Shown piece after piece: positions 1-64,000 of a stretch of DNA of 64,000 nt; within the stretch, counting starts at the first letter, position 1, and each line of letters begins with the position of its first letter. Where the stretch lies: assembly GCF_001528665.1 (NCBI RefSeq), contig NZ_BBYJ01000008.1:62001-126000 (forward strand), written 5' to 3'. The DNA is from Microtetraspora malaysiensis (GTDB lineage Bacteria; Actinomycetota; Actinomycetes; Streptosporangiales; Streptosporangiaceae). Under the pieces are notes generated by a model that was not told the origin of the DNA, did not search any database, and worked only from the letters and a program-made list of their open reading frames with translations. The position numbers and the translations under genes are program-made.

Positions 1-134
1 ACTCCTCCTCCTTCTATGAGCGGGAGGAATTCTGGCGGCTGTACAACGGGGACGCCTACTGGCCGGTCAAGGACGCCTACGACCCCGGCGGGCGCTTGCT
101 CGACCTGTATGAGAAGTGTGTACGGGGAAGGTGA
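1..134 (+). CDS. C-terminal end of FAD-linked oxidoreductase (partial)
   Basis: An open frame enters from the left edge (codons in phase with position 3) and stops at TGA 132-134. The visible tail contains ERE-EFWRLYNGDAYWPVK and ends DPGGRLLDLYEKCVRGR. That tail resembles the C-terminus of the FAD-binding oxidase that accompanies UfaA1-type methyltransferases (TmsA/BfaA in 10-methyl fatty acid synthesis), where it reduces the methylene intermediate. This identification rests on my recall of the family tail and on the next gene starting three bases after the stop. About 43 residues are visible, so the FAD-binding domain itself is not seen. Confidence 0.55.
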   Translation, partial: SSSFYEREEFWRLYNGDAYWPVKDAYDPGGRLLDLYEKCVRGR

Positions 135-137
135 TCA

Positions 138-1397
138 ATGAAACTCGCCGAGATCTTCGAGAAGATCGTTGGCCCTAGCGCGGATGTCCAGTTCGTCGCA
201 TATGACGGGAGCAAGGCGGGTCCCCCCACCGCCGACGTCCGCCTCGAAGTGAAGTCCCCCATCGCGGTCGCGTATCTTGCGCAGGCTCCCGGTGAGCTCG
301 GTCTGGCTCGGGCGTACGTCTCCGGCCACATCGACGTCCACGGCGACATGTACGAGCTGCTCGACCGGATGTGGTCGCTCACGCTCAACGACATCCCCCT
401 CAGCGAGAAGATCGCGGCCGTGCGGGCGCTCGGCACCAAGCCGCTGCTGATGCGGGTGCCGCCGCCGCCCCAGGAGATGCGGCGCAGCACGCTGGCCCGG
501 CTCGGCAGCCGGCACGCCAAGCAGCGTGACGCCGAGGCGATCCACCACCATTACGACGTCTCCAACCAGTTCTACGAGTGGGTGCTCGGCCCCTCCATGG
601 CGTACACGTGCGCGGTCTTCCCGACGGCGGACGCCACGCTGGAGGAGGCGCAGTACGCCAAGTTCGACCTGGTGGCCAAGAAGCTGGACCTCCAGCCGGG
701 CATGCGGCTGCTCGACATCGGCTGCGGCTGGGGCGGCATGGTCATGCACGCCGCCCGCGAGTACGGCGTGAAAGCCCTTGGCGTCACGCTGTCGCGGCAG
801 CAGGCCGAGTGGGCGCAGAAGGCGATCGCCGAGGCGGGTCTGTCCGAGCTGGCCGAGGTCCGCTACATGGACTACCGCGACGTCAAGGAGTCGGGCTTCG
901 ACCGGGTCAGCTCGATCGGCCTCACCGAGCACATCGGCAAGGACAACCTGCCGTCGTACTTCTCCTTCCTGTACAGCAAGCTCAAGCCGGGCGGGCGGCT
1001 GCTCAACCACTGCATCACCCGCCCGACCGGCAAGGAGAAGACGATCAACAAGGGCGGTTTCATCAACCGCTACGTCTTCCCGGACGGCGAGCTGGAGTCG
1101 GTCGGCCACCTGGTCCGCCAGATGGAGGACACCGGGTTCGAGATCCGCCACCAGGAGAACCTCCGCGAGCACTACGCGCTCACGCTGCGCGAGTGGTGCG
1201 CCAACCTCGACGCCCACTGGGACGAGGCGGTCCGGGAGGTCGGCCGGGGCACCGCCCGGGTGTGGCGGCTCTACATGGCCGGCTGTGTCGTCGGGTTCGA
1301 GCGCAACAAGGTCCAGCTCCACCAGATCCTCGGTGTCAAGCTCGACCGCGAGGCGCAGTCCCAGATGGCGCTCCGCCCGTCGCTCGACTGGCCGTGA
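138..1397 (+). CDS. Cyclopropane/10-methyl fatty acyl phospholipid methyltransferase (CFA synthase family)
   Basis: This 419-residue SAM-dependent methyltransferase of the CFA synthase/UfaA1 family transfers a methyl group to the double bond of a phospholipid-bound unsaturated acyl chain. The SAM loop LDIGCGWGG begins near residue 192, followed by GVTLSRQQ and the TEHIG segment typical of the family. The length matches CFA synthases of actinobacteria. ATG 138 is preceded by GGGGAAGG at 124-131 and lies just after the FAD-oxidase stop, so the two are one operon. With that partner the likely product is a 10-methyl branched chain rather than a cyclopropane. That choice is inference from context. 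Confidence 0.85.
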   Translation: MKLAEIFEKIVGPSADVQFVAYDGSKAGPPTADVRLEVKSPIAVAYLAQAPGELGLARAYVSGHIDVHGDMYELLDRMWSLTLNDIPLSEKIAAVRALGTKPLLMRVPPPPQEMRRSTLARLGSRHAKQRDAEAIHHHYDVSNQFYEWVLGPSMAYTCAVFPTADATLEEAQYAKFDLVAKKLDLQPGMRLLDIGCGWGGMVMHAAREYGVKALGVTLSRQQAEWAQKAIAEAGLSELAEVRYMDYRDVKESGFDRVSSIGLTEHIGKDNLPSYFSFLYSKLKPGGRLLNHCITRPTGKEKTINKGGFINRYVFPDGELESVGHLVRQMEDTGFEIRHQENLREHYALTLREWCANLDAHWDEAVREVGRGTARVWRLYMAGCVVGFERNKVQLHQILGVKLDREAQSQMALRPSLDWP

Positions 1398-1439
1398 GCT
1401 CGGGCGGAGGCCGTCCGTAGTACTACGCCGCCCTGACCG

Positions 1440-2963
1440 CTACCGCAGCTCCCGCTTGAGGATCTTGCCGGTGGCAGTCATGGGCAGGGCGTCGCGGAAC
1501 TCGACGATCCGCGGGTACTTGTAGGCCGCCATCGTCTCGCGGCTCCACGCGATCAGCTCGTCCTCCGCGACCGTCGCGTCCGCCTTGCGGATGATGTACG
1601 CCTTGATCTCCTCGCCGTGCGAGTCGTGCGGGACGCCGACGACCGCGGCGAGCGAGACGGCGGGGTGGGTCATCAGCACCTCCTCGATCTCGCGCGGGTA
1701 GACATTGAAGCCACCCCGGATGATCATGTCCTTGGCGCGGTCCACGATGAAGTAGAAGCCGTCCTCGTCGCGCCTGGCCACGTCGCCGGTGCGGAACCAG
1801 CCGTCCCGCATGACCTCGGCCGTCGCCTCGGGCCGGTTGTAGTAGCCCTTCATGACGTTGTGGCCGCGGACGGCGATCTCGCCCACCTCGTCCTGGGTGT
1901 TCCACTCGGCGTCGATGAGCTTCATCTCCACGCCCCAGATGGGGGTGCCGATCGAGCCGGGCTTCGTCGGACGACCCCGCTGGTTGAAGGCCGCCACCGG
2001 GGACGTCTCGGACAGGCCGTACCCTTCGAGAACGCCGACGCCGAAGGTCGCCGAGAAGTCCTTCAGCACCTCGACCGGGATCGCCGCGCCGCCGGAGACG
2101 GCGGTGGTCAGGGTGGGGGGCACCTCGGCGGCGCCGGTCCGGACCGCGGTCAGCATCGCCCAGAACATCGTGGGCACACCCGCGAAGAACGTGACCTTCT
2201 CCGCGTTCATCAGGGTGAGCGCCTCCACCGGCTCGAAACGGGGCAGCAGCGCCAGCGTCGCGCGCCGCCGGAACCCGGCGTTCATGACCGTGGTCTGGCC
2301 GAAGGAGTGGAACAGCGGCAGCGTGGCGAGGAAGACGTCGTCATCCTGGCGGAGGAACATCTCGTCGCTCACCATCGCGTTGACCAGCATGTTCTGGTGG
2401 CTGAGCTCGGCGCCCTTGGGCTGCCCGGTGGTCCCGCTGGTGTAGAGGATGACGGCCGTGTCGTCGGGCGCCGTCTGCACCGTCTCGAACTCGCCGGACA
2501 TGCCGTCGAGCGCGGCCCACAGCGACTCGCCGTAGGGGGACTCCGTGGCGAACGCCTGCGCGGGCAGCGCGAAGAAGTGCTCCGCGCCGGACTCTTCGAA
2601 GCCCTTGCGGCCGCGCTCGCCGAGCGGGAGCTCCGGGGTTCCCTCGAAGCAGAAGAACGCCTTCGCGTCGGAGTCGTCGAGGTGGTAGGCGATCTCCCGC
2701 GACTGGAGGAGCACGTTCAGCGGGACGACGGTCGCGCCCGTCTTGAGGATGCCGAAGTAGACGAAGGGGAAGTAGGGGAGGTTCGGGCAGGCCAGCGCCA
2801 CCTTGTCGCCCTTGCCGACGCCGCGCGACACGAGCAGGTTCGCCACCTGGTTGGCGACGGTGTTGACGAGGGAGTAGGGGAGGCGAAGGTCTCCGAAGAT
2901 CACGGCGGTCCGGTCCGGGACTTCCCGGGCGCTGTCTTCGAGCACGACAGAGAGATTGAGCAT
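1440..2963 (-). CDS. Long-chain fatty acyl-CoA ligase (FadD-like)
   Basis: A 507-residue ANL-superfamily adenylate-forming enzyme that activates a fatty acid with ATP and loads CoA. The P-loop-like motif YTSGTTGQPKG lies at residues 174-184. GYGLSETSP, the FRTGDVA hinge region and a C-terminal KILKREL segment carrying the catalytic lysine follow, so the enzyme looks intact. ATG 2963 has GAGGAG just upstream on the minus strand. It converges on the methyltransferase gene and is divergent from the P450 gene, with a palindrome between the two starts. The acyl substrate cannot be read from the sequence; a sterol side chain or a branched fatty acid would fit the neighbours. Confidence 0.88.
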   Translation of the reverse strand: MLNLSVVLEDSAREVPDRTAVIFGDLRLPYSLVNTVANQVANLLVSRGVGKGDKVALACPNLPYFPFVYFGILKTGATVVPLNVLLQSREIAYHLDDSDAKAFFCFEGTPELPLGERGRKGFEESGAEHFFALPAQAFATESPYGESLWAALDGMSGEFETVQTAPDDTAVILYTSGTTGQPKGAELSHQNMLVNAMVSDEMFLRQDDDVFLATLPLFHSFGQTTVMNAGFRRRATLALLPRFEPVEALTLMNAEKVTFFAGVPTMFWAMLTAVRTGAAEVPPTLTTAVSGGAAIPVEVLKDFSATFGVGVLEGYGLSETSPVAAFNQRGRPTKPGSIGTPIWGVEMKLIDAEWNTQDEVGEIAVRGHNVMKGYYNRPEATAEVMRDGWFRTGDVARRDEDGFYFIVDRAKDMIIRGGFNVYPREIEEVLMTHPAVSLAAVVGVPHDSHGEEIKAYIIRKADATVAEDELIAWSRETMAAYKYPRIVEFRDALPMTATGKILKRELR

Positions 2964-2993
2964 CGCCGCTCCTCGGTTCTGGGGGGGGTTACA

Positions 2994-3009
2994 TACCGAC
3001 CGGTTGGTA
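2994..3009. promoter_or_regulatory. Palindromic operator between fadD-like and P450 genes
   Basis: The 16-mer TACCGACCGGTTGGTA is an inverted repeat with one mismatched pair, centred 3001/3002. It lies 31-46 bp upstream of the ligase start in the 173-bp divergent gap. Its size and GACCGGT core are typical of TetR-family operators. No regulator gene is adjacent, so the binding protein is unknown. Confidence 0.5.
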
Positions 3010-3136
3010 ACACACCGTACTAGGAGATCGCCTGGAATGTCATGATCGCAGGAGCAACTGGTGCGGGCACGATCGCTGTGGCAGCATCAAAAACCGAACG
3101 GCATTCTAGTCAGTCGTCAGCCCCGGGAGTCCTCTC

Positions 3137-4408
3137 ATGACATCTCAGCCCGTGGAACGCACGCCGATCAGATCGGCGGCCGACATCAATCTGTCCGACT
3201 GGGACTTCTGGGAACGGCCCATGGAGGAGCGTGAGCACGCCTTCGCGGTGCTCCGCGGCCTGGAGACGCCCGCGTTCTTCGCCGAGCCCGAGTCGCCGTT
3301 CGCGACCCCGGGCCCCGGCTACTACGCCCTCGTCCGGCACGCCGACATCGTCGAGGCGAGCCGGAACCCCGAGATCTTCTGCTCGGGCGACGGCGGCTCG
3401 ACGAACATCATCGACATGCCCGCCGAGTTCGCCGAGTACTTCGGCTCGATGATCAACATGGACGACCCCCGGCACGCCCGGTTGCGCCGGATCGTCTCGC
3501 GGGCGTTCACGCCGCGCATGATCAAGCGGTTCGAGGCCGACGTCGAGGCGGCGGCCGCGCGCATCGTCGACGACCTGCTGGAGGCCGGGCCGGGGTGCGA
3601 CTTCGTCGCCGAGGTGGCGGCCCGCCTCCCCTTGAAGATCATCTGCGACATGGTGGGCATCCCCGAGCGGGACTACGGGCTCGTCTTCGACCGGTCCAAC
3701 ATCATCCTCGGGGCCGGCGACCCCGAGTACGTCGCCGACAAGGACGCCATCGCCACCGCGCTGCTCTCCGCCGGGATGGACCTGCAGCAGCTCGTGCAGG
3801 AGCTCGCCGCCCACCGCGCCGACAACCCCACCGACGACCTCACCTCGGCACTCGTCAACGCCAACATCGACGGCGAGCGACTGACCGCGCAGGAACTCGG
3901 TTCGTTCTTCATCCTGCTCGTCGTGGCCGGCAACGAGACCACTCGCAACGCCATCTCGTACGGCATGCGCCTGCTCACGCTCCACCCCGAGCAGCGCAGG
4001 CTGTGGACCGACGACCTCGCCGCGCGCACGCCGGGCGCGGTCGAGGAGATCGTGCGGCTCGCCTCACCGGTCAACTACATGCGCCGCAAGGTCACCCGGG
4101 ACCACGAGATGAACGGCACGCTGTACCGCAAGGGCGAGAAGGTCGTCCTCTACTACCGGGCAGCGAACCGGGACGAGGCGGTGTTCACCGACCCGTTCCG
4201 CTTCGACATCCTCCGCGATCCCAACCCGCACCTGGGCTTCGGCGGGCCGGGCCCGCACTTCTGCCTCGGCGCTCACCTGGCCCGGCGGGAGATCAGCGTG
4301 ATGTTCCGCGAGCTGCTCACCCGGGTGCCGGAGATCGAGGCGGGCGAGCCGGAGCTGCTCTTCTCCAGCTTCATCAACGGCACCAAGCGCATGACCTGCA
4401 CGTTCTGA
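3137..4408 (+). CDS. Cytochrome P450 (CYP124/125/142-like)
   Basis: A 423-residue haem monooxygenase. Visible signatures are the I-helix AGNETT (residues 264-269), the ExxR pair E304/R307 and the haem loop GFGGPGPHFCLG with ligand Cys376. The segment DDPRHARLRRIVSRAFTPR resembles the CYP124/CYP125/CYP142 group, which oxidises methyl-branched lipids or steroid side chains. ATG 3137 follows GGGAG at 3125-3129. It shares a 173-bp regulatory gap with the divergent acyl-CoA ligase, so hydroxylation followed by CoA activation of one lipid class is a reasonable inference. No ferredoxin gene is nearby. Confidence 0.9.
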   Translation: MTSQPVERTPIRSAADINLSDWDFWERPMEEREHAFAVLRGLETPAFFAEPESPFATPGPGYYALVRHADIVEASRNPEIFCSGDGGSTNIIDMPAEFAEYFGSMINMDDPRHARLRRIVSRAFTPRMIKRFEADVEAAAARIVDDLLEAGPGCDFVAEVAARLPLKIICDMVGIPERDYGLVFDRSNIILGAGDPEYVADKDAIATALLSAGMDLQQLVQELAAHRADNPTDDLTSALVNANIDGERLTAQELGSFFILLVVAGNETTRNAISYGMRLLTLHPEQRRLWTDDLAARTPGAVEEIVRLASPVNYMRRKVTRDHEMNGTLYRKGEKVVLYYRAANRDEAVFTDPFRFDILRDPNPHLGFGGPGPHFCLGAHLARREISVMFRELLTRVPEIEAGEPELLFSSFINGTKRMTCTF

Positions 4409-4426
4409 CCCGCCGGTCCGGGGCCG

Positions 4427-4454
4427 CCGCCCGGTCGGCTAACCGACCGGGCGG
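4427..4454. terminator. Bidirectional terminator hairpin between convergent genes
   Basis: A perfect 12-bp stem (CCGCCCGGTCGG / CCGACCGGGCGG) with loop CTAA. It overlaps the stop codon of the proline-rich membrane protein and lies 18 bp after the P450 stop, so it can serve both convergent transcripts. Confidence 0.7.
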
Positions 4455-6493
4455 ATCCGCTTGAAGACCGTGTTGATGTCGGGCAGCAGCTCGTCCTTCT
4501 GCTTGGGCACCTGCATGTAGACGATCGTGGGCAGCTCGCCGCCCGCGTTCAGGGCCGCGACGACCGCGGTGGTCTGCTCGGCGCCCGACTTCACCGTGTA
4601 CGCCACGAGCTGGCCGGTCATGCCGCCCCGCGACAGCCGCTGCTGGGCGGCCCTGGAGACCTTGATGTTCTTGTCGAAGAGCTTCCCCCGGGCCTGGAGC
4701 ATCACCGAGCTGATCACCGGGCTGAGGTCGTCCCCGGCGGTGTACTTCGCGGCGAGCGACTTGTCCAGTGGTCCGGTCATGACCTGGGCGAACTGCGGCT
4801 TGCCCCCGGTCGTCATCCCGGCCGCCACGTACTGGCGGGTGGCGAAGCCGTACGTGTCGTGGATGTGCTGGGTGCGCTGGTCGTACTGCCAGGGGCCGCC
4901 GAGCTTGGGCAGCGTGATCTTGCCCTCGGAGTCGGTGACCGTTCCGGCCACCGGAGACGGCGTGCCCTTGAACGTCGGCAGAGCGGGGAGCGACGCCGGC
5001 TTGCCCGCGACCGGCGCCGACTGCTTGGCGGACGGCGCGCTGGACGGCTTCGTGTCGTCCGGGGACTCGCCACTCAGCGGGCCGGAGACGAACGCCCACA
5101 CCAGCGCGGCGATCAGCGCGATGACCACCGTGCCGAGCAGCGCGAACAGCCAGATCGGCCGCCTGTTCTCGTCGTCGTAGTAATCGTCGTCCGAGCTGCG
5201 CTCACCCTCAGGGCCGAAGACGGTGTTCCACAGCTCCTCCTGGCGGTGTGCCGGAGGGGTCTTCGGGCCGCTGATCTGACCGGCCGTGACGAACGGCCGG
5301 TACGGATCGTCCGCGCGCTCCATGCCCTTCTGGGGCCGCTGGCCGTACGGGTCGGCGGCGCCGGGGAAACCGGGGCGCTGCTCCGGGCCGGGCTGCCCGG
5401 CGGGCGGCGGACCACCGGGGGCCGCCTGCGGGTGCACGGCGGGCGCGGGCATCGACATCGTCGAGTCCGGGCCGGGCGCGGACGACATGGGCGGCGACGG
5501 GGTGGGCAGCGACATCGTGGCGTCGGCCGCCGCGGCCCCGCCGAACGCCAGGCGGTCGTCGCGCAGCGGATCCGGCCGCGGCGCCTGACCCAGCGGGTCC
5601 GGACGCAGCGGGTCGACGGCCAGCGGATCGGGCCGGTGGTCCGGAGAGGGGCCGGTGCGCAGGGGGTCCTGGCGAACGCCGAGCGGGTCGTCGCGCAGCG
5701 GGTCCGGAGACGGTCCGGGACGGTCCTGCCGTATGCCCAGCGGGTCCGGGCGCAGCGGGTCGACGGCCAGCGGATCGGGGCGGGAGGGGTCCCCGAGAGC
5801 GGGGTCGGGCCACGCCGGCTCCGGCCGCCTGCTGTCAGCGCGGGCCGGCTCGCTCCACGCCGAGTCCTGTCGCGCCTGCTCCCGCCTGGGCGGAGGACCC
5901 CACACGTCCTGGCGCGACTGCTCGGACCACCCGTCCTGGCGCGCGGGCTCGGGGCGCACGCCCAGCGGGTCGCTCCCGTACGAGGCCGGGGACGAAGGGG
6001 GGAAGGGGTTGGGGCCGGTCACGTGCTGCGACGACTGCGGCATGCCGTACGGGTCGTCGGCGCGAGTTTCGCCGTAGGGGGCCGGGGGCAGGTAAGCGAC
6101 GCGCTCCTCCCGACCATGAGACGGGTTCCCTGAGGGGCCCAGAGGTGGGTACTCTCCGGTGTGCCGCGATGGGTCCGCGGCCTGCTCGGCCGATTCGAAC
6201 GATCGTGCGGACGGCGTGAACGACGAGCCCGGTGGGACCTCGGGCCACGCGGGCGGGACCTCCGGCCACGCCGGCGTCCGCTGCGACTCGCTGTGCTCCG
6301 AGGGCACGGTACCTCCCGAGATCATGCCCGAATTGGGTGCGCCTGGCATGATCTCATGCGAACCTGGCGGCGTCGTATGGAAACCCGAGAATGCACCGCG
6401 GAATTGCTCGCCCGTCGGGTCGGTCGGCGGGTCCTGCATCGGAAGATCCGTCTGCGGGAATTCCGGGCCCGAACCCGGCTGGACTGAGTTCAC
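4439..6493 (-). CDS. Proline-rich repetitive single-pass membrane protein
   Basis: No family recognised. The first ~430 residues are disordered and rich in Pro, Asp, Arg and Gly. They contain degenerate repeats built on DPLRPDPLG and [11 protein letters not shown]. One transmembrane segment (roughly residues 446-468, [19 protein letters not shown]) follows an acidic stretch. It leads into a ~215-residue presumably extracellular domain with a Ser/Pro linker. The start is uncertain: GTG 6493 gives 684 residues and ATG 6439 gives 666. Further upstream would run into the leuS control region. The topology suggests a cytoplasmic scaffold tail with an exported sensor-like domain, which is inference. 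The gene is divergent from leuS. Confidence 0.7.
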
Positions 6494-6616
6494 CACCCGA
6501 AGAGAGTAAACTAAAAGGACATAGACGGTCACAGCGGATCTATCACCTTTGCCGTATCGCCGTCCAGACCCGATGTGGTCCGGTAGATCCTGAAGCGACG
6601 CTCTTGCCGTCTGCGC

Positions 6617-6622
6617 TACCCT
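6617..6622 (+). promoter_or_regulatory. -10 element (TACCCT) for leaderless leuS leader transcript
   Basis: TACCCT fits TANNNT and ends six bases before ATG 6629, the spacing that makes the ATG the transcription start. An alternative -10, TATATG at 6626-6631 with TTGCCG 6604-6609 at -35, would start transcription inside the leader peptide frame. Confidence 0.4.
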
Positions 6623-6628
6623 TGGTAT

Positions 6629-6673
6629 ATGCGCGCCGCGACCCTGCTTGCTTGGCCGCATCGACTGGGCTGA
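6629..6673 (+). CDS. Candidate leucine leader peptide of leuS
   Basis: A 14-codon frame reads [14 protein letters not shown]-stop. Three of 14 residues are leucine (CTG CTT at 6644-6649 and CTG at 6665). It begins at an ATG placed for leaderless translation. It ends inside a strong hairpin that precedes a second, terminator-like hairpin upstream of leuS. The arrangement is that of a ribosome-mediated attenuator sensing charged tRNA-Leu. Coding status is inferred from position and composition only. Confidence 0.45.
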
Positions 6674-6720
6674 TTCCCCCTCGATGCGGCTGCCCCTCGT
6701 GCGAAGCGGGGGGCTTTGTT
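6655..6720 (+). promoter_or_regulatory. leuS leader: hairpin 1 plus terminator-like hairpin 2
   Basis: Hairpin 1 is a perfect 10-bp repeat, GCCGCATCGA 6655-6664 with TCGATGCGGC 6681-6690. Hairpin 2 pairs GCCCC 6692-6696 with GGGGC 6710-6714 and runs into CTTTGTT. The CCCCC at 6676-6680 can instead pair with the G-run 6708-6713, so mutually exclusive folds exist. This is consistent with transcription attenuation of leuS. Confidence 0.55.
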
Positions 6721-6774
6721 GTGAGCAGGCGCCCTCACCGCGCCTTTAAGGAAAGCATCCCTTCGGGAGTTGAC

Positions 6775-9237
6775 GTGGACGAGCTGGTGTACGACCCGCA
6801 GGCGCTGCAGGCCAAATGGCTGCAGCGGTGGGAGGAGCTGAACCCCTTCGCGGCGGTGGAGGACGAGGCGGACACCAGGCCGCGCCGCTACATGCTCGAC
6901 ATGTTCCCCTACCCGTCGGGCGACCTGCACATGGGCCATGGCGAGGTGTTCGCCATCGGCGACGTCGTCGCGCGCTACTGGTTCCAGAAGGGCTACAACG
7001 TCCTGCACCCCATCGGGTGGGACTCCTTCGGCCTGCCCGCGGAGAACGCGGCGATCAAGCGTGACGCCCACCCCGCCGAGTGGACCTACGCCAACATCGA
7101 GACCCAGGCGAACTCCTTCAAGCGTTACGCCGTCTCCTTCGACTGGTCGCGACGGCTGCACACGAGCGACGAGGACTACTACCGCTGGAACCAGTGGCTG
7201 TTCAACCGTTTCTATGAGCGCGGCCTGGCCTACCGCAAGGGCGGCCTGGTCAACTGGTGCCCGACGGACCAGACGGTGCTGGCCAACGAGCAGGTCGTGG
7301 CCGGCAAGTGCGAGCGCTGCGGCTCGGACGTGGTCCGCCGTGAGCTGACGCAGTGGTACTTCAAGATCACCGACTACGCCGACCGGCTGCTGGACGACAT
7401 GGCCCTGCTGGAGGGCGGCTGGCCCGAGCGGGTCCTCACCATGCAGCGCAACTGGGTCGGCCGCTCCACCGGCGCCGACGTCCAGTTCCAGATCGAGGGC
7501 AGGGAAGAGCCGGTCACGGTCTACACCACGCGCCCCGACACGCTGTACGGCGCGACGTTCTTCGTGGTCGCCGCCGACGCCGCGCTGGCGGAGGAGATCG
7601 TGGCCCCCGACCGGCGCGAGGCGCTGAAGGCCTACCGCGCCGAGGTGGCCAAGCTGTCCGACATCGAGCGCCTGTCCACCGAGAAGGAGAAGACCGGCGT
7701 CTTCCTGGGTGTCCACGCGATCAACCCGGTGAACGGCGAGCGGATCCCGGTCTGGGCGGCCGACTACGTCCTGTCCGACTACGGCCACGGCGCCATCATG
7801 GCGGTCCCCGCCCACGACCAGCGCGACCTGGACTTCGCGCTGAAGTTCGGGCTGCCGGTCAAGGTCGTCGTCCACACCGGCATGGCCGACCCGGGCGAGA
7901 CCGGTGTCGCCACCCCGGGCGAGGGCAAACTGGTCAACTCCGGGCCCCTGGACGGCCTGACCAAGGCCGAGGCGATCGCGCGGATCGTCGAGATCCTGGC
8001 GGAGCGGGGCACCGGGCGCGCGACGGTCAACTTCCGGCTGCGCGACTGGCTGCTGTCCCGGCAGCGCTTCTGGGGCACCCCGATCCCGATCATCCACTGC
8101 CCCGACTGCGGCGAGGTCCCGGTCCCCGACGACCAGCTCCCGGTCGCGCTGCCCGACCTGCGCGGCGCCGACCTGAAGCCGAAGGGCGTCTCGCCGCTGG
8201 CCGCGGCGACCGACTGGGTCAACGTGGAGTGCCCCAAGTGCGGCGGCGCCGCCAAGCGGGACACCGACACGATGGACACCTTCGTCGACTCCTCGTGGTA
8301 CTTCCTGCGCTACTGCTCCCCGGGGTACGAGGACGGCCCGTTCGACCCGGGCAAGGTCCGCCGCTGGGGCCCGATCGACCAGTACGTCGGCGGTGTGGAG
8401 CACGCCGTGCTGCACCTGCTGTACGCGCGGTTCTTCACCAAGGTCCTGTTCGACATGGGCCTGGTGACCTTCACCGAGCCGTTCCTGCGGCTGCTGAACC
8501 AGGGCCAGGTCATCAACCAGGGCAAGGCCATGTCCAAGTCGCTGGGCAACGGCGTCGACCTCGGCCAGCAGATCGACGCGTTCGGCGTGGACGCGGTCCG
8601 GCTGACCATGGTCTTCGCCGGCCCGCCCGAGGACGACATCGACTGGGCCGACGTCTCGCCCGCCGCCTCGCAGAAGTTCCTGGCCCGCGCCTTCCGCGTG
8701 ATGGCCGAGGCGGGCGCGGCCTCCGCGCCGGGCGCCGACGTCGCCGCGGGTGACCTGGAACTGCGCAAGGTCACCCACCGGACCATCGACGAGGTCACCA
8801 AGCTGGTGGACGCCCACCGCTTCAACGTGGCGGTGGCCCGCACGATGGAGCTGACGTCGGCGGTGCGCAAGGCCATCGACTCCGGCCCGGGCGCCGGCGA
8901 CCCCGCCGTCCGCGAGGCCGCCGAGACGCTGGCCGTCATGCTGTCGCTGGTCGCGCCGTACACGGCGGAGGAGGGCTGGGCGCGGCTCGGCCACGCCCCG
9001 TCGGTGGCGCGGGCCGGCTGGCCGGTCGCCGACCCGGCGCTGCTGGTGCGCGAGTCGGTCACCTGCGTGGTCCAGGTCGCGGGCAAGGTCCGCGACCGCC
9101 TGGAGGTGTCGCCGGAGATCTCCGCCGCCGACCTGGAGACGCTGGCGCTGGCCAGCGAGAAGGTCCGGCCGTACCTGGACGGCGCCCCGCGCAAGGTGAT
9201 CGTCCGCCAGCCGAAGCTGGTCAACATCGTCCCCTGA
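6775..9237 (+). CDS. leuS: Leucyl-tRNA synthetase
   Basis: An 820-residue class I aminoacyl-tRNA synthetase charging tRNA-Leu. The HIGH motif appears as HMGH (residues 52-55) in [13 protein letters not shown]. The KMSKS loop is KAMSKS (584-589). The [12 protein letters not shown] and [15 protein letters not shown] segments mark the CP1 editing domain, and two CxxC pairs (CERCG and CPDCG) are present. I chose GTG 6775 because GGGAG sits at 6765-6769 and the family N-terminus [14 protein letters not shown] follows directly. The frame is open further upstream but that part is leader. A nearby leucine-rich leader peptide and hairpins suggest attenuation control. Confidence 0.95.
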
Positions 9238-9399
9238 TGCCCCGGCGGCGCCCTGAGTAGGTCTCGATCGTGAGATGGCCGGGGGCGCTGCTGCCGGGGG
9301 TCGGGCTCGCCGTGACGGCGGGTGGCGGCGGGGCCGGAGACGGCCTCGCCGCCACGCACGAGCTCAACCAGAGGGGGAGCCGGACGCCTTGATCCGGCA

Positions 9400-11164
<1,765 letters not shown>

Positions 11165-11166
11165 AC

Positions 11167-11185
11167 GCCGCCCCCGAGGGGCGGC
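11167..11185. terminator. Bidirectional terminator hairpin
   Basis: A perfect 8-bp stem, GCCGCCCC / GGGGCGGC, with a 3-nt loop lies between the convergent cellulase and aminotransferase genes. Confidence 0.6.
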
Positions 11186-11188
11186 CGG

Positions 11189-12310
11189 TCAGGACAGCGC
11201 GGCGGAGATGCGGCTGAGCATCTCCTCCAGGATCGGCTCCGAGGTGCCGAAGTTGAGCCGCGCGTAGCCCTCGCCTCCCGGGCCGAACAGCGGCCCGGGG
11301 TTCAACCGCACCCGCGCCTCCCGTTCCAGGTACGCCGCCGGATCCTCGTCGAGGAAGCCGAGGTCGAGCCACCCCAGATAGGTGGCCTCGGGGATCCGGT
11401 AGCCGACCTGGGGCGGGAGCCGCTTGGCGATCAGGCGGCGGTTGCGGTCGAGGATGGTGAGCACCTCGGCCAGCCAGTCGTCGCCGTGCCGCCAGGCGGC
11501 CACGGTGGCCTCCACACCGAACAGGTTCGGCGCGCCGTAGATGTGGGCGGGCTGCGCGTCCACCGCCTCGCGCACGGCCGCGGAGCCGAGGTGGGCGACG
11601 CAGCAGCGGATGCCGCCCATGTTGAACGCCTTCGTCGCGGACGTGAGGGTGACCGTGCGCTCGGGGAGGATCGTGCCGAACGGGATGTGGGTCCGCGGCG
11701 CGTACGTCAGGTCGGCGTGGATCTCGTCGGAGATGACCAGGGCGTCGTGCCGCTCGGCGTAGGCGGCGAGGGCGGCGAGCTCCGCCGCGGTGAGCACGCG
11801 GCCGGTCGGGTTGTGCGGGTTGACCAGGAGCAGCACGTCGGCCCGCTCGTCCGGGACCTCGAACCGCCAGCCGTCGCCGTCCGGCACCATCGGGACGGGG
11901 AGCAGCCGCCGGCCCATCTGCGCGATCGTGTCCAGGAACGGGTGGTAGGCCGGGGTGTGCAGGGCGATGGTGTCACCGGGGCGGGTGGTCAGGTGCAGCA
12001 GGACCTGGAGTGCCTGGTTGACGTCGCTGTACGAGCGGACGTGGCCGGGGTCGAGGCGGAAGCCGTACCGGGTCTCCATCCGCTCGGCGAACGCCTCGCC
12101 GAGGGGGCCGACGGTGGGCTGATCGATCCAGGTGGGGTAGCCGAGGTCGGTCTCGACGCGGCGGATCAGCGCCTCGCGCACCGCTTCCGGAACGGGGAAG
12201 TCCATGTCGGCGACCCAGGAGGGGATCACACCGGGTGCGGTCTCCGACCACTTGAGGCCGTCGCGGCGGGATGCCGCCTCAAGGGTGAGCTGATCAAGGT
12301 TGCGCGTCAC
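11189..12310 (-). CDS. PLP-dependent aminotransferase, MalY/PatB type (probable cystathionine beta-lyase)
   Basis: A fold-type I PLP enzyme of 373 residues. It has the MalY/PatB N-terminal pattern GVIPSWVADMDFPVPEAV, the NPHNPTGRV loop, SDEIHADL containing the PLP-contacting Asp, and the Schiff-base lysine in TSATKAFNMGG. C-S lyases of this group cleave cystathionine or other S-conjugates to pyruvate, ammonia and a thiol. Start GTG 12310 is preferred because TAGGCT (minus strand, 12323-12318) ends seven bases upstream, which fits leaderless expression. An ATG 33 bases further upstream lacks any ribosome site. The gene stands alone. Its exact substrate cannot be deduced. Confidence 0.85.
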   Translation of the reverse strand: MTRNLDQLTLEAASRRDGLKWSETAPGVIPSWVADMDFPVPEAVREALIRRVETDLGYPTWIDQPTVGPLGEAFAERMETRYGFRLDPGHVRSYSDVNQALQVLLHLTTRPGDTIALHTPAYHPFLDTIAQMGRRLLPVPMVPDGDGWRFEVPDERADVLLLVNPHNPTGRVLTAAELAALAAYAERHDALVISDEIHADLTYAPRTHIPFGTILPERTVTLTSATKAFNMGGIRCCVAHLGSAAVREAVDAQPAHIYGAPNLFGVEATVAAWRHGDDWLAEVLTILDRNRRLIAKRLPPQVGYRIPEATYLGWLDLGFLDEDPAAYLEREARVRLNPGPLFGPGGEGYARLNFGTSEPILEEMLSRISAALS

Positions 12311-12317
12311 ACCAGTA

Positions 12318-12323
12318 AGCCTA
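12318..12323 (-). promoter_or_regulatory. -10 element TAGGCT (leaderless promoter)
   Basis: On the minus strand TAGGCT ends seven bases before GTG 12310 of the aminotransferase gene, the spacing expected of a leaderless promoter. Confidence 0.45.
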
Positions 12324-12471
12324 TTTGCGGCATTCACCCGCATTGCCCATTGGCCAGCCTGTCACGCTGGTGCTCCGCGGTGACCTGGGTCACCGCGGAG
12401 CGACGCGTGGACGAACCGGGCTGCCGGTGTCGTCGACGGTGCTCCGGCCTTCAGTCAGGCCGGGGAGCGCG

Positions 12472-13173
12472 TCAAAGCTTGCGCAGGACGGCGGTGACCT
12501 TGCCCAGGACGGTCGCCTCGTCGCCCGGGATCGGCTCGTAGTTGGCGTTGTGCGGAACCAGCCAGACGTGGCCGTCCTTGCGCTTGAAGGTCTTGACCGT
12601 GGCCTCACCGTCGATCATGGCGGCCACCACGTCGCCGTTGTCCGCGACCGGCTGCTGGCGCACCACGACCCAGTCGCCGTCGGCGATCGCCAGGTCGATC
12701 ATCGAGTCGCCGCTGACCTGCAGGAGGAACAGCGTGCCCTCGCCGACGAGCTGCTTGGGCAGCGCGAAGATGTCCTCGATGCTCTGCTCGGCCAGGATCG
12801 GGCCTCCGGCCGCGATGCGGCCGACGAGCGGCACGTACGCGGCGGTCGGGCGGCTGAAGCTCGGCTCCACCTCGGGGGCGTCCGGATCGACCCACAGCAC
12901 CGGCTCGCCCGGCAGCCGGACCTCCAGCGCGCGGGGCCGGTGCGGGTCACGGCGCAGGTAGCCCTTGCGCTGCAAGGCGGTGAGCTGATGCGACACGCTT
13001 GAGGTGCTGGTCAGCTGGACCGCCTCGCCGATCTCGCGCATCGACGGCGGATATCCGCGCTGCTGCACCGAGTCGCGGATCACCTCGAGGATCTTGCGCT
13101 GCCTGGGGGTGAGACCAAGGGCATCCCGCCTGCGCACCGCCAGGTCGTTGACGCTCTCTTCCTGCCCGCTCAC
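12472..13173 (-). CDS. lexA: LexA repressor (SOS regulator)
   Basis: This 233-residue repressor undergoes self-cleavage with RecA. The N-terminal winged helix has [26 protein letters not shown] and SSVSHQL. The autocleavage bond is Ala122-Gly123 in IAAGGPI, with catalytic Ser157 (GDSMID) and Lys194 (ATVKTF). Start GTG 13173 follows GGGAGGTGG on the minus strand and gives the normal LexA length. Longer frames upstream would encode non-LexA sequence across the operator. The SOS-box-like sites at 13241-13328 lie just upstream, so autoregulation is expected. The divergent nrdR-nrdJ operon shares this control region. Confidence 0.95.
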
Positions 13174-13240
13174 CAAACCACCTCCCAATCCGTGTTCTTC
13201 ATGTCGCACAGAGCGACGGTACCTCGATCGAAGATCATCT

Positions 13241-13256
13241 TCAAACAATTGTTCGA
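13241..13256. promoter_or_regulatory. LexA box 1
   Basis: TCAAACAATTGTTCGA differs by one base from the actinobacterial SOS box TCGAACNNNNGTTCGA. It lies 68 bp upstream of the lexA start. Confidence 0.75.
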
Positions 13257-13296
13257 TTCGATGTGAATCGCCGTCACCTGCGCAGTTGTATCGACA

Positions 13297-13312
13297 TCGT
13301 ACGGGAGTTCGA
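13297..13312. promoter_or_regulatory. LexA box 2
   Basis: TCGTACGGGAGTTCGA has one mismatch to TCGAACNNNNGTTCGA. It abuts box 3 without a gap. Confidence 0.6.
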
Positions 13313-13328
13313 TCGACATCGTGTTCGA
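13313..13328. promoter_or_regulatory. LexA box 3 (weaker)
   Basis: TCGACATCGTGTTCGA has a perfect right half and two mismatches in the left half. Together with boxes 1 and 2 it forms a cluster over 88 bp between lexA and nrdR. Confidence 0.45.
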
Positions 13329-13490
13329 TATTGCCGAGATTTCGCCGATCTTCTTGTAGGGTGCCGCGCGATGCAGTTGGGGTGGGCGACACGCCCGGGC
13401 TTCCAGACGGTTCCGCTGGTTGAACGGCCACTTCGCTCGACGGGGGTCCGCCGACTTGCGTTCAAGGTCGGGCACTTCTACGGTTGGACC

Positions 13491-13537
13491 ACAACATCTA
13501 GTAGTTACAGAGATGTACTTCACCACAGCTTGTGTTT
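13491..13537 (+). promoter_or_regulatory. Tandem NrdR boxes upstream of nrdR-nrdJ
   Basis: ACAACATCTAGTAGTT (13491-13506) and ACCACAGCTTGTGTTT (13522-13537) are two imperfect palindromes whose starts are 31 bp apart. That is about three helical turns, the arrangement known for NrdR box pairs. They lie 62-108 bp before nrdR, suggesting autoregulation by dATP-sensing NrdR. Confidence 0.55.
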
Positions 13538-13598
13538 CCGTGACCGCTTCACGACGTTTTCGTGAAGTGGGCGCAAGCGTTTCCAGGGAGGCGATGAC

Positions 13599-14060
13599 GT
13601 GCACTGCCCGTTCTGCCGTCACCCGGACACGCGGGTCGTCGACAGTCGCTCGACAGAGGACGGGGCGGCCATCCGCCGCCGGCGTACCTGCTCCGAATGC
13701 GGGCGCAGGTTCACCACGCAGGAGACCGTCCTCCTCATGGTCAGCAAGCGCAGCGGGGTGACCGAGCCGTTCTCGCGGGACAAGGTCGTCGCCGGAGTGC
13801 GGCGGGCCTGTCAGGGACGCCCGGTCGGCGAGGATTCTCTCGCCCAGCTCGGGCAGCTGGTGGAGGAGAACATCAGGGGCACCGGATGCGCCGAGATCGC
13901 CTCGCACGAGGTGGGGCTCGCCATCCTGGGGCCGCTGCGCGAGCTGGACGAGGTCGCCTACCTGCGTTTCGCCTCCGTCTACCGGGGGTTCGAGACGCTC
14001 GCCGACTTCGAGGCCGAGATCGAGCAGCTCAGAGGCGCGCGTACCGCCGTCCAGCAGTAG
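13599..14060 (+). CDS. nrdR: Transcriptional repressor NrdR
   Basis: A 153-residue regulator of ribonucleotide reductase genes. An N-terminal zinc ribbon (Cys3, Cys6, Cys31, Cys34; MHCPFC and CSECGRRF) is followed by an ATP-cone domain that senses ATP/dATP ([22 protein letters not shown]). GTG 13599 follows AGGGAGG. The length is standard for the family. It precedes nrdJ by 109 bp, likely in one transcript, and is divergent from lexA. Its own targets are probably the paired boxes at 13491-13537. Confidence 0.95.
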
Positions 14061-14169
14061 CGGCGGAAGGTGGCGGGGCCGCGCACGTCGGCCGTCGTCA
14101 CTCAGGGTGATCAAACAGACACGTGATCGGATGCGAGGGGCTCCCACCGGGCCCCGGGAGGGGGAATTC

Positions 14170-17004
14170 ATGACGGAGATCGTGAACGGCACCGAGACGG
14201 GCACCGGGGGACGCGGCGGCAAGCGGCCGCGTAAGGGTTTGAAGATGAAGCGCGTCTTCACCACCCCGGGGGTCCATCCGTACGACACGGTCACCTGGGA
14301 GCGCCGCGACGTCGTCATGACGAACTGGCGCGACGGCTCGATCAACTTCGAGCAGCGCGGCGTGGAGTTCCCCGACTTCTGGTCGGTCAACGCCACCAAC
14401 ATCGTCACCAGCAAGTACTTCCGCGGCGCCGTCGGCACGCCGCAGCGCGAGTCGAGCCTGCGGCAGCTCGTCGACCGCGTCGTCGACGTCTATACCAAGA
14501 CCGGCGTCGAGAACGGCTACTTCGCCACGGACGAGGACGCCGAGATCTTCGACCACGAGCTGAAGCACGCGCTGGTCCACCAGGTCTTCAGCTTCAACTC
14601 GCCCGTGTGGTTCAACGTGGGAACCGCCTCGCCGCAGCAGGTGAGCGCGTGCTTCATCCTGGCCGTGGACGACCAGATGGAGTCCATCCTGGAGTGGTAC
14701 AAGGAAGAGGGTGTCATCTTCAAGGGTGGCTCCGGCTCCGGGATCAACCTCTCCCGCATCCGTTCCAGCAAGGAGCTGCTCTCCAGCGGCGGCACGGCCA
14801 GCGGGCCGGTGTCGTTCATGCGCGGCGCCGACGCCTCGGCGGGCACCATCAAATCCGGCGGCGCCACCCGCCGGGCGGCCAAGATGGTCGTCCTCGACGT
14901 CGACCACCCCGACATCGAGGAGTTCATCGACACCAAGGCGCGCGAGGAGGACAAGATCCGCGCGCTGCGGGACGCCGGGTTCGACATGGACCTCGGCGGC
15001 AAGGACATCGTGTCCGTGCAGTACCAGAACGCCAACAACTCCGTCCGCGTCTCCGACGAGTTCATGCGCGCGGTCGAGAACGGCGGCGACTTCGGCCTGC
15101 GGGCGCGGCTGACCGGCGAGATCATCGAGAAGGTCGACGCCCAGTCGCTGTTCCGCAGAATGGCCCGGGCCGCCTGGGAATGCGCCGACCCCGGCCTGCA
15201 GTACGACGACACGATCAACGACTGGCACACCTGCCCGGAGACCGGGCGCATCACGGCCAGCAACCCCTGCTCGGAGTACCTCCACCTGGACAACTCCTCC
15301 TGCAACCTCGCGTCGATCAACCTGCTGAAGTTCCTGCGCGACGACGACACGTTCGACGTGGACAACTTCGTCAAGCTGACCGAGCTGATCATCACGGCGA
15401 TGGACATCTCGATCACCTTCGCCGACTTCCCGACCGAGAAGATCGGCGAGACCACCCGGGCCTACCGGCAGCTCGGCATCGGCTACGCCAACCTGGGCGC
15501 GCTGCTGATGGCCACCGGCCACGCGTACGACTCCGAGGGCGGCCGGGCGATCGCCGCGGCGATCACCTCCCTGATGACCGGAGTCTCCTACCGCCGCTCG
15601 GCCGAGCTCGCCGCGATCGTCGGCCCGTACGACGGCTACGAGCGCAACGCGGAGCCGCACAAGCGCGTCATGCGCAAGCACGCGAGCGCCAACGACGACC
15701 TGCGCACGCTCGACGCGATGGACAAGACGATCCACGTCGAGGCGACCCGCCAGTGGCAGGAGTGCCTCCGGCTGGGCGAGAAGAACGGCTACCGCAACGC
15801 CCAGGCGTCGCTGCTCGCGCCCACCGGCACCATCGGCCTGATGATGGACTGCGACACCACCGGCATCGAGCCCGACCTCGCCCTGGTCAAGTTCAAGAAG
15901 CTGGTCGGCGGCGGCTCCATGCAGATCGTCAACCAGACGATCCCGCGGGCGCTGCGGCAGCTCGGCTACCAGGAGGAGCGGGTCGAGGCGATCGTCGAGT
16001 ACATCTCCGAGCACAGCCACGTGGTGGACGCCCCCGGCCTGCGCACCGAACACTACGAGGTGTTCGACTGCGCCATGGGCGAGCGGGCCATCGCCCCGAT
16101 GGGCCACGTCCGGATGATGGCCGCCGTCCAGCCGTTCCTGTCCGGCGCGATCTCCAAGACCGTCAACCTGCCCGAGACCGCCACGGTGGACGACATCGAG
16201 CAGGTCTACCTGGAGGGCTGGAAGCTCGGGCTGAAGGCCCTGGCCGTCTACCGGGACAACTGCAAGGTCGGCCAGCCGCTCTCGGTGGCGAAGAAGACCT
16301 CCGAGAGCGTCTCGGAGGAGACCGCCCCCGAGGTCCAGGTCATCGAGGTGCCCCGGCCCACCCGGCGGCGCCTGCCGAACCAGCGGCCGAGCATCACCAC
16401 GCGGTTCACCGTGGGCGGGGCCAAGGGCTACATGACGGCGTCGTCCTACCCCGACGACGGCCTCGGCGAGGTCTTCCTCAAGATGTCCAAGCAGGGCTCG
16501 ACCCTCGCGGGCGTCATGGACGCCTTCTCCGTCGCCATCTCGATCGGCCTGCAGTACGGCGTTCCGCTGGAGACCTACGTCCAGAAGTTCGTCAACATGC
16601 GGTTCGAGCCGGCCGGCATGACCGACGACCCGGACGTCCGGATGGCCCAGTCCGTCATGGACTACATCTTCCGGCGGCTGGCGCTCAACTACCTGCCGTA
16701 CGAGGACCGGGCCGCCCTCGGCATCTTCTCGGCCGCCGAGCGGGCCGCGCAGGCGCGCGGTGAGGACCCGGCCGCGCTGCACGAGGTCGTGGACACGGCG
16801 GCGCTGGCCCAGTCCGCGCCGATCGAGCCCAAGCGCGCGGAGGTGGCGCGCCCCGAGCCCAAGCGCTCCTCCTCCGACTCTCTGGAGAGCCACCAGGGCC
16901 GTACGGCCGACGCACCGCTGTGCATGACCTGCGGTACGAAGATGCGCCCGGCCGGTAGCTGCTACGTCTGCGAGGGCTGCGGCAGCACCAGCGGCTGCAG
17001 CTGA
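14170..17004 (+). CDS. nrdJ: Adenosylcobalamin-dependent (class II) ribonucleotide reductase
   Basis: A 944-residue enzyme that reduces ribonucleotides to deoxyribonucleotides with vitamin B12 coenzyme, independently of oxygen. The radical site is NPCSEY (Cys367, Glu369). Other motifs are KGGSGSGINLSRIR, a redox cysteine in SACFILAVDDQ, and LLAPTGTIGLMMDCDTTGIEP. The C-terminal zinc-finger-like tail CMTCGTK..CYVCEGCG carries the cysteines that re-reduce the active site. ATG 14170 follows GGGAGGGGG; an ATG 63 bases upstream in the same frame lacks a site. A strong terminator follows. Confidence 0.96.
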   Translation: MTEIVNGTETGTGGRGGKRPRKGLKMKRVFTTPGVHPYDTVTWERRDVVMTNWRDGSINFEQRGVEFPDFWSVNATNIVTSKYFRGAVGTPQRESSLRQLVDRVVDVYTKTGVENGYFATDEDAEIFDHELKHALVHQVFSFNSPVWFNVGTASPQQVSACFILAVDDQMESILEWYKEEGVIFKGGSGSGINLSRIRSSKELLSSGGTASGPVSFMRGADASAGTIKSGGATRRAAKMVVLDVDHPDIEEFIDTKAREEDKIRALRDAGFDMDLGGKDIVSVQYQNANNSVRVSDEFMRAVENGGDFGLRARLTGEIIEKVDAQSLFRRMARAAWECADPGLQYDDTINDWHTCPETGRITASNPCSEYLHLDNSSCNLASINLLKFLRDDDTFDVDNFVKLTELIITAMDISITFADFPTEKIGETTRAYRQLGIGYANLGALLMATGHAYDSEGGRAIAAAITSLMTGVSYRRSAELAAIVGPYDGYERNAEPHKRVMRKHASANDDLRTLDAMDKTIHVEATRQWQECLRLGEKNGYRNAQASLLAPTGTIGLMMDCDTTGIEPDLALVKFKKLVGGGSMQIVNQTIPRALRQLGYQEERVEAIVEYISEHSHVVDAPGLRTEHYEVFDCAMGERAIAPMGHVRMMAAVQPFLSGAISKTVNLPETATVDDIEQVYLEGWKLGLKALAVYRDNCKVGQPLSVAKKTSESVSEETAPEVQVIEVPRPTRRRLPNQRPSITTRFTVGGAKGYMTASSYPDDGLGEVFLKMSKQGSTLAGVMDAFSVAISIGLQYGVPLETYVQKFVNMRFEPAGMTDDPDVRMAQSVMDYIFRRLALNYLPYEDRAALGIFSAAERAAQARGEDPAALHEVVDTAALAQSAPIEPKRAEVARPEPKRSSSDSLESHQGRTADAPLCMTCGTKMRPAGSCYVCEGCGSTSGCS

Positions 17005-17041
17005 TTCCCGGCGCCGCCAGGGATGTGAAATAGCAAGTCAG

Positions 17042-17074
17042 AGCGGGGAACCGGTGAGATTCCGGTTCCCCGCT
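17042..17074 (+). terminator. nrdJ terminator
   Basis: A perfect 13-bp stem (AGCGGGGAACCGG / CCGGTTCCCCGCT) has a 7-nt loop and is followed by TTCTGCTTG. It can also end the convergent MFS transcript. Its 3' part is duplicated at 19493-19526. Confidence 0.8.
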
Positions 17075-17085
17075 TCTGCTTGTGC
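17052..17085. repeat. 34-bp direct repeat, left copy
   Basis: Identical over 34 bp to 19493-19526 and in the same orientation. It starts inside the nrdJ terminator stem and ends TTGTGC. The two copies enclose the MFS and HxlR-peroxiredoxin genes. Confidence 0.85.
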
Positions 17086-17138
17086 ACGACACACCTGAAG
17101 TCACCCCTCACCTGATCAGCGTGCGGCGCACCTGGGCT

Positions 17139-18446
17139 TCACGGGTTGGACGTGTCCGCTTGGGCTTCAGGGACGAACTGCCGACGATGCGGTGCCGAGC
17201 CGGTGGATTCGTCGCTCTGCTGATAGTCGGTGAAGTCGCGCAGGCGCCGGATCGGTGAGGCCAGCAGGACCAACGGTATGCAGATGGCCGCGGTGACAAA
17301 GATCATCAGGGTGACCCGGCCGCTGAGCACCCCGGCGATCGCTCCGGCGATCAACCCGCCGATCGGGATCGCGCCCCAGGAGACGAAGCGGACCGTGGCC
17401 ATCACCCGAGGCAGCAGGTCGGGCGGGCTGGCGATCTGCCGATACGTGCGGGTCACCACGCTGAGCACCACGACGCCGGCGGAAAATACCACGTTGCCGA
17501 CGGCGAAGGCCGCGAGGCCCTGCCAGCCGGTGCCGAGGGGAACGACGAGCGCCCCGGCGACCATGACGAAGCCGGAGACGATCAGGGCGCGGGCGGTGCC
17601 GAGCCTGGCCGTGACCTGGTTCGTCAAGGCCGCGCCGATCAGCGCGCCGACGCCGTCCGCCGCCAGAAGCAGGCCGACGAGGCCGGGCTCGGTGTGCAGC
17701 TCGCGTACGAGGTACAGCGCGTAGAGCGCTTGCTGTGCCCCGCAGACCGTGTTGGCCGCGGTGGCGGCCCACATGCACGGACCCATGACCGGGTGGTGCA
17801 CGACGAAACGCCAGCCTTCACGGATCATCGCGCGCACCGGTGGCCAGCGGTCGGGGGCCTCCGCGCGGCGTTCGGGCAGGGTCCGCAGCAGCAGGGCTGA
17901 GACAAGGTAGCTGGCCGCGTCGACGAGGAGGGTGGGCACCGCCCCGAGCGCCTGGATGAGGAGACCGCCAACCGACGGCCCACCGAGCTGAGTAGTGGCG
18001 TGAGTGCCGGACGCCAGGCTGTTACGGGACTGCAACTGCTCCTTGCTCACGATCGACGGCAGGAAGGTCGAGTTGGCGACGTCGAAGACGACGTTCGCGA
18101 AGCTGATCACGAGGGCCACGATCACCAGCTGGGCGACCGTCAGCCGGTCCAGCCACCAGGCCAGCGGGATGGAGATGACCGCCGCCGCGCGGGCCAGGTC
18201 GGCGGCGACCTGAACCCTTCGCATGGGGAGTCGCTGCACCACCACCCCGGCGGGCAGGCCTATCACGATCCAGGCGACGTAACCAGCGGCGGCGATCATG
18301 CCCAACTCGAACGCGGAGGCGTCGAGCACCGTCAAGGCCGTCAGCGGCAGCGCCACCGCGCCTACCGCCGAGCCGACCGCGCTGGTCGTGCCGGCCGTCC
18401 ACCACCGCCAGAAGACGCCCGCTCCACCTCCACTGTCGATTCCCAT
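17139..18446 (-). CDS. MFS exporter (MFS_3 / EntS-like)
   Basis: A 435-residue, 12-TM major facilitator with the pattern of the EntS/MFS_3 exporter group: VALPLTALTVLDAS, VVFDVANSTFLPSIV, and RNSLASGTHATTQLGGPSVGGLL in the helix 4-5 region. Such proteins pump out drugs or small metabolites by proton antiport. ATG 18446 has AGGAGGGG upstream. The gene is divergent from the HxlR-peroxiredoxin fusion across only ~50 bp containing a perfect palindrome, so that protein very likely controls it. Both genes lie between the 34-bp repeats, suggesting they arrived or moved together. Confidence 0.85.
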   Translation of the reverse strand: MGIDSGGGAGVFWRWWTAGTTSAVGSAVGAVALPLTALTVLDASAFELGMIAAAGYVAWIVIGLPAGVVVQRLPMRRVQVAADLARAAAVISIPLAWWLDRLTVAQLVIVALVISFANVVFDVANSTFLPSIVSKEQLQSRNSLASGTHATTQLGGPSVGGLLIQALGAVPTLLVDAASYLVSALLLRTLPERRAEAPDRWPPVRAMIREGWRFVVHHPVMGPCMWAATAANTVCGAQQALYALYLVRELHTEPGLVGLLLAADGVGALIGAALTNQVTARLGTARALIVSGFVMVAGALVVPLGTGWQGLAAFAVGNVVFSAGVVVLSVVTRTYRQIASPPDLLPRVMATVRFVSWGAIPIGGLIAGAIAGVLSGRVTLMIFVTAAICIPLVLLASPIRRLRDFTDYQQSDESTGSAPHRRQFVPEAQADTSNP

Positions 18447-18467
18447 CCCAGCACCCCTCCTGAGTAA

Positions 18468-18482
18468 GTTCCATAATGGAAC
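18468..18482. promoter_or_regulatory. Palindromic operator for HxlR-type regulator
   Basis: GTTCCATAATGGAAC is a perfect inverted repeat (7-bp arms, central A). It lies just upstream of the -10 of the fusion gene and over the expected promoter of the divergent exporter gene, a layout for joint repression. Confidence 0.65.
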
Positions 18483-18486
18483 GCAC

Positions 18487-18492
18487 TATACT
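18487..18492 (+). promoter_or_regulatory. -10 element TATACT (leaderless promoter)
   Basis: TATACT ends seven bases before GTG 18500, so the fusion regulator is probably translated from a leaderless transcript. The operator sits immediately upstream. Confidence 0.55.
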
Positions 18493-18499
18493 GGGGTAC

Positions 18500-19375
18500 G
18501 TGAAGCGCGCCGATCTGCCCGACTCCGACTGCGGTATCGCACAAGCGCTCGGAGTGATCGGCGACTGGTGGACGTTCCTGGTAGTGCGGGACATCGCGGG
18601 CGGCACCACCCGCTTCGACAGCCTTCAGCGTGAGCTCGGCGTCAGCCGTCGAGCGCTGGCCGAACGCCTGGCCGGGCTCGTCGAACACGGGGTGCTCGAG
18701 AGGCGGCCCTATTCCGATCGCCCGCCGCGCTACGACTATGTGCTGACCACGAAGGGTGAAGGCCTGCTGCCGGCGCTCATCGCCCTGCAGGATTGGGGCG
18801 CCAGACACGTGATGGGCGATGGGGCGCTGACCGCGACCAGCGAGGACGGGTCCGCCGAGAGCCGTCGCGTGCACAAGCTGGTCAACCGGAAAATGCCGGA
18901 TGTCGTGCTGGAGCGACATGACGGCGAGCTGGTCGCGCCCAACGCACCGGGCGGCGTCTGGACTGTGCTCTACTTCTTCCCCGGCGCCTTTGCCCCGAGC
19001 ACCCAGGGCTACCCGCCCGGTTGGGCCGACGTCCCAGGGACGAAGGGTTGCACGTTGGAGGCTCTTACCTACGCGTCACGGTGTGCCGACTTCGAGGCGG
19101 CAGGTGCCACGATCCGAGGCGTGAGCACCCAGCGACCCGACCAGTTGGCCGCCTTCGTCACGCACGCGAGGTTGCCCTATCCCCTCCTGTCCGACCAGGA
19201 CAGCAGACTCGCCGCCGGGCTGCTGCTGCCGACCTTCCGGGCGGCCGGCGTCGACCGCTTCAAGCGCCTCACCCTGTTGGTCGACGCCGACGCGATCATC
19301 CGCGCGGTGCAGTTTCCGATCAGCGATCCGGCCGGTTCAGTGGATGAGATGCTTGCCCTCGTCCGCAGTCAATGA
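18500..19375 (+). CDS. HxlR-family regulator fused to peroxiredoxin (AhpC/TSA) domain
   Basis: A 291-residue fusion. Residues 1-110 are a winged-helix HxlR domain with the conserved N-terminal Cys11 (SDCGIAQALGVIGDWWTFLVVRD) and the YVLTTKGEGLLPAL wing. Residues ~135-288 match the AhpC/TSA type with GWADVPGTKGCTLEA, where Cys184 is the peroxidatic position and Cys195 a possible resolving cysteine. PYPLLSD, LLPTF and FKRLTLLVDAD follow. HxlR proteins often sense oxidants or electrophiles through the N-terminal Cys, so the peroxiredoxin may be a built-in sensor; that is inference. GTG 18500 is preferred over ATG 18476, which overlaps the operator. Confidence 0.85.
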   Translation: MKRADLPDSDCGIAQALGVIGDWWTFLVVRDIAGGTTRFDSLQRELGVSRRALAERLAGLVEHGVLERRPYSDRPPRYDYVLTTKGEGLLPALIALQDWGARHVMGDGALTATSEDGSAESRRVHKLVNRKMPDVVLERHDGELVAPNAPGGVWTVLYFFPGAFAPSTQGYPPGWADVPGTKGCTLEALTYASRCADFEAAGATIRGVSTQRPDQLAAFVTHARLPYPLLSDQDSRLAAGLLLPTFRAAGVDRFKRLTLLVDADAIIRAVQFPISDPAGSVDEMLALVRSQ

Positions 19376-19426
19376 CAACGATCCGTGCGCGTCGTCGCCC
19401 ATCGCCCGCCTGCTCTTCACCGCCGC

Positions 19427-19492
19427 GATAACCTCCTCACCCCGGAGCGGCGCGTGTACCTCGACAAGCTCGGAGCAGGGCATCCTCCGCAT
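19427..19492 (+). pseudogene. Fragment of a YwqG/DUF1963-family gene
   Basis: The plus frame here reads NLLTPERRVYLDKLGAGHPPH. It matches NLLTTEQRAYLDELEAGHPPH of the intact gene at 19684-20715, which is on the opposite strand. DNA similarity is high across ~65 bp. Similarity stops exactly where the right 34-bp repeat begins, so a second, inverted copy of this gene was broken at that junction. In the rest of the 308-bp gap 19376-19683 I see only the repeat and unrecognised sequence. Confidence 0.7.
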
Positions 19493-19526
19493 CGGTGAGA
19501 TTCCGGTTCCCCGCTTCTGCTTGTGC
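19493..19526. repeat. 34-bp direct repeat, right copy
   Basis: An exact copy of 17052-17085. The left arm of the terminator stem is missing here, so this copy cannot fold as the original does. It joins the truncated YwqG-like fragment. Confidence 0.85.
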
Positions 19527-19683
19527 CCCCTGCGCGGATGCGCGGCTCTCGCGTCCCCACGCCGAGCCGGAGGCGCGAGCCGTGATCTTCGACGCTTGCC
19601 GCGCGGTGCGGACTCGCCTGACCGGCGTCAGGCACGCAGGCGGAGGGTGCCAACTGGACAGCCGCTGAGCCACGTGGAAAAGC

Positions 19684-20715
19684 TCACTGCATGATTTCGA
19701 GGTGCGGGTGGTCGAAGGACGTGGGGCAGGTATAGATCTGCATGTTGTAGCCGCGGCCGATCTGCACCATTGGAGGGTTGGACGGGTCCCGGATCCCGAC
19801 AGGGCCCGTGAGGTCGCGATCTTCGAGGGGGATCCAGCTGCCGCTGCCCCCGTCCCACTCGCCCGAACTGATGGTCAGCAGCGGCCGGTACTCCGAGCCG
19901 CAGGTGTCACAGTTCATCGGCCACGGGTCGCAGAAGCTCCAGGGGCCCCAGCCGCCGACCTTCCAGCCAGGAGCGACGCTGTGCTCGAACTGGTAGTACG
20001 CGCTGCCGCCATCCTGCTCATCGTCCGGGTGCAGTTCGGCCCACTCGGCGCGCCCCCACGCGTGCAGGCGCTCCGCGAGTTCGTCGGGAAGCTCGTGGGA
20101 TGCGGGGTACTCGGTGACGACCTCGGGATGCAGCACGCACGGCTCCGGTACGTAGTTGCCGAAGTGGTCGACGTCGAGAGGAGCGGGTGGGTTCGTGAGC
20201 ACCTTCTGGACGTCGGTGGAATCTCGCCAGATCAGACGAGCCGTGGGCATGCCCTCTTTGTGGTCGAGCGGGCACCACAGTACTTGGAGGACGTCTGCTC
20301 CTTCGGGGCCGGCGAGTCCCGGGACATCGCGGAGGTACAACTGCGCGACGGGCAGGAGCGGGTTCGGCGCACTGTGCGGAGGATGCCCTGCTTCGAGCTC
20401 GTCCAGGTACGCGCGCTGCTCCGTGGTGAGGAGGTTCTCACAGGGCTGCCGGGGCCGGAGCCACGCAGCCTCCAGCAGGTCGCGGCGCCGGCGGATGTCG
20501 TCAAGTGAAGCGGGCGGCCCCCAGTGGTCATGGTCGTCGCCGCAAGCGGGCCAGTCCTCGTCGGCGGGCCAGAGCAGAGGCCCGCCGATCGAGCTCTCGT
20601 GGATCGTGGGCCGGCCCGGGCGGGGATGCAGGCGAACCGCCCGCCGCGCCAGCGGCACCAGCTCAGGGAACGCGGAGGCGATGTCGACCGGCCGAGGTGG
20701 AGTGGTCCTCGCCAT
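19684..20715 (-). CDS. YwqG/DUF1963-family protein
   Basis: A 343-residue cytoplasmic protein. The family pattern is visible: SSIGGPLLWPADEDWPAC near the N-terminus, PLLPVAQLYLRDVPGL, a CxxC pair (CDTCGSEYRPLL), and a C-terminal GRGYNMQIYTCP. DUF1963 members are uncharacterised beta-rich proteins often found in immunity or toxin-related polymorphic loci, but no toxin gene is adjacent here. ATG 20715 is the only good start. A broken inverted relative lies at 19427-19492. Function not assigned. Confidence 0.75.
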   Translation of the reverse strand: MARTTPPRPVDIASAFPELVPLARRAVRLHPRPGRPTIHESSIGGPLLWPADEDWPACGDDHDHWGPPASLDDIRRRRDLLEAAWLRPRQPCENLLTTEQRAYLDELEAGHPPHSAPNPLLPVAQLYLRDVPGLAGPEGADVLQVLWCPLDHKEGMPTARLIWRDSTDVQKVLTNPPAPLDVDHFGNYVPEPCVLHPEVVTEYPASHELPDELAERLHAWGRAEWAELHPDDEQDGGSAYYQFEHSVAPGWKVGGWGPWSFCDPWPMNCDTCGSEYRPLLTISSGEWDGGSGSWIPLEDRDLTGPVGIRDPSNPPMVQIGRGYNMQIYTCPTSFDHPHLEIMQ

Positions 20716-20818
20716 CTGAACTCCTTCAGTTCACCTGCAAGTGTCGGCGGGACTCTATCCGCATGCCCTGACAGATCCATCTACAGCTATGGCGGGGGGC
20801 ACTGGGGGGCGTGAGCTC

Positions 20819-20852
20819 GGAGCGGGGCCCGGACATTCCGAGGCCCCGCTCC
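20819..20852. terminator. Terminator hairpin downstream of hydrolase gene
   Basis: A perfect 11-bp stem (GGAGCGGGGCC / GGCCCCGCTCC) with a 12-nt loop lies 34 bp beyond the stop of the minus-strand hydrolase gene. Confidence 0.7.
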
Positions 20853-20885
20853 CGCTTTATGCCGACACGTGCCCCGCGGCCGCCG

Positions 20886-21692
20886 TCACGCCGTCACGTT
20901 GTCAGCGAGGAGACGCTCCACGATCGTGGACACGAAGAGGCCGGGGTTCTCGAACGGGAGACCATGACCGCCGGGGAGCGACACGAGATCCGCCCCCGGG
21001 ATCGACTCGGCCAGCTCGCGCTGGTGGTGCGGCGGCACGATCCGGTCGTGGGCGCTGGAGATGATCAACGTCGGCGCGGTGATCTTCGGGAGCAGAGCGG
21101 TGATGTCGACGTCGATGTCGGCCCGGGCCTGCCGTACGAACCCGGCTTCCGCGCCGTCCATGAGGGCGGCGAACCCGGCCGTGGCCTGCTCGAAGTCGGC
21201 GAGGTCGCGGGCGCGGAGCGTGTCGTCGCCCATGGCGGTCACCTGGAGCAACCGGGCCAGCAGCTCCCTGTCGACGCGCATCAGGCGGATCCAGAAGTCC
21301 ATCTGGAAGGCCATCCAGGGATCCGTCCTGGCCCACCCGGCATGTGCGACGAGTGAGAGCACCCGCTCCGGTCGCGTTCCCGCCGCGGCCAGCGCGACGA
21401 CGGCTCCCAGCGAGTGGCCGACCAGGTGGAACCGCTCCAGCCCGGCGTGCTCGGCCGCGCCGAGGATCTGAGAGACGAGGTCGTGGACGTGGATCGGGCC
21501 GCCGTCGTCGACGGTGGCGCCCGAGCCGGCCAGGTCGGGGGCGACCACGGTGAACCGGTCGGAGACCGCCTCGATGAGCGGCGCCCAGTTCGTTTCCCCA
21601 GTGGCGCCCGTGCCGTGCACGAGCACCAGGCCGGGACCGCTTCCGGTGACCAGGTAGTTGACGGTGCTGGAGTTCACTTCGACGGTGGGCAT
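20886..21692 (-). CDS. Alpha/beta hydrolase
   Basis: A 268-residue alpha/beta-hydrolase fold enzyme. The oxyanion region is LVLVHGTGATG, the nucleophile is Ser94 in GHSLG, a probable acid is in SSAHDRIVPP, and the catalytic His is in GGHGLPFENP. ATG 21692 follows AAGGAAG. It lies 11 bp downstream of the MFS gene and is probably co-transcribed with it. Resemblance to esterase, lactonase or haloperoxidase-like members is general, and the substrate is unknown. Pairing with an exporter and a MarR regulator suggests detoxification of a xenobiotic, which is inference. Confidence 0.85.
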   Translation of the reverse strand: MPTVEVNSSTVNYLVTGSGPGLVLVHGTGATGETNWAPLIEAVSDRFTVVAPDLAGSGATVDDGGPIHVHDLVSQILGAAEHAGLERFHLVGHSLGAVVALAAAGTRPERVLSLVAHAGWARTDPWMAFQMDFWIRLMRVDRELLARLLQVTAMGDDTLRARDLADFEQATAGFAALMDGAEAGFVRQARADIDVDITALLPKITAPTLIISSAHDRIVPPHHQRELAESIPGADLVSLPGGHGLPFENPGLFVSTIVERLLADNVTA

Positions 21693-21703
21693 GACTGCTT
21701 CCT

Positions 21704-23209
21704 TTAGGCGGTGAGTGCCGCGGGTTCGCCGCGGCGTGCGGACATCAGACGGCCGACGGCGAGCGCGCCGGCCAGGGACAGGGCGGTCAGGATCCACAGC
21801 GCGGTGTGCAACGCCCCCGCGTATCCGGCGGTCGCGAGGCGCGCGAACTCCAGGTGATCGGCTCCGGGCGGGAGGGCTCCCGCCATGTCGCCCTGGAGCA
21901 GGCGCGAGGTGGCGCGGGCGGCGTCGGTCGTGCCGTACCGGACGGTCAGGCTCGCCTGGGTGAGCGTGGACAGCACGGCGCCGAGCACGGCGATGGCGAC
22001 GACCTCGCCGGTGATCCGCGCGGTGTTGAACAGCCCGGCGGCCATGCCGGCCTGCGAGGAGTCGACGGAGGAGATCGCCGCGCCGTCCAGGACGGCCAGG
22101 GAGACGCCGAACCCGATCCCGATGATCAGCAGCGGCGCGGACAGTTGTGCCGGACCCGATCCGGCGGGCAGCAGTGCCAGCAGCCCGGTTCCTGCTCCGA
22201 CCAGCAACAGCGTGGTCACGAGCAGGGCGCGCTGGGACAGGCGGCGGGCCATGACGCCGGTGAGCGGCGGCACGATCAGCGTCGGCCCGGTGAGCAGGAT
22301 CAGCGCCAGCCCGGCCTGGCGGGCGGAGTAGCCCAGGGTGGCCATGAGGTAGGGCGGGAGCACGATGGTCGGCGCGACGAAGCCGAAGGCGAGCAGGAAC
22401 GGCATCGAGGAGATCGCCACGAAACGCGGGCGGGCCAGCAGTGACAGGTCGACCAGTGGAGCGGGGTGGCGCCGCTCGATCACCGCGAAGGCGGCCAGCA
22501 GGACGGCGCAGGCGACGAATCCGCCGGTCACTCCCGGATGGGTCCACCCGAGCGCGGGCCCCTCGACCACGGCGAACGTGAACGCGGTGAGGCCGAGCGT
22601 GAAGGTGATCGCGCCGCCCCAGTCCACCGGGCCGCGGGCGGGGGCTCGGGACTCGGTCAGCAGCGCGGTCGCGGGCAGGATCGGCAGCAGCACGAGCGCG
22701 GCGGCGGTGAACAGACTCCGCCAGCCGATCGCGGTGACCAGCGCTCCGGCGATCAGCGGGCCGAACGCCAGGCCGAGGCCGATGGTGGTGCCGAACCAGG
22801 CGAAGGCCTTGGATCGGGAGACTCTCCCCGGGAAGGCGTGAGCGAGCAGCGCGCTGCCGCCGGTCGTCGTGGCGGCGGCGCCCGCACCCGCCAGCGCCCT
22901 GGCCAGGATCAGCACGCCGATGTCCTGTGCCGCCGCCGCCAGCAGCATGGCCGCCGCGAACAGCGCCAGACCTCCGATGAACATCCGGCGCCGCCCGATC
23001 CGGTCGGCGAGGGAACCGGTGCACGCCATGAGCGCGGCGAAGGTGAGGAAGAAGGCGTTGACCACCCACTGCGTGGAGGCCAGGTCGGCCCGGAGCTCGG
23101 CGCCGATGTCGCCGAGCGCCTCGGCCGTGCCGGTGGCGGTCACCGGGACGCCCGGCACCGCGGCGCAGACCACGGCCAGGGTGGAGGCGGGAGAGCGACC
23201 CACAGGCAT
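21704..23209 (-). CDS. MFS drug transporter, DHA2 (EmrB/QacA) family
   Basis: A 501-residue, probably 14-TM proton-driven exporter. The N-terminal DHA2 motif STQWVVNAFFLTFAALMACTGSLADRIGRRRMF contains motif A (GSLADRIGRRR). The motif C region AFGPLIAGALVTAIGWRSLF is also clear. ATG 23209 begins the family-like N-terminus. It heads a two-gene transcript with the hydrolase and is divergent from a marR gene, separated by 133 bp carrying repeated AGCTCTGAT elements. Repression by that MarR and induction by a substrate drug is the expected scheme. Confidence 0.88.
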   Translation of the reverse strand: MPVGRSPASTLAVVCAAVPGVPVTATGTAEALGDIGAELRADLASTQWVVNAFFLTFAALMACTGSLADRIGRRRMFIGGLALFAAAMLLAAAAQDIGVLILARALAGAGAAATTTGGSALLAHAFPGRVSRSKAFAWFGTTIGLGLAFGPLIAGALVTAIGWRSLFTAAALVLLPILPATALLTESRAPARGPVDWGGAITFTLGLTAFTFAVVEGPALGWTHPGVTGGFVACAVLLAAFAVIERRHPAPLVDLSLLARPRFVAISSMPFLLAFGFVAPTIVLPPYLMATLGYSARQAGLALILLTGPTLIVPPLTGVMARRLSQRALLVTTLLLVGAGTGLLALLPAGSGPAQLSAPLLIIGIGFGVSLAVLDGAAISSVDSSQAGMAAGLFNTARITGEVVAIAVLGAVLSTLTQASLTVRYGTTDAARATSRLLQGDMAGALPPGADHLEFARLATAGYAGALHTALWILTALSLAGALAVGRLMSARRGEPAALTA

Positions 23210-23223
23210 CGATAGAACACTCC

Positions 23224-23262
23224 AGCTCTGATAACCATAAAAGCTCTGATGGAAAACAGAGC
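23224..23262. promoter_or_regulatory. Candidate MarR operator repeats
   Basis: AGCTCTGAT occurs twice in direct order (23224-23232 and 23242-23250). The second copy forms an inverted repeat, GCTCTG N8 CAGAGC (23243-23262). The elements lie in the exporter/marR divergent gap, 15-53 bp upstream of the exporter start. Confidence 0.45.
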
Positions 23263-23342
23263 ATGGATTGTCCGGTGGGCTACGTCAAATCGGTAGTAGG
23301 GTTCAGGCGTACATCAGGGCTTTGATAGTTCGGGGAGCGCGG

Positions 23343-23819
23343 GTGGGGACCGACGAGAAGAAGGTCGCGGAGTCGGTGGCGTGGCGCCCCGGCGGTGCCG
23401 TCAAGCATGCCGAGCAGGCACTGATGGCGGAGAAGAGCCGCGTGCTGCGCCCGTTCGGGCTGACCGTGCCGCAGTACGCCGCGATGTATGCGCTCTCGCT
23501 CGCCCCCGGCATCTCAGGGGCGAAGCTGGCCCGGCTGTGCTCGGTGACGCCGCAGAGCATGGCCACCGTGATCAAGACGCTGGAGTCGCGCGGCCTGGTC
23601 GAGCGCCGTCCCTCCAGCGACCATGCGCAGGTGCTCGTCACCCGGCTGAGCCGGGCCGGGCAGGCGCTGCTGCGCAAGGCCGACGCCGAGGCAGTGGCCG
23701 TGGAACGCCGCCTCGTGGACGCCTTCACGCCCGACGAGATCGCGTTGCTGCGGGAGCTGCTCGAACGCGCCGTCGTCGTACTCACCGACGGCGGGCACGA
23801 CGACGACGCCTCTTTCTGA
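23343..23819 (+). CDS. MarR-family transcriptional regulator
   Basis: A 158-residue winged-helix repressor. The fold signature is SGAKLARLCSVTPQSMATVIKTLESRGLVERRPS followed by a wing and a C-terminal dimer helix (PDEIALLRELLERAVVVL). GTG 23343 follows GGGGAG at 23332-23337. It is divergent from the MFS-hydrolase pair, its most likely target. No cysteine stands out as a redox sensor, so a ligand-binding mechanism is more likely. Confidence 0.88.
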   Translation: MGTDEKKVAESVAWRPGGAVKHAEQALMAEKSRVLRPFGLTVPQYAAMYALSLAPGISGAKLARLCSVTPQSMATVIKTLESRGLVERRPSSDHAQVLVTRLSRAGQALLRKADAEAVAVERRLVDAFTPDEIALLRELLERAVVVLTDGGHDDDASF

Positions 23820-23874
23820 TGGCCGGCCCGCGGACCGGCGGACCCGGGCCGAGGGGCGCCCGCAGGGGCGCGGT

Positions 23875-23880
23875 TAGGCT
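23875..23880 (+). promoter_or_regulatory. -10 element TAGGCT (leaderless promoter)
   Basis: TAGGCT ends six bases before ATG 23887 of the nitronate monooxygenase gene. There is no ribosome site between them. Confidence 0.5.
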
Positions 23881-23886
23881 GCCGTC

Positions 23887-24918
23887 ATGCCCGATCGCAT
23901 CCTGGACTCGCTGGCCCACCCCGTCGTCCTGTCACCCATGGCGGGTGGCGCGGGCACGCCCGAGCTGTGCGCGGCCGTGTCCGAGGCCGGAGGGCTGGGA
24001 TTCCTCGCCGCCGGATACAAGACGGCCGAGGCCGTGGCCGCCGAGATCGAGCGGGTCAGGGCCGCCACGGATCGCCCGTTCGGGGTGAACCTCTTCGTCC
24101 CCGGCGATCCGGCCGATCCCGACGTGGTGGAGGCCTACGCCGCCGAGCTCGCGCCGGAGGCGGAGCGGTACGGCGTCGAGCTGCCCGGCGTCCCGCTCGA
24201 CGATGACGACGACTGGGACGCCAAGCTCGACCTGCTGCTCCGGAGTCCGGTGCCGGTGGTGAGCTTCACGTTCGGGTGTCCCGGCCTCGCTCTCGTCGAT
24301 CGCTTCCACGAGGTGGGGACGACTGTCGTGGTGACCGTCACCGACCCCGGCGAGGCGGTGGCCGCCGTGGTCGCCGGCGCGGACGCGTTGTCTGTGCAGG
24401 GGCCGGAGGCGGGCGGGCACCGGGGTTCCTTCGTGCCGCGCAAGCCGTACGGGCGCGCTGAGCCGGGGCTGCTCGACCTGCTGGCGGCGGTCCGCGCGGC
24501 CGTCCGGACGCCTCTGATCGCGGCGGGCGGCATCGGCGACGCGGCGGCGGCCCTGGCCGCGCGGGAGGCGGGCGCCGCGGCCGTACAGCTCGGGACGGCG
24601 TTCCTGCTGACGCCGGAGAGCGGGGCCAATCCCGTCCACCGGGCCGCGCTGCGCGACCCCCGGTTCACCTCGACGACGGTCACCACCGCGTTCTCGGGAC
24701 GGCCCGCGCGCGGCCTGACCAACCGGTTCATCCTCGATCACCCGGACGCCCCGGTCGGATACCCCGCCGTCCACCACCTGACCACGCCGATCCGCCGCGC
24801 CGCGGTGGCGCAGGGCGACCCCGGCGGGGTCAACCTCTGGGCGGGCACGGCCTGGCGGCAGGCCGAGGAGCGTCCCGCGGCGGACGTGGTACGCGAGATC
24901 GGCCGGGCCCTCGCCTGA
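23887..24918 (+). CDS. Nitronate monooxygenase (FMN TIM barrel)
   Basis: A 343-residue NMO-family flavoenzyme that oxidises alkyl nitronates such as propionate-3-nitronate. The FMN-binding barrel shows PMAGGAGTPELCAAVSEAGGLGFLAAGYK at the start. DALSVQGPEAGGHRG, IAAGGIGDA and AVQLGTAFLLTPES follow as phosphate-binding and strand motifs. The length and start agree with the family. It appears to be a single-gene leaderless transcript between the marR gene and the convergent MFS gene. Confidence 0.88.
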   Translation: MPDRILDSLAHPVVLSPMAGGAGTPELCAAVSEAGGLGFLAAGYKTAEAVAAEIERVRAATDRPFGVNLFVPGDPADPDVVEAYAAELAPEAERYGVELPGVPLDDDDDWDAKLDLLLRSPVPVVSFTFGCPGLALVDRFHEVGTTVVVTVTDPGEAVAAVVAGADALSVQGPEAGGHRGSFVPRKPYGRAEPGLLDLLAAVRAAVRTPLIAAGGIGDAAAALAAREAGAAAVQLGTAFLLTPESGANPVHRAALRDPRFTSTTVTTAFSGRPARGLTNRFILDHPDAPVGYPAVHHLTTPIRRAAVAQGDPGGVNLWAGTAWRQAEERPAADVVREIGRALA

Positions 24919-24951
24919 CCTCGTCCGGGCCCGGCCGTTCCACGTGGACGG

Positions 24952-26313
24952 TCAGGAGGCGGCGAACCGGACCAGCCCGGCGGTGAGAGCGGCGGCCGCC
25001 GCGCAGGCCACGATCATGAGATCGGTGCCGGCGGCGAGCCCCTGACCGGCGGTGACCGCCGCGGTCAGCGCCGCGCCCACCGAGGAGCCCACGTACCGCG
25101 CGGTGTTGTTGGCCCCGGACCCCATGCTGGCCCGATGCCGCGGCACGCTCTCGATCGCGAGGTGGGTGAGGGACGCGTTGACCAGCCCGCTGCCGATCCC
25201 CGCGACCAGCAGCCCGGCGAGCGCCCGCGGCGCCGACCAATGGGCCATCGTGCCGAGCAGGGCGAGGCTGCCGGCGGCGGAGAGCAGCAGACCGAGCGCG
25301 AGCCGGCCGCGGGCGGCGAGCCGCAGTCGGGGAGCCAGGAGCGCGGCGACGAAGGACGTCCCGGACCAGAACGCGAAGACGGCGGCGGTGGCGAGCTGCG
25401 TCATGCCGAGGGCCGACTGGAGCACGGTCGGCAGATAGCTCATCAGCCCGACGATCGCGATGCCGGTGACCAGCGCGCCGCCGGTGGCGACGAGGAACGA
25501 CGGGCGCCGGAACAGACCCATGTCGATCAGCGGCGCGGGACGGCGGACCTCCACCAGGGCGAAAAGGGTCAGGAGAACGGCCGCCGCGGCCAGGGCCGTG
25601 AGCACGACCGGCCGGGACCAGCCGAGCCGTGCCTCGGTCACGCCGGTCACCAGGGCGGCGAGCCCGAGGGTGAGCGTGACGGCGCCGGGCACGTCGAGCC
25701 GCCGCCCCGCCTGCTGCTCCGGCCGCGGCTCCGTCCGCGCGGGCAGCGTACGCGCCGCCAGCACGGCCAGCACGACGGAGCAGGCGGCCGTCAGCCAGTA
25801 CACGCCGCGCCAGCTCGACAGCGCGGCGAGCCCGCCCGACACCAGGGGGCCGATCGCGATGCCCAGGCCGAGCATCGCGCCGTACCGTCCCGTGGCCCGC
25901 ACCCGCTCGGGGCCCGGGGGAACGACCTCGCCGACCACGCCCAGGCTGGCGGCGAGCAGCGCCGCGCTGGACACCCCCTGGGCGAAGCGGCCGAGCACGA
26001 ACGTCGGCACACCTCCCGCGAGGGCCACGATCGCGCTCGATACCGCGAGTGACGCCATGCCGATGACGTAGACGCGCCGGCGGCCGTGATCGTCGGCGAG
26101 CCCTCCGGCGAGGAGGAGCGACACCGCGAGCCCCAGGGTGACGGCGTTCAGCATCCAGACCGGGCCGGTGGGGCCGGCGTCGAGCGCGCGGGCGGCCTCC
26201 GGCAGCGTGACCATCGGCGCGGTGTAGTTGATCAGTGCGAGCAGCGGCGCCGCGCACGCGACCGCGAGGGTCGCCGGCCGGGCCCGTAAGGGAGCCGGGG
26301 TCTCGACCAGCAC
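24952..26313 (-). CDS. MFS drug transporter
   Basis: A 453-residue major facilitator. Motif A is GGLADDHGRRRVYVIGM and motif C-like sequence is GIAIGPLVSGGLAALSSWRGVYW. The GTG start at 26313 lies a few bases after GGAGG on the minus strand. The protein is probably an exporter of the DHA1/DHA2 type. It is divergent from an HxlR regulator, and each gene has its own copy of the operator GTTC(R)GTNATTGAAC-like sequence, pointing to joint control. This is the third efflux pump with a divergent regulator within 9 kb. Confidence 0.86.
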   Translation of the reverse strand: MLVETPAPLRARPATLAVACAAPLLALINYTAPMVTLPEAARALDAGPTGPVWMLNAVTLGLAVSLLLAGGLADDHGRRRVYVIGMASLAVSSAIVALAGGVPTFVLGRFAQGVSSAALLAASLGVVGEVVPPGPERVRATGRYGAMLGLGIAIGPLVSGGLAALSSWRGVYWLTAACSVVLAVLAARTLPARTEPRPEQQAGRRLDVPGAVTLTLGLAALVTGVTEARLGWSRPVVLTALAAAAVLLTLFALVEVRRPAPLIDMGLFRRPSFLVATGGALVTGIAIVGLMSYLPTVLQSALGMTQLATAAVFAFWSGTSFVAALLAPRLRLAARGRLALGLLLSAAGSLALLGTMAHWSAPRALAGLLVAGIGSGLVNASLTHLAIESVPRHRASMGSGANNTARYVGSSVGAALTAAVTAGQGLAAGTDLMIVACAAAAALTAGLVRFAAS

Positions 26314-26325
26314 AGGACCTCCAAG

Positions 26326-26340
26326 GTTCGGTCATTGAAC
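26326..26340. promoter_or_regulatory. HxlR operator copy 1 (exporter side)
   Basis: GTTCGGTCATTGAAC is an inverted repeat with GTTC/GAAC arms. It is closely similar to 26367-26381, and the centres are 41 bp apart, about four turns. Confidence 0.5.
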
Positions 26341-26366
26341 TGACGGCGCGACGATAACACGGGTTG

Positions 26367-26381
26367 GTTCAGTGAATGAAC
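26367..26381. promoter_or_regulatory. HxlR operator copy 2 and adjacent -10
   Basis: GTTCAGTGAATGAAC has GTTCA/TGAAC arms. It abuts TAGGAT (26382-26387), the probable -10 of the regulator gene, so binding would block it. Confidence 0.5.
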
Positions 26382-26410
26382 TAGGATGGCGCGAAAGGAG
26401 GATGGCGCTG

Positions 26411-26929
26411 ATGGGGCTCGGCAAGAACTACGAGGGGCAGGACTGCTCCCTCGCCCGGTCACTGGAACTGCTCGGCGAGCGGTGGACGCTGCTCATCGTG
26501 CGCGACGCGCTGTACGGCGTGCGCCGATACGGCGACTTCCTCGCCCACCTCGACATCCCGAGGGCGGTCCTCTCCCAGCGACTGTCCGCGCTGGTGGACG
26601 CGGGGGTCATGGAGCGGCGCCGCTATCAGGAGTCCCCGCCGCGCGAGGAGTACGTCCTGACCGGAAAGGGGAAGGAGCTCTGGCCGCCGGTGCTCGCCCT
26701 CGCCCAGTGGGGCGAGCGGCACATGAGCGCCGCGGGGCCGCGCCGCGTCTTCCGCCACGTCGCCTGCGACGCGCCGATCGGCGCGGGCGCCACGTGCTCG
26801 GTGTGCGGGGCGCACGTGCCCGCCGAGGAGGTCGAGATATGGCCCGGTCCCGGCGCCGACCTCACCCGCGAGGACCCGGTGAGCGTCGCGCTGCGCGGGC
26901 CGCACCGGATGCTGGAACCGCTGCCCTGA
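26411..26929 (+). CDS. HxlR-family transcriptional regulator with C-terminal Cys pair
   Basis: A 172-residue winged-helix regulator. The HxlR domain spans residues ~8-105 (QDCSLARSLELLGERWTLLIVRDALYGVRRYGDF) and has the conserved N-terminal cysteine. The C-terminal extension carries CDAPIGAGATCSVCGAHVPAEEV, a small Cys-rich (possibly zinc) element. The start is ATG 26411, seven bases after AAAGGAGG; ATG 26402 overlaps that site. It is divergent from the MFS pump. Thiol-based sensing is plausible but not shown. Confidence 0.85.
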   Translation: MGLGKNYEGQDCSLARSLELLGERWTLLIVRDALYGVRRYGDFLAHLDIPRAVLSQRLSALVDAGVMERRRYQESPPREEYVLTGKGKELWPPVLALAQWGERHMSAAGPRRVFRHVACDAPIGAGATCSVCGAHVPAEEVEIWPGPGADLTREDPVSVALRGPHRMLEPLP

Positions 26930-26950
26930 CCTCCGGCCGGGCTTCCGCCG

Positions 26951-27769
26951 TCAGCGCCGCTGGCAGGCGGGACACCAGAACAGGTTGCGCGCCTCCAGGT
27001 CGGCGGTGCGGATCTCGCCCCCGCAGATGTGGCAGTGCTGCCCGGACCGGCGGTAGACGTACACCTCGCCGCCGTGGTCGTCCACGCGCGGCGGCCGTCC
27101 CATGGCCTCGGGCGTGTGCTCGAGGCGTACGGTGTCGATCCGGCCCGAGGCGGCGCCTTCGCGCATGAGCGCGACGAGGTCCGCCCAGATGGCGTCCCAC
27201 TCGGCGCGGCTCAGCTCGCGGCCGGGGCGGTAGGGGTCGATCCCGTGGCGGAAGAGCACCTCGGCCCGGTAGACGTTGCCGACCCCGGCGATGATCTTCT
27301 GGTCCATGAGCAGCGCCGCGATCGGCCCGCGTGACCGGGTGATCCGCGACCAGGCGCGTTCGGGGTCGTCGTGCGGCCGCAGCGGGTCGGGGCCGAGGCG
27401 GTCGTGCACCGCCCGTTTCTCTCCGGCGGTGATGAGCTCGCAGGCCGTCGGCCCGCGCAGGTCGGCGTAATCCCGCTCGTTTTCCAGGCGGAGCCGTACG
27501 GCGCCGACGGGTGCGGGCGCGGGGGCCGGGCCGAAGGCGACCTTTCCGTACAGGCCGAGGTGGACGCGCACCCAGCCGTGGCCGTCGAACCCCTCGAAGC
27601 CGAGGAAGAGATGCTTGCCGTGGGCGTCGGTCACGGCCATGCGCTGTCCGTCGAGCAGGGCCGCGCTGTCGGAGAACTTGCCCTGCGGGCTGCTCGCCGC
27701 GACCACGCCGCCCGTGAACCGCCGGCCGTACTCGGCGGCGAGCAGGTGGATGATGTGACCTTCGGGCAT
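26951..27769 (-). CDS. nei: Formamidopyrimidine/endonuclease VIII-type DNA glycosylase
   Basis: A 272-residue bifunctional base-excision glycosylase/AP lyase. The processed N-terminus PEGHIIH supplies catalytic Pro2 and Glu3. A helix-two-turn-helix segment ALLMDQKIIAGVGNVYRAEVLF and a C-terminal zinc finger (CHICGGEI..CPACQ) complete the fold. MPEGH rather than MPELPE places it in the Nei branch, which removes oxidised pyrimidines. The nearest start giving Pro2 is ATG 27769. It sits just downstream of a ybjN-like gene on the same strand, with a hairpin between them. Confidence 0.9.
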   Translation of the reverse strand: MPEGHIIHLLAAEYGRRFTGGVVAASSPQGKFSDSAALLDGQRMAVTDAHGKHLFLGFEGFDGHGWVRVHLGLYGKVAFGPAPAPAPVGAVRLRLENERDYADLRGPTACELITAGEKRAVHDRLGPDPLRPHDDPERAWSRITRSRGPIAALLMDQKIIAGVGNVYRAEVLFRHGIDPYRPGRELSRAEWDAIWADLVALMREGAASGRIDTVRLEHTPEAMGRPPRVDDHGGEVYVYRRSGQHCHICGGEIRTADLEARNLFWCPACQRR

Positions 27770-27828
27770 CGGCGGGCAGCGCTCCGGGGAGTCGGGGGAG
27801 AGGGGATCCCCACCATATCGGGGGTTCC

Positions 27829-27847
27829 GGCCCGCCCCGGGCGGGCC
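27829..27847 (-). terminator. Hairpin after YbjN-like gene
   Basis: An 8-bp perfect stem, GGCCCGCC / GGCGGGCC, with a 3-nt loop lies six bases beyond the stop of the minus-strand YbjN gene. Confidence 0.5.
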
Positions 27848-27852
27848 GCGGG

Positions 27853-28287
27853 TCAGTCGGTCTCGAACGCGAGCCGGTCGGTGAGCCAGCGGTGGAACTT
27901 GATCGCGTACCTGACCCAGTGGGCGACCACGGTGGTGAGGTGTTCGCGGGTGACGCCGGCGCCGATGTAGAGCTGGGAGTCGCCCACGATGCGCAGCACG
28001 CCGCTGTCCTGGGTGAAGGTGTAGACCTTCGGCCACATGGTGTCGGCGTTCCACTCGTTCAGCGCGCTGATCAGCATCGGTTTGTCGTCGACGGCGTAGT
28101 GCCGGTCATAGAAGGTGCGGATCGTGAACAAGTCGCCCTCGGAGCCGAACAGGAAGTAGACCGTGAGCTCCGGCGTGGCGATGGCGATGTCGCCCTCGGC
28201 GTCGAGGGTGTGGTCGAGGTCCAACTCGTCCAGGATCTGGGTGATCAACTCCTGATCGGGCCGGACGACCGCTGGGGAAGGGGTCAC
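27853..28287 (-). CDS. YbjN domain-containing protein
   Basis: About 144 residues forming the YbjN/type III chaperone-like alpha-beta fold: LELDLDHTLDAEGDIAI-like strand, VYFLFGSEGDLFTIRTFYDR, WNADTMWPKVYTF and GAGVTREHLTTVVAHWVRYAIKFHRWL. Actinobacterial members are common cytoplasmic proteins without an assigned role. GTG 28287 is preferred because AGGATGGGG precedes it; ATG 28305 would add six residues. Confidence 0.75.
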   Translation of the reverse strand: MTPSPAVVRPDQELITQILDELDLDHTLDAEGDIAIATPELTVYFLFGSEGDLFTIRTFYDRHYAVDDKPMLISALNEWNADTMWPKVYTFTQDSGVLRIVGDSQLYIGAGVTREHLTTVVAHWVRYAIKFHRWLTDRLAFETD

Positions 28288-28353
28288 GGCCCCATCCTGC
28301 CTCATCGAGTGCGCGAGACGCCCCCGTATGCCGGGGGTCCGCGATTCGCCCGG

Positions 28354-28377
28354 GGCCGCCGCCCGGAGACGGCGGCC
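28354..28377 (-). terminator. Terminator-like hairpin after PNPOx-like gene
   Basis: GGCCGCCG / CGGCGGCC is a perfect 8-bp stem with an 8-nt loop, beyond the stop of the 28405-29058 gene. Confidence 0.45.
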
Positions 28378-28404
28378 GTCCCGCCCGTCTCGGCCGCCGC
28401 GTCG

Positions 28405-29058
28405 TCAGCCGAGGCGGGTGCCGGCGCGGAGCCGTACGTGCTCGGGGACCTCGTGGGCGGCCGCCGGGTCGGTGACGGGGGGCTGCCAAGTAGCGGCGAG
28501 CGGCAGCACGCCCGCCCACACGTCGTGCGGGTCGTCGGCGTCGTCCGGCGGCCCCTGGCGGACCTTGACCGAGGCCTCCTCCAGCGAGACGGCCAGGATC
28601 ACGGTGGCGGCCAGTTCCTTGCGGTTCGGGCGGCGCGCGTAGTCCCACTGGCCCGGGGCGGTGTGCTCGGTGAGGATCCGGAGCGCCTCCAGCTTCTCCT
28701 CGCCCTCCAGCGCCCGCGGCACTCCGTAGATCATCGCGCTGCGGTAGTTGACGCCGTGCTCGAACACCGACCGGGACAGCACCAGGCCGTCGACGTGGGT
28801 GATGGTCACGCACATGGGCGCCGGTCCGCCGGCCGCGAGGCTGCGGCTGGCGACCGACCCGTGGATGTACAGATTGTCGGAGTCGAAGCCGTAGGCGGTG
28901 GGCACGACCATGGGCGCGCCGTCCACGATCACTCCGAGATGGCAGACGAACCCGGCCTTCAGCACGTCGAACAGCTCTGTCCTGTTCGTACGGCCCTGCT
29001 CGCGCAGCCTGCGGTGCCGGGTTCGCTCCGTTGACGACAAGTCGGGCATGTCACGCAT
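28405..29058 (-). CDS. Pyridoxamine 5'-phosphate oxidase-like FMN-binding protein
   Basis: A 217-residue split-barrel flavoprotein. GFVCHLGVIVDGAPMVVPTAYGFDSDNLYIHGSVASR is the typical N-terminal barrel, followed by SRSVFEHGVNYRSAMIYGVPRAL and a C-terminal strand. Homologues bind FMN or F420 and act as small-molecule oxidoreductases or nitroreductase-like enzymes; true PNPO activity is unlikely. ATG 29058 is used, and ATG 29049 is equally possible. The gene stands as a single unit on the minus strand. Confidence 0.8.
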   Translation of the reverse strand: MRDMPDLSSTERTRHRRLREQGRTNRTELFDVLKAGFVCHLGVIVDGAPMVVPTAYGFDSDNLYIHGSVASRSLAAGGPAPMCVTITHVDGLVLSRSVFEHGVNYRSAMIYGVPRALEGEEKLEALRILTEHTAPGQWDYARRPNRKELAATVILAVSLEEASVKVRQGPPDDADDPHDVWAGVLPLAATWQPPVTDPAAAHEVPEHVRLRAGTRLG

Positions 29059-29097
29059 GAAGTGACATCAAATCAGTAGCCGGGCGTCCCGGGAAGG

Positions 29098-29316
29098 TCA
29101 GGCGGCCGAGGTCGGGTCGGGCTTCGGGAAACGGATGACGTTGCGGCCCGCGTATGCCCGCATGTCCACGATCTTGTTGTCGTTCTTGGGCTTGCGGCGC
29201 AGTACGGACCTGATGTCCCGCACCTTGCCGAACGTGTCGAGCGACTCGTCGAGCGACGTGACCACCTTCAGCATCTTCCCGATCCCCCCGACCGTGACGA
29301 TTCCGTTATTTACCAA
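29098..29316 (-). CDS. Small basic hypothetical protein
   Basis: A 72-residue (TTG 29316) or 58-residue (ATG 29274, preceded by GGGGGG) protein with VVTSLDESLDTFGKVRDIRSVLRRKPKND. It is rich in Arg/Lys and has no membrane segment. I recognise no family. The ATG start has the better ribosome site. It is divergent from the kinase gene with ~200 bp between. Confidence 0.5.
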   Translation of the reverse strand: MVNNGIVTVGGIGKMLKVVTSLDESLDTFGKVRDIRSVLRRKPKNDNKIVDMRAYAGRNVIRFPKPDPTSAA

Positions 29317-29525
29317 GATGTCTACCGATCTACCCGTAAAACTGGTGTAAAGCGGTGATATCTAGCGGGACCTTTGTGACTAATGTGCCATGACCTGTTC
29401 GCGAGCCCTCGGCCGGGGTGGCCTGGAGCCGCCGCCGCTCGGGCCCCCGTACGCGCGGCGGCTTTCCGTCCGGACTGGTGCTTTATCGAATCGAGACGAA
29501 ACGCGAGCGGGGTCGCGGACGTCAG

Positions 29526-32500
29526 ATGAGCGTGGTGTCGGCAACGTTGATAGCGGAGGACCCCAGGCGGCTGGGCGATTACTGGCTCGCCGGACGGCTC
29601 GGCGCGGGCGGCCAGGGGGTGGTCTACGAGGCGTACGACCCCGCCGGACGCCGCGTCGCCATCAAGGTGCTGCACGGGGAGGCGGCGCAGGACCCGGAGC
29701 TGCTCCGCCGGTTCGCCCGCGAGGCGGACGCGGCCCGCCGGGTCGCGTCGTTCTGCACCGCCCAGGTGATCGACGCGGTCTTCGACGGGCCCCGGCCGTA
29801 CATCGTGAGCGAGTACGTCGAGGGAGCCAGCCTGCGCCAGGCGGTCGCCGGAGGCCGCCTGTTCGCCGGTGACGACCTGCACCGCCTGGCCACCGCCGTG
29901 GCGACGGCGATCGCGGCCATCCACGACGCCGGGGTGGTCCACCGCGACCTCAAGCCCGACAACGTGCTGCTCGGCCCGGACGGCCCCCGCGTCATCGACT
30001 TCGGCGTCGCCCGCGCCCGCGACATGTCCCTCACCGCGACCGGACTGGTGGCCGGGACCCCCGTGTACATGGCCCCCGAGGTGTTCGTCGGCGAGCGGGC
30101 CGGGGCGCCCGCCGACCTGTTCGCCTGGGGCGGCATCGTGCTGTACGCCGCCACCGGCGCGGACCCGTTCAGCGCGGAGAGCCTGGGCGGCGTCATGCAC
30201 CGCGTGCTCTCCGAGGACCCCGATCTCGGCCCGCTCCCGAGCTCGCTGCGCTCCCTTGTCGCGGCCACGCTGGCGAAGGACCCGGTCGCCCGCCCGGACG
30301 CGCGCGAGCTGCTGCACGGCCTGATCTCCGGCCCGCGCGGCGTCGCCGCGGAGGAGCTGCTGGTCCTCGGCAGCGCCGAGGCCGGGCTGCTGCCCGGACC
30401 GGAGGTCGCCGACCCGGGGCTCGGCCCGCTCGCGGAGGAGAGGTACGGCGCGCTCGTCCAGGCGGAGCGCGAGCTGGTGCCCGAGGTGCTCCTCCGGCTC
30501 ACGACCGTGACCGACGACGGCGAGGTCGCCAGCAGACGGGCCGCGCGCGCCGAGCTGCTCGACGGCCGTACGGGGGAGGAGGCCGCGGCGGTCGCGCGGA
30601 TCATCGAGTCCTTCGGGCAGCTGCTGGTCGAGCGCGACGGCGAGATCGAGCTCGCCCGCCCCGCGCTGATCCAGGCGTGGCCGCGCCTGCGCGCCTGGGT
30701 CCAGGCTGAGCGCGAGGGCCTCGCCGTGCTCCGCGAGATCACGGTCGCGGCGCGGCGGTGGAACCGCGGCGCGGACGGCGACCTCCTCCAGGGGGACCGG
30801 CTGGACACGGTGCTGCGCTGGGCGGCGACCGGCCGCCGTCATGTCGCGCTGAGCCGTCTCGAACGCGACTTCCTCGACGCGGGGTCCGCGCTGGCCCGCC
30901 GCCGGGCCCGCCGCCGCCGGGTCGTCACCGCCGCCCTCGCCGTGCTGCTGGTGCTCGCCGTCGGCTTCGGCGCCGCAACGGTCTGGCAGAGCGCCGCGGT
31001 GAACGAGCAGCGGTATCTGGCCGAGTCGCGCGGTCTCGCCTCCATGGCGGACCGGCTCGGCGACACCGACCCGGTCATAGGGATGCTGCTGAGCGTCGCC
31101 GCCTGGCGGCTCGGCCACACCGACGAGGCGCGCGGCAGCCTGATCACGGCGCTCGGCCGGCGGGAGACGGGCGTGCTGCGGCTCAACGGCGCCGTCCACG
31201 CGCTCAGCGGGGACGGACGGACCGTCGCGTCCCTGGACGGTGACGGCGTGACGCTCCGGGACGCGCGGTCGGGACGGCGGATCGGCGGGTGGTCCGGCCT
31301 CGGCGTTGACGGCAGGCACGTGCACTCGATCGCATTGAGCGGGGACGGCCGGCTCCTCGCCGTCGCCGCCGGGCGGCGGGTGCGTGTCTGGGACGCGCGC
31401 ACCGGGCGGGCCACGGGGCGCGAACTTTCCCTCGGCGCCGGCACGTACGAAGCGCACTATCCGATCGAGATCGCGTTCGGGGCGAGCCCGCGCGTGCTGA
31501 TCATCGGCTTCAGCGGCGCGGTCCGGCTCTGGGACCTCGACACCGGGACGGCGGGCCCCAAACGGTCCGGCTACCTCGCGGACGTGGACCCGGCCGGCCG
31601 GATCGCGGCGATCGACGGCATCGGCGAGCGCCCCCGGCTGTTCGACCTGCCCCGCGCCACCCCGCGCCGTACGCTCTCGGGCATCTGCGGCGGCCCGATC
31701 CCGGCCCGGGCGGACGACGGGGTCGGACCGCAGGCGCTCGCGTTCAGCCCGGACGGCCGCAGGCTCGCCTGCGCCGCGAACGAGGGCGTCACACTGACCG
31801 ATCTCACGGCGGGGAGCACCGGACCGCCGTTCGGCCCACCGGTGGCGGGGCGGCCGGCGGCGACCTTCAGCGCGGACGGCAGGTTCCTCGCGGTCCGCGC
31901 CGAGGGATCCATCACGGTGTGGCGGGTGGCGGACCAGAAGTCGCTGCTCGTCCAGCCCACGCTGGGGGAGGCCGCGCAGATACGTTTCGACCGCGACGGA
32001 GGGGCGCTGCGGTACATCGTGGACGACACCCTCCACACGGTCGGCATCGCGGACCTGACCGGCCCGCTCAGGGCGGGACCGGCCGACGAGTCCGCCGTGC
32101 TCACGCCGGACGGGCGATACGCCGTCCACGGCACGGGCGCCGGCGCCCTCACGTTCCGGGACGCGGGGACCGGCCGGCCCGCGGGCGCGTCCGTCCCGAT
32201 CACCGCGTCGTTGCAGGCGGTCGCCTTCAGCCGCGACACGCGCGTCATGGCGGTCGCCGACGACACGGGCCGCCGGGCCTGGGCGGTGGACCGGATGAGC
32301 GGCCGGAAGCTCGCGACGACCGAGGTCCGGGACGACCGTACGCAGACGATCGTCGGGGTCGCGGTCAGCCAGGACGGGACGAAAGCGGCGACGATCACGG
32401 GGACGTCGTCCACGGAACTGGAGGTCGGTGTCGGCGACCTGCGGACGGGCGTCTGGCGCACCGTTGTCAAGATCGCCGACGCGGCCGGCGGCACCGCCGT

Positions 32501-33098
32501 CTTCAGCCCCGACGGGCGGGACCTCGCCGTCCTCGGATCGGGCGCCGGCTACCTGGTCGACGTCGCCGACGGGAAGGTCCGGACCTTCGGAGCCACCGAT
32601 CAGACGCTCATGGCGGTCGCCTTCCACCCCCGTGCGCCCATCATCGTGACGGGCGACTTCGCGGGGCGGGTGATCGCGTGGAACTCGCGGACGGGCGAGC
32701 GCCGGGGCGCGGTGCTGCCGCAACGGCGGCCGGTGTCCGCCATGGCGTTCAGTCCGGACGGCTCGCTCCTGGCCGTCGCGGCGGGGCAGGGCGTCCGGCT
32801 GTGGGACGTCGAGGCCGGGACGGCGGTCGGGGAGCCGGTCGGCACCTTCGGGGCCGACGTGGTGTCGGTGGCCTTCCGGAGCGGCGCCCCGGCGCCCGGA
32901 GCGGAAGGCTCCGGCGGCCTCGCGGTGGTCGGCCTGGACGGGAGCGGTGCGGTCGCGTCCCGGCCGGTGACGCCGGACGCCGTCGCCGCCGCGGTGTGCG
33001 CGCGGGCGGGCCGGACGCTGACCGAAGCCGAGTGGCGGGAATACCTTCCCGGCCTGCCGTACGAGGACGTCTGCCCGGGAGGCGTACGGTCGCCCTGA
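29526..33098 (+). CDS. Membrane Ser/Thr protein kinase with STAND-like helical region and WD40 propeller
   Basis: A 1190-residue protein. The kinase domain (residues ~19-262) has GAGGQGVVY, Lys47 (VAIKVL), HRDLKPDN with Asp141, DFG Asp158 and APE, all intact. Residues ~270-460 resemble the helical region after the NTPase in nSTAND1 proteins (ELARPALIQAWPRLRAWVQAEREGL). A TM segment follows at ~465-487. The remaining ~700 residues are WD40-type repeats (FSPDGRRLA, FSADGRFLAV, FSPDGSLLAVAAGQGVRLWD), probably extracytoplasmic. Actinobacterial kinase-WD40 receptors are known, but ligand and target are unknown. The start at ATG 29526 lacks a clear ribosome site. Confidence 0.85.
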   Translation: MSVVSATLIAEDPRRLGDYWLAGRLGAGGQGVVYEAYDPAGRRVAIKVLHGEAAQDPELLRRFAREADAARRVASFCTAQVIDAVFDGPRPYIVSEYVEGASLRQAVAGGRLFAGDDLHRLATAVATAIAAIHDAGVVHRDLKPDNVLLGPDGPRVIDFGVARARDMSLTATGLVAGTPVYMAPEVFVGERAGAPADLFAWGGIVLYAATGADPFSAESLGGVMHRVLSEDPDLGPLPSSLRSLVAATLAKDPVARPDARELLHGLISGPRGVAAEELLVLGSAEAGLLPGPEVADPGLGPLAEERYGALVQAERELVPEVLLRLTTVTDDGEVASRRAARAELLDGRTGEEAAAVARIIESFGQLLVERDGEIELARPALIQAWPRLRAWVQAEREGLAVLREITVAARRWNRGADGDLLQGDRLDTVLRWAATGRRHVALSRLERDFLDAGSALARRRARRRRVVTAALAVLLVLAVGFGAATVWQSAAVNEQRYLAESRGLASMADRLGDTDPVIGMLLSVAAWRLGHTDEARGSLITALGRRETGVLRLNGAVHALSGDGRTVASLDGDGVTLRDARSGRRIGGWSGLGVDGRHVHSIALSGDGRLLAVAAGRRVRVWDARTGRATGRELSLGAGTYEAHYPIEIAFGASPRVLIIGFSGAVRLWDLDTGTAGPKRSGYLADVDPAGRIAAIDGIGERPRLFDLPRATPRRTLSGICGGPIPARADDGVGPQALAFSPDGRRLACAANEGVTLTDLTAGSTGPPFGPPVAGRPAATFSADGRFLAVRAEGSITVWRVADQKSLLVQPTLGEAAQIRFDRDGGALRYIVDDTLHTVGIADLTGPLRAGPADESAVLTPDGRYAVHGTGAGALTFRDAGTGRPAGASVPITASLQAVAFSRDTRVMAVADDTGRRAWAVDRMSGRKLATTEVRDDRTQTIVGVAVSQDGTKAATITGTSSTELEVGVGDLRTGVWRTVVKIADAAGGTAVFSPDGRDLAVLGSGAGYLVDVADGKVRTFGATDQTLMAVAFHPRAPIIVTGDFAGRVIAWNSRTGERRGAVLPQRRPVSAMAFSPDGSLLAVAAGQGVRLWDVEAGTAVGEPVGTFGADVVSVAFRSGAPAPGAEGSGGLAVVGLDGSGAVASRPVTPDAVAAAVCARAGRTLTEAEWREYLPGLPYEDVCPGGVRSP

Positions 33099-33105
33099 CG
33101 GGCGG

Positions 33106-33138
33106 GGCCTCCGCCGAGGTCAGACCTCGGCGGAGGCC
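33106..33138. terminator. Bidirectional terminator hairpin
   Basis: A perfect 15-bp stem (GGCCTCCGCCGAGGT / ACCTCGGCGGAGGCC) with a 3-nt loop lies eight bases after the kinase stop. It overlaps the stop codon of the convergent small gene. Confidence 0.8.
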
Positions 33139-33305
33139 TCCCAGAGGGAGCAGGGGTGGACGGCGTGGTGGTGGTAGATCATGCCGACGGGCTCGCGAGT
33201 GGCGAGAGTCTCCACCGGCTGGCCACCAGGTCCGCAGACGCAGTCGGGGCTACCCTCATGGCCGATGACGTCGTCGAGTGGCATCACATGAACGAACCTG
33301 GTCAT
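33120..33305 (-). CDS. Small conserved protein (actinobacterial/phage type)
   Basis: 61 residues beginning MTRFVHVMPLDDVIGHEGS, with CVCGP and MIYHHHAVHP. I recall similar short proteins (HVVPLDDL...CxCGP...HH) in actinobacteria and actinophages, of unknown function. The Cys/His content suggests possible metal binding. GAAAGG lies upstream on the minus strand. The stop lies within the shared terminator, which supports it as a real gene. Confidence 0.6.
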   Translation of the reverse strand: MTRFVHVMPLDDVIGHEGSPDCVCGPGGQPVETLATREPVGMIYHHHAVHPCSLWEASAEV

Positions 33306-33383
33306 GGGGGCATCCCTTTCGCATCAATTAGCCCCCGATGTTACCCCAAATTCGGACAAAAGTGATTAAGGGCGACTTTCTGG

Positions 33384-33824
33384 TCAACCGCAGTTGTCGA
33401 ACTTGAGCCGGCCGCCGTACGCGGACTTCTTGTTGTCCGGGGAGCTCACGTTGCCCCAGTAGCTCACGCACCTGCCGCGGCCGCTCTGGTAGACCGGGCC
33501 GGCGTACTTCGCGAAGTTGTCGCCCTCGGAGACCTCGGGTTTGCCCTTCACTGTGAGCCGGACGAAGGTGAAGCTCGGCTTGCCGATGTACTTCGTCTTG
33601 ATCGTGACGGCGCAGTTCTTGCCGTTCCTCCTGTTGTAGAGGACATAGGTGACGCCGAGCTGCTCGCCCGACTTCGTCTTGATTGCGCGCGATCCGTCCC
33701 TGATGGGCGTGTACCCGGCACCGCAGAGGCTCTGCGGCGACGCCGCCTCGGCGGCGGCGGGCAGGAGCGCGACGGCCGTGATCGCGCCGAGCGTCAGGGC
33801 CCCCGCCTTGACGAACTTGATCAT
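33384..33824 (-). CDS. Small secreted protein, unknown function
   Basis: 146 residues with a signal peptide (MIKFVKAGALTLGAITAVAL..AEA). The mature domain holds four cysteines (SLCGAGY, KNCAVT, GRCVSY, DNCG), suggesting two disulfides. It is basic and beta-rich in appearance (TYVLYNRRNGKNCAVTIKTK). Similar small exported proteins are common in Streptosporangiaceae; I do not recognise a named family. GAGGATTGG precedes ATG 33824. Confidence 0.75.
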   Translation of the reverse strand: MIKFVKAGALTLGAITAVALLPAAAEAASPQSLCGAGYTPIRDGSRAIKTKSGEQLGVTYVLYNRRNGKNCAVTIKTKYIGKPSFTFVRLTVKGKPEVSEGDNFAKYAGPVYQSGRGRCVSYWGNVSSPDNKKSAYGGRLKFDNCG

Positions 33825-34059
33825 CCGGTTCCAATCCTCGAAGGGGAGGCCGCCCCGAGGGGTGGCCGATCTTGAGCACCGACGAGTATTTCGACCCGGA
33901 CGGGCGTCTGTAAAGGATCTATACGGAAGATCCGAAAATGGTGGCTTATGTCCTTCCGTCAGGGGTTTTCAGGGACCTTGGGGGAGATTGACCAATATGT
34001 GTGGTGATCGACGCGGTCGTGAGGGTAGACGAATGCAAGCACCAGATTCGGGGGGAAAC

Positions 34060-34305
34060 ATGGCGGCTTGTGAAGTCTGCGGAAACGACTACGACCTGAG
34101 CTTCGAGGTGCACGCGCAGGGGGCGGTGCACACCTTCGACAGCTTCGAATGCGCGATCACCAGGATGGCCCCGGTGTGTGAGCACTGCGGCTGCCGCGTC
34201 GTGGGCCACGGCGTCGATGTCAACGGCCGCATCTGCTGCTGCGCCCACTGCGCGCGCGAACTGGGCGCCACCCAGATCGTGGACAAGGTCGGCGCGGCGA
34301 TCTGA
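34060..34305 (+). CDS. Cys-rich small protein, metallothionein-like
   Basis: 81 residues with ten cysteines. CEVCG is at the N-terminus and FDSFECAI in the middle. CEHCGCRVVGHGV then CCCAHCAREL lie at the C-terminus. The C-terminal half resembles prokaryotic metallothionein/zinc-ribbon patterns, so binding of two or more Zn ions is likely. The start ATG 34060 follows GGGGGGAAAC closely; an ATG 27 bases earlier has a weaker site. No metal regulator is adjacent. Confidence 0.7.
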   Translation: MAACEVCGNDYDLSFEVHAQGAVHTFDSFECAITRMAPVCEHCGCRVVGHGVDVNGRICCCAHCARELGATQIVDKVGAAI

Positions 34306-34306
34306 T

Positions 34307-34321
34307 CGCCCGCGGCGGGCG
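34307..34321. terminator. Short terminator-like hairpin
   Basis: CGCCCG / CGGGCG with a 3-nt loop directly follows the Cys-rich gene and lies before the convergent DoxX gene. Confidence 0.4.
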
Positions 34322-34356
34322 CGATCACCGGCAGCGGGCGGTCGGCCCGTCAGGGG

Positions 34357-35220
34357 TCAGGATGCTCCGGGGCGCCGCCCGGCGACCAGGCTGTCGCCGG
34401 GTTCGGGACCGGAGCCCGGCTCAGGACCAGAGCTCGACTCGGGACTGGATCCCGGCTCGCTCCGGCTCTCGGCGGCCTCGTCCCGTGCGCGCTTCGTGCG
34501 GCGTGCCCGCGCCTTGGCCGGGGCGCCCGGTCCGGCCTTCCGCGCGGTCTCCGGCGCCGCGTCGGGCACCGTGTCCGCCACGGTGTCCGCCGCCGCGGTC
34601 GCCGCGGTGGCCGGGCCCGCTCCTCGCGGCGCGGCGTCCCCCGGGGGCGCGACGGTCTCGCCGGGCGCGGTCGCCGGAGGGATCGCCCTGGGCCCCTCCG
34701 CAGGGTCGCGCAGCGCGGCGATGACGGCGTCCGCCTCCTTGTCCGCGGCGAACTCGTCCGCCGCCTCGGCCTCACGGCGCTTGATGACGACCATGTGATC
34801 GAGTGAGACGCGCCCGGCCCCGCCGACCGAGAGCAGCACGGACGCCGCGCCCAGCGCGACGATGATCTTGACGTCTCCGCCGGTCAGCGGCATGCCGCTG
34901 TGCCCGGTGGTGATGACGAAGACGGCGACCGCCTCGGCGAACAGCAGCAGGCCGACGAACGGCACGGCGAGGCCCGCCACCAGCAGCGCGCCGCCGCCCA
35001 GTTCGATGAGCATGGTCGCCGCGGCCCATACCGACGGCAGGGGAGCGCCCAGCTCGGCGAACTGCGCGCCGGTCGCGTTGAGGCCCGCTTCCAGCTTCTC
35101 CCAGCCGTTCGCGAAGAAGATGCCGCCGACGCCCAACCGGGCCGCCAGCGAGGCCACGTCGTGGAGAGTTCGCTTCACGCTTCCCCATTCTGGGGAGACG
35201 GGCAACGATTGCCCAGACAT
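34357..35220 (-). CDS. DoxX-family membrane protein with long low-complexity tail
   Basis: 287 residues. Residues ~15-145 form a four-helix DoxX domain (ARLGVGGIFFANGWEKLEAGL, MLIELGGGALLVAGLAVPFVGLLLF, GGDVKIIVALGAASVLL). The tail of ~140 residues is rich in Ala, Glu, Pro and Lys/Arg and ends in SG/EP repeats (SSGPEPGSGPEPGDS). Actinobacterial DoxX proteins are linked to redox stress responses. The tail is probably cytoplasmic and disordered. ATG 35220 is taken as the start. Confidence 0.8.
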   Translation of the reverse strand: MSGQSLPVSPEWGSVKRTLHDVASLAARLGVGGIFFANGWEKLEAGLNATGAQFAELGAPLPSVWAAATMLIELGGGALLVAGLAVPFVGLLLFAEAVAVFVITTGHSGMPLTGGDVKIIVALGAASVLLSVGGAGRVSLDHMVVIKRREAEAADEFAADKEADAVIAALRDPAEGPRAIPPATAPGETVAPPGDAAPRGAGPATAATAAADTVADTVPDAAPETARKAGPGAPAKARARRTKRARDEAAESRSEPGSSPESSSGPEPGSGPEPGDSLVAGRRPGAS

Positions 35221-35260
35221 CTGCCCATAAGGATCGACCTCAGACCCGTGGCGCCGCCCG

Positions 35261-36877
35261 TCACGATGACGGCCGGGGTGAGCTCTCCGACCTCTCCGGC
35301 GTCGCCGCTTCCTCCGGCTCGTCGGCGCAGTGACCGGCCGCGGCCTCCCTGGAGATGAACACGGCCGCGGCCAGGGCGGTGAGCCCGAGCAGGATCACGC
35401 TGACCACGACCGTGCGGTGCAGGGCGGTGATGAACGCGAGGCGGGCCGCGCCGAGCAGGGCCGCGCCCGGGGCGCCGCCGACCTGGACGGCGACGTGCGC
35501 CGCGGCCGCCAGCGACTCCCTGGCCTCGCCCATCAGGTCGCCGGGTACGCCGGGGACCACGCCGAGCGCCGGGGCGTAGACCATCGTGGTGATCGTGCCG
35601 AGGACGGCGATGCCGAGACCGGCGCCCAGCTCGTAGGCCGTCTCCTCGATCGACGCCGCGCCGCCCGCCCGCGACTCGGGGACGGCCGCCATGATCGTGT
35701 CGGAGGCGGCGAGCAGCGCGACCTCGACGCCGAACCCGATCCCGATGAAGCAGACGGCGAGCATCCCCGGACTCTGCTCGACCCCCCAGGTGAGCACGGG
35801 CGCCAGCGAGATCGTGGTGAGCGCGAGGCCGCCGCTCATCGTGGCTCGCAGCCCGATCCGCTGGAGCACGTGCGCCGCCGCCAGCCCGCCCGCGACGGCC
35901 GCGACCATCAGCGGCAGCATCCGGACGCCCGCCGACAGCGGGGAGAGCCCGAGGACGAGCTGGAGATACTGCGCGAGCAGCAGTTCCAGCCCCACCAGTG
36001 CGAAGATCGCCAGCAGCACGCAGGCGACGCCGGTGGCGAAGCCGCGCCGGGCGAAGAGCGCGATGTCGAGCAGCGGGTACTCCAGCCGCCGCTGCCGCCG
36101 TACGAACCAGGTGAGCAGGGCGATCCCGAGCAGGGCGACGGCCAGCGCGGGGCCGCGGCCGATCATGTGCCCGTACCCGGCCTCCTTGAGCCCGAACGCG
36201 ACGGCGAGGATGCCGAGCGTGGACAGGACGGCGCTCAGCACGTCCCACGGGTGGCCGGACCTGTTTCGCGACGGAGGCAGCAGCCGTACGGCGAGGGGGA
36301 GCGCCACGATCAGCAGCGGCACGTTGATGAGGAAGACCGCGCCCCACCAGAAGTGCTCGACGAGGACGCCGCCCACTAGTGGGCCGACGGCGGCGCCCGC
36401 GGCGGCGACCGCGCTCCAGACGCCGAGGGCGATCGCGCGTTCCTTGCGGTCGGTGAAGACCTCGCGGATGATCGACAGCGTCGCCGGCATGATCATCGCG
36501 CCTCCGACGCCGAGGAAGGCGCGCGACATGATCAGCGCCAGCGGCGTCTCGGCGAACGCGGCGGAGAGCGAGGCCAGCCCGAAGACGACGTAGCCGGCCA
36601 GCACCAGGCGGCGTCTGCCGTACCGGTCGCCGAGCGTGCCGAAGGTGACGAGCAGCGGCGCGACCACGAGCGAGTAGATGTCGATGATCCACAGCAGCTC
36701 GACGGCGGACGGTTCGAGCGCCGCGGTCAGCGCGGGCACCGCGATGTGGAGCACGGTCGCGTCCACCGCGATGAGCAGCAGGCTGAAGCAGAGTAACGCG
36801 AGAACGGCCCACCGGCTCGCGTGACGCGCGGCGGCGGAAACGGCGCGGGACCGCGCCCCGACCCCCACGACGATCAT
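35261..36877 (-). CDS. MFS drug transporter, DHA2 (EmrB/QacA) family
   Basis: A 538-residue, 14-TM exporter. It has the DHA2 N-terminus LLIAVDATVLHIAVPALTAALEPSAVELLWIIDIYSL, motif A GTLGDRYGRRRLVLAGY, and a motif C-like AVGPLVGGVLVEHFWWGAVFLINVP. A hydrophilic acidic C-terminus follows (EEAATPERSESS). ATG 36877 fits. No divergent TetR/MarR regulator is present. Instead an AT-rich palindrome (36972-36987) sits in the gap to the TPR gene. Confidence 0.87.
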   Translation of the reverse strand: MIVVGVGARSRAVSAAARHASRWAVLALLCFSLLLIAVDATVLHIAVPALTAALEPSAVELLWIIDIYSLVVAPLLVTFGTLGDRYGRRRLVLAGYVVFGLASLSAAFAETPLALIMSRAFLGVGGAMIMPATLSIIREVFTDRKERAIALGVWSAVAAAGAAVGPLVGGVLVEHFWWGAVFLINVPLLIVALPLAVRLLPPSRNRSGHPWDVLSAVLSTLGILAVAFGLKEAGYGHMIGRGPALAVALLGIALLTWFVRRQRRLEYPLLDIALFARRGFATGVACVLLAIFALVGLELLLAQYLQLVLGLSPLSAGVRMLPLMVAAVAGGLAAAHVLQRIGLRATMSGGLALTTISLAPVLTWGVEQSPGMLAVCFIGIGFGVEVALLAASDTIMAAVPESRAGGAASIEETAYELGAGLGIAVLGTITTMVYAPALGVVPGVPGDLMGEARESLAAAAHVAVQVGGAPGAALLGAARLAFITALHRTVVVSVILLGLTALAAAVFISREAAAGHCADEPEEAATPERSESSPRPSS

Positions 36878-36971
36878 GGGCGGAATCCGCCGGCCTGGTG
36901 GAACATGCGTCGCAGCTTAGGCCATTCCCGGTAGATCCCTCAGCAGCTTCAGGCATTGCGCTTTCTAGCGA

Positions 36972-36987
36972 GATATAGGTATATATC
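36972..36987. promoter_or_regulatory. AT-rich palindrome in divergent gap
   Basis: GATATAGGTATATATC has perfect 6-bp arms and a 4-bp spacer in an otherwise GC-rich window. It lies ~95 bp from the MFS start and 43 bp from the TPR gene start, a candidate operator. Confidence 0.4.
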
Positions 36988-37029
36988 CGGCATCTAGGCA
37001 ACCCCTGCTCGGCAACCGATCATGCGGGA

Positions 37030-38895
37030 GTGGGGAGCGACATCGAGGACCCGGACCACGCCCGCTACCAGGACCGCGACCGTGCCGGGAACCTCGCCCG
37101 AGATCACGTCCCGCGCCGCTCCCCGGGGACGGACCCCCGATCATGGTGCCTCCTCGCGGCGGAGCGGTTGGAGCGCGACCGCCCGGAGGCGGCGCTGGAG
37201 GCCGCGCGGCAGGCGATCGAACGCGACCCCGGCGGCGAGTGGGGGCACCGGCTGGCCGGCCTCGCCCTCGAACGCCTCGGCCGCGACGCCGAGGCCGTCG
37301 CCGCGGCCAGGGAGGCCGTACGGCTCGCGCCCGGCTCCTGGGCGGCGCGGCTCAGGCTGGGCGGCGCGCTGCGCCGGACGCCGGACGGCTGGCGCGAGGC
37401 GTGGGCGGAGGCGCGCAAGGCGGTGGCCTTCGCGCCCGAGGAACCCGATCCGCACGTCCTCGTGGGCGACCTGGCCCTGCTCCGGGGCGACCACGAGCGC
37501 GCCGTCGCGTCCTACCAGGCGGCGTTGCGGCTCTCGCGCGACCACCCGGTCGCGCGGGTCAACCTGGGGCTCGCCCTGCTGCGCTGGGAGCGCCCGCGCA
37601 CCCACCACGACCCCGCCTGGGCCGCCGACCCCCGCGAGACCACGCGGGCCCGGCGCGCCCTCGACGTCTGGTCCCGGCAGGTCCGCGTCCTGCTCGCCGT
37701 CGCGACGGTCGTCGTCACGGCCGCCGCGCTCGGCCTCGGCCTGCACCGGGAGGCGCAGATCGGCGGCGCGCTCGTGCTCGGCGGCGTCGTGGCCGTGACG
37801 GTCAGGCAGGCCGGGCGCGTGCCCGTCTGGTCGCGCGTCCCCGCGATGCTCCGGCGCGACCTCTGGTTCACCATGAACGCCGCGATGGCCCTCGCGGTCG
37901 TCGGCGCGTACGTCGCCGGGCTCGCCACCCTCCCCACCGGCACGGACGGCATACGGGACGGCGTGTGGGCCGGCGCGTGCGGCATCGTGCTGCTCAACGG
38001 CGTCGCCGCCGGGGCGCTTCGGCTGTTCGCCGAGGCGTGGCGGGGCCGTCCGGTCAGGGCGCTCGCGCACTTCGCCGCCGCCGGCCCGGTGCCCGCGGCC
38101 CGGCGGAACGCCGACGTGGCCCTCTGGATCCTCGCCGGGCGGGCCTGGTGGGCGCTCGCGCTGCTGCTGTCGCTGTGCGTGGTCGCCGCCCAGCCGCGCC
38201 TCGCGGTCGCCGCCGTCGCGGTGCCGGGCACCGTCGCCCTCGCCGTCCGCCGTGGCGGGGTGACCTCCCTCCTGCGCGCGACGTCGCGCCGCGACCGGCC
38301 GCTCGCGCTGACGCTGGCCCTGCTCGCGGTCGCCGCCCTCCTCCTCGCCCTCGCGGGAGCGGCGCCGGGCCGCGCCCTCGCCGGGGTGCCCGCCGTACCG
38401 GCGCTCGGAACGGCGGGGTCGGCCGCCTGCGCCGCGCTCGCGGGCGCGGCCGGCGCCTTCGCCGTCCGGGCCGCCCGCGCCTGGTGGAGCGGCGCTCCCG
38501 GCCCCTGGCGCTCCGCGCTGATCCCGTGCGAGTCACGCGGGAGGCGGCTCCCCGGTGACGCCTCGCCCCCGCCGGGCGTCAGCGACGCCGTACGGCACGC
38601 CGCCACCTATTCGAGGAGCGTCGTGCTCGCCTACACCCAGCGGGGCTGCCCGCGGGCACTCGCGGTCAGCGCGGTGACCTCGGTGAGCGCGTCGGGCGAG
38701 CTGAGGCTGATCGCGGGGGACGAGGCGTGGGAGGCGGTGGAGCGCGATCCACGGGTCGTCCTCTTCGTGGGCGACCCGCGGTTCTGGGCCGAGGTGCGCG
38801 GGGTCGCCGTCCCCTCCGGCGATGTTCTGCGCATCACGCCCAAACGGGTCGTCGTGCGGGAGTACCCCGGCCGCCACCAGGCCCGAGCACGTTAG
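37030..38895 (+). CDS. TPR protein with multi-TM region and C-terminal PNPOx-like domain
   Basis: 621 residues. After a charged N-terminus, TPR-like helices span ~40-185 (AALEAARQAIERDPGGEWGHRLAGLAL, RAVASYQAALRLSRDHPVARVNLGLAL). Six or more hydrophobic segments fill ~215-500. The last ~100 residues (VVLAYTQRGCPRALAVSAV, VLFVGDPRFWAEVRGVAV, ITPKRVVVREYPG) look like a pyridoxamine-oxidase split barrel. GTG 37030 is the only in-frame start near the gap but lacks a spaced ribosome site. It is followed 58 bp later by the tandem AAA+ gene, a likely operon partner. Confidence 0.7.
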   Translation: MGSDIEDPDHARYQDRDRAGNLARDHVPRRSPGTDPRSWCLLAAERLERDRPEAALEAARQAIERDPGGEWGHRLAGLALERLGRDAEAVAAAREAVRLAPGSWAARLRLGGALRRTPDGWREAWAEARKAVAFAPEEPDPHVLVGDLALLRGDHERAVASYQAALRLSRDHPVARVNLGLALLRWERPRTHHDPAWAADPRETTRARRALDVWSRQVRVLLAVATVVVTAAALGLGLHREAQIGGALVLGGVVAVTVRQAGRVPVWSRVPAMLRRDLWFTMNAAMALAVVGAYVAGLATLPTGTDGIRDGVWAGACGIVLLNGVAAGALRLFAEAWRGRPVRALAHFAAAGPVPAARRNADVALWILAGRAWWALALLLSLCVVAAQPRLAVAAVAVPGTVALAVRRGGVTSLLRATSRRDRPLALTLALLAVAALLLALAGAAPGRALAGVPAVPALGTAGSAACAALAGAAGAFAVRAARAWWSGAPGPWRSALIPCESRGRRLPGDASPPPGVSDAVRHAATYSRSVVLAYTQRGCPRALAVSAVTSVSASGELRLIAGDEAWEAVERDPRVVLFVGDPRFWAEVRGVAVPSGDVLRITPKRVVVREYPGRHQARAR

Positions 38896-38953
38896 ATCCA
38901 CCCATCGCGCGTTCGCGTGCGGTATAACCGGGGGGCGAACCGGGGAGGCGTTG

Positions 38954-41296
38954 ATGCGGGACTCCGACAGGGCCCAGCCGGCGGGCAGCGCCGGGGCGCG
39001 GGATCTGTTCGAACAAGCGCGGCTGCGCTATTTCCACCTTCCTCCCTTCGTGCGGCGCGTGCTCTTCACCGGGACCCTGATCGCCTCGATCGGCGTCGCC
39101 GCGGCCCTGGGGTGGCCGCTGCTCACCACGTTCTTCACCACGGTCGTGGTGCTGGCCTTCGTCGCGCTCGCGCTCAGCTATCCGCGCGCGGCGGCGACCG
39201 CGCTCGTCCTCGCCGCCTGGGGGACGCTGCTCCCGCTGTTCCTCGGCGCCTTCGGCGGTGCCCAGGCGGTTGAGCCGTACCTGCTGCTGTTCCTGGCGGC
39301 CCCGGTCGCGGGCGCGGCGCATCTCATCCGGTGGGTGCCTCCGTGGCTGACCACGCTGGCCGCCCTGGCCCCGGCGGCCGTCGTGGCCTTCGCGATCGCC
39401 CCGGTCTCCATCAGCGTCGCCCTCTGGGCCGCGTACGGCGCGGCCTGCGTGGTGCTCGTCTACCGCTTCACGCTGGCGCGGCGGGTGCGCGCGGCCATCG
39501 CCGTCCCGCCTCAGGGCGGCGACGCCCCGGTCAGGCAGCGGCTGCGGGTGGGCGGGCACCAGCACCCCACCGGCGAGACGGGTCCGCCGCCGCCGATCAC
39601 GGTCGAGCAGGCGCTGGGCGAGCTGGAGTCGATGATCGGCCTTGAGCCGGTCAAAGAGCAGGTGCGGGCCATCGCCGCGTCCATCGAGGCGGCCCGGCTG
39701 CGCAAGGAGGCGGGGTTCACCAACGAGCCCCCGATGCGGCACTTCGTCTTCGTCGGGCCGCCCGGCACGGGCAAGACGAGCGTCGCGCGCACCCTCGCGA
39801 AGATCTTCTACGCGTTCGGCCTGCTGGAGACGCCCTTCGTGGTCGAAGCCCAGCGGGCCGACCTGGTCGGCGAGTACCTCGGCGCCACCGCGATCAAGAC
39901 CAACGAGCTGATCGACCGGGCGCTCGGCGGCGTGCTGTTCATCGACGAGGCGTACGGGCTGATCAACTCCGGCGACGGCCAGCCCGACCGGTTCGGCGCC
40001 GAGGCGGTGCAGACGCTGCTCAAGCGGGCCGAGGACGACCGCGACCGGCTGATCATCGTGCTGGCCGGCTACGAGAAGGAGATGGGTGCCTTCCTCTCCT
40101 CCAACCCGGGCCTCTCCAGCCGGTTCGCCACCCGGGTGCGCTTCCCCGGCTACACCCCGGATGAGCTGCTGTCGATCACCGAGGCGCTGCAGGCCAGGCG
40201 GGGCGACCGGCTGCCCTCCGACGCCCGCCCCGTCCTGCGCGGCCTGTTCGAGGACGTCCACCGGCGCGGGCTGGTCGACGAGCTGGGCAACGCCCGCTTC
40301 GCCCGCACCCTCGCCGAGGCCGCCGCGCAGGCCAGAGACGTGCGCGTGGTGAGCGCCGGGGGAGCGCCCCGCGGCGAGGACCTGGTCACGACCACCGCCG
40401 ACGACGTCACCAGGGCGTTCAACGAGATCACCGCCAGGTTCCGCGGATACCAGGCCACGCCCACCCTGGAGGAGGCGCTGGCCGACCTGGACTCCATGGC
40501 GGGCCTCGAACCCGTCAAGCGGCAGGTCCACGCGATCGCCGCCCAGCTCAAGGTGGCGCGCATGCGCCAGGAGCAGGGCCTGCCGGTCCAGTCCCAGATG
40601 CGGCACTTCGTCTTCGTCGGGCCGCCCGGCACCGGCAAGACCACCGTCGCCCGCGTCCTGGGCCGGATCTTCTCCGCTCTCGGGCTGCTCGCCCGGCCCG
40701 ACGTCGTCGAGGCGTCCCGCGCCGACCTCGTGGGCCAGCACCTCGGCGCCACCGCGATCAAGACCAACGAGCTGATCGACCGGGCGCTCGGCGGCGTGCT
40801 GTTCATCGACGAGGCGTACGGCCTGGTCAACAACGGGTACGCGGGCGGGGACGCCTTCGGCGCCGAGGCGGTGCAGACGCTGCTCAAGCGGGCCGAGGAC
40901 GACCGCGACCGCCTGGTCGTCGTCCTCGCCGGATACCAGAGGGAGATGGACGCCTTCCTGGCCACCAACCCCGGCCTCGCCTCGCGGTTCAACCAGTTCG
41001 TCGCGTTCCCCTCGTACGCGCCGGGCGAGCTGGCCGAGATCGCCGAGCTGCAGGCGGCTCGCGCGGGGGACAGGTTCGACGCCTCCGCCCGCCGCGACCT
41101 CGCCGACGTCTTCGACTGGGTCTGCCGCGAGGGGCTGATCGACGGGCTCGGCAACGGCCGGTTCGCCCGTTCCCTCTACGAGAGGGCCGCCATGCGGCGC
41201 GACGTGCGGCTGGCCGCGCAGGGCTCGGCCAACACCGCCGAGCTGACCACGATCATCAGCGACGACGTGCGCAGCGCCGTCGACGAGCTCTCCTGA
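38954..41296 (+). CDS. Membrane-anchored tandem AAA+ ATPase (CbxX/CfqX, EccA-like)
   Basis: 780 residues. The N-terminal ~185 residues hold about six hydrophobic segments (VLFTGTLIASIGVAAALGWPLL, LLLFLAAPVAGAAHL, VALWAAYGAACVVLVY). Two CbxX/CfqX-type AAA+ modules follow, ~215-490 and ~505-770. Each has Walker A GPPGTGKT, Walker B VLFIDEAYGL and the sensor region VVLAGYxxEM. Soluble relatives include Rubisco activase CbbX and type VII secretion EccA; no esx genes are seen here. ATG 38954 follows GGGGAGG. The two modules still share an exact 81-bp DNA stretch. Confidence 0.85.
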   Translation: MRDSDRAQPAGSAGARDLFEQARLRYFHLPPFVRRVLFTGTLIASIGVAAALGWPLLTTFFTTVVVLAFVALALSYPRAAATALVLAAWGTLLPLFLGAFGGAQAVEPYLLLFLAAPVAGAAHLIRWVPPWLTTLAALAPAAVVAFAIAPVSISVALWAAYGAACVVLVYRFTLARRVRAAIAVPPQGGDAPVRQRLRVGGHQHPTGETGPPPPITVEQALGELESMIGLEPVKEQVRAIAASIEAARLRKEAGFTNEPPMRHFVFVGPPGTGKTSVARTLAKIFYAFGLLETPFVVEAQRADLVGEYLGATAIKTNELIDRALGGVLFIDEAYGLINSGDGQPDRFGAEAVQTLLKRAEDDRDRLIIVLAGYEKEMGAFLSSNPGLSSRFATRVRFPGYTPDELLSITEALQARRGDRLPSDARPVLRGLFEDVHRRGLVDELGNARFARTLAEAAAQARDVRVVSAGGAPRGEDLVTTTADDVTRAFNEITARFRGYQATPTLEEALADLDSMAGLEPVKRQVHAIAAQLKVARMRQEQGLPVQSQMRHFVFVGPPGTGKTTVARVLGRIFSALGLLARPDVVEASRADLVGQHLGATAIKTNELIDRALGGVLFIDEAYGLVNNGYAGGDAFGAEAVQTLLKRAEDDRDRLVVVLAGYQREMDAFLATNPGLASRFNQFVAFPSYAPGELAEIAELQAARAGDRFDASARRDLADVFDWVCREGLIDGLGNGRFARSLYERAAMRRDVRLAAQGSANTAELTTIISDDVRSAVDELS
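39877..39957. repeat. 81-bp intragenic repeat, copy A
   Basis: Identical to 40741-40821 (offset 864 bp), covering the Walker B region of the first AAA+ module. A second identical stretch of 56 bp (39992-40047 and 40856-40911) keeps the same offset. Confidence 0.85.
40741..40821. repeat. 81-bp intragenic repeat, copy B
   Basis: Identical to 39877-39957, in the second AAA+ module. It points to recent duplication or ongoing gene conversion within the gene. Confidence 0.85.
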
Positions 41297-41427
41297 CCCG
41301 CGCCGCGACGGCCTGAACGTCACGGCGGGTTCCCGGTTGTTCCCGCCCACGGCGCGGAGGCTCGCCTCACTGATTACGGTCTGTTACATAAAGCATGCAA
41401 ACTGCGACCGCATCGGGGAGGAGCGCC

Positions 41428-43152
41428 GTGCAGGCACGAAAGCTGGCCGCGTTGATCACGCTGCTTGTTGTGGGGACCGCGACAGCCTGCTCGGGCGGGT
41501 CCTCCGGCGACGACCAGGGGAGCCACACCACCGGCTCCCTCAAGGCGTACGACATCAACCCGGTCGCCCGGGACAAGGTGAAGGACGGCGGCACCCTCAA
41601 GTGGGGCCTGTCCGACTTCCCGGCCCAGTGGAACATCAACCAGACGGACGGCGACAGCGGCGAGGCGTGGGCCGTCATCGGCGCCCTCATGCCCATCACG
41701 TTCCGCTCCGACGAGAAGGGGCGCCTCTCGCTCGACCGCGACTACGTCCTCCAGGCGAAGGTCACCGAGAAGACCCCGCACGAGGTCGTCAGGTACACGC
41801 TCAACCCCAAGGCCAAATGGTCCGACGGCAAGCCGATCACCTGGCAGGACTACGCCGCCCAGTGGAAGGCCATGAACGGCCACGACAAGGCGTACGGCGT
41901 CTACACCGGGTCGGGATACGACTCGGTCAAGAGCGTCACGAAGGGTGCGAACGACCACGAGGTCGTGGTCACCTTCGCCGAGCCGTTCGGCGAATGGCGG
42001 GCACTGTTCTCCCCGCTCTACCCGCGCTCGGCCAACGAATCCGTGACCGCGTTCAACTCCGGCTGGGTCAACCGCATCCCCGTGACCGCCGGGCCGTTCA
42101 AGGTCGAAGGGCTCGACCCCGCGGGCAGGACCATCACCCTGGCGCGCGACACCTCCTGGTGGGGCGATCGCGCCAAGCTCGACCGCATCGTGTTCCGCGC
42201 CCTGCAGGGCAACGCCCTCGTCAACGCCTACAGCGGCCGCGACCTGGACATCTTCGACGCCGGCCTGTCACCCACCGCGTACGACTGGGGCAAGAGCGAA
42301 CCGACCGTCTCGGTGCGGCAGGCGGGCAGCACCGACTTCCGGCAGGTCACGCTCAACGCCGAAAGCCCGGCGCTGTCCGACATGCGGGTCCGCCAGGCCA
42401 TCGCCGTCGGGATCGACCGCAAGGCCGTCATCTCGGCCGATCTGAAGGGGATGAACTGGCCGACGGTGCCGCTGAACAGCCACTTCTACGTCCACGGACA
42501 GGGTGCCTACCAGGACGAGGCGGGCTGGCTCGGCACATACGACCCGGCCCGCGCCGGGCGGCTGCTCGACCAGGCGGGCTGGACGCTGACCGCCGGCACC
42601 CGTAAGAAGAACGGCCAGGAACTCGCGCTGCGCTTCCTCATCCCCTCCGACGCGCCGGTGGCCCGCACGGAGGCCGACGTCATAAGCGCGTCCCTGGAGA
42701 AAATCGGGGTGAAGGTCGCCGTCGTCGCCGTGCCGGGCGACGACTACTTCGACAAATACCTCGTCCCCGGGCAGTTCGACCTGACCTCCTTCGCCTACGC
42801 GGCCTCGCCGTTCCCCGTGTCGGCCAACTACGGCGTGTACCTCAACGCGACCAACCCGTCCTCCGGCGGCAAGCGCGAGGAGAAGCAGCAGGCCGCCAAG
42901 CAGTGGGACGCGAACCTCGGCCGCGCCGGCAGCCCCAAGATCGACTCCGCGCTGTTCGCGGCCGGATCCCAGCTCGACCAGGCGAAGGCCGCCGCCAAGC
43001 TCAACGCCGCCGACCGGCTCATCTGGGAGCAGGCCACGGTCCTGCCGCTGTTCCAGCGCCCCCAGACCGTGATCGCCAGGTCCACCCTGGCCAACATCGG
43101 CGCCACCGGCTTCTACGACCTGAGGTATGCCAACATCGGCTTCACGGGCTGA
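41428..43152 (+). CDS. ABC transporter substrate-binding lipoprotein (peptide/nickel, SBP_bac_5)
   Basis: A 574-residue exported binding protein. The signal segment AALITLLVVGTATAC ends in Cys, a lipobox with Ala at -3. The family-5 fold is shown by GGTLKWGLSDFPAQWNINQTDG, WSDGKPITWQDYAAQWKAM, GPFKVEGLDPAGRTITL and SDMRVRQAIAVGIDRKAVI. Such proteins deliver oligopeptides or similar solutes to an ABC importer. No permease or ATPase gene is adjacent, so it is an orphan here. GTG 41428 has GGGGAGGAG upstream; an ATG 33 bases earlier is less likely. Confidence 0.88.
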   Translation: MQARKLAALITLLVVGTATACSGGSSGDDQGSHTTGSLKAYDINPVARDKVKDGGTLKWGLSDFPAQWNINQTDGDSGEAWAVIGALMPITFRSDEKGRLSLDRDYVLQAKVTEKTPHEVVRYTLNPKAKWSDGKPITWQDYAAQWKAMNGHDKAYGVYTGSGYDSVKSVTKGANDHEVVVTFAEPFGEWRALFSPLYPRSANESVTAFNSGWVNRIPVTAGPFKVEGLDPAGRTITLARDTSWWGDRAKLDRIVFRALQGNALVNAYSGRDLDIFDAGLSPTAYDWGKSEPTVSVRQAGSTDFRQVTLNAESPALSDMRVRQAIAVGIDRKAVISADLKGMNWPTVPLNSHFYVHGQGAYQDEAGWLGTYDPARAGRLLDQAGWTLTAGTRKKNGQELALRFLIPSDAPVARTEADVISASLEKIGVKVAVVAVPGDDYFDKYLVPGQFDLTSFAYAASPFPVSANYGVYLNATNPSSGGKREEKQQAAKQWDANLGRAGSPKIDSALFAAGSQLDQAKAAAKLNAADRLIWEQATVLPLFQRPQTVIARSTLANIGATGFYDLRYANIGFTG

Positions 43153-43170
43153 CCTGCCGCGCCCTGTGTC

Positions 43171-43402
43171 TATTTGCGCTCGCTTCGCTCGCGCGGGCTC
43201 GGGGCGCCCTCAGTCGATGTCTTCCCTCGTCGCTCGGGGTCGCTCGTTCCTCAGTCCAGACACCGCCGCGCCCCTCTGCGCTTATTGGCCTCGCTTCGCT
43301 CGGCGGGCTCGGGGCGCCTTGAGTCGATGTCTTCCCTCGTCGCTCGGGGTCGCTCGTTCCTCGCTCCCCACTCGCTCCTCAGTCCAGACACCGCCGCGCC
43401 CC
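43171..43402. repeat. Two ~112-bp tandem intergenic repeats
   Basis: Copy A (43171-43274) and copy B (43283-43402) share the blocks CGGGCTCGGGGCGCC, AGTCGATGTCTTCCCTCGTC, GCTCGGGGTCGCTCGTTCCTC and CAGTCCAGACACCGCCGCGC. Copy B carries ~16 extra bases. They fill the 303-bp gap between the binding-protein gene and the convergent hypothetical gene. No coding function is seen. CTCGCTTCGCTCG motifs could form local hairpins. Confidence 0.8.
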
Positions 43403-43455
43403 GAGCGTGATGGTTGGGCATCGCAATGATTGATGGGACTCGTGGTCGGGTGAGG

Positions 43456-45027
43456 TCAGGGGGAGGTCTCGTCGGGGATGTCGGCGATGTCGGCGAGGGC
43501 GGCGGCCAGCTCATCGGGGTGGTCGCCCATCCGCTCGGCGATCTCGATGAGCAGGTGCAGCACCTCGTGCCGCTCGTGGCCGAGATCCAGCAGTCGCTGG
43601 GCAGCCTCCCACATTTGCGGGGGGTCGCCCTCCCAGAGCCGGGCCGCGATCTCCTCATGCCAGGCGAGGTGTTCGTCGAAGTCGGGCCGGTCGCGCTCGT
43701 CGGCGTGATCGATCTCCAGCAGGATCCGGCGGTCGCCCTCGTCCGCCGGATTCAGCGTGTCCAGGATGATCGAGCCGTGGACACCCTGCAGCAGCGGGAA
43801 GGCGAAGGCGCGGCGGGCCAGCGCCGACAGGTCGCCGTCCGGCAGCAGCCGCTCGACCAGCGCCGGGTCCAGCCCGAAGGTGGCCGGGTCCCGGTACGCC
43901 TCGGTGAACCGGGCGGTCGCCTCCCACACCGCGTCCAGCGTCGCCCGGATGCCCTGCTCCGGCAGGCCGGTGCGCGGCGCGGCGAACCGGACCCACGCGG
44001 CCAGCGCGTGCGGCATGGCCTCCTGCTCGGCCGGCCGCAGCATCACCTTCCGCGGCAGCCAGTCCAGCAGGAACGTCTCGCACTTGACCGGGCTCACCCG
44101 CAGCGGCCGTCCGAGGTCCTGGTCGCACCCGTAGTCGATGATGTGGTCGGCGCACCGGGACGCCGCCGACGGGTCGGAGAGGTTCTCCGCCGCGTCGGAG
44201 GCGAGGAACTCGGCCGCGAGCATCGCCCGCCGGTCCCTGCTGTACGGCGCCTCGCTGTGCGGCGGCGCGGGACGCTTGCGACCGGGCGGAAGCGCCTTGA
44301 TCCGCGAGCGGGCGAACGCGTGGTAGGCGCTGTAGCCGTCGCTGACGAGCCGCGGAGCGTTCCGGCGGTCGCGGCTGAGCGAGTCCCGTGTCGCCTTCAT
44401 GGCGAACTCCATCAGTGCCCGCGCCTGCTGCGGCTCGATCTCCTCGAACCGGAGCATGGGGTTGACCGCCGCCTCCAGCCTGGCCTGTTCCAGCAGCTTG
44501 TCCACCTGCGAGGAGACCCAGGCGTCGCGGGCCATGCCGCGCATGTTGTAGTCGACGACCACGACCAGGGCGTGCGTGTCCTCGCCGTTGTAGGCGAAGG
44601 TGCACACCACCGTGTCCTGGTCGCCGTAGATGTCCCTGGACACGTAGCACCCGGCCGGCTTCACCGTGCCCACCCGGTCGGCCCACCGGGGGCGGGCGAC
44701 GTCGGACTCCATCAGGGCGAGGGCGGCGCCCTCGGCCTTGGCGGCCTGGCGGGCGGTGCCGAGGTAGGCGACGGAGATCAGCAGGGTGAGGGCGGCGGGC
44801 GTGCCGGCCTTGGCGGCGTAGTCGACCAGGCCCTCGCCGAGGACCTGCTCGACGTCGCCGCCGCGCAGCCGCCGGCCCCACCAGGCGCCCAGCATGTCCG
44901 ACACCATGAGCTCCGCGTCCAGCGGGCTCCGTACGGCGAGCAGTTCGCGCGCCGCGAGAAGCATCTCGGCGAAGACGTCGTCCGGGGTCTGCGTCTCCCG
45001 GGGATCGCGCCGCCTGCGCCCCCTCAT
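43456..45027 (-). CDS. Large conserved hypothetical protein
   Basis: 523 residues from ATG 45027 (frame open further upstream). No signal or TM segment is seen. Distinct features are LGAWWGRRLRGGDVEQVLGEGLVDYAA, CTFAYNGEDTHALVVVVDYNM and CETFLLDWLPRKVMLRPAEQ..LAAWVRFA. A C-terminal helical region of ~100 acidic residues carries HEEIAARLWEGDPPQMWEAAQRLL. I recall the DWLPRKV..AWVRWA pattern from many actinobacterial hypotheticals but know no function. It is cytoplasmic, with a helical repeat-like composition. It may share a transcript with no other gene. Confidence 0.75.
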   Translation of the reverse strand: MRGRRRRDPRETQTPDDVFAEMLLAARELLAVRSPLDAELMVSDMLGAWWGRRLRGGDVEQVLGEGLVDYAAKAGTPAALTLLISVAYLGTARQAAKAEGAALALMESDVARPRWADRVGTVKPAGCYVSRDIYGDQDTVVCTFAYNGEDTHALVVVVDYNMRGMARDAWVSSQVDKLLEQARLEAAVNPMLRFEEIEPQQARALMEFAMKATRDSLSRDRRNAPRLVSDGYSAYHAFARSRIKALPPGRKRPAPPHSEAPYSRDRRAMLAAEFLASDAAENLSDPSAASRCADHIIDYGCDQDLGRPLRVSPVKCETFLLDWLPRKVMLRPAEQEAMPHALAAWVRFAAPRTGLPEQGIRATLDAVWEATARFTEAYRDPATFGLDPALVERLLPDGDLSALARRAFAFPLLQGVHGSIILDTLNPADEGDRRILLEIDHADERDRPDFDEHLAWHEEIAARLWEGDPPQMWEAAQRLLDLGHERHEVLHLLIEIAERMGDHPDELAAALADIADIPDETSP

Positions 45028-45173
45028 CGGGCCGCCCCGCCGCGTGCGGGCGCGCGCGAGCCCGGCCTGCGGTGACTGTCGGGGAGCTCGCTCACGGAAC
45101 CCACCTTCTCGCATTCCCGGCCCGATCGGCATCCGGAACACGGCCCGGTGACTTCCCTGTTATACGGGCGGCC

Positions 45174-45422
45174 CTATTCCGCCCGGGAAGGCGGCGCCGA
45201 GTTCACCAGGGCGAGCAGGTGCTCGCGCGCGATCCACTCGACCGTCGCCGGTGTGGCGGGCAGCCCGAGATGCTCGGTGCAGGCCCACACGTCCGCGACA
45301 CAGCGGCTCACCCTTTCCGCGGGTACGGTGCAGAACTCCGCGGCCAGCCGGGCGCTGACCGGTTCGAGCAGGGGCGTCGGCGCGCGGCCGTCGACCCGTG
45401 TGGCGAGTGCTGGCATCGTCAC
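45174..45422 (-). CDS. Small three-helix protein (DUF3562-like)
   Basis: 82 residues with SARLAAEFCTVPAERVSRCVADVWACTEHLG and VEWIAREHLLALVNS, a helical bundle pattern like short actinobacterial proteins of unknown role. The start is GTG 45422 or ATG 45416, with AAGGA just upstream. It is divergent from the HhH-GPD gene. Confidence 0.6.
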   Translation of the reverse strand: MTMPALATRVDGRAPTPLLEPVSARLAAEFCTVPAERVSRCVADVWACTEHLGLPATPATVEWIAREHLLALVNSAPPSRAE

Positions 45423-45545
45423 ATTCCTTGCTGAGTGACCACCCGGCGGTCTCCGCGCCGGAAATGACAGGGACCGGCCGCTTTCATTCCATAACTTTCC
45501 GCAGACGTGTCAACCCCTCACGAAGCTCCGTGCAAAGCTGTCCCC

Positions 45546-46112
45546 ATGCGTATCCAGCTCGCCCAGCGCCAGGACGCCGACGAACTGCTGAGTCGGAGCT
45601 CCCTGGCGCTGCTCGTCGGCATGCTGCTTGATCAGCAGATCCCCATGGAGTGGGCGTTCGCCGGTCCGCGCACCATCGCCGATCGGCTTGGGCATGATCT
45701 GGACGCGCGGGAGATCGCCTCCTATGATCCTTCGGAGTTCGCGGCACTGCTGGCAGCCAGGCCGGCCGTCCATCGGTATCCGGGCTCCATGGCGGGCCGG
45801 ATCCAGGCTCTGGCCGCCTATCTGGTCGAGCATTACGATGGCTCGGCCGACCGGGTGTGGGAGGATGTCGACGACGGTGCCGAGTTGCTACGCCGCCTGC
45901 TGGCGCTGCCCGGGTTCGGCAAGCAGAAGGCACAGATCTTCCTCGCGCTGCTCGGTAAGCAGCTCGGGGTTCGCCCGCCAGGCTGGCGCGAGGCCGCCGG
46001 GTCGTACGGCGCCGAGGGTGTGCACCTGTCCGTCGCCGACGTGGTCGACTCCGCGAGCCTCGGTATGGTGCGGGCGGCCAAGCAGGAAGCGAAGAGGTCC
46101 GCCAAGAAGTAA
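45546..46112 (+). CDS. HhH-GPD-type base excision DNA repair protein
   Basis: A 188-residue member of the actinobacterial HhH-GPD group. SSLALLVGMLLDQQIPMEWAFAGP is the typical N-terminus. The helix-hairpin-helix is LLALPGFGKQKAQIFLALLGK, and a conserved VADVVDSASL region with a C-terminal lysine-rich tail follows. Members lack the iron-sulfur cluster motif of Nth/MutY and are annotated as repair glycosylases by homology; the substrate is unknown. ATG 45546 is taken as the start. The 340-bp gap after it (46113-46452) holds only promoter-like sequence. Confidence 0.82.
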   Translation: MRIQLAQRQDADELLSRSSLALLVGMLLDQQIPMEWAFAGPRTIADRLGHDLDAREIASYDPSEFAALLAARPAVHRYPGSMAGRIQALAAYLVEHYDGSADRVWEDVDDGAELLRRLLALPGFGKQKAQIFLALLGKQLGVRPPGWREAAGSYGAEGVHLSVADVVDSASLGMVRAAKQEAKRSAKK

Positions 46113-46452
46113 GCCCGATCCTGCTGCGCGAGATGGCGCCTTTTGACAGGATGCGTTGACCGCATGCCGGGCGGGGCTTCCGTCCGCGTATGCCCATCGC
46201 CGATGATGTAGGGCAGATCCTGCGCTACAGGGAGTGTCTTATGGATCTTGCGGTAGCGACTTGCGGCCCGACGGGTGCGTCCTGGAGCGGAGGAGGGGAG
46301 CATCACGGGGTTGTGCACGGCCGCGGGCATGACCAGGCCGTTTGGCGCGGAACCGGCGTCACACGGTAGGCAGAGATCAGGACACGACCGTAAATCACAG
46401 TTATGGAGATGTGCCTCGTGGGAGACCCTGGCACGCGACGGAGGTGCCGACC

Positions 46453-48543
46453 GTGAGCGCCGAAACCTCCGTGCCCCGTCCCCGGGAGTCGGGTTTGGAC
46501 ATCTCAGACTCCGGCCTCTTCCGTGGCCTCATGTCCGAGGCCCCCTTCGCTTTCGCATTCTTTGACGCGTCCGGGCGATTTGTCCGTGTCAACTCGACCT
46601 TTACAGAGCTGACCGGCCACCCTGTCGAGCGGCATCTTGAGATGACGCCCGCCGAGCTGCTGTCGGCCGATCTCGCGACCATGATCGATTCGGCTCTGCG
46701 CAGGATCGGGGGCGAGGGCCTCCCCGTCACCGACCAGCGCATCCGGACCCGCGCCGAGAACGGCGACACCCGGCACTGGGCGGTGTCGTTCTTCCCCATG
46801 CGCGAGGACGACCTGCTCCTCGGCACCGCGCTCTTCGGCGTCGACCTGACCGAGCGCCAGCAGACCGAGGAGGAACTGCGGCGCAGCGAGGAGCGTTACC
46901 GCTCGCTGGTCGAGTCCCAGCAGCAGCTCGTGTGGATCACCTCTCCCAGTGGTGTCGCGGTCGAGGACGCCCCGCAGTGGCGTGCGGTCACCGGCCAGGG
47001 CCTGGAGGAGTATCTGGCCCACGGCTGGCTGGACGCCGTCCATCCCGACGACCGCACCGGCGCCGAGGAGGCGTGGCGGGAGGCGCTGCGCGGCCGGACC
47101 ATGTTCGAGTGGAGCTTCCGGGTGCGCACCCGGGCCAGCGGCTACCGGCACTTCGAGGTGCGCGCCGTCCCGATCATCCGGCACGGCCGCGTGATCGAGT
47201 GGGTGGGCGCGAACTCCGACGTCACGCCGCAGCGCGAGGCCGAGGAGATGCGCGGCAGGCTCACCGACCAGCTCGGCGCCGCCGCGTTGCGCACCGCCCG
47301 GCTCCAGGGCGCCACGGCCCAGCTGGCCGAGGCGCTCACCGTCGAGCAGGTGGTCCAGGTCATCATCGACGTCGGCCGTACGGCCCTCGCCGCCGACCAT
47401 TCGGGCGTGGCACTGCTGGACCAGGACCGCGCCAGCCTGAAGGTGATCAACAGCGGGGGCGTCCCCGACGCGCCCGGGATCTCGGGCGACGAGATCGCGT
47501 TGTCCACCACCAGCATGATGACCATGGCGGTGAACAGCCGGCGTCCGGTGTTCGCCGAGTCGCAGCAGAGCCTGCGTAACCAGCTCGTCGAGGCGGGCGC
47601 CGACGACGAGCGGGTCACCGAGTTCCTCGACGGCACCGGCGAGCGGGCCTGGGTCGGCCTGCCGCTGCTCGCGGCCGGCCGGGCGCTCGGCGCGCTGCGG
47701 TTCTCGTTCAACCGCCCGCAGAAGATCTCGCAGGAGGACGGCGTCTTCCTGGAGGCCCTGGCCGGGCAGTGCGCGCTCGCCGTGGAGCGGGCGACGCTCT
47801 TCGAGCGCGAGCACAAGACCGCCGAGACGCTGCAGCGGAGTCTCCTTCCCGACAACCTGCCCGTGGTGGGCGGGCTGGTCCTGGCCCAGCGCTTCCGATC
47901 CGGTTCCCGGCACGTGCAGGTCGGCGGCGACTGGTACGACGCGTTCGTCCTGCAGGACGGCCGGGTCGCGGCCGTGCTCGGCGACGTCATGGGCAAGGGC
48001 GTCAAGGCCGCCGCGGGCATGGGCCGGATCCGCAACGCCATGCGGGCGCTGGCGCTGACCAACCCGCCGCCGGCCGCGGTGCTCACCGGCCTGGACCGGG
48101 TCTTCGAGGCTACCGAAGAAGAAGAGCAGGTCACGACGCTCGCCTACATGGTGGTCGAGCCGGGCACCGGTGAGGGCACGCTGGCGTTGGCCGGTCACCC
48201 GCCACCGCTGCTGGTGTCGCCGCAGGGCGTGGGGGTGCTGCACGAGACCGAGCCCGGCACGCCGCTGGGCTGGGCGACCAGCCGCAAGCAGTTCAGGTTC
48301 TGTGTCCCGCCGGGTTACACCGCGGTGCTGTACTCCGACGGTTTGGTCGAGAACCGGAAGCGCGGGCTGGACGCCGGACTGCGGGATCTGTCGAACGTCG
48401 TGGCCGAGGCACCGCCCGAAGTTGTGGCAAGTCCCCACATGTTGCTGGATTTCCTGGTAGATCGGATGCTGTCCGGGTATGAGCAGGATGATGACGTGAC
48501 CGTGCTCGCGGTCCACGTACCTCCAGCCACGAAGAGTGACTGA
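46453..48543 (+). CDS. PAS-PAS-GAF-PP2C (SpoIIE-type) phosphatase
   Basis: A 696-residue soluble signalling phosphatase. PAS 1 is at ~25-130 (APFAFAFFDASGRFVRVNSTFTEL) and PAS 2 at ~145-265 (ending FEVRAVPIIRHGRVIEWVGANSDVT). GAF is at ~285-435, and PP2C/SpoIIE at ~455-690 (QVGGDWYDAF, LGDVMGKGVKAAA, LYSDGLVE, DDVTVLAVHV) with metal-binding Asp residues present. Such proteins dephosphorylate anti-anti-sigma factors in RsbU-like switches. No HATPase domain or STAS protein is nearby. GTG 46453 follows GGAGG at 46440-46444; longer upstream reading is unsupported. Confidence 0.87.
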   Translation: MSAETSVPRPRESGLDISDSGLFRGLMSEAPFAFAFFDASGRFVRVNSTFTELTGHPVERHLEMTPAELLSADLATMIDSALRRIGGEGLPVTDQRIRTRAENGDTRHWAVSFFPMREDDLLLGTALFGVDLTERQQTEEELRRSEERYRSLVESQQQLVWITSPSGVAVEDAPQWRAVTGQGLEEYLAHGWLDAVHPDDRTGAEEAWREALRGRTMFEWSFRVRTRASGYRHFEVRAVPIIRHGRVIEWVGANSDVTPQREAEEMRGRLTDQLGAAALRTARLQGATAQLAEALTVEQVVQVIIDVGRTALAADHSGVALLDQDRASLKVINSGGVPDAPGISGDEIALSTTSMMTMAVNSRRPVFAESQQSLRNQLVEAGADDERVTEFLDGTGERAWVGLPLLAAGRALGALRFSFNRPQKISQEDGVFLEALAGQCALAVERATLFEREHKTAETLQRSLLPDNLPVVGGLVLAQRFRSGSRHVQVGGDWYDAFVLQDGRVAAVLGDVMGKGVKAAAGMGRIRNAMRALALTNPPPAAVLTGLDRVFEATEEEEQVTTLAYMVVEPGTGEGTLALAGHPPPLLVSPQGVGVLHETEPGTPLGWATSRKQFRFCVPPGYTAVLYSDGLVENRKRGLDAGLRDLSNVVAEAPPEVVASPHMLLDFLVDRMLSGYEQDDDVTVLAVHVPPATKSD

Positions 48544-48762
48544 ATGAAACAGTCATAACGGTTGCTTTCGGGTATCGGTCCCCCTCATCCGTACGCACTA
48601 CTGTCTCGGTCGGCCTAGGGTGGGAAGGCAACCGGCCGGAGGTGGCCGTATGGACCGCCGTGGCGTGTCACAATGGCATGTCGCGGTCCGCGCGGCCTCA
48701 CCATCGGAAAAGAAGCAACCATCTGGGTCCATTCTCGCCATGCGTTCGTTCGAGAGGTGTTC

Positions 48763-50406
48763 GTGTCGCCTGCAAGTTCGACTCGCTCGAAGCCGTCGGA
48801 GCTGAACGAGCCAGTGATTCAGCAGCTCCTCGAGCGTGGGCGCTCGCAGGGTTTCCTCGAGTCCGAGGATGTCCGCAGGGCCTTCGAGGAAGCGGACATC
48901 CCGCTGTCGCACGCCGCTGGATTCCTGCGCAGCCTCAGCAAGGAGGGTGTGACCGTCGTGGTCACCGCGGCCGATGCCGCCGCGGCGCCCAAGCGGTCTC
49001 GTGGCCAAGCAAAGCGCCGCACCTCCTCCCCGGTCAAGAAGACCACCAAGTCCGCCGCAGCCAAGGAGGCGCAGCCGGAGACCGTCACCGCTGTGGTGGC
49101 CGGCTCGGCTGATCCCGCGCCCGCGCCGAAGCGGCCCGCCGCGAAGAAGGCCGCTCCGGCCAAGAAGACCGCGGCGCCCGCGACCAAGCCCAAGCCCGCG
49201 GCTCCCGCCGCCGGGCCCGACTCCAAGCCCGTCAAAGCGGAGCCGAAGCCCAAGTCGTCCGACGCAGCCGACGACGATGAGGACATCGAGCTCGAGGGCG
49301 ACGTCGAGATCGAGGACTTCGAGATCGACGTGGACGACGTCGAGATCGAAGCCGACTCCGACACGGACACCGAAGCCGAAACCGAGGGTGACGGCGAGGA
49401 GAAGGCGGCGGCCCCCGTCCAGTCCGAGGACGAGGTCCTCATCCTCACCGACGATGACGACGACGCTCCGGTGGCCCAGGTCGCGGCCGCCGGCGCCACC
49501 GCCGACCCGGTCAAGGACTATCTCAAGCAGATCGGCAAGGTCCCCCTGCTCAACGCCGAGCAGGAGGTGGAGCTCGCCAAGCGCATCGAGGCGGGCCTGT
49601 TCGCCGAGGAGCAGCTCGCCAGCGACGGTGAGCAGCTTCCGGTCGACGTCCGCGCCGAGCTGGAGTGGATCGCCGAGGACGGCCGCCGGGCGAAGAACCA
49701 CCTGCTGGAGGCCAACCTCCGCCTCGTGGTCTCGCTGGCCAAGCGCTACACCGGGCGCGGCATGCTCTTCCTGGACCTGATCCAGGAGGGCAACCTCGGC
49801 CTCATCCGCGCGGTCGAGAAGTTCGACTACACCAAGGGCTACAAGTTCTCCACGTACGCCACCTGGTGGATCCGGCAGGCGATCACGCGCGCCATGGCGG
49901 ACCAGGCGCGGACCATCCGCATCCCGGTCCACATGGTCGAAGTGATCAACAAGCTGGCTCGGGTCCAGCGGCAGATGCTGCAGGACCTCGGCCGCGAGCC
50001 CACGCCCGAGGAGCTGGCCCGCGAGCTCGACATGACCCCTGAGAAGGTCATCGAGGTGCAGAAGTACGGGCGCGAGCCGATCTCCCTGCACACCCCCCTG
50101 GGTGAGGAGGGTGACAGCGAGTTCGGTGACCTCATCGAGGACTCCGAGGCCATCGTGCCGGCCGACGCCGTCAGCTTCACGCTGCTCCAGGAGCAGCTCC
50201 ACTCCGTTCTGGACACGCTGTCCGAGCGGGAGGCGGGTGTCGTGTCGATGCGCTTCGGTCTCACGGACGGCCAGCCGAAGACCCTGGACGAGATCGGCAA
50301 GGTCTACGGCGTGACCCGCGAGCGGATCCGCCAGATCGAGTCGAAGACCATGTCCAAGCTGCGTCACCCGTCGCGGTCTCAGGTGCTCCGCGACTACCTG
50401 GACTAG
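48763..50406 (+). CDS. sigA: Principal RNA polymerase sigma factor (RpoD/HrdB/SigA)
   Basis: 547 residues. An N-terminal helical region is followed by a Lys/Ala/Pro-rich then Asp/Glu-rich linker (~70-240) typical of actinobacterial HrdB. Region 1.2 is [21 protein letters not shown]. Region 2 holds [17 protein letters not shown] and [19 protein letters not shown]. Region 3 holds [18 protein letters not shown], and region 4 [21 protein letters not shown]. The start is GTG 48763 with GAGAGG five bases upstream; GTG 48757 is inside that site. This is the housekeeping sigma factor. A GC-rich terminator follows. Confidence 0.95.
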
Positions 50407-50473
50407 GACGCCTCCCGCAGCGCGGGCACCGGCGGAACTGGACCCCGGTCGCGTTCCAGCGCGGCCACGTGAG

Positions 50474-50506
50474 CGGCCCCGCTCTCCTCATCGGAGGGCG
50501 GGGCCG
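50474..50506. terminator. sigA terminator
   Basis: A perfect 9-bp stem, CGGCCCCGC / GCGGGGCCG, with a 15-nt loop lies 68 bp after the sigA stop, between convergent genes. Confidence 0.65.
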
Positions 50507-50583
50507 TTCCGCGTTTCCGTCGCACTCCCGATGGCACGAGGTCTCCGGCTCGACACGCCGGGCACGCGGACGGCTGAATATGA

Positions 50584-51342
50584 TCACGAATCGATCACGA
50601 TATCCAGGGTCCATGGCTTGCCCGGACGGGGAGCCGGGTGCAGTTCCGCGCGGTGGCCGAGCCCGGTGAGGACCTCGGCCAGCTCTCTCGGATCGCCCGG
50701 CTCGCCGGGGTCCTCGACCAGCGAGCGGGCCACCACGCCCCTGGTGGCCTTGGCCATGTGGCTCACCACCGTGCGTCTGCCGGCGCTCTCTTTCAGCACC
50801 CGTACGGCCACCGCGCGCTCGCCGGCCGGCCAGGCCTGCGCGTACGGCGCGGAGCGCATGTCCACGATCAGGCCGGGCAGCGGGCCGAGGGCCGCGGTGA
50901 GGAAGGGGCGCCAGAACGCGGCCAGGCCGCCCATCGGCGGGAGCGCGCGGGCCATCGAGAGCCGGTACGGCGGGACGCGGTCGGTCAGCCGGAGCGCGCC
51001 CCACAGTCCGGAGAAGACGACGACGCGCAGGTCCGCCCGCCTCCGCGCGTCCGGGGCCAGCGTGGCGAGGCCGAGGTTGTCGTAGAGAACACCGGTGTAC
51101 AGCTCGGCGGCGGTGAGGGTGGGGGCGTCGTGCAGGTCGCGGTTCCTGCCGATCTCGTCGAGCTGCCTCTCGGACAGTCCGAGCACGGCCCGGGCGTCGG
51201 GGGTGTGACAGAGCGTGACGAGGGCGTCGAGCACCTTCTCCCGGGGGGAGGTCAGCTCGGGGAAGCCGAGGGTGTCGAGGTCGAGCACGGGTCCGTCACC
51301 CCGGGACGCCTTTCCTTCGGAGGGCGGCAGCAGGATCAGCAC
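50584..51342 (-). CDS. yaaA: YaaA-family peroxide stress protein
   Basis: A 252-residue YaaA/DUF328 protein, a DNA-binding stress factor that in Escherichia coli limits intracellular iron during peroxide stress. It begins MLILLPPSEGKA and has DLHDAPTLTAAELYTGVLYDNL, FSGLWGALRLTDRVPPYRLSM and VSHMAKATRGVVAR, all family blocks. GTG 51342 lies six bases after TAGGCT on the minus strand, a leaderless arrangement. Confidence 0.9.
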   Translation of the reverse strand: MLILLPPSEGKASRGDGPVLDLDTLGFPELTSPREKVLDALVTLCHTPDARAVLGLSERQLDEIGRNRDLHDAPTLTAAELYTGVLYDNLGLATLAPDARRRADLRVVVFSGLWGALRLTDRVPPYRLSMARALPPMGGLAAFWRPFLTAALGPLPGLIVDMRSAPYAQAWPAGERAVAVRVLKESAGRRTVVSHMAKATRGVVARSLVEDPGEPGDPRELAEVLTGLGHRAELHPAPRPGKPWTLDIVIDS

Positions 51343-51348
51343 GTCCTC

Positions 51349-51354
51349 AGCCTA
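51349..51354 (-). promoter_or_regulatory. -10 element TAGGCT (leaderless promoter) for yaaA
   Basis: On the minus strand TAGGCT is six bases from GTG 51342, with no ribosome site between. Confidence 0.45.
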
Positions 51355-51536
51355 GCGACGGCGCCGGCCAGTCCCACGGGTGCCTGTGGATAACGAGCGG
51401 CCACCGGGGACGCCTGGGTGGCGGGCGGATCGGCCCGGCGGCTGCTGGGGGCCGATGGGAGCGCTGCGTCACGGTGGGGGAGGGGGCCGGCCCGGTGCGG
51501 ACGGGGCGGGTCGGGGCCTGGGATAAGGTCGCGCCC

Positions 51537-52253
51537 ATGTCCGAATTCGACCTTCTCGTGGACCAGGCGTGGCCGGCCCCGCATCGGGTGGCCGCCGTCG
51601 ACTGGGTCTACCGGCACGCGGGTGGGGTGACCAAGCGGGCCAACTCGGTCCTGGCGCTGGGCGATCGTACCGATCTGGGGAAGGCGATCGACGAGGCGGA
51701 GGCGTTCTACGCGGATCTCGGCCGGCCGTGCGTGTTCTCCATCGGCGCCGGAGCCACACCCGGCCTTGACGCGGAGCTGGATTCCCGTGGCTACCGGCTG
51801 GTCGATCCCACCCTGGTGATGGCCCGGCCGTCGGTATCGGTGGAAGGGGCGGCGGGCCCGGCGTTCGCGTCCGAGCCGTCTCCCGAGTGGCTGGACACCT
51901 GGTGGCGGGTGGACGGGGGCCGGCATCCGGAGGGCCAGGACATCTCCGCCAAGGCGTGGGCGGCGCGGATCCTGACCGGCGTGCCCGCGGTGTACGCGTC
52001 GCTGGGCGCGGCGGCGGTGGGCCGGGGCGTGCTTCAGGGGGAGTGGCTCGGGGTCTACTGCATGGCCGTGGTGCCCGAGGCCAGGCGGCGCGGGCTGGGC
52101 GCGTCGGTGCTGCGCGGCCTGCTCGGCTGGGGTGCGGAGGCGGGCGCGAGCCGGGCCTATCTGGTTGTCACGGAGGCGAACCAAGGGGCTCGCGCACTGT
52201 ATGAGCGGGCAGGCTTCACGGTGGCCGCCCGTTACCACTACCGCGTCCGCTGA
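51537..52253 (+). CDS. GNAT-family N-acetyltransferase
   Basis: 238 residues. The C-terminal GNAT fold has the acetyl-CoA pyrophosphate loop in VPEARRRGLGASVLRGLLGWG, then SRAYLVVTEANQGARALYERAGF. The N-terminal half (VDWVYRHAGGVTKRANSVLAL) matches the extended actinobacterial type seen with MshD-like or degenerate two-domain GNATs. The acceptor substrate is unknown. ATG 51537 lies seven bases after TAAGGT, fitting leaderless expression. Confidence 0.85.
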   Translation: MSEFDLLVDQAWPAPHRVAAVDWVYRHAGGVTKRANSVLALGDRTDLGKAIDEAEAFYADLGRPCVFSIGAGATPGLDAELDSRGYRLVDPTLVMARPSVSVEGAAGPAFASEPSPEWLDTWWRVDGGRHPEGQDISAKAWAARILTGVPAVYASLGAAAVGRGVLQGEWLGVYCMAVVPEARRRGLGASVLRGLLGWGAEAGASRAYLVVTEANQGARALYERAGFTVAARYHYRVR

Positions 52254-52348
52254 TGGGGAAGATCGGGGACGGGGAAGCGGGGAAGAAACGGCGGTGACGC
52301 GCGGGGAGCGGTCCGCGAGGACCGCTCCCGGCATCGCCGTCTATCGGG

Positions 52349-52576
52349 TCAGCGCTCGCTCGTGGCGGACGCGGGGGATTCACTCAGTCGGGCCGACTCG
52401 TCCTGGATCTCGGCACCCTTGTCACGCAGCACGCTGGCGTGCTGACGTCCGTGGTGAGCGCAGAAGAGCAACTCCCCTCCCACGGGCAGGGTCGCGCGGA
52501 TGTAGGCCTGGGCGCCGCAACGGTCGCAGCGGTCCAGGGCGGTCAGCGGCTTGGCGGGGGCGAGAGCTCCAGTCAC
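52349..52576 (-). CDS. DUF7455 small zinc-ribbon-like protein
   Basis: 75 residues: LDRCDRCGAQAYIRATLPVGGELLFCAHHGRQH with CxxC and CxxH as a likely zinc site, then a charged helical tail. The position between sigA and parE is a conserved actinobacterial arrangement (recall). The GTG start has GAAAGGCG upstream. Function unknown. Confidence 0.8.
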   Translation of the reverse strand: MTGALAPAKPLTALDRCDRCGAQAYIRATLPVGGELLFCAHHGRQHASVLRDKGAEIQDESARLSESPASATSER

Positions 52577-52782
52577 GTATCGCCTTTCGGGTCACCCCAC
52601 CTGCTGTGGGGACGTTGGCGTCAGTCACTTGGGACAACATCTAACCGGATGCGGACGTTCCCAATCGCCCCGCCACTACGCCGAGAGCGGAATGATCTGG
52701 AAAGTGGTCCGGATCACATCGGAAGTTCAGGGGATCGTCCCGAGCCTGGCAAGCTTAGTACCCGTAAAAACCAGATGGACGG

Positions 52783-52788
52783 TAGGCT
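52783..52788 (+). promoter_or_regulatory. Candidate -10 (TAGGCT) upstream of parE
   Basis: A TANNNT hexamer 35 bp before the start codon; no convincing -35 is seen. The gap 52577-52811 otherwise shows nothing notable. Confidence 0.3.
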
Positions 52789-52823
52789 GCGTACGCCTGT
52801 TCGATTGCTAAATGGGAGTTGGT

Positions 52824-54905
52824 GTGACGGCGGTTAGCGCGGAGACGGGTTATACGGCTCGTCATCTCTCGGTGCTGGAAGGTCTCGAGGCCGTCCGTAA
52901 GCGTCCGGGGATGTATATCGGGTCCACCGACACCCGCGGCCTGATGCACTGTCTCTGGGAGATCGTGGACAACGGCGTCGACGAGGCGCTGGCCGGGTTC
53001 TGCAGCCGCATCGAGGTGGAGCTGCACGCCGACGGTTCGATCGAGGTCCGCGACAACGGTCGCGGCATCCCCGTCGACATCGAGCCCAAGAGCGGTCTCG
53101 CCGGGGTCGAGCTCGTCTACACCAAGCTCCACGCGGGCGGTAAGTTCGGCGGCGGCAGCTACGGCGCGTCCGGCGGTCTGCACGGCGTGGGCGCGTCGGT
53201 CGTCAACGCGCTCTCCTCGCGGCTCGACGTGGAGGTCGACCGCGGCGGCCGCACCCACATGATCAGCTTCAAGCGCGGCAACCCCGGCGTGTTCTCCGGA
53301 GCCGGTCCCGACGCCGCCTTCGAACCCCGTTCGGGGCTGCGCAAGACCCGCCGGCGCTCGCAGGAGGGCGAGAGCGTCACCGGCACCCGCGTCCGCTGGT
53401 GGTCCGACAAGCAGATCTTCCTGCCCGACGCCGAGCTGTCCATCGACGAGATCCACGTACGGCTCCGCCAGACGGCCTTCCTGGTCCCCGGGCTCACCCT
53501 GGTGCTCCGGGACGGCCGGGGCGAGGAGCCGGTCGAGGAGACGTACCACTTCGACGGCGGCATCGGCGAGTTCGTCGACTTCCTGTCCCGGGACGAGGCC
53601 GTGTGCGACGTGCTGCGGCTGCAGGGCGTGGGGCACTTCCGGGAAACCGTCCCCGTGCTCGACGAGCTCGGCCACATGACCCCCACCGACGTCGAGCGCG
53701 AGCTGTCCGTGGACGTCGCGCTCCGCTGGGGCAAGGGCTACGAGACGACGGTCCGCTCCTTCGTCAACGTGATCGCCACGCCCAAGGGCGGCACCCACGT
53801 CGCCGGGTTCGAGCGGGCCCTGGTCCGCACGATCAACGAGCAGCTCCGCGAGACGCGGCTGCTCAAGAACGGCGACGACCCGGTCAGCAAGGAGGACATC
53901 CTCGAGGGCCTGACGGCCGTGGTCACCGTACGGGTGCCCGAGCCGCAGTTCGAGGGGCAGACGAAGGAGATCCTCGGCACCTCCGCCGCCACCCGGATCG
54001 TGTCCCACGTCGTCTCGCGCGACCTGAAGGAGCTGCTCGCCACGCCCAAGCGGGCGCAGAAGCAGCAGCTCCGCGCCGTGCTGGAGAAGATCGTCGCGGC
54101 CGCCAAGGCGCGCATCGCCGCCCGCGAGCACCGGGACAACCAGCGCCGCAAGTCCGCGCTGGAGAACTCGGCGCTCCCGGCGAAGCTGGTCGACTGCCGC
54201 AGCGACGACGTCGACCGCAGTGAGCTGTTCATCGTCGAGGGAGACTCCGCGCTCGGCACGGCCAAGCTGGCCCGCGACTCGGAGTTCCAGGCGCTGCTGC
54301 CGATTCGAGGAAAGATCCTCAACGTGCAGAAGGCGTCCGTCTCCGACATGTTGAAGAACGCCGAGTGTGCGGCGATCATCCAGGTGGTCGGCGCGGGGTC
54401 GGGCCGCTCGTTCGACATCGACGCCGCGCGGTACGGCAAGGTCATCCTGATGGCGGACGCCGACGTCGACGGCGCGCACATCCGCTGCCTGCTCCTGACG
54501 CTGTTCCACCGGTACATGAAGCCCATGGTCGAGGCCGGGCGGGTGTTCGCCGCCGTGCCGCCGCTGCACCGGATCGAGGTCACCAACCCGGGCCGGGGGC
54601 GGGACAAGTACATCTACACCTACTCCGACGCCGAGCTGCACAAGACCCTGCGCGACCTGGAGCGGCGGGGCAAGCGGTGGAAGGATCCGGTCCAGCGTTA
54701 CAAGGGCCTCGGTGAGATGGACGCCGACCAGCTCGCCGAGACCACCATGGATCCGCGCCACCGGGTGCTGCGCCGGGTGCGGATCGAGGACGTCGAGGCG
54801 GGTGAGCGGATCTTCGACCTGCTCATGGGCAGCGACGTCGCCCCGCGCCGCGAGTTCATCGTCGGCAGCGCGGCCGAGGTCGACCGCAACCACATCGACG
54901 CCTAG
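52824..54905 (+). CDS. parE: Type II DNA topoisomerase subunit B (ParE/GyrB-like)
   Basis: A 693-residue ATPase subunit of topoisomerase IV or a second gyrase B. The GHKL site shows EIVDNGVDEALAG, DNGRGIPVDI and GGLHGVGASVVNALS. The TOPRIM domain has LFIVEGDSALGTAK and MADADVDGAHIRCLLLTL. The C-terminus ends PRREFIVGSAAEVDRNHIDA. Proximity to sigA and a DUF7455 gene favours ParE, since the main gyrB normally sits near dnaA. The start is GTG 52824 with GGGAG 52814-52818; ATG 52812 is possible. The ParC partner is not in the window. Confidence 0.92.
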   Translation: MTAVSAETGYTARHLSVLEGLEAVRKRPGMYIGSTDTRGLMHCLWEIVDNGVDEALAGFCSRIEVELHADGSIEVRDNGRGIPVDIEPKSGLAGVELVYTKLHAGGKFGGGSYGASGGLHGVGASVVNALSSRLDVEVDRGGRTHMISFKRGNPGVFSGAGPDAAFEPRSGLRKTRRRSQEGESVTGTRVRWWSDKQIFLPDAELSIDEIHVRLRQTAFLVPGLTLVLRDGRGEEPVEETYHFDGGIGEFVDFLSRDEAVCDVLRLQGVGHFRETVPVLDELGHMTPTDVERELSVDVALRWGKGYETTVRSFVNVIATPKGGTHVAGFERALVRTINEQLRETRLLKNGDDPVSKEDILEGLTAVVTVRVPEPQFEGQTKEILGTSAATRIVSHVVSRDLKELLATPKRAQKQQLRAVLEKIVAAAKARIAAREHRDNQRRKSALENSALPAKLVDCRSDDVDRSELFIVEGDSALGTAKLARDSEFQALLPIRGKILNVQKASVSDMLKNAECAAIIQVVGAGSGRSFDIDAARYGKVILMADADVDGAHIRCLLLTLFHRYMKPMVEAGRVFAAVPPLHRIEVTNPGRGRDKYIYTYSDAELHKTLRDLERRGKRWKDPVQRYKGLGEMDADQLAETTMDPRHRVLRRVRIEDVEAGERIFDLLMGSDVAPRREFIVGSAAEVDRNHIDA

Positions 54906-54922
54906 CAAGGCGTCTCAGAATG

Positions 54923-54945
54923 GCCCCCGGATCGCGACCGGGGGC
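54923..54945 (+). terminator. parE terminator hairpin
   Basis: GCCCCCGG / CCGGGGGC, a perfect 8-bp stem with a 7-nt loop, lies 17 bp after the parE stop. Confidence 0.6.
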
Positions 54946-55045
54946 GGGCACCACCCAACCGCGACCGGGCCGTCCGGAAGAGACACGCTGGAACCCTGTC
55001 GTGTGCGGGCATTGCCAAGGCTACGTTGAACGGAATAATAGCCCT

Positions 55046-55369
55046 ATGCCCAGGGGAACGTCGGAAGTCAGCGAGCCGATGTACTTCGTGCTCGCCGCGT
55101 TGCGCGGCGGTCCGCTGCACGGTCACGCGATCAGCAAGTCGATCCAGGAGCTGTCCGGGGGCCGGGTCCGGCCTTCGGTCGGCACCCTCTACGGGATCCT
55201 GGAGCGGCTCAACGAGCGAGGCGTGATCGCCGTGGACCGCGAGGAGACGGTCAACGGCCGCAACCGGCGCTATTTCCGGATCACCGACACGGGGCAGGCG
55301 CTGGTCGAGGCCGAGGCCAGGCGTATGTACGAGGTCGCCTCCCTCATTCTGAGGCCGACCAGCACATGA
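55046..55369 (+). CDS. PadR-family transcriptional regulator
   Basis: A 107-residue winged-helix protein: YFVLAALRGGPLHGHAISKSIQELSGGRVRPSVGTLYGILERLNERGVI and the RRYFRITDTGQALVEAEA wing. It is of the short PadR subfamily (PadR-s2). ATG 55046 is preceded by AATAAT seven bases upstream and no ribosome site, so leaderless expression is likely. It overlaps the next gene by ATGA, indicating translational coupling. It probably regulates its own operon. Confidence 0.88.
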   Translation: MPRGTSEVSEPMYFVLAALRGGPLHGHAISKSIQELSGGRVRPSVGTLYGILERLNERGVIAVDREETVNGRNRRYFRITDTGQALVEAEARRMYEVASLILRPTST

Positions 55370-56250
55370 CGGCCCTGGAGCGGCACTATCGCATGCTGCT
55401 CATCGCCTACCCGAGGACGTACCGTGCCGCGCACGGCGACGAGATCATCGACGTGCTGCTGGCGTCGGCGGGGCCCACGCGGTCGGTTCCGGCGGTCAGG
55501 GAGGCGCTGGGGCTGATCATCGGCGGCATCCGTTCGCGCATCGCCCATCTGGCGACGGGCAGCGCCTGGGCGGACGGGGTGCACCTCGCCGTCACGGCCG
55601 TGTCCGCGGCGAACCTGGCCGCTCTGCTGCCATACGCGGGTGTGCTGCCGTGGTGGACGCTGCTGTCGGCGCTCGCGATGCTGGCCGTCCTGCGCGGCCG
55701 GCCGAGGGCGGCGTTCGCGCTGACCGCCCTCACCGGGGTCAAGGCGGTGGCAGTCGCCGGCGGTTGGGCGCTGTTCGACCTGACCCTGGTTCCGGTCGCG
55801 CCGACGTTCCTGACCGGGGACTTCCTGTTCGAGCGCGGCGGCCCGTTCACGGTGGCCCTCGGGTACGCGGTCGTGCTGCTCGGCCTGCTGGCGCTCGTCT
55901 GGCGGGGCGGGCCGCCGCGGGCCAGGTCCTGGTGGTGGTGGCCGGTCGTGCCGGCGCTCGCGTGGGCGGGGCCGGCGTGGATGCCAACCGGCACGCCGTA
56001 CGCGCTCAGCCTGAGCAGAGTGGCCGTCGAGGTGGCCGTGTTCGCGTTGGCCGTGATGGCGGCCTACCTGGCCCGAGATCTGCGATGGGCGCTCGCCTCG
56101 GGCATCTACCTGCTGGTCGCGTCGGGCGAGCTGGGCTCGCATGCCGAATTTCTGACCAGGCAGCACGTGGCCTACTGGGGCGTTCTGGTGCTGCTGACGC
56201 TGGGGGCGGTCATCGTGCCGTACCGGCCGCGTCGTCATTGTCTGGATTGA
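55366..56250 (+). CDS. Integral membrane protein coupled to PadR regulator
   Basis: 294 residues. The N-terminus LERHYRMLLIAYPRTYRAAHGDEIIDVLLASA is the motif found at the start of many actinobacterial membrane proteins encoded after padR genes. Seven or so TM segments follow (LLPYAGVLPWWTLLSALAML, FTVALGYAVVLLGLLALVW, VAVFALAVMAAYLARDL). Function unknown. It starts within the PadR stop codon. Confidence 0.8.
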   Translation: MTALERHYRMLLIAYPRTYRAAHGDEIIDVLLASAGPTRSVPAVREALGLIIGGIRSRIAHLATGSAWADGVHLAVTAVSAANLAALLPYAGVLPWWTLLSALAMLAVLRGRPRAAFALTALTGVKAVAVAGGWALFDLTLVPVAPTFLTGDFLFERGGPFTVALGYAVVLLGLLALVWRGGPPRARSWWWWPVVPALAWAGPAWMPTGTPYALSLSRVAVEVAVFALAVMAAYLARDLRWALASGIYLLVASGELGSHAEFLTRQHVAYWGVLVLLTLGAVIVPYRPRRHCLD

Positions 56251-56276
56251 CCACACTTCGTTTAACAGAGTATGGT
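56247..56276 (+). promoter_or_regulatory. Promoter of the lipoprotein-ABC operon
   Basis: TTGACC (56247-56252) and TATGGT (56271-56276) are 18 bp apart, and ATG 56284 follows seven bases later. This is a good leaderless promoter. The -35 overlaps the stop codon of the preceding gene. Confidence 0.6.
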
Positions 56277-56283
56277 CGCCGCC

Positions 56284-57186
56284 ATGCCTGAAAGATCAAC
56301 CATGGCCTCGGCCCTGCTGTGTCTTGGTGCGCTGGTCGTTCTCGGCGGCTGCGGGGGCGCGGCCGAGAGCTCCCAGCCGACGCCGAACGCGGCGGCCAAG
56401 AACAAGAAGCACCGGCTCGAAGCGGTGAAGGCGGACTGCATGAAGCAGAAGGGCTTCAAGTACGTCGCCTACGTGCCGCCCGAGAGGCCGGAGAGCGACG
56501 AGGAGCTCAAGCGCACTTCCGGCGACTACCAGGCGATGCGGAAATATAGCGCCAAATATGGGTTCGGGGTGTTCGCGGAGTTCGCCTACCCCGAGGAGAC
56601 GAAACGTCGGGCGGACGACGGCAAGGAGGCGGAGAAGGACCCCAACTTCGCGATCCAGGGCAAGCTCTCCGAAGCACAGGCCGGTGCCTATCGGAAGGCG
56701 TCCGACGCGTGCGTGAAGGTGGCGGCCAAGCAGGTCCTCGGCAAGGACGTGAAGTCGGACATGGACTTCTACGACGCGATCAACAAGGCGCTGGAGCGCG
56801 CCAGGACCGCCACGCTCGACAGCGACCCCAAGCTGGTCGAACTGGCCGCGGGCATGGCCGCCTGCCTGAAGGACAAGGGCTACCCGATCAGCACGACCAC
56901 ACCGTCCGCCATGTCCGGGCGTGGCTTCAAGGTGTTCCTCGACCAGTCGGACAGCCTGGGCAGGAAGCAGCGGGACGACGTGCCGGACGTGGCGCCCCCG
57001 GTCAAGGACGGCGAGGCCAGGATGATCTACCCGCCGCAGCTGAGCGTCGCGGAGGCCAGGCCGTACCTGGACAAGGAGATCAAGGCCGCCCTGGACGACC
57101 TCGAGTGCGGCAAGGACTTCTACCCGGCGTACTCGCCGAAGGAGAAGGCCGTCGCCCAGCAGGTCAACGACGAATTCGGCATGTGA
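56284..57186 (+). CDS. Lipoprotein, unknown function (ABC efflux operon)
   Basis: 300 residues with a lipoprotein signal, ALLCLGALVVLGGC (lipobox LGGC). The mature protein is charged and helical with conserved-looking cysteines (DCMKQKGF, DACVKVAAK, MAACLKDKGY, LECGKDFY). CMxxKGF-type motifs recur in actinobacterial surface lipoproteins encoded beside MacB-like transporters (recall). It is followed six bases later by the adaptor gene and probably works with that efflux system at the cell surface. Confidence 0.8.
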   Translation: MPERSTMASALLCLGALVVLGGCGGAAESSQPTPNAAAKNKKHRLEAVKADCMKQKGFKYVAYVPPERPESDEELKRTSGDYQAMRKYSAKYGFGVFAEFAYPEETKRRADDGKEAEKDPNFAIQGKLSEAQAGAYRKASDACVKVAAKQVLGKDVKSDMDFYDAINKALERARTATLDSDPKLVELAAGMAACLKDKGYPISTTTPSAMSGRGFKVFLDQSDSLGRKQRDDVPDVAPPVKDGEARMIYPPQLSVAEARPYLDKEIKAALDDLECGKDFYPAYSPKEKAVAQQVNDEFGM

Positions 57187-57192
57187 CCCCCC

Positions 57193-58908
57193 ATGAAGTC
57201 GCCGCGAAAGCCGCTCATCGGCGCCGTCGCGGCCGTTGTGATCATCGCTGCGATCGGCTGGGTGCTCAGCACCCGTCTACGCTCCCCGGCTGACGAGGCG
57301 GCCCGCCGTGCCGCGCCCAAAGCCTCACTGATCACGGCGGCCGTCGAGCGCCGCAAACTCGTCAGCACCGTCGTCGTCAGCGGCACCCTCCAGTACGGCT
57401 CGCCGCTTCCCATCTCCCTCGCCGGAGTCGTCGGCGGCGCCTCCGACCTGCAACGCGTCACCCGTGCCCCACGCCGGGGCAAGGTCGTCGAAGGCGCGGC
57501 GCTGATGGAAGTCAACGGCCGCCCCGTCTTCGCGGTGCGCGGCACCATGCCGATGCACCGCACGATCGCCCCGGGCACCAGGGGCGACGACGTCAAGCAG
57601 CTGCAGAAAGCGCTGCGCAGGCTCGGGTTCGGCGGGCCCGTCTCGGGAGCGTTCGACCAGGCGACCATCGCCGCGGTCACCCGGATGTACCGGAAACGCG
57701 GGTACGAGGCCCAGCAGCCCACGCTGACCGATCGGCAGTCGTACGACACGTTGCGCAGGGGCGTACAGGCCGCCGAGGAAACCCTGGCGACCGAGAAGCA
57801 GGCGCTCGACCAGGGACGGGATGTGCTGCCGCTGAAGGTCAGGCTCACCAACGCCAAGGCCGATCTGAAGTCGGCCGAAAACGCGCTGGAGGAGGCGAAG
57901 GAGCAGGAGACGACCTCCGAGGACGAGACGCGACTGGCGGCGGCGGACGCCGCGGTACGCGCGGCCGAGGAGCGGCTGCTGGCGGCCGAGCAGGAGCTGG
58001 CCGCCGCCCTGAACCAGGCGACCGCCGAGCCCGGGGCCAGCCCCACGCCGCGGCCGGCGACCGACACCCGGCTGCTGGAGATGAAGGTCACGAACGCCAG
58101 GGCGGATCTGGAGGATGCGCGCCTGGAGCGTGGCCGGGTCCTGGAGGAGTCGGGACGGGGCCGCGACAAGAGGCTGGACGAACTGCGCAAGGGCGTACGG
58201 ACCGCGCGGGAGGCGGTGCTCACGGCGGAGCAGGCGTTGCGCCAGGCCCGCCGGCTCTCCCCGGCCAAACTCAAGATCGCCAATGCAGGGAAGGATCTGG
58301 CCGCGGCCAGATCGATGCTCGCCGAGTTCACGCGGACCTACGGCCCGTCCATCCCGCCGGGCGAGATCGTTTTCCTGCCGAAGCTGCCCGCCCGCGTGCA
58401 GAAGGTCGCGGTCAGGGCCGGACAGATGGTCGAGAACGATGTCGCCACGGTGACCAGCTCGACGTTCATGGTCAGCGGCTCGGTCGACACCGCGGAGTCC
58501 GACCTGCTGCGTGAGGGGATGCGCGCCACGATCGAGCTCGACACGGGCAAGAAGTATCCCGCGACGGTCACCGCGGTCGGCGAGAAGGCCAAGGTCCCCG
58601 GCGAGGAGGAGGGAGCGCAGGGCACGCGACCGGTCCTGCTCACTCCGACCTCGATGAAGGGGCTCAAGGGACTGTCCGGCGCCCCCGTCACGGTCAGGGT
58701 GACGGTCGGCGCGACCGAGGAGCCGGTGCTGGTGGTTCCGGTGGCCGCGGTCGTCACCGCGGCCGACGGGAAGGTCCGCGTCCAGGTGGAGTACGCCACC
58801 GACAAGACCAGGGAGGTCGAGGTCCGTACGGGGCTGACCGCCGACGGCGCCGTGGAGGTCACCGGCGCGCTCAACGAAGGAGACCGGGTGGTGGTCGGCG
58901 GTGCCTGA
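57193..58908 (+). CDS. HlyD/MacA-like adaptor with peptidoglycan-binding domain
   Basis: 571 residues. One N-terminal TM anchor (PLIGAVAAVVIIAAIGWVL) is followed by a lipoyl/beta region and a PG_binding_1 domain at ~133-180 (GTRGDDVKQLQKALRRLGFGG..FDQATIAAVTRMY). A long coiled-coil hairpin (~190-375) precedes a C-terminal adaptor barrel (VPVAAVVTAADGKVRVQVEY, VEVTGALNEGDRVVVGG). In Gram-positive bacteria such proteins couple a MacB-type ABC pump to the cell wall. It overlaps the ATPase gene by 8 bp. Confidence 0.87.
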   Translation: MKSPRKPLIGAVAAVVIIAAIGWVLSTRLRSPADEAARRAAPKASLITAAVERRKLVSTVVVSGTLQYGSPLPISLAGVVGGASDLQRVTRAPRRGKVVEGAALMEVNGRPVFAVRGTMPMHRTIAPGTRGDDVKQLQKALRRLGFGGPVSGAFDQATIAAVTRMYRKRGYEAQQPTLTDRQSYDTLRRGVQAAEETLATEKQALDQGRDVLPLKVRLTNAKADLKSAENALEEAKEQETTSEDETRLAAADAAVRAAEERLLAAEQELAAALNQATAEPGASPTPRPATDTRLLEMKVTNARADLEDARLERGRVLEESGRGRDKRLDELRKGVRTAREAVLTAEQALRQARRLSPAKLKIANAGKDLAAARSMLAEFTRTYGPSIPPGEIVFLPKLPARVQKVAVRAGQMVENDVATVTSSTFMVSGSVDTAESDLLREGMRATIELDTGKKYPATVTAVGEKAKVPGEEEGAQGTRPVLLTPTSMKGLKGLSGAPVTVRVTVGATEEPVLVVPVAAVVTAADGKVRVQVEYATDKTREVEVRTGLTADGAVEVTGALNEGDRVVVGGA

Positions 58909-59578
58909 GCCGGTCATCGAGCTGGACCGGGTCCGTAAGGACTTCCCCTCGCGACCGCCGGTCCGCGCGCTCGCCGACGTGTCGCTGCGCGTGGACCCGG
59001 GCGACTACGTGGCCGTCATCGGCCCGTCGGGCTCGGGAAAGTCCACTCTGCTCAACGTGCTCGGCCTGCTGGACCGGCCCACCTCGGGCAGCTACCGGCT
59101 CGACGGGACCGAGACCACCGAGCTCGCGGACGGGGCCAGGACCCGGCTGCGCGGCCGCCGGATCGGCTTCGTCTTCCAGTCCTTCCACCTGCTCGCCCAC
59201 CGCACTGTGGTGGAGAACGTCATGCTCGCCGAGATCTACGGCGATCACGCGCGCAAGGGCAGGCGGGAGCGGGCCCTGGCGGCGCTGGAGCGGGTCGGCC
59301 TCGGCCACCGGGTGGGCTTCCTGCCCGACCGGCTGTCCGGGGGAGAACGCCAGCGCGCGGCCATCGCCAGGGCCCTCATGGGGGAGCCGTCGCTGCTGCT
59401 GTGCGACGAGCCGACCGGCAACCTCGACAGCCGCAACACCGAGGCGGTGCTCGACCTGTTCGACGAGCTACGCGAGCACGGCCTCACGATCCTGGTCATC
59501 ACGCACGAGCAGGAGGTCAGCGGTCGGGCCGCGCGCCGGGTGCGGATCACCGACGGCGTGCTGGTGGAGGAGGCGTAG
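58901..59578 (+). CDS. ABC transporter ATP-binding protein (MacB/LolD type)
   Basis: A 225-residue ATPase with Walker A GPSGSGKST, Q-loop FVFQSFHLLAHRTV, signature LSGGERQRAAIARAL, Walker B LLLCDEPTGNLD and the H-loop VITHEQEV. This is the pattern of the MacB/LolD/FtsE group. The GTG start overlaps the adaptor gene, and the permease starts immediately after its stop. Confidence 0.92.
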   Translation: MPEPVIELDRVRKDFPSRPPVRALADVSLRVDPGDYVAVIGPSGSGKSTLLNVLGLLDRPTSGSYRLDGTETTELADGARTRLRGRRIGFVFQSFHLLAHRTVVENVMLAEIYGDHARKGRRERALAALERVGLGHRVGFLPDRLSGGERQRAAIARALMGEPSLLLCDEPTGNLDSRNTEAVLDLFDELREHGLTILVITHEQEVSGRAARRVRITDGVLVEEA

Positions 59579-60757
59579 ATGGACGTACGCGATCTGGTCG
59601 GCGAGGCGTTCGCCGGGATGCTCGCCAGGCCGGTCCGCTCCGCGCTCACCACACTGGGCACCGTGCTGGGCATCACCACGCTGGTGATCACACTGGGTGT
59701 GGCCGCCACCGCAGGCAACCAGATCGTCGGCCGGTTCGACGAGCTGGTGGCCACCGCCATCACCGTGGAGGTGCCGGAGTCCAAGCACACGCCGCTGGTG
59801 GCGTGGGACGCGATCGACCGGCTGACCCGGCTGCGCGGCGTGGTCTCCGCCGCCGCCGTGGCCGAGAACAAGGACAGCGTGAACCTGTCCGTCCGCTCCA
59901 ACGACCTCGTGGACCCCACCAGGGTCACCGCGCAGACGCTGACCGTGCTGGCCGCCACGCCCGGCCTGCCCGAGGCGGCCCGCGGCCGGATGACGCGGGG
60001 CCGGTTCTTCGACACGGGCCACATCGAGCGCGCGGACCGGGTGGCGGTGCTCGGCGAGCAGGCGGCCAAGATGCTCGGCGTCACCCGGTTGGACCGGGCG
60101 CCCGCGATCTTCATCGGGAGGAACGCGTACACGGTGATCGGCATAATGGGCGACCTGCGCCGTGAACGCGACCTGAGCGCCGCGGTGATCGTGCCGCCCA
60201 GCGTGGGCAGGCAGTTCGGGCTGCGTGACGTGACCAGGGTGCTCGTCAACACCAGCCTGGGCGCGGCCGACCTCGTCGCCGGGCAGGCGCCCACCGCGCT
60301 CAGCCCCGGCAACGGCGACGCGCTGCAGGTGATCGCCCCGCCCAGCCCGACCAGGGCCCGCGACCAGGCGCAGGACGACGTCGACGCGCTCTTCCTGATC
60401 CTCGGCCTGGTCTCGCTCGTGGTCGGCGCGGTCGGCATCGCGAACGTCACCCTGGTCACCGTGATGGAGCGGGTGGCCGAGATCGGCCTGCGCCGCTCGC
60501 TCGGCGCGGCCCGTCGGCACATCGCCGCCCAGTTTCTGCTGGAGTCCACGCTGACCGGGCTGGCCGGCGGCGTGATCGGCGCCAGCGTGGGCGTGGTCGG
60601 CATCGTGGCCATCTCGGCCGCGAAGGAGTGGACCCCGCTCCTCGACGTGTGGCTGGCCGTCGCGGCGCCGGTCGCCGGAGCCGTGGTGGGCCTGCTCGCG
60701 GGCCTCTACCCGGCGTTGCGCGCGGCCAGGATGGAACCGGTCGACGCCCTGCGATGA
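59579..60757 (+). CDS. ABC transporter permease (MacB/FtsX family)
   Basis: 392 residues with four TM segments: one N-terminal (VRSALTTLGTVLGITTLVITLGV), a large MacB_PCD extracellular domain (~40-260), then three C-terminal helices (FLILGLVSLVVGAVGIANVTLV, GVIGASVGVVGIVAISA, VAAPVAGAVVGLLAGLYPAL). EIGLRRSLGAARRHIAAQFL is the family coupling motif. TAG-ATG junction with the ATPase gene. The complex likely exports peptides, lipids or antibiotics, or signals to wall enzymes. Confidence 0.9.
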   Translation: MDVRDLVGEAFAGMLARPVRSALTTLGTVLGITTLVITLGVAATAGNQIVGRFDELVATAITVEVPESKHTPLVAWDAIDRLTRLRGVVSAAAVAENKDSVNLSVRSNDLVDPTRVTAQTLTVLAATPGLPEAARGRMTRGRFFDTGHIERADRVAVLGEQAAKMLGVTRLDRAPAIFIGRNAYTVIGIMGDLRRERDLSAAVIVPPSVGRQFGLRDVTRVLVNTSLGAADLVAGQAPTALSPGNGDALQVIAPPSPTRARDQAQDDVDALFLILGLVSLVVGAVGIANVTLVTVMERVAEIGLRRSLGAARRHIAAQFLLESTLTGLAGGVIGASVGVVGIVAISAAKEWTPLLDVWLAVAAPVAGAVVGLLAGLYPALRAARMEPVDALR

Positions 60758-60782
60758 GCGGACGTCGCCCGCCCGACCGCGG

Positions 60783-61109
60783 TTACTTGGACTCGAGTTC
60801 GAGCGTGGCGATCCGGGAGCGCGCCTCCAGCATGGCCTCCCGGTAGCGCTCGTCCCAGTGCGGGTCGTCGTCGGGGATGGCCCGTACGGTCTGCCTGGCC
60901 AGTTCCACCGGCCCGTCCCGGCCCTGGGTCATCTGCCTGATGACTACGAGGGTCCAGCCGTTCTCCATCGCCGTGTGGGCCTCCCAACGCGGCGCCTGGC
61001 CCGCCGCGCCGCCGGGCTTGGCCCGCACGGCGCCGCGGATCAGGATCACGAGCAGGAAGACCAGGACGGCGACGAGGATCAGGACCGCCGGCAACGCCAG
61101 GACCCGCAT
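60783..61109 (-). CDS. Small single-TM membrane protein
   Basis: 108 residues: an N-terminal TM (VLALPAVLILVAVLVFLLVILI) and a soluble domain with WEAHTAMENGWTLVVIRQMTQ and a C-terminal helix EARSRIATLELESK. Unknown function. GGGGAGG lies upstream of ATG 61109. It is 57 bp downstream of the SPFH gene on the same strand and possibly co-transcribed. Confidence 0.7.
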   Translation of the reverse strand: MRVLALPAVLILVAVLVFLLVILIRGAVRAKPGGAAGQAPRWEAHTAMENGWTLVVIRQMTQGRDGPVELARQTVRAIPDDDPHWDERYREAMLEARSRIATLELESK

Positions 61110-61166
61110 CGGGACGTGCCTCCCCTCCGCCCGCTCATCGTCGGCGAGCGCTCGGCATGGAGATGA

Positions 61167-62126
61167 TCAGCGGGTGGGCAGGGCCACGCCTCCGGAGTTT
61201 CCGGGGGCGTACACGGTGATGCCCTGCGGCAGGGCCTTCAGCTTCTCGATCTCGGCGCAGGTCGGGCACTTGTTGTAGCCGTCCTGGCGCGCCTTGTTGG
61301 CGTCGGCCTCGGCCCGGGCCTGGGCGACCTTGGCCTGCGCCTCGGTCACCTTGGCGAAGGCGGCCTGCGCCTGGTCGACCGCGTCCTGGACCTGCTTCGG
61401 GAGCGTGACCCGGGAGAGGTTGAAGTGGATGTTGGTGAGGTACTCGGCGCCCAGCGTGCTCTTGAGGTCCTCGGAGAGGCTGGTGTTCACCGCGTTCTGG
61501 ATCTTGGCGATGTTGGCGTTGTTGCCGAGCTGCTGCAGGCCGGCCTGCTGGCCGCTCGTGTTCTGCACGAGCGAGCACGACGAGACCAGCTCCGCGCAGC
61601 GGAAGCTGTTGACCTGGGAGCGCAGGTCGTTGTCGATCACGGGCCGGATGATCTGGTCGAGGAAGGCGGACCAGCCCTCGTCGCTGTCCCAGGGGAAGTA
61701 CATCCCGCCGCCCGTGGCGCGGAACTTGCGGGTGCCGAACTTGTCGTCGAACGACTTGAGCGTCTCGTGGTCGAGGTTCAGGTTGAAGTAGAGCGTGCCC
61801 TCGATGCCCATGTTGACGCCGTCGCTGCTGGGCACGGTCACGACGTCGACGCCGGAGCGCTCGCCGCCGCCGCTGGAGGTGATCGTGTAGTAGCGCTGCT
61901 GGGCGGGATAGCGGTGGACCTGGGACCACCATCCGATCCAGGTCACGCTCGACCCCGGCTCGATGATCTGGCGTACCCGGTTGTCGTCGAGGAGGCCGCC
62001 GTTGCGGATGACCGCCACCTCGCCGCCTCCCGTGCGCTCGAAGCCGCCGAACGCGCCGATCACGGTTGGTACGGCGGCGACGATGGCCACGATGACTGCC
62101 AGGATCGCCCACTTACGGACGCGCAT
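61167..62126 (-). CDS. SPFH/Band 7 domain membrane protein
   Basis: 320 residues. It has an N-terminal TM (WAILAVIVAIVAAVPTVIGAF) and an SPFH domain (GGEVAVIRNGGLLDDNRVRQIIEPGS, DGVNMGIEGTLYFNLN). A coiled helical segment follows (AVDQAQAAFAKVTEAQAKVAQARAEADANKARQ), with CPTCAEIEKLKALPQGITVY at the C-terminus. Flotillin/prohibitin-like proteins scaffold membrane complexes. ATG 62126 follows GAGGAG; upstream extension is unsupported. Confidence 0.85.
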   Translation of the reverse strand: MRVRKWAILAVIVAIVAAVPTVIGAFGGFERTGGGEVAVIRNGGLLDDNRVRQIIEPGSSVTWIGWWSQVHRYPAQQRYYTITSSGGGERSGVDVVTVPSSDGVNMGIEGTLYFNLNLDHETLKSFDDKFGTRKFRATGGGMYFPWDSDEGWSAFLDQIIRPVIDNDLRSQVNSFRCAELVSSCSLVQNTSGQQAGLQQLGNNANIAKIQNAVNTSLSEDLKSTLGAEYLTNIHFNLSRVTLPKQVQDAVDQAQAAFAKVTEAQAKVAQARAEADANKARQDGYNKCPTCAEIEKLKALPQGITVYAPGNSGGVALPTR

Positions 62127-62247
62127 GGGGGGACTCCTCACGAAACGACTGATCGCTCCGCGACGAACGTAGCAGAGCGAGGACGGTTCCGGCCCCTTCC
62201 GTACGCACATGGACGGATCGCCGCACATCCGGACCGGACGGCCGGAC

Positions 62248-62270
62248 CCCGCGACCGGCGGCGTCGCGGG
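62248..62270 (-). terminator. Terminator hairpin after asparagine-synthetase-like gene
   Basis: CCCGCGAC / GTCGCGGG, a perfect 8-bp stem with a 7-nt loop, lies six bases beyond the stop at 62277. Confidence 0.5.
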
Positions 62271-62276
62271 GGCGGC

Positions 62277-64000
62277 TCAGACCGGCAGGGGGATGTGCAG
62301 CGGCGGGAGATCGGGAGCGACCGGGTCGGCGAAGGCGTCGGTCAGCATCACCGAGACCGTGTACAGGTGCCAGAAGGCGTCCATCCGCGAGTCCGGCAGC
62401 CGGGCCACGCCGCCCTCGTCGACGACGCGCGCCAGCCCGCCGGCCGTCAACGCGCCACCCGGGCCGACGATGCCCGCGTACATCCGGTCGGTCAGTTCCG
62501 GTGAAGGCGTCGTCCGCCAGTTCCAGGGCTTGCTCGCCGGGTCGAACGTCCTCGGCGCGGCGGCTTTCGGCGCGGCGGTCTCGGCAGGGCGGGCGCGCCT
62601 CGGCAGCCGCAGCCGGAGCCGGTCCATCAGCGTGCGGTCGGAGGACTCGGCGGTGAACCGCCATGGCGTGCCCTCCACCGGGATGTCACGCAACTGGGGC
62701 GCGAAAGCGCCGATCACGTCGTGGATGACCGCCTCGGAACGCCGCCACAGCGGATCGATGCTCAGGGCGGTCCGGACGACCAGGTTGTCGAGGAACGGCG
62801 GGATGGGGTTCTGGGCGCGCAGCAACGACGCGCGGGACGCCGCGTGCCAGCGGCCCACGCGATACGTCAGGTACAGATGGTCGAGCGCTCCCGCCCCGTC
62901 CTCGCGGCAGCGCTCCTGCCACGGGGCCGCCAGGGCGCGGGCATGCTCCCCGGCCTCCTCGGTCAGCAGGTCGGCGTTCTTGCCGAACAGGCTGTTCACC
63001 CGGCGCCTGATCGCCTTCGGGTCCGGGTCGGCCTGGTTCTGCAGGAAGCCTCCCCGCAGGATCTCCCCGCCGTGGCCCGACATCCGGGGCGTGGGGTCGT
63101 ACGGCCCGCCGCCCGGGACGTTCTCGTACGCCGAGAGCATGCCCTCGCAGGCGAACAGCACGTTGTGGCCGCGGACGCGAGGATGGGGGACGACCAGCTC
63201 CGTCCCGCTCTTGGACCGTTTCGGCCGGACGACGCGGTGCTCGACGCGGAGCGCCTCCGCGACGCGCGCGGCGAGCACCACGTCGGGGTTGTCGTCGTGC
63301 CCCGAGGTCGCCGTCACGAACGGGATGCCCGCCTTGTACAGCAGCGCGGCGAGGAGGCGGCTGTCGCGGCCCCCGGTCAGCGACAGCCGTACCGGCTCCG
63401 GGGTGTTCCGCAGCGGTCGTACGGCGGCGAGCAGCGCGTCGGCGAGCTCGTCGATCTGGGCGCGCATCCCGCGCCTGGACGTCGGCACCTCGCGTGGGCC
63501 GGGAAGCGGGGACACGGTGATGGTGCGGCGGCCGCCGGTGACGCTGATCTCGGAGGCGGGTCGCAACGCGGCGACCCCGAGAAACGGTGTTTCGTCGGAG
63601 AGGAAGTACCCGGCCCGCAGCATGGACTCCATCGCGGGCAGGTCCCAGACGATCTCGGGTCGGCTCGATCCCGTCTCGGCCGCTCTGGCGGCGAGGTGGA
63701 CGAGCAGCGCGCGGCTGCCGGCGACGTGGACGTCCGGGGTCTCGGCGTAGAAGACGGGGCAGGCCCGGGTGAGCCCGGTGGCCGCGCTCACCTCCCCTTC
63801 ACCGGCCCGGAAGACCGAGAACACGCCGCCGGTGCGGGCGGCGGCCTCGCCGAGCCGGGGAGCGACCAGCAGCCGGTCCACCTCGCCCGGATCGGCCAGG
63901 TGTCCGGTGAGGCCCGCCACCCGGCCACCGCTGGAGCACACGATCGGCAGCCCGTGCCCCTCCGGCTCGTTGGACCAGGACAGCAGCGTGGTGTCACCGG
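62277..64000 (-). CDS. Asparagine synthetase-like protein (partial, runs off window)
   Basis: At least 573 residues; the frame stays open to the right edge, so the start lies outside. The ATP-pyrophosphatase domain shows SLTGGRDSRLLAALLYKAGI (SGGxDS-like loop) and MSGHGGEILRGG. A remnant of the N-terminal Ntn domain is seen in VFSVFRAGEGEVSAATGLTRACPVFYAE. Such AsnB-like proteins include true asparagine synthetases, lasso-peptide or beta-lactam cyclases, and amidating enzymes of surface polymers. The nucleophilic N-terminal Cys lies outside the window, so the function is open. Confidence 0.75.
   Translation of the reverse strand, partial: GDTTLLSWSNEPEGHGLPIVCSSGGRVAGLTGHLADPGEVDRLLVAPRLGEAAARTGGVFSVFRAGEGEVSAATGLTRACPVFYAETPDVHVAGSRALLVHLAARAAETGSSRPEIVWDLPAMESMLRAGYFLSDETPFLGVAALRPASEISVTGGRRTITVSPLPGPREVPTSRRGMRAQIDELADALLAAVRPLRNTPEPVRLSLTGGRDSRLLAALLYKAGIPFVTATSGHDDNPDVVLAARVAEALRVEHRVVRPKRSKSGTELVVPHPRVRGHNVLFACEGMLSAYENVPGGGPYDPTPRMSGHGGEILRGGFLQNQADPDPKAIRRRVNSLFGKNADLLTEEAGEHARALAAPWQERCREDGAGALDHLYLTYRVGRWHAASRASLLRAQNPIPPFLDNLVVRTALSIDPLWRRSEAVIHDVIGAFAPQLRDIPVEGTPWRFTAESSDRTLMDRLRLRLPRRARPAETAAPKAAAPRTFDPASKPWNWRTTPSPELTDRMYAGIVGPGGALTAGGLARVVDEGGVARLPDSRMDAFWHLYTVSVMLTDAFADPVAPDLPPLHIPLPV

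Follow-up and report, generated by a model that had tools for sequence, protein, structure and literature searches.

A Recurrent HxlR–Peroxiredoxin Fusion with a Predicted Operator and a Divergent Exporter Gene: A Candidate Oxidation Switch in Actinobacteria

The window analyzed here, a stretch of 64,000 nucleotides from Microtetraspora malaysiensis (contig NZ_BBYJ01000008.1, positions 62,001 to 126,000), encodes a protein in which an HxlR winged-helix DNA-binding domain and a peroxiredoxin domain are joined in one chain, an architecture shared by some other soil actinobacteria. Judging from sequence comparison, the association of this domain pair with two cysteines (Cys11 and Cys184), a palindromic site, and a divergent exporter gene is more than chance, as all of these recur across genera. 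With confidence slightly better than even, we read the locus as a single-gene oxidation switch, in which the fusion would repress both itself and the exporter and would be released by thiol oxidation.

Gene Structure and Domain Architecture

The fusion gene most likely occupies positions 18500 to 19375 of the forward strand, beginning with a GTG codon and encoding 291 amino acids. The original prediction had given its span as 18468–19375; the fused open reading frame is indeed present there, while the palindrome begins at 18468 and the gene itself probably at 18500. A longer version of the same reading frame is possible from an ATG at 18476, but this codon lies within the palindrome and ahead of a −10-like box, which makes GTG 18500 the likelier start. 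The −10-like box is located 7 nt 5′ of this GTG, conservation among relatives also backs the start, and the earlier numbering of Cys11 and Cys184 itself implies it.

The HxlR winged-helix domain spans residues 19–104 (18554..18811, forward strand) and matches PF01638 with an E-value of 1e-20. The score of 73.8 bits, compared to a curated cut-off of 20.8, places it in the HxlR/DUF24 family, and its nearest solved chain by sequence is 4gcv from Pseudomonas (6.3e-27). A linker of residues 105–127 (18812..18880, forward strand) follows and is conserved in part, with R123 and L127 present in all 66 fusions compared and G106 and G108 in 65 of them. The C-terminal AhpC/TSA domain, which is PrxQ-like, comprises residues 128–269 (18881..19306, forward strand; PF00578, E-value 1.6e-16). 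As both Pfam matches exceed their cut-offs within one 291-residue frame, the predicted joining of an HxlR domain to an AhpC/TSA domain holds. The second domain combines the AhpC/TSA fold with a peroxidatic-type cysteine, as in PrxQ, and its closest structures by sequence are of the PrxQ/BCP type (e.g., 5enu and 5epf). An AlphaFold2 model, built from an alignment of 45 rows (the window protein plus 44 loci taken from the 56 of the contig scan described below), has a mean pLDDT of 78.9 and a pTM of 0.63, and the top Foldseek matches of the model were likewise PrxQ/BCP structures (target TM approximately 0.8). The pLDDT falls below 50 at residues 1–19 and 98–111, so a distance between Cys11 and Cys184 cannot be claimed from the model.

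Distribution and Ancestry of the Fusion

A scan of genome contigs with the window protein identified 56 loci, comprising 51 complete or nearly complete fusions, three incomplete or broken fusions, and two loci matching only the HxlR part. Fusion loci were found in Nonomuraea, Microbispora, Planotetraspora, Microtetraspora, Sphaerisporangium, and Spongiactinospora, as well as in Micromonospora, Actinoplanes, Dactylosporangium, and Streptomyces. Within the family of the source organism, the fusion occurs in 31 of 341 genomes and 9 of 68 genera (E ≤ 1e-45), including one genome (G139) with a shortened match only from residue 63 onward, and, at the same threshold, an even sample of the phylum yielded it in 3 of 396 genomes, the source genome included. 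The fusion is thus widespread but patchy. This is the search for the domain pair that the original prediction had proposed, and it shows that the pairing is not confined to one genome; a chance joining or assembly artifact is ruled out by the same recurrence.

The 66 fusions used for counting consist of the scan loci and 15 more divergent loci (42–62% identity) retrieved from the fusions of the 341-genome family scan, with duplicates removed (L002, L003, and L076, of L154, L155, and L151, respectively). The two loci with only an HxlR part (L082 and L084) and the three incomplete or broken fusions (L063, L081, and L086) were left out of these counts, and L023, a duplicate of L098, was removed before the peroxiredoxin tree and the counts at the positions three residues before and five residues after the peroxidatic cysteine (Cp−3 and Cp+5). 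L063 itself, from Microbispora catharanthi, is a shortened fusion whose match begins only at residue 65, with some 11 bp between it and the start of the exporter gene; it has the appearance of having lost the operator, together with most of the DNA-binding domain, by deletion.

In a tree of the peroxiredoxin domain (32 of the 66 fusions, chosen by hand, and 34 stand-alone relatives), all fused rows lie on one side of a branch with support of 99/90, and the same was observed for the HxlR domain (28 of the 66, also chosen by hand, and 26 unfused proteins; support 99/98). The position of the fused rows in both trees fits a single fusion event. The peroxiredoxin tree places two Micromonosporaceae loci, L045 and L047, inside a group of rows from the window's family (clade support 97/93), which hints at transfer between families; in the HxlR tree, the position of L045 is not settled and L047 is outside the row set. 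Among the open-access literature matches listed, the titles and the abstract openings shown contained no description of the fusion. The HxlR and PrxQ families are already known; their pairing without a resolving cysteine, together with an operator and an exporter, likewise did not appear among the matches listed.

A Predicted Operator Ahead of the Fusion Gene

A perfect 15-bp palindrome, GTTCCATAATGGAAC, is located at 18468–18482, between the fusion and the divergent exporter gene as had been proposed, and no other site in the window matches it with ≤2 mismatches (shuffle mean 0.06). It forms part of a predicted 25-bp operator, AGTAAGTTCCATAATGGAACGCACT, at 18463..18487, which carries all 16 consensus letters of the pattern AGTnnGTTCCnnnnnGGAACnnACT. 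A box resembling TATAGT or TATACT usually follows this pattern. Of the 66 loci, 57 retain 13 or more of the 16 fixed letters, whereas no score above 12 was reached in 50 shuffles of each locus. The remaining 9 loci do not exceed the shuffles and belong mostly to a divergent clade, where the neighboring genes differ as well. The conservation of the site in these 57 loci and its recurrence across genera strengthen the suggestion that the palindrome is the operator of the regulator. Two adjacent palindrome-like sites in tandem were observed upstream of the fusion in L145, L146, and L149.

In the source genome, the site at the fusion is the only perfect operator, and the next one has two mismatches. 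A second perfect copy of the 15-mer (C44:35388) was set aside because it is inside long open reading frames. At ≤3 mismatches, the genome contains eight operator-like sites compared to ten for a reversed control, and a wide regulon is not supported, since the weaker sites occur at the level of the control. Across the 341 family genomes, a 28-bp pattern of operator plus box (≤1 mismatch) was found in 17, one site each, and the reversed control gave none. In 16 of the 17, the fusion is present with the site just upstream of its gene, and the site of the 17th precedes, by approximately 50 bp, an HxlR gene whose product is 55% identical over residues 1–107; 15 of the 31 fusion genomes do not match the pattern at this threshold. 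Similar sites (at least 13 of 16 letters) also precede 5 of 26 unfused HxlR genes, which suggests an HxlR operator with nothing peculiar to the fusion. Viral contigs were also scanned for the operator, with matches at 5 loci.

A −10-like box, TATACT, adjoins the operator at 18487..18492 on the forward strand and is conserved in relatives. A scan for the sigma-70 consensus gave no promoter in the region of the operator and this box. The placement of the operator directly ahead of the box suggests repression.

The Divergent Exporter and Other Neighbors

The probable target of the regulator is an exporter-type gene of the major facilitator superfamily (MFS) at 17139..18446 on the reverse strand (MFS_3, 5.1e-27; MFS_1). 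The exporter named in the original prediction recurs beyond this locus: an MFS ortholog is divergent from the fusion and within 275 bp of it in 45 of 54 loci, and this arrangement also favors the exporter as the likely target. Five of the nine exceptions are Micromonospora loci with no such MFS gene beside the fusion (L052, L059, L068, L071, and L075); the others are L049, with a partial MFS gene, and the incomplete or broken fusions L063, L081, and L086. Identity values of the MFS protein and of the fusion are correlated across 45 loci (rho 0.83, kinship ignored). In a search of 100 relatives with the MFS protein at E ≤ 1e-60, matches elsewhere than beside the window's fusion were at most 45% identical, and the fusion-bearing relatives G072 and G081 gave no match. 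Four other genes of the window were found in only 1 of the 56 loci (L031).

Among 28 Micromonospora-type loci chosen by hand, the operator scores a mean of 13.7/16 in the 6 loci without an intact MFS gene (one of which has a partial MFS) and 15.2/16 in the 22 with it (p 0.03, kinship ignored). These observations bear on the possibility that the protein is mainly an enzyme, i.e., an autoregulating peroxidase with only an incidental link to the exporter. The five Micromonospora loci that have the fusion and the site without the MFS gene would be expected under such a scheme, but the divergent exporter of the 45 loci, the weaker site where the MFS gene is gone, and the absence of a resolving cysteine in 62 of the 66 fusions make it very improbable.

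Local control of an exporter from one site is typical of drug-sensing repressors. The peroxiredoxin fold could accordingly be a pocket for the exported compound, whose non-covalent binding releases the repressor. Such a ligand-binding regulator would suit the single-site control of the exporter and the drug export- and modification-like neighbors in the divergent-clade loci L142, L145, and L149 (matches below the NCBIfam cut-off), but it leaves the near-invariance of the candidate peroxidatic cysteine and of the putative catalytic arginine unaccounted for, and we consider it improbable.

The neighbors of the divergent clade include an ABC-2 permease in L145 (best NCBIfam match DrrB), a DrrA-like ATPase in L149, and aromatic-hydroxylase-like FAD monooxygenases in L145 (best match RdmE) and L142 (best match MbnF, then RdmE), all of these NCBIfam matches being below the cut-off. 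In L142, the monooxygenase gene lies upstream of the fusion on the same strand, and a predicted site separates the two; in L145, the corresponding distance exceeds 2 kb. Other neighbors are a methyltransferase (L152), another MFS protein (L153), an Exo_endo_phos protein (L141), and an enolase (L148). From these few loci, a possible common thread of the clade is that aromatic compounds are exported and modified. The enolase gene beside the fusion, identified by Pfam in L148 and by eye in L144, is possibly a second copy and could encode an insensitive target enzyme.

The window also contains a second divergent pair, formed by an unfused HxlR gene (26372–26929, forward strand) and another MFS gene (24952–26313, reverse strand). 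This HxlR protein (PF01638, 2.1e-21) has a C-terminal stretch containing cysteine, and the pair, approximately 7 kb from the fusion, is a natural unfused comparator.

Cysteines and the Peroxiredoxin Active Site

The two cysteines singled out in the original prediction are both conserved, being invariant across the 54 aligned fusions of the scan. Cys11, the N-terminal cysteine of the HxlR part (codon 18530..18532, forward strand), is present in all 66 fusions, and Cys184, the candidate peroxidatic cysteine (Cp; codon 19049..19051, forward strand), is retained in 65 of the 66 and in all 34 stand-alone relatives. In the one exception, L150, a short gap falls at the position of Cys184, so that this cysteine is lost and the remainder is kept. 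These two are the sole cysteines in 45 of the 66 fusions, and the window protein has a third, Cys195.

Conservation of Cys11 as a sign of redox sensing was ruled out by unfused HxlR proteins as a control: among 26 matches at 27 loci, all 25 that could be aligned have the N-terminal cysteine. As it is equally kept in ordinary HxlR proteins, Cys11 is no special sign. The unfused relatives L004–L030 (approximately 140–183 amino acids) have three to five cysteines in 19 of 26 frames, compared to two in most fusions. Position 13 is isoleucine in 65 fusions and valine in one, which disfavors formaldehyde sensing of the Bacillus subtilis HxlR type in all 66.

Codon 189 (19064..19066, forward strand) corresponds by sequence comparison to the resolving-cysteine position of PrxQ, five residues after the peroxidatic cysteine (Cp+5). 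The window protein has Leu189 here and thus lacks the resolving cysteine of 2-Cys PrxQ proteins. Cysteine was found at this position in 4 of the 66 fusions compared to 31 of the 34 stand-alone relatives, counts that are drawn from related sequences and are not independent events. The cysteine is kept in L077, L078, and L080 from Streptomyces and in L153; this retention indicates that its loss was not tied to the fusion event and was later or independent, and the loss possibly happened more than once.

Arg256 (codon 19265..19267, forward strand), which we take to be the catalytic arginine of peroxiredoxins, is present in all 66 fusions and all 34 stand-alone relatives. Together with Glu187, Pro179, Ser209, and Gln211, each likewise found in 66 of 66, it is kept down to 42% identity. 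At Cp−3, the fusions have alanine in 53 cases and threonine in 12, including the window protein, and the 34 stand-alone relatives all have alanine. The canonical PrxQ motif, worded P-(X)3-(T/S)-[P/F]-X-Cp in PMC5811025, is accordingly missing from most fusions, with threonine at Cp−3 in 12 of 66 and proline four residues earlier in 2 of 66 (Asp177 in the window protein). Given the usual alanine at Cp−3, peroxidase activity cannot be assumed and a fast reaction with peroxide is not assured. Moreover, replacement of the Cp+5 cysteine nearly abolished thioredoxin-driven activity in Corynebacterium glutamicum PrxQ (PMC5811025), and the absence of this cysteine in 62 of the 66 fusions therefore makes a normal turnover peroxidase unlikely. 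The better guess is that the fused domain is a sensor.

The same residues may be read as those of an ordinary electrophile-sensing HxlR regulator, in which Cys11 would be the only residue to react with electrophiles such as quinones, and the peroxiredoxin part would be a dead spacer or dimerization module. The invariance of Cys11, its survival in L150 where Cys184 is lost, and the mostly absent canonical threonine would all agree with this, as would sensing by HxlR homologs through their N-terminal cysteine, reported in PMC6943732. From a dead spacer, however, one would not expect Cys184 in 65 of 66 fusions and five further residues kept without exception, and we hold this explanation to be unlikely.

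Proposed Mechanism and Significance

In the oxidation switch that we favor, an HxlR dimer bound to the operator would block the exporter as well as its own promoter, and thiol oxidation would make the dimer let go of the operator. Less surely, Cys184 of the peroxiredoxin domain would be oxidized first, either by peroxide or by an exporter substrate with oxidizing or redox-cycling properties. Having no resolving cysteine of its own, the domain would pass the oxidation on, and oxidized Cys184 could have as its partner either Cys11, in the same chain or the other one, or a low-molecular thiol, for instance mycothiol. A relay from Cys184 to Cys11 may thus operate within the regulator. In YodB, the N-terminal cysteine pairs with a C-terminal cysteine of the partner chain, and, as the latter is near where the peroxiredoxin domain begins here, a Cys11–Cys184′ bond is thinkable by analogy. 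Oxidant sensing by the N-terminal cysteine of MarR/DUF24 regulators is also described in PMC6943732 and PMC7835342.

The original prediction of a one-protein regulator is borne out insofar as the HxlR and peroxiredoxin domains share one chain across genera. Its further suggestion, that the peroxiredoxin module oxidizes or tunes the regulator, is plausible, and more so given the absence of the resolving cysteine in 62 of 66 fusions and the invariance of Cys11. Simple peroxide sensing, on the other hand, is argued against by alanine at Cp−3 in 53 of 66 fusions, by the generality of Cys11 among HxlR proteins, and by the one fusion without Cys184.

Alternatively, the fusion may be a one-cysteine mycothiol sensor, in which a sulfenic acid on Cys184 forms a mixed disulfide with mycothiol that alters DNA binding, and Cys11 is structural only. 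This is a rather doubtful but reasonable alternative, since it would explain the missing resolving cysteine and the generality of Cys11, and it has a parallel in OhsR of C. glutamicum, which is oxidized to a sulfenic acid and then S-mycothiolated (PMC6306002). It is countered by L150, which lacks Cys184, and by C. glutamicum PrxQ, whose electrons come from thioredoxin and not from the mycothiol system (PMC5811025).

A stronger version of the favored switch, which we put forward tentatively and with much less confidence than the switch itself, is a one-chain bacterial thiol-peroxidase relay wired to export. Cys11 would be the resolving partner of the PrxQ domain, and each oxidation would result in lost DNA binding. 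As the divergent clade has DrrAB-like export and aromatic-hydroxylase-like FAD monooxygenase genes nearby, such a relay may read redox-active (quinone) antibiotics by their peroxide, and the fusion could point to the sensing of redox-active drugs by antibiotic-producing actinomycetes. Proof of relays from peroxiredoxins to transcription factors is difficult to obtain in eukaryotes, where specificity and proximity have to be demonstrated for partners that are distinct proteins. The fusion, a natural one that combines two near-invariant cysteines with a single operator and a single neighboring target, would provide a minimal system to test such a relay.

Comparison with Known Systems

The HxlR/DUF24 redox regulators (HypR, YodB, CatR, QsrR, and HxlR) share with the fusion the PF01638 winged helix, the N-terminal cysteine at the same place, and a palindromic site as operator, predicted in the case of the fusion. 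These regulators are single-domain proteins. Solved HxlR chains have 107–168 amino acids, and the fusion adds a peroxiredoxin domain of approximately 165 residues. B. subtilis HxlR uses Cys11 and Lys13 in its response to formaldehyde (PMC7835342), whereas the fusions have isoleucine or valine in place of this lysine. OhsR of C. glutamicum is likewise an actinobacterial thiol regulator acting via a sulfenic acid, but it is of the MarR type, is an activator, and undergoes S-mycothiolation, and the abstract describing it mentions no peroxiredoxin domain (PMC6306002).

The PrxQ/BCP proteins, including C. glutamicum PrxQ, Mycobacterium tuberculosis BcpB (5epf), and the Burkholderia ambifaria protein (5enu), have the same fold and a candidate peroxidatic cysteine. 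The fusion differs from them by an insertion before this cysteine, by the usual alanine at Cp−3, by the resolving cysteine absent in 62 of 66, and by being fused to a DNA-binding domain. In the eukaryotic pairs Orp1–Yap1 and Prx2–STAT3, a thiol peroxidase oxidizes a transcription factor, and the two are separate proteins. The logic proposed for the fusion is the same, except that both parts reside here in one bacterial chain, within which the transfer is a proposal.
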